In this document: positions 1-11,187 of the stretch, piece after piece
How the letters are laid out: every line of letters begins with the position of its first letter
Numbering within the stretch: the stretch's first letter is position 1
DNA from: an uncultured Duganella sp.
GTDB lineage: Bacteria > Pseudomonadota > Gammaproteobacteria > Burkholderiales > Burkholderiaceae
NCBI GenBank assembly: GCA_946482335.1
Contig: CAMLRG010000177.1
Location: forward strand, 1-11,187
Length of the DNA stretch: 11,187 nt
Direction: 5' to 3'
Program-made: the position numbers and the translations under genes
The notes under the pieces: generated by a model
What the model saw: only the letters and a program-made list of their open reading frames with translations
The model's database searches: none
Told to the model about the DNA's origin: nothing

Positions 1-996
1 GAGGTGGCCGACCTGGTGCGTGCCATGGAGTACCTGCCGGCCGGCATGACCATCATCGACAGCGATTTGCGCTTCCGGTTCTGGAACCAGCGCTTTTGCC
101 AATACCTCGATTTCCCGGAAGCGCAGGTCTATGAAGGCGTGCCGCTGGAAGACCTGTTCCGTTTTAACGCCTTGCGCGGCGAATTCGGTCCTGGCGACCC
201 GGAAACCCAGGTGCGCGAGCGCATCGAACTGGCGCGCCAGTTCGTGCCGCACCGCTTCCGCCGCACGCGCGCCGACGGCACGGTGCTGCAAGTGACGGGG
301 CGGCCGATGAGCGGCGAGGATGGCCGCGTGCTGGGTTTCGTCACCATTTACGAGGATGTCACCACCGAGGCGCGCCAGCAGCAGGAACTGGAGCAGGCGC
401 ACGAAAAGCTGCTGGCGGCCTATGAGGACTTGCGGCGCGCGCAGCTGGACAACACGGAGTTGGAGAAGGACCGCTACAAGTACTACCAGATGGCGGTGCG
501 CGATGCCTTGACCGGGCTGTATACCCGGCATTATATGGAGGATGCCGCCGCGCGCCTGCTGGAACTGCACGAGCGCGACCACGCCGAGCGGGTCGGCTTG
601 CTGGTGTTCGACGTCGACCGTTTCAAGCAGATCAACGACAATTACGGCCACCTGGCCGGCGACAAGGTGCTGCGCCACATCGGTGCGCTGCTGGAGGAAC
701 AGACGCGGCGCGTCGACATCGCAGTGCGCAATGGCGGCGACGAATTCGCGGTATTCCTGCCCAAGCTCGATGCCCGGCGCTGCCTGCAGTTTGCCGAGCG
801 CGTGCGCAGCCACGTGCGCGCCCTGCGGCTGGACGGCGCCCTGGCCGCGGTCGAACTGTCGATCAGCGCCGGCGTGGCCGAGCACCTGCCGGGCGAATCG
901 TTGCCCGCCTTCCTGGAACGGGCCGACGCGGCGCTGTATGCCGCCAAGCGTTCGGGGCGCGACCGCATCTGCCTGGCCGAGGGGGCGGCGACGTGA
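1..996 (+). CDS. PAS-GGDEF diguanylate cyclase (5' partial)
   Basis: This enzyme makes cyclic di-GMP from two GTP. Counting from the GTG at position 4, residues 5-120 look like a PAS sensor domain of the PAS-7 type, with the motif GMTIIDSDLRFRFWNQRF near the start. Residues 121-160 form a charged coiled-coil linker. Residues 165-325 are the GGDEF domain, opening with DALTGLY. The intact GGDEF signature is at 244-248, and an RxxD inhibitory I-site (R235, D238) lies five residues upstream, so catalysis and product inhibition both look preserved. No membrane segment is visible, so the visible part is cytosolic. The reading frame is open to the window edge, so the GTG at 4 may not be the true start and upstream domains may be missing. 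Its stop overlaps the start of cysC by four bases (GTGA), which suggests translational coupling. The PAS ligand is unknown. Confidence 0.93.
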   Translation, partial: EVADLVRAMEYLPAGMTIIDSDLRFRFWNQRFCQYLDFPEAQVYEGVPLEDLFRFNALRGEFGPGDPETQVRERIELARQFVPHRFRRTRADGTVLQVTGRPMSGEDGRVLGFVTIYEDVTTEARQQQELEQAHEKLLAAYEDLRRAQLDNTELEKDRYKYYQMAVRDALTGLYTRHYMEDAAARLLELHERDHAERVGLLVFDVDRFKQINDNYGHLAGDKVLRHIGALLEEQTRRVDIAVRNGGDEFAVFLPKLDARRCLQFAERVRSHVRALRLDGALAAVELSISAGVAEHLPGESLPAFLERADAALYAAKRSGRDRICLAEGAAT

Positions 997-1601
997 GCGC
1001 TCGCCCATCCCTGGACCGGATCCCGGCACCTGGCGTCGGCCCGCGCCGCCAGCGCCAGGAATTGAATGGCCACCGCGGCGCCGTGGTGTGGTTCACCGGT
1101 CTGTCGGGCGCCGGCAAGACGACGCTGGCGCAGGCGCTTGAGCAAACCTTGTTGCGGGCCGCCTGCCGCGCCTATGTGCTCGATGGCGACGTCCTGCGCC
1201 AGGGATTGTGCGCCGGCCTGGGCTTTTCCGACGAGGACCGCAGCGAGAATATCCGCCGCGCCGGCGAGGCGGCGGCATTGCTGGCGGACGCCGGAGTGGT
1301 GGTGCTGGCGGCCTTCATTTCCCCGTTTGCCGCGGACCGGGCGCGGGTGCGCGCGCGGCTGGCGCCGGGCGACTTCATGGAAGTGTTCTGCGATTGCCCG
1401 GCGGCGGTGTGCGAGCAGCGCGACGTGAAAGGGCTGTACCGCCGCGCCCGCGCCGGCGAGATCCCGCAATTTACCGGCATCTCTTCGCCTTACGAAGCGC
1501 CGCGGCAAGCCGACCTCACGCTCGACACTTCGCGCCTTGACGTGGCGGCATGCACCGCTCGCGTGCTGGCCCTGTTGCGCGAACGCGCCGTGATCCGCTA
1601 G
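993..1601 (+). CDS. cysC: Adenylylsulfate (APS) kinase
   Basis: It phosphorylates adenosine 5'-phosphosulfate with ATP to give PAPS, the activated sulfate used for sulfite production or by sulfotransferases. The 202-residue length is normal for CysC. The P-loop GLSGAGKTT is at 36-44. The family motifs LDGD (63-66), FSDEDRSENIRR (78-89), AFISPF with the serine at 110 in the position of the E. coli phosphoserine, and DVKGLYRRARAG followed by FTGISSPYEAP are all present. The GTG start at 993 is chosen because the conserved RQELNGHRG segment lies before the P-loop and no in-frame ATG precedes it. The start overlaps the diguanylate cyclase stop. No sulfate adenylyltransferase (cysDN) is adjacent, which fits a role beside the sulfotransferase on the opposite strand. 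Its TAG stop shares bases with the stop of the convergent gene. Confidence 0.93.
   Translation: MSARPSLDRIPAPGVGPRRQRQELNGHRGAVVWFTGLSGAGKTTLAQALEQTLLRAACRAYVLDGDVLRQGLCAGLGFSDEDRSENIRRAGEAAALLADAGVVVLAAFISPFAADRARVRARLAPGDFMEVFCDCPAAVCEQRDVKGLYRRARAGEIPQFTGISSPYEAPRQADLTLDTSRLDVAACTARVLALLRERAVIR
1598..1601. other. Shared CTAG double stop of convergent genes (cysC / ureohydrolase-like)
   Basis: The palindromic CTAG gives TAG on the plus strand (1599-1601, end of cysC) and TAG on the minus strand (1600-1598, end of the ureohydrolase-like gene). The two coding regions overlap tail to tail by four bases, leaving no room for a terminator between them. Confidence 0.9.
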
Positions 1602-2422
1602 GCGGCCGGCACCAGCTGGTGCAGCAAGTCCAGGCAGGCCGTGGCGGCGCGGCCATCGCCGTCTTGCTCCGCATGCCAGGCCGATACCGACACTGCCAGC
1701 AGCGGGAAGCTGCGCAAATGCCGGAACAGGTCCGCCACCTGTTCCAGGCGCGGTCCGCCCGGCACATGGTATTTCAGCGCCGGCATGCGCTGCGCCTCAT
1801 CGAGCACGTCGGTGTCGAAGTGGACGTACAGGGTTTCCTGCGGCGACAGCAGGGGCAGCACCTGGTCCAGCCCGCAGCGCACGATGGCCGATTGCGCCAG
1901 CGCTTCATCTTCGCCGGCGTCGAGGTCGCGCGCGTCGGACAGCACGATGCGCGCTTCCGGATAGGGGGTGGCGCCGACGGTTGCGCGCAGGGCGGCAATG
2001 CTGTCGCGCTGGTGGCGGCGCCGGTCCTGGCGGCCGACCAGCATGGCCAGCGGCATGCCGCCGATGTACTGCGTCTGTGTGGTGCCCCAGGTGTGGAAGT
2101 CGCCGTGCGCATCGAGCCACAGGATGCGCTGCGGCTCGCGTCCGGCCTGCTGCAAGCCCGCCAGCACGCCCATGCTGGACACGCAATCGCCGGCCAGCGA
2201 GACCGGCAGCAAGCCATCGGCAGCCGCTTGCCGCACCTGCCCCGCCAGTTCCGCATACACCATGCCCATGTGCTGCATCTGGCGGTTGCGGTCCGCGATG
2301 TGCTCGTCAACGGCGTGCTCCGCCTGCACCGCCTGCCAGGTTTGGCCGTGCAATGGCGCGATGCGCCGCAAGCCGTCGCGCCGTTGGCCCATCAGGTAGG
2401 GCGCGAGCAGGGGGCGGATCAT
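1598..2422 (-). CDS. Arginase/ureohydrolase-family protein with altered active site
   Basis: This is a 274-residue protein of the arginase, agmatinase and formimidoylglutamase fold, whose members usually hydrolyse guanidino or formimino groups with two Mn ions. Metal-binding motifs are visible: LAGDC (76-80) in place of the usual GGDH, DAHGD (104-108) intact, and DTD (203-205) intact. One histidine ligand is therefore a cysteine (C80). The histidine of the arginase NLHG segment is glycine here (YIGG, 119-122), and the glutamate expected near the end (arginase EVNP) is not seen in SVSAWHAEQ. A true arginase activity is doubtful, and the substrate cannot be named. The start is the ATG at 2422, whose ATGA overlaps the sulfotransferase stop; GGAG lies 8 bases upstream. 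A GTG at 2428 is possible but lies too close to that GGAG. It is coupled to the sulfotransferase and convergent with cysC. Confidence 0.85.
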   Translation of the reverse strand: MIRPLLAPYLMGQRRDGLRRIAPLHGQTWQAVQAEHAVDEHIADRNRQMQHMGMVYAELAGQVRQAAADGLLPVSLAGDCVSSMGVLAGLQQAGREPQRILWLDAHGDFHTWGTTQTQYIGGMPLAMLVGRQDRRRHQRDSIAALRATVGATPYPEARIVLSDARDLDAGEDEALAQSAIVRCGLDQVLPLLSPQETLYVHFDTDVLDEAQRMPALKYHVPGGPRLEQVADLFRHLRSFPLLAVSVSAWHAEQDGDGRAATACLDLLHQLVPAA

Positions 2423-3675
2423 TGCCACGACTCCGGGTCCATGCTGTAGCCCAGCGCCGCCATGACTTCGGCCACGCCGGGCTGCTGCGCCAGCGGCAGC
2501 AGCACGTCGCTGCGCCGGTGCCAGCGTCCGGCCGCCGGCGCATCGGTGGCCATGGTCACCGGCAGCGTGCCGACTGTTGGCGGAGGCGGCAAGCCGAGCC
2601 AGTCGCAGGCGCGCGCCAGCACGGCATCGGGAGCGGCCAGGAAATCCTCAAAGGCGATGCGCATGGCGCCGGTGCCGCGCTCCAGGATGTGGCGGTGGCA
2701 GGACAGCCACTGGTTCAGGCAAACCTGTTCCAGCCGGGCGCCGGTCAAGGCGCGCCAGTTGGGCGGCAAATCGAACTTCCACCAGCGCGATCCGAAGCTG
2801 CACTGGTCGGAGTAGCCGCCGATGGCGAGCTGCACGCCGGCGCGCGCCATATCGTGGGCGAAGAAGCCGGTCGGGGACAGCCAGCCGTCGATCAGGCCAT
2901 TCACGCATTGGGCATAGCCGCGCGTGAGGTGGATATAGCGCACCTCGGCCTGCGGGAACAATTGCTCGTACAAGCCGGGACGGAAGGCATCGGACGGGGT
3001 CTTGAACAGCAATACCTTGGAAGCGGCATCCTGTTCGGTAAGCCGCCGCCGCCGCAAGCCCGGCACCACGAAGGGCGGCTCTTCGATCTTGGCCGGCTGG
3101 TCGAAAGGACGGTCTTCGCCGGGGCCCATGTGGCCGTCGTAATAATCGAGCCGCCAGCGTTCGCCCCAATACACCGTGCCAAGCAGGGCGTGCACGGCCT
3201 CGTCGGACGACACCTCATCGCCATGTTCGCAGATGAAGGCGAGCGCTTCGCCCAGCGCGCGCTGCATGCGGGTGTGCTCGGCGGGTTCGGCGAACTGGGC
3301 GGGGAAGTGCAGCAGCAAGCGTTTGCGCCAGCGTTCTTCCAGTTCGGCGCGCGGCGCCAGCTGTGCGCTGGCCACGGTCAAGCCGTCAAATACATTGTCG
3401 GCCAGCGCATCGGCTGCACGCAGGGTGGTGATGGCATCGCTGGCGCAGGCCGGATCGTGGCCGAAACCGTTGCCGGTCAGGGCCAGCAGCGGTTCCATCT
3501 CGCCGTCGAGGGCTGCGATGCCCGGGTGCCCGGCCAGGGCGGCTTTGAACAGGGTCGAGCCGGAGCGTGAACTGGTCAGGATGACCGCCACCCGTTTCAC
3601 TTTGCCGCGCCAGGGCGCAGGGGCAACGGCGCGTAAGCCATTGATGTCGGCGAGCAGGGTCTGCATGGTCTCCAT
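2419..3675 (-). CDS. PAPS-dependent sulfotransferase family protein
   Basis: It probably transfers sulfate from PAPS to a hydroxyl or amine of an unknown acceptor. Of 418 residues, positions 28-50 carry the 5'-phosphosulfate-binding loop (VAVILTSSRSGSTLF), the hallmark of the sulfotransferase fold. Residues 246-265 (RYIHLTRGYAQCVNGLIDGW) match the 3'-phosphate-binding strand and helix, with R252; the serine usual seven residues later appears to be N259. Near the C-terminus GRWHR (383-387) resembles the GRW segment of bacterial sulfotransferases. No signal peptide or membrane span is seen, so it is probably cytosolic. The ATG at 3675 has AGGA eight bases upstream. It overlaps the ureohydrolase-like gene (ATGA) and runs convergently towards cysC, a natural PAPS supplier. 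The family assignment is good, but the acceptor is unknown. Confidence 0.85.
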   Translation of the reverse strand: METMQTLLADINGLRAVAPAPWRGKVKRVAVILTSSRSGSTLFKAALAGHPGIAALDGEMEPLLALTGNGFGHDPACASDAITTLRAADALADNVFDGLTVASAQLAPRAELEERWRKRLLLHFPAQFAEPAEHTRMQRALGEALAFICEHGDEVSSDEAVHALLGTVYWGERWRLDYYDGHMGPGEDRPFDQPAKIEEPPFVVPGLRRRRLTEQDAASKVLLFKTPSDAFRPGLYEQLFPQAEVRYIHLTRGYAQCVNGLIDGWLSPTGFFAHDMARAGVQLAIGGYSDQCSFGSRWWKFDLPPNWRALTGARLEQVCLNQWLSCHRHILERGTGAMRIAFEDFLAAPDAVLARACDWLGLPPPPTVGTLPVTMATDAPAAGRWHRRSDVLLPLAQQPGVAEVMAALGYSMDPESWQ

Positions 3676-3707
3676 GGGCTCATCCTAGCACTTTTTTTTC
3701 GCCAGGT

Positions 3708-3734
3708 TGTCACAAAGCCGGCGGCCGCTCCGTC
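3708..3734 (+). promoter_or_regulatory. Candidate ECF41-type sigma factor promoter
   Basis: TGTCACA (3708-3714), exactly 16 bases, then CGTC (3731-3734) match the promoter motif I recall for group ECF41 sigma factors (TGTCACA-N16-CGTC). It lies 57 bases before the ATG of the AhpD-like gene, on the same strand. The match is seen in the sequence. The regulator is inferred, since no ECF gene lies in the window. Confidence 0.65.
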
Positions 3735-3791
3735 TAATAGTCGAGAAGGCCGCACAGTGCGCCCTTGACCACCAAACTGAAAGGATTCGCC

Positions 3792-4235
3792 ATGAGCACC
3801 CTGCGTTACAACTACTTCCAACTGTCCCAGAAATCGTTCAAGAACCTGCTGGCCCTGTCGGAGGGCCTGAACCGCGAACTGCTGGGGCGCAAGCTGGTGG
3901 ACCTGGTCTTGTTGCGGGTGTCGCAAATCAATGGCTGCGGCTTTTGCATCGATATGCACTACCAGGATTTGCTGAAGATGGATGTCGACCCGCGCCACGT
4001 CAATGCGGTGGCCGGCTGGCGCGAAGCGCCATTTTTCAGCGAGCGCGAGCGCGCGGCGCTGGAATGGTGCGAACTGGTGAATGCCATCCCGTTCCGCGAC
4101 CCCGACGACGCAGCGTTTGCCCGTGTCAAGGCGCATTTCTCCGACGAAGAGATCGCGGAACTGGGCTTCGTGGTTGCGGTCATTCGTTCCTGGAACATGC
4201 TGAACGTCGCTTCGCGCAACCCGATCCCGCGCTAG
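3792..4235 (+). CDS. AhpD-like / carboxymuconolactone decarboxylase family protein
   Basis: This is a 147-residue single-domain protein of the AhpD/CMD superfamily, mostly small helical oxidoreductases that use a redox CxxC and a nearby histidine to handle peroxides or related substrates. The signature is at 38-56: LVLLRVSQINGCGFCIDMH, with C49, C52 and H56 in the CxxCxxxH arrangement of AhpD. The presence of both cysteines argues for a thiol peroxidase or reductase-like role rather than lactone decarboxylation. The ATG at 3792 is chosen because AAAGGA lies six bases upstream; an upstream TTG at 3765 has no such support. It is transcribed divergently from the sulfotransferase, with 116 bases between. 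An ECF41-type promoter motif precedes it, which is typical for this family. It converges on the CHRD gene with a shared CTAG. Confidence 0.9.
   Translation: MSTLRYNYFQLSQKSFKNLLALSEGLNRELLGRKLVDLVLLRVSQINGCGFCIDMHYQDLLKMDVDPRHVNAVAGWREAPFFSERERAALEWCELVNAIPFRDPDDAAFARVKAHFSDEEIAELGFVVAVIRSWNMLNVASRNPIPR
4232..4235. other. Shared CTAG double stop of convergent genes (AhpD-like / CHRD)
   Basis: CTAG provides the TAG of the AhpD-like gene on the plus strand and the TAG of the CHRD gene on the minus strand. This is the same arrangement as at 1598-1601. Confidence 0.9.
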
Positions 4236-4819
4236 GATTTCCTCCTGCGCAGCATGAGCAAGGGCAGCCCCGCCAGCAGCAGGGCGGCCTGGGCCGGTTC
4301 GGGCACCGGTGCCAGGAAGCCGCGGATTTCACCGCCGGCATAGGTGCTCGAGTGGATATTGAAGTACGAGGTCCCGGCGCCGAGGGCGGCCAGCAAGGCC
4401 GCTTCCGCGCCGGCAGTGGTACCGCCATTGTTCGTCACGAAAGTCGCGTTCCAGAACGAGTCCTGGGACGTGTCGAACACGGAGGCATAGTTGCCGCTCA
4501 TGACCCCCGACGGGAAGCCGGTCAGCGTCGGCAGCATGGTGGCCGCACCGGCCGTGCCTTCGCCGGGCAGGCTGGTGCAGCAATGGATGTGGGCGGCGCC
4601 GCTGGTACCGGTCAGACCGTCGAAATTGGCGGTAATGCTCAGGTAGTGGGTGTCGATATCGAACACCACCGTCACATGGCCGGTGGCCGGCGAGGCATTC
4701 GGCGGCGATTCGGCGGCGCCGCTCAGGTTGGCTGAATAGGTCAGTGGATCGGCTTGCGCCGCCGCGCAGCCGATTAGCAGGGCCAGCAGGGCCAGCCCCT
4801 GTTGCAGATGAGTCTTCAT
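4232..4819 (-). CDS. Secreted CHRD-domain protein with PEP-CTERM sorting signal
   Basis: This is a 195-residue exported protein. Residues 1-23 are a signal peptide (MKTH, a hydrophobic stretch, then AQA before D24). Residues 26-170 fit a CHRD domain, named from chordin: YSANLSGAAESPP, a beta-rich region with AAHIHCC at 75-81, and GEIRGFLAP at the end. The function of CHRD is not known in bacteria. The C-terminus has VPEP at 172-175, a hydrophobic helix and RRRKS, the PEP-CTERM tripartite signal cut by exosortase in bacteria that make exopolysaccharide. The protein is therefore probably processed at the inner membrane and released or anchored in the matrix. The ATG at 4819 is chosen over an upstream start at 4882 because the signal peptide begins there and AAGGAG lies five bases before it. 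The gene is convergent with the AhpD-like gene. Confidence 0.9.
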   Translation of the reverse strand: MKTHLQQGLALLALLIGCAAAQADPLTYSANLSGAAESPPNASPATGHVTVVFDIDTHYLSITANFDGLTGTSGAAHIHCCTSLPGEGTAGAATMLPTLTGFPSGVMSGNYASVFDTSQDSFWNATFVTNNGGTTAGAEAALLAALGAGTSYFNIHSSTYAGGEIRGFLAPVPEPAQAALLLAGLPLLMLRRRKS

Positions 4820-4939
4820 CGTGGCTCCTTGTGGAAGCGCGAGCCCGCGACGGTTCCCCCCGTGTGTGATGCAGGCGCGCATACAGCGCCACTATTGTCG
4901 CCTTAAGTGGACATCCGGCGGCGCACGCTTACCCGCGGC

Positions 4940-5587
4940 TCACTTCACGTTTTTCATCAGGAAGCTGGCCTGGCCGCAGCTTTTCTGCGAATACGCAATG
5001 GCTTCCCGCGAGCAGCTGCGCGACGTGCCATCCTTGGCATAGCACACGCGGGCTTCGCGCAGGAAGCGGCCGCCGGAGCCACACACCGGCAACACGGAAT
5101 CCTTGGCCAGCCCGGGATTGGCACGATGGAATTCGGCCTCGAACTGGCCGGGCGTGACGCGCACCGGCTGTTGCGGACGCTGGAAGCTGGCCGGGATTTT
5201 CAAGCCTTGCTTCAGCTTCGCGCTCAGCGCCAGGTAGGCTTCGGGCGCCAGGCCGGAGCAGGTGCCGTGCTTGTTCCATTCATGGCCGATCAGCTTGGGC
5301 GAGGGGTAGAGGCTTTCATACTGGTCGCGCACGGCGGCCGGCAGCTTGGCGCGGCCGCAGCTCGCGGGATAGCCGCGCTCGAATTGCGGCCACAGGCCGT
5401 GCAGCACGAAGCCGAGCTGGCGGCCGGTGGCGCATTGCACCGGGTCGTTGCCGCCGCGGCCGGCGCAGTATTCCGGCGACCACGACAGCGACAGGACGTA
5501 ATAATCGAACAGGCCGGGGCGGTCGTCGCGTGCCAGGGCTGGCAGCGCGCAGGCCGCCGCCAGCAAGGCGGCAAGCAAGCGTTTCAC
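4940..5587 (-). CDS. Ribonuclease T2 family secreted RNase
   Basis: This acid-type endoribonuclease cuts RNA through a 2',3'-cyclic phosphate. It is secreted or periplasmic, with a signal peptide at residues 1-19 ([19 protein letters not shown]). Both catalytic segments are present: [14 protein letters not shown] with H63, and [14 protein letters not shown] with H102, E103 and H107. The 215-residue length suits the bacterial family. Cysteines at 41, 52, 77 and 110, with more near the end, suggest disulfides. The GTG start at 5587 is chosen because the signal peptide begins there, it overlaps the kynA stop (GTGA), and GAGGA lies about seven bases upstream. A longer reading frame reaching 5785 is only the kynA antisense extension. 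It is last in the kynU-kynA operon; scavenging of nucleotides is a possible role, and the link to tryptophan breakdown is unclear. Confidence 0.92.
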
Positions 5588-6426
5588 AGGGCGGTCCTCA
5601 AAGCGAACAATTCGGGGAACAGTACCACATCGAGCATCTTGCGCAGGTAGGACACGCCGGCGGTGCCGCCGGTGCCGGTCTTGAAGCCGATCACGCGTTC
5701 CACCGTGGTGACGTGGCGGAAGCGCCAGAAGCGGAAGGCGGTCTCCATATCCACCAGTTTCTCGGCCAGTTCGTACAGGGCCCAATAACGCGTAGTGTCG
5801 CGGTAGACTTCGAGCCAGGCATCCTTGACCGATTCGTCGGCCACGGTGGGTTGGGTCCAGTCGCGGTCAAGCCGGCCTGCATCCACGTGCAAGCCATTGC
5901 GCGCCAGCAGGCGCACCGCTTCATCGTACAGGGAAGGCGAGTGCAGGGCGGTGTCGAGGCGGGCATGGTTGTCCGGCGTTTGCTGGTGCACGGCCAGCAT
6001 ATTGGCATTCTTGTTACCGAGGATGAATTCGATCTCGCGGTACTGGGCCGATTGGAAGCCCGACGATGCGCCAAGGTAGGGGCGGATGGCCGTGTATTCG
6101 GGCGGCGTCATGGTCGCCAGCACATCCCAGGCGTGCACCAGTTGGTCCATGATGCGCGCCACCCGGGCCAGCATCTTGAAGGCCGGCGGCAAGTCGTCGC
6201 GGCGGATATGGTCGCAGACGGCATGCAGTTCGTGCAGCATCAGCTTCATCCACAGCTCGCTGGTCTGGTGCTGCACGATGAACAGCATTTCATTGTGGTT
6301 GGGCGACAGCGGATGCTGGGCGCTCAGGATTTTCTCCAGGCCCAGGTAGTCGCCATAACTCATGGACTTGCTGAAGTCCATCTGGGCGCCATGCCATTCG
6401 GCGCCGGGTTTCTTTGGTTCGGTCAT
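5584..6426 (-). CDS. kynA: Tryptophan 2,3-dioxygenase
   Basis: This heme enzyme opens the indole ring of L-tryptophan with O2 to give N-formylkynurenine, the first step of the kynurenine pathway. The 280 residues cover a complete bacterial TDO. Key residues follow Xanthomonas TDO numbering minus two: FIVQHQ with H53 in the active site, Y111 and R115 binding the substrate carboxylate side, the heme ligand H238 in [18 protein letters not shown], and GTGGT with T252. All expected residues are present. The gene lies seven bases after kynU and has no strong ribosome binding site, so it probably depends on coupling to kynU translation. Its end overlaps the RNase T2 start by four bases. N-formylkynurenine must be deformylated before kynureninase can act, but no formamidase gene lies in the window. 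Confidence 0.97.
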
Positions 6427-6433
6427 GGGGTGT

Positions 6434-7672
6434 TCAGGTAACGGCGCCGCGTGCGGCAGTGATGTCGTAGGCTTGATCGTCCAGGATCTGTTTCAGGATG
6501 TCCACCGCATCCCACACGTCGGCAAAGCTGGTGTACAGCGGCGTGAAGCCGAAGCGCATGATTTCCGGCTCGCGGTAATCGCCGATCACGCCGCGCGCGA
6601 TCAGGGCTTGCATGACGGCGTAGCCGTGCGGGTGGGTGAAGCTGACTTGCGAGCCGCGCCGGGCGTGCTCGCGCGGGGTTACCAGGCCCAGCGGATGGGC
6701 GGCGCAGCGTTGCTCCACCAGGGCGATGAACAGGTCGGTCAGGGCCAGCGACTTGGCGCGCACCACGTCCATGCCGGTTTGCGCGAACACGTCGAGGCCG
6801 CATTCCACCATGGCCAGGGAGGCGATCGGCTGGGTGCCGCACAGGGCGCGGCCGATGCCCTGGCACGGCGCGAAGTCGGGCGCCATGGCGAACGGGGTGG
6901 CATGGCCCCACCAGCCGGACAGGGGATGGCGGAACTTGCCCTGGTTGCGTGCGGGCACCCAGATGAAGGCGGGCGCGCCGGGGCCGCCGTTCAGGTATTT
7001 ATAGGTGCAGCCGACGGCATAGTCGGCGCCGTCGCCATGCAGGTCGAGCGGCACCGCGCCCACCGAATGGCACAAGTCCCACACCACGAGCGCGCCATGC
7101 TGGTGGGCCAGGGCGCTGGTGGCCGCCATGTCGTGCTGGTAGCCGGTGCGGTAATTGACGTGGGTCAGCATCAGCACGGCGGTGTCGGCGTCGACCGCGG
7201 CCGGCAACTGTTCGGGACTGTCGACCAGCCGCACTTCATAGCCGCGGTCCAGCCAGGAGGTCAGGCCCTGGGCCATATAAATATCGGTCGGGAAGTTCGA
7301 ACGTTCGGTGACGATCACTTTGCGGCCGGTGTGGGCTTGCGCGTGCAGGGCGGCGGCCAGGGCTTTGAACAGGTTGACCGAGGTGGTGTCGGTCACGACC
7401 ACTTCGCCCGCCTTGGCGCCCACCATCGGGGCCAGCTTGTCGCCCAGGCGCTTGGGCATGTCGAACCAGCCGGCGCTGTTCCAGCTGGTGATCAAGTCTT
7501 TGCCCCATTCTTTGGCGATGACTTCGGTGGCGCGGGTGAGGGCGGCTTTGGGGCGGGCGCCCAGCGAGTTGCCGTCCAGGTAAATGACGCCGGCGGGCAG
7601 GTCGAATTGCTCGCGCAGCGGCGCCAGGACGTCCACGGCGTCGTGCGCCAGGCAGTCTTGTCGGGAAATCAT
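6434..7672 (-). CDS. kynU: Kynureninase
   Basis: This PLP enzyme splits L-kynurenine into anthranilate and L-alanine, the third step of tryptophan degradation. The 412-residue length is typical. Visible motifs are YLDGNSLG (31-38), the region around TDTTSVN (94-100) that holds the PLP phosphate, RSNFPTD (124-130), [15 protein letters not shown] (198-212) with D199 and H202 near the pyridine ring, and [11 protein letters not shown] with the Schiff-base lysine K225. The ATG at 7672 is chosen since the family N-terminus begins there and AAGGA lies about ten bases upstream. An upstream extension to 7900 reads through the palindromic repeat and is rejected. It is the first gene of the kynU-kynA-RNase T2 operon and has an extended -10 promoter nearby. 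Anthranilate may feed tryptophan resynthesis, catabolism or quinolone-type products. Confidence 0.97.
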
Positions 7673-7706
7673 GCTGGTGTTTTCCTTGAAGCTTAAAGAA
7701 AGTGAG

Positions 7707-7715
7707 ATTGTAGCA
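7707..7715 (-). promoter_or_regulatory. Extended -10 promoter of the kynU operon
   Basis: On the minus strand TGCTACAAT is an extended -10 element (TGN-TACAAT, five of six consensus bases). It would start transcription near 7700, about 28 bases before the kynU ATG. The -35 region (around 7729-7735) is poor and coincides with the end of the palindromic repeat element. Confidence 0.5.
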
Positions 7716-7728
7716 ACCTTTGGTGCCC

Positions 7729-7847
7729 CAAAACCGGTAAGTCCGCCGGATGGCCGTCCCGTCTGACCCGCAGGGTCCGACACCGGTTCGCGACCGCCGC
7801 CGACCAGTGTCTGACCCTGCGGGTCAGACACTGGTGTGCCGGTTTTG
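7729..7847. repeat. Palindromic intergenic repeat element, copy 1
   Basis: The element is bounded by a 9-bp inverted repeat, CAAAACCGG (7729-7737) and CCGGTTTTG (7839-7847). Inside are two stem-loops of one family. GTCTGACCC/GGGTCCGAC (7761-7781) has one mismatch. CCAGTGTCTGACCC/GGGTCAGACACTGG (7804-7834) has perfect 14-bp arms around TGC. A second copy in the opposite orientation lies at 9204-9318; the shared core reads GACGGGACGGCCATCCG on the minus strand here and GACGGGGCGGCCATCCG there. No transposase or clear target duplication is seen. It could be a REP-like or non-autonomous element. Confidence 0.8.
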
Positions 7848-7907
7848 CTGGCCAAGCCATTGATTTTAAAAGAACAAAAAATTTTCAAATTTTTTTCCAA
7901 AAAACCC

Positions 7908-7934
7908 TAAAGTTCCGCGCAGCCGCGCCGTTAC
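7908..7934 (+). promoter_or_regulatory. Sigma-28 (FliA) type promoter 1 upstream of flhD
   Basis: TAAAGTTC (7908-7915), 11 bases, then GCCGTTAC (7927-7934) match the FliA consensus TAAAGTTT-N11-GCCGATAA at 13 of 16 positions with the exact spacer. An A/T-tract region precedes it. Transcription would start near 7941, about 380 bases before flhD. Confidence 0.7.
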
Positions 7935-8016
7935 CCTTTCCAGAAGCCCGGTAAAAGGCTTGCTGTTCGGCAGTTTGGAGGGGTGCAAGAAAATTTAAAA
8001 TTTTTTGCGAAAACCC

Positions 8017-8043
8017 TAAAGTTCCTCAAAACCCTGCCGTTAC
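8017..8043 (+). promoter_or_regulatory. Sigma-28 (FliA) type promoter 2 upstream of flhD
   Basis: TAAAGTTC (8017-8024), 11 bases, then GCCGTTAC (8036-8043) give the same boxes as promoter 1, shifted by exactly 109 bases, with a different spacer sequence. The upstream A/T tract and AAAACCC are also repeated, so the unit is duplicated. The start would be near 8050, about 270 bases before flhD. Confidence 0.7.
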
Positions 8044-8050
8044 CAGTTCA

Positions 8051-8087
8051 GATGTCGCAAAAAAGCATCTCAGCGATATCGCATTTT
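8051..8087 (+). terminator. Terminator-like hairpin in the flhD leader
   Basis: GATGTCGC (8051-8058) can pair with GCGATATC (8073-8080) as an 8-bp stem with one G-U pair, followed by GCATTTTT. It lies just downstream of both sigma-28 boxes. It could end a short RNA from promoter 1 or act as an attenuator. The loop is long (14 bases) and the T tract short. GCGATATCGC (8073-8082) is also a perfect palindrome and could be a protein site instead. Confidence 0.35.
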
Positions 8088-8174
8088 TACCCTCGGCTCC
8101 TGAGTTTTCGGCGAGTCCGAACACCCCGCAAACCCGCGCCAATGCTGGCGTTGCCCCTCTATGGGCAGCCCTTT

Positions 8175-8191
8175 GTAGGACAAAATCCTAC
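8175..8191 (+). promoter_or_regulatory. GTAGGA-N5-TCCTAC inverted repeat upstream of flhD
   Basis: GTAGGA (8175-8180), CAAAA, TCCTAC (8186-8191) form a perfect 6-bp inverted repeat 132 bases before the flhD start. The form TAGGA-AAAA-TCCTA resembles the RcsB box of the E. coli flhDC promoter and the TTTCCTA heptads of BvgA, which represses the flhDC homologue of Bordetella. It is a likely operator for a NarL/LuxR-type response regulator, by inference only. Confidence 0.45.
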
Positions 8192-8277
8192 GGGGTCACT
8201 TCGCCTATTCCCGACCCAAAATACAGAGTGTGGCCTCTTTGCGCTTTGTACCGTCTCCAGCAGAATGTATCTCAACG

Positions 8278-8297
8278 GCAACGAATATTTGCGTTGC
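8278..8297 (+). promoter_or_regulatory. Leader hairpin before the flhD ribosome binding site
   Basis: GCAACG (8278-8283) and CGTTGC (8292-8297) form a perfect 6-bp stem with an 8-base loop, ending 14 bases before the AGGAG of flhD. ACAGGAG at the ribosome binding site also resembles a CsrA-type GGA site. A post-transcriptional role is possible but unproven. Confidence 0.3.
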
Positions 8298-8322
8298 AAG
8301 CAGATACCGACAGGAGATGGAC

Positions 8323-8640
8323 ATGACCGCAAACGACATGATGGCTGAAATCCGCGACGCGAACCTGAGCTACCTGATGCTCGCTCAGCAAATGATCCGC
8401 GCCGACAAGGTCACGGCAATCTTTCGCCTGGGCATTTCGGCCGACATCGCCGACCTGATCGAAGGCATGAGCAATGCCCAGATCCTGAAACTGGCAGGCG
8501 GCAACATGATGCTGGCCCGCTTCCGCTTCGACGACAGCGCCATCCTCGGCATGTTGACCAACTACAATAAGGACCGTTCCCTGGCCCAGTCCCACGCCGC
8601 CATCCTGATGGCCGGCCAGGCTGTCGAAGAAATCGCTTAA
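8323..8640 (+). CDS. flhD: Flagellar transcriptional regulator FlhD
   Basis: FlhD joins FlhC in a FlhD4C2 complex that activates class II flagellar promoters with sigma-70. The 105-residue protein has the family core EIRDANLSYLMLAQQMIRADK (9-29), AIFRLGIS (32-39) and LARFRFDD (64-71). The cysteine that forms the inter-subunit disulfide in E. coli (C65) is alanine here. The start is the ATG at 8323, since AGGAG (8312-8316) lies six bases upstream; an in-frame ATG at 8317 sits directly against that AGGAG and is less likely. The gene stops 10 bases before flhC. It is preceded by a long leader with two FliA-type promoters and a possible response-regulator operator, so expression is probably controlled at several levels. 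Confidence 0.95.
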   Translation: MTANDMMAEIRDANLSYLMLAQQMIRADKVTAIFRLGISADIADLIEGMSNAQILKLAGGNMMLARFRFDDSAILGMLTNYNKDRSLAQSHAAILMAGQAVEEIA

Positions 8641-8650
8641 GGAGCGCGCC

Positions 8651-9199
8651 ATGAGCAAGAAGAGTGTGGTGACCGAGGCGCAGGAGATCCAGTTGGCCAT
8701 CGAGCTGATCAACCTGGGCGCCCGCCTGCAATTGCTGGAAACCGAGGTGTCGCTGTCGCGCGAGCGCTTGCTCAAGCTGTACAAGGAACTCAAGGGCGTG
8801 TCGCCGCCGAAGGGCATGCTGCCTTTCTCGACCGACTGGTTCCTGACCTGGCAGCCGAATATCCACTCGTCGCTGTTCATGAATATCCATAATTTCCTGG
8901 TCGAGCACGCGGGCGCGACCGGCATCCGTGCGGTGATGAAGGCTTACCAGCTGTACCTGGAACAGATGCCGCCGGCTCCTGGCGAGGAGGCGCTGCTGTC
9001 GCTGACCCGCGCCTGGACCCTGGTCAAGTTCGCGGGCAGCGGCATGCTGCAGCTGAAGGCGTGTACTTGCTGCAAGGGTAAGTACGTGGTCGATGCCATG
9101 GACTTGAACCGCGATTACAAGTGCGGCTTGTGCCATATGCCTTCGCGGGCGGGGAAGACGCGCAAGGCTAAGGATGCTGCTGAGGCTGTGGCTGCTTGA
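8651..9199 (+). CDS. flhC: Flagellar transcriptional activator FlhC
   Basis: FlhC is the DNA-contacting partner of FlhD in the flagellar master complex. The 182-residue length is usual for beta- and gammaproteobacteria. The N-terminal helices carry EIQLAIELINLGARLQLLE (12-30), followed by LLKLYKELKGVSPPKGMLPFS (40-60). The C-terminal zinc site is intact, with C138, C140 and C141 in ACTCCKGKYV and C158 and C161 in YKCGLC. The AAGGAG that overlaps the flhD stop codon lies six bases before the ATG, so the pair is translated as one operon. The C-terminal tail after residue 165 is lysine- and alanine-rich and low in complexity. A palindromic repeat starts only five bases after the stop codon and could end or stabilise the message. 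Confidence 0.96.
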   Translation: MSKKSVVTEAQEIQLAIELINLGARLQLLETEVSLSRERLLKLYKELKGVSPPKGMLPFSTDWFLTWQPNIHSSLFMNIHNFLVEHAGATGIRAVMKAYQLYLEQMPPAPGEEALLSLTRAWTLVKFAGSGMLQLKACTCCKGKYVVDAMDLNRDYKCGLCHMPSRAGKTRKAKDAAEAVAA

Positions 9200-9203
9200 T
9201 CTT

Positions 9204-9318
9204 GGTGTCAGGCCCTTGGGTCTGACGGGGCGGCCATCCGACCGGTTTGCGGGTTTGTGGCCGCGATGCTGCGGGCCTGAACCGGTAAACCGGTGTCAGA
9301 CCCCTAGGGTCAGACGCC
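9204..9318. repeat. Palindromic intergenic repeat element, copy 2
   Basis: The element begins just after flhC. It has GTCAGGCCC/GGGTCTGAC (9207-9226), then GGGGCGGCCATCCGACCGGTTT shared with copy 1 in reverse. Next come ACCGGTTT (9241-9248) facing AAACCGGT (9287-9294), and finally a stem GGTGTCAGACCC-CTA-GGGTCAGACGCC (about 9292-9318). Neither stem is followed by a T run, so a factor-independent terminator is not supported. Copies 1 and 2 bracket flhDC in opposite orientations. Confidence 0.75.
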
Positions 9319-9325
9319 CTTTCGT

Positions 9326-9331
9326 TATACT
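9326..9331 (+). promoter_or_regulatory. Candidate -10 box giving a leaderless methyltransferase mRNA
   Basis: TATACT (9326-9331) is a good -10 hexamer located so that the start point would fall on or next to the A of the ATG at 9338. No ribosome binding site precedes that ATG. The -35 region lies inside the repeat element and has no clear consensus. Confidence 0.4.
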
Positions 9332-9337
9332 GCGGCG

Positions 9338-10090
9338 ATGAATTTTAGAGTTCCGGCTATTCAGGCGCTGCTGGTCCAGGCGGGAGCGCTGCTGCCTTGC
9401 GCGGCGCTGGCGGTGGCGGCCGATGCCGTCGGCGCCGGCTTGACGCTGCTGCAGGCGGCGCTGCTGCAAGGCTTGCTGGCCGCCGCCCTCAGCTGGAAGC
9501 TGGGCCTGGCGCGCTGGTGGTTGCCAATCCAGTTATTCTTCCCGCTTGCGCTGCTGGCCGGCCTGGCACTGCACTTGCCGCCGTGGCTGGCCGGGGTGGC
9601 TTTCCTCATCCTGCTGGGCTGGTACTGGTCCACTTACCGGACCCAGGTCCCTTACTATCCTTCCAATCCCGCCGTGTGGCGTGCCGTGCTGGCCGAACTG
9701 CCGCAGGGCGGGGCGCTGCGCATGATCGATATCGGCAGCGGGCTGGGCGGCTTCACGCTGCACCTGGCGGCGGCCAGGCCGGAGTCGGACGTGGCGGGCA
9801 TCGAGCTGGCGCCGCTGCCCTGGCTGGTGTCGCGCCTGCGTGCCAGCCTGAGCGGCAGCCGCGCCCGTTTCCTGCGCGGCGACTACGAACGGCTGAATTT
9901 TGCAGAATACGACCTGGTGTTTGCCTACCTGTCGCCGGCGGCCATGCCGGCCTTGTGGCGCAAAGCCCAGCGTGAAATGCGGCCCGGAAGTTTGCTTGCT
10001 AGTTACGAATTTGAGATTCCAGCAACGTCCGGCGTCAAGACCATCCATACCACAGAGAGCGGTCCGCTCCTCTATATAAGAGCGTTTTAG
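9338..10090 (+). CDS. Membrane-anchored class I SAM-dependent methyltransferase
   Basis: This is a 250-residue protein. Residues 8-98 are strongly hydrophobic and hold three or four membrane helices (about 8-30, 36-53, 62-80, 84-98). The rest is a cytosolic Rossmann methyltransferase domain. Motif I is MIDIGSGLGGF (129-139), binding SAM through D131 and the glycines. GIELAPLPW (154-162) carries the acidic residue (E156) that holds the ribose, and FLRGDYERLNF follows with a motif-II-like position. The substrate is unknown; lipid, quinone or membrane-protein methylation would suit the topology. The ATG at 9338 is the only well-placed start and has no clear ribosome binding site. The gene lies between flhC and motA, where it is not a classical flagellar gene, and it directly follows a repeat element, so it may be an insertion into the locus. 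Confidence 0.8.
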   Translation: MNFRVPAIQALLVQAGALLPCAALAVAADAVGAGLTLLQAALLQGLLAAALSWKLGLARWWLPIQLFFPLALLAGLALHLPPWLAGVAFLILLGWYWSTYRTQVPYYPSNPAVWRAVLAELPQGGALRMIDIGSGLGGFTLHLAAARPESDVAGIELAPLPWLVSRLRASLSGSRARFLRGDYERLNFAEYDLVFAYLSPAAMPALWRKAQREMRPGSLLASYEFEIPATSGVKTIHTTESGPLLYIRAF

Positions 10091-10102
10091 AGGCTGTTTT
10101 CC

Positions 10103-10131
10103 TTGCCGCAGAGGCGTCTTCACGCTATTGT
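10103..10131 (+). promoter_or_regulatory. Possible sigma-70 promoter for motA
   Basis: TTGCCG (10103-10108), a 17-base spacer and TATTGT (10126-10131) match four of six bases in each box. The start would be near 10138, about 48 bases before motA. No FliA-type box was found here. Confidence 0.35.
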
Positions 10132-10133
10132 AG

Positions 10134-10146
10134 TTCCACTGTGGAA
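10134..10146 (+). promoter_or_regulatory. TTCCAC-T-GTGGAA palindrome upstream of motA
   Basis: Perfect 6-bp arms (10134-10139 and 10141-10146) around one T overlap the predicted motA start point. This could be an operator; the protein is unknown. Confidence 0.35.
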
Positions 10147-10185
10147 TATTATTGCTTTTAACTAGCTCTCGGGGAGTTTGCGCGC

Positions 10186-11046
10186 TTGTTAGTCATCGTC
10201 GGTTACATCATTGTTTGCGCGTCGGTTTTCGGCGGTTTCGCACTGAGTGGCGGCCACCTTGCCTCCTTGTTCCAGCCCCTCGAACTGCTGATGATCGGCG
10301 GTGCGGCGGCGGGCGCTTTCTTCGTCGGTAATAACGGCAAGGCGGTCAAGGCCACGCTGGGCGCCATCCCGGGCTTGTTCAAAGGCTCGCGCTACACCAA
10401 GGACTTGTACATGGAGCTGATGTCGCTCTTGTTCGACGTCCTGTCCAAAGTGCGCAAGGAAGGTTTGATGTCGATCGAAGGCGATATCGACAAGCCGGAA
10501 GAGAGCCCGCTGTTCAGCAAGTATCCGGCGGTGCTGGAGGACCATCACATCGTGGAATTCATGACCGACTACCTGCGTCTTATGGTGTCGGGCAATATGG
10601 ATGCCTTCCAGATCGAGAACCTGATGGATAACGAAATCGAGACCCACCACCAGGAAGGCCATGTGCCGGCCCATTGCATCGCCAAGCTGGGCGACGGCTT
10701 GCCGGCTTTCGGTATCGTGGCGGCGGTGATGGGCGTGGTGCACACCATGGAATCGGTGGGTATCCCGCCTTCCGAACTGGGTATCCTGATCGCGAAAGCG
10801 CTGGTCGGTACCTTCCTGGGTATCTTGCTGGCCTACGGTTTCGTCGGCCCGCTGGCCAGCCTGCTGGAGCAGAAGCTGGACGAATCGACCAAGATGTTCC
10901 AGTGCGTGAAAGTGACCCTGCTGGCCAGCCTGAACGGCTACGCGCCCGCGCTGGCGGTGGAATTCGGCCGCAAGGTGCTGTATTCGACCGAGCGCCCAAG
11001 CTTCGCCGAGCTGGAAGAACATATCAAGAAATCGAAGTCGAAGTAA
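10186..11046 (+). CDS. motA: Flagellar motor stator protein MotA
   Basis: MotA forms the proton-driven stator with MotB in the inner membrane and pushes on the rotor protein FliG. The 286 residues hold four membrane helices (about 2-22, 33-50, 172-190, 200-222) and the large cytosolic loop between the second and third. E. coli key residues occur at identical numbers: R90 and E98 in the FliG-contacting loop, P173 in LPAFGIV and P222 in GFVGPLAS. This exact match supports the TTG start at 10186. GGGGAG (10171-10176) lies nine bases upstream, and no in-frame ATG lies nearby. The rare start codon may lower expression. motB follows after 18 bases. The gene is separated from flhC by a repeat and a methyltransferase gene. 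Confidence 0.96.
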   Translation: MLVIVGYIIVCASVFGGFALSGGHLASLFQPLELLMIGGAAAGAFFVGNNGKAVKATLGAIPGLFKGSRYTKDLYMELMSLLFDVLSKVRKEGLMSIEGDIDKPEESPLFSKYPAVLEDHHIVEFMTDYLRLMVSGNMDAFQIENLMDNEIETHHQEGHVPAHCIAKLGDGLPAFGIVAAVMGVVHTMESVGIPPSELGILIAKALVGTFLGILLAYGFVGPLASLLEQKLDESTKMFQCVKVTLLASLNGYAPALAVEFGRKVLYSTERPSFAELEEHIKKSKSK

Positions 11047-11064
11047 TGGAAGCGAGGACCTGCC

Positions 11065-11187
11065 ATGGCTGAAGAAGGCCTGCGGCCCATCATCGTCAAG
11101 AAGATCAAGAAAGGCGGCGGCGGTCACCACGGCGGCGCCTGGAAGATCGCCTATGCCGACTTCGTGACGGCCATGATGGCCTTCTTC
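11065..11187 (+). CDS. motB: Flagellar motor protein MotB (3' partial)
   Basis: Only the first 41 codons are in the window. They read through a basic, glycine-rich cytosolic tail ([13 protein letters not shown]) into the start of the single membrane helix, [14 protein letters not shown]32 is at the same number as the essential proton-carrying aspartate of E. coli MotB. The C-terminal peptidoglycan-binding OmpA-like domain would lie beyond the window edge. The ATG at 11065 has GAGGA (11054-11058) six bases upstream. It is coupled to motA in one operon, with which it assembles as a MotA5B2 stator. Confidence 0.95.

Follow-up and report, generated by a model that had tools for sequence, protein, structure and literature searches.

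Predicted tandem FliA (sigma-28) promoters ahead of the flagellar master operon flhDC in an uncultured Duganella sp. and their conservation in related Burkholderiales

The flhDC locus and its two upstream boxes

The stretch of DNA analysed here (the window) comprises 11,187 nucleotides from an uncultured Duganella sp. and carries the flagellar master operon on its forward strand, with flhD at 8323..8640 and flhC at 8651..9199, whose identities, as proposed in an initial annotation of the sequence, are confirmed by the curated NCBIfam models FlhD (158 bits, cut-off 90) and FlhC (281.4 bits, cut-off 216). Between these genes and a divergent kynureninase gene lie two 27-base elements that read towards flhD on the forward strand, i.e. 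box 1 (P1, 7908..7934) and box 2 (P2, 8017..8043); each matches TAAAGTTC-N11-GCCGTTAC exactly and is, by its sequence, a sigma-28-type promoter. The initial annotation had described two identical boxes lying 109 bases apart from start to start on the flhD strand, separated internally by 11-base spacers that differ, and each preceded by an A/T tract and AAAACCC, and the sequence bears out every one of these points. The A/T element ahead of box 1 occupies 7876..7907 together with AAAAAACCC, and that ahead of box 2 occupies 7987..8016 together with AAAACCC, both on the forward strand; their sequence and the column profile given below make them UP-element-like.

With as many as three mismatches tolerated and both strands scanned, nothing else in the window matches, and the pair also emerges from a repeat search that was given no pattern (49 bases, 76% identity, spacing 109). 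None of 200 dinucleotide shuffles contained two matches, and on this result, together with the forward-strand bias seen in the relatives and in the order-wide sample (see below), a chance repeat was rejected. P1 and P2 are oriented into flhDC with no annotatable gene in between. Simple scans of positions 7650-8400 returned neither a terminator-like nor a sigma-70-like site, which says little because shuffles yield on average merely 1.1 and 0.4 such sites, respectively.

Conservation in close relatives

A search with FlhC found 434 relatives, of which the best 80 were kept, so the resulting sample of 81 upstream regions (the window plus 80) is biased to close relatives. The nearest FlhC relatives among these best 80 of 434 are labelled Pseudoduganella and Duganella (96-97%), and the set as a whole is mostly labelled Massilia, Pseudoduganella, Duganella, Telluria, Rugamonas or Janthinobacterium, mostly Oxalobacteraceae. 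When a degenerate form of the pattern was searched on both strands of the 80 loci and the window, 168 of the 169 matches fell at most 750 bases upstream of flhD and on its strand. Scoring sites at 13/16 or better against TAAAGTTY-N11-GCCGWTAM, in as much as 700 bases of sequence ahead of flhD, gave 196 boxes on the flhD strand of the 81 regions and none on the opposite strand. Two boxes were found at 49 loci, three at 27 and four at 4, and the one locus with a single box (L037) has just 292 bases of upstream sequence. The spacings between neighbouring boxes cluster at 73-79 (49 of 115), 84-87 (19) and 107-111 bases (25). In Janthinobacterium and some Massilia the array is kept with weaker boxes, e.g. 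TCAAG.

Conservation in close relatives had been named beforehand as a check on the boxes, and its outcome is strongly positive, 80 of the 81 regions having two to four of them; the suggestion that the boxes are under selection is thereby well supported. The further suggestion that a flagellin-type promoter had been moved to this place has become less likely, as the window boxes score 16/16 against 13 to 15 for the fliC boxes of eight relatives. A recent local duplication, like a moved flagellin promoter, is also disfavoured by the occurrence of the arrangement throughout the sampled relatives and in more distant genomes.

An A/T element upstream of the boxes

The columns around 195 of the 196 boxes, from the window and its relatives, were profiled, the L037 box being dropped for too little flank. 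The trinucleotide CCC directly precedes the box (95-99% per column over positions -3 to -1, counted from the box), and the A/T share of each column is 85-99% in the stretch from -21 to -12 and 72-87% in that from -31 to -23. While conservation within the box partly reflects the criterion by which boxes were picked, the flank, i.e. CCC and the A/T element, played no role in the picking. Across the 195 boxes the A/T-rich subsites thus profiled sit at a constant position just ahead of the -35 box, which, relative to the expected start, we take to be the location of an UP element, with reference to the UP-element consensus. In its sequence, then, the A/T element with CCC looks like an UP element.

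The boxes ahead of fliT in three genomes carry the A/T and CCC element as well, and the flgM and flgK boxes are without it. These fliT cases (L190, L195 and L198) each concern a stand-alone fliT-like gene preceded by the same composite of A/T, CCC and box as flhD. In the available text on Salmonella, FliT inhibits FlhDC (PMC4173784, PMC5809477), and it is conceivable that a positive input is paired here with a negative one.

Evidence for FliA-type promoters

The enteric sigma-28 consensus consists of TAAAGTTT and GCCGATAA, 11 bases apart. The window boxes match it at 7/8 and 6/8 bases, and the label 'sigma-28 box' given in the initial annotation therefore leans more on the boxes ahead of flgM and flgK in the relatives, which uphold it, than on the enteric consensus, which is matched incompletely. 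In the whole genomes of five relatives, TAAAGTTYN11GCCGNWAM had 13 exact matches and the reversed pattern none. Among six relatives' genomes the exact matches number 16, with 12 at flhD (two per genome), 3 before flgM and 1 before flgK, so that all four matches away from flhD precede flgM or flgK. Pfam FlgM supports two of the three FlgM proteins, and the FlgK piece shows a rod-protein domain match only. With one mismatch allowed, the same six genomes gave 51 pattern matches against 57 for the reversed control, i.e. no enrichment, and the genome-wide evidence is for this reason restricted to exact matches. Fourteen of the 35 one-mismatch loci were read, and 8 of them lie before flagellar genes, namely fliC twice, flgM, a flgK-like gene (L197, named by eye, with no Pfam match), fliT three times and a YjfB-like gene; the other 6 do not.

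The fliC gene is preceded by a tandem box pair (score 13 to 15, 84-88 bases apart) in all eight genomes searched, and no site of at least 13 was found at the other flagellin-domain loci (L102-L123). A scan of E. coli K-12, used as a yardstick, recovered the motA/MotR box at 14/16. From that box to the annotated 5' end of MotR there are 33 bases, and the same offset puts the predicted starts of the window at 7941 and 8050, in agreement with the positions near which the initial annotation had placed them. That these are FliA-type promoters under selection is well supported by sequence comparison, the same 16 bases standing before flgM and flgK in relatives; the boxes of P1 and P2 are presumably recognized by FliA.

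Distribution among more distant genomes

Beyond the close relatives we sampled 200 genomes of the order, 72 of which gave an FlhD match (76 hits), and examined 63 upstream regions after omitting the 13 weakest. A site scoring at least 14/16 was found on the flhD strand in 16 of the 63 regions, on the reverse strand in 1, and in none during 20 rounds of shuffling; at 13/16 the figures are 18 forward against 4 reverse. The A/T element is present in 12 of the 16 strong-box regions and absent in L136, L137, L160 and L181. Among these 12, L132 and L002 are the same genome and L130 groups with Massilia rows, and the remaining ten encode an FlhD 54-85% identical to the best-matching query.

A tree of FlhD, based on few columns and including 9 of the 81 family rows (the window and 8 others), places the window in a supported set of 23 rows, 19 of which have boxes; L145, L154, L165 and L181 fall outside this set. 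In the labels of the tree L137 and L160, which are without the A/T element, are marked 'weak', and L136 and L181, likewise without it, are kept in the box group. From the boxes in the more distant genomes together with the FlhD tree, it follows that the box arrangement is probably older than the sampled close relatives. At the same time, most of the other genomes of the order with an FlhD do not have it, 47 of the 63 regions having no strong box, and a loop built on it is therefore not general.

The leader between P2 and flhD

The stretch described in the initial annotation leaves out about 270 bases between box 2 and flhD, a predicted leader (8050..8322, forward strand) that has conserved blocks too. 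After 6 of the 81 leaders had been left out, 30 of the remaining 75 were aligned, and the alignment shows as conserved blocks a palindrome TTTGTAGGACAAA, AAAATAC and CAGAATGTATCTCA. The palindrome lies at 8172-8184 in the window, some 150 bases before flhD. A loose pattern for it occurs in 75 of the 81 regions, and the stricter GTTTGTNAGACAAAC is found once per genome in four of eight genomes, at the coordinates of the flhD locus. We take the palindrome to fit a GntR/FadR-type TNGTNNNACNA operator; it would alternatively fit an RNA hairpin.

A conserved RNA structure was considered for the leader and set aside, as the consensus fold is weak (10 pairs, -1.47 kcal/mol), and we claim no riboswitch for this reason. 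No Rfam family reached its gathering score. The three matches below gathering are all to microRNA models on the opposite strand at 7749-7845, over a palindromic repeat (see below), and a known RNA family was rejected as well.

FliA genes and their surroundings in relatives

FliA and the class III boxes are known here from the relatives' genomes only. Each of eight such genomes (G001-G008) encodes two FliA_WhiG proteins over cut-off; in seven of the eight, the exception being G006, the first of them is encoded on the same contig as a fliC or flgM that has a box. In the 10.2-11.1 kb upstream of fliA, read in its direction, none of the eight genomes has a box of at least 13, and FliA-type input thus appears at flhDC and not at fliA. 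The region covered around fliA in two Massilia genomes is without any box, even at flgM. In two genomes whose neighbouring frames were named by eye, flhA-, flhF- and flhG-like frames stand before fliA and motor-protein-like frames after it, and no FliZ-like frame was seen beside it.

Several flagellins occur alongside the two FliA_WhiG proteins in all eight genomes, which suggests that these relatives have a second flagellar system, served by a sigma factor of its own.

Discussion

We consider that the sequence evidence is best read as conserved tandem FliA promoters that drive flhDC in a direct positive feedback, and assign to this reading a probability of roughly 0.7. Positions 7876-8043 would hold two tandem promoters for the FliA (sigma-28) RNA polymerase, each boosted by its UP-like A/T element. 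Upon completion of the hook-basal body FlgM would be exported and FliA freed, and the freed FliA would transcribe flhDC from P1 and P2, with a leader about 270 to 380 bases long. In enterics the transcription of fliA depends on FlhDC, which is assumed for these bacteria too; a direct loop from FliA to FlhDC to fliA would then keep the flagellar programme on in cells with a finished flagellum. The sequences show the boxes, their conservation and strand bias, the identical boxes before flgM and flgK in relatives and the fixed register of the A/T element; recognition by FliA, transcription with readthrough into flhD, the need of fliA for FlhDC in this group and the outcome for the cell are inferred. 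Several observations speak against the reading, namely the lack of enrichment over the reversed control at one mismatch, the 6 of 14 one-mismatch loci that are not before flagellar genes, the two Massilia regions around fliA that show no box, the count of 18 forward against 4 reverse at 13/16 in the order-wide sample, and the 47 of 63 order-wide regions in which a strong box is missing.

A broader proposal goes with this reading and is put forward tentatively, at somewhat less than even odds. The positive loop, which in enterics is placed at fliA and runs via FliZ, may in this Burkholderiales branch have moved up to the top of the hierarchy, where FliA, freed on completion of a hook-basal body, would drive flhDC from two to four UP-strengthened promoters; motility would then be self-sustaining and gated by FlgM export, the copy number of the promoters setting the strength.

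The same observations could be read in other ways. Where a genome is G+C-rich, silencers typically act at long A/T tracts, and one might take the tracts here for sites of an H-NS-like silencer, or the boxes for elements that make polymerase interfere with a housekeeping promoter, in which case FliA would restrain flhDC or most of the boxes' activity would be silent. A housekeeping promoter must exist, yet the simple scan did not locate one, which leaves some room for this reading; the fixed register of the A/T element at the position of an UP element fits a contact with the polymerase better, and the element also stands ahead of the fliT boxes in three genomes, and we regard silencing or interference as very improbable. 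It is hardly to be expected, either, that recognition of the boxes falls to the second FliA, sitting with the second flagellin set, which would link the second flagellar system to flhDC and close no loop. A candidate protein is available in the pair of FliA_WhiG proteins of all eight genomes, but the fliC, flgM and flgK boxes belong to the set of the first FliA, whose contig carries a boxed fliC or flgM in seven of them, and the lack of sites at the other flagellin-domain loci also speaks against the second FliA.

A further reading accepts the boxes as FliA promoters and lets their main product be an RNA, either a leader or a small RNA, whose end or processing site lies ahead of flhD, or else a long, poorly translated leader, with an effect that would be post-transcriptional and possibly negative. 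The conserved blocks and the palindrome between P2 and flhD would suit such an RNA, and a sigma-28 transcript of fliA in Salmonella is inefficiently translated according to the available text of PMC4173784. The missing terminator-like site, of small weight given how few sites shuffles yield, the weak fold of the leader and the absence of an Rfam family at gathering score point the other way, and we hold this reading to be unlikely.

Read as FliA promoters that feed back on flhDC, the boxes invite comparison with the class III sigma-28 promoters of enterics, i.e. those of fliC, flgM, flgK and motA. They are of the same kind, two boxes with 11 bases between, and the relatives carry them before flgM, flgK and, in weaker form, fliC. 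They differ in standing ahead of the master operon, in tandem and with an A/T element that is missing at those flgM and flgK boxes that were read. The window also departs from an enteric-type flhDC promoter, which is without sigma-28 boxes: it has two, as against none in E. coli K-12, where no site of at least 13 was found before flhD on its strand. A sigma-28 promoter does occur at the flhDC locus of E. coli, the motA/MotR promoter inside flhC, but its annotated direction is away from flhDC and leads into motA and the small RNA MotR. Work by Kutsukake in 1997 reportedly dealt with autogenous control of the Salmonella flhD operon and described an influence of FliA on its transcription; that operon is said to have no tandem sigma-28 boxes, in which it differs from the window.

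In the text available for Salmonella, positive feedback by FliA runs through FliZ and YdiV (PMC4173784). There, as in the loop proposed here, FlgM gates the activity of FliA, and this activity increases expression that depends on FlhDC, but the Salmonella loop is indirect, whereas FliA-type promoters here stand directly before flhDC. In PMC3946378, flhDC is described as having the promoters P1 and P5 and as being controlled by RflM and HilD. Among the open-access matches listed in our literature search, most subscription papers being outside its scope, none described sigma-28 promoters ahead of flhDC in these bacteria. In the textbook account of the flagellar cascade the late sigma factor is subordinate to the master operon. 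If true, a conserved link running straight from the late to the master level would mean that the same parts are wired differently, and from it one would expect motility to show commitment or bistability, with assembly as the gate.

Other features of the window

Between flhC and motA the window contains a frame at 9338-10090 whose weak methyltransferase-like matches are far below the curated cut-offs. The flhDC region is flanked by palindromic repeats on GTCTGACCC / GGGTCAGAC, at 7761-7835 and at about 9208-9318. Similar palindromic repeats were seen by eye upstream of flhD in some close relatives, and the repeats resemble dispersed REP-type elements.
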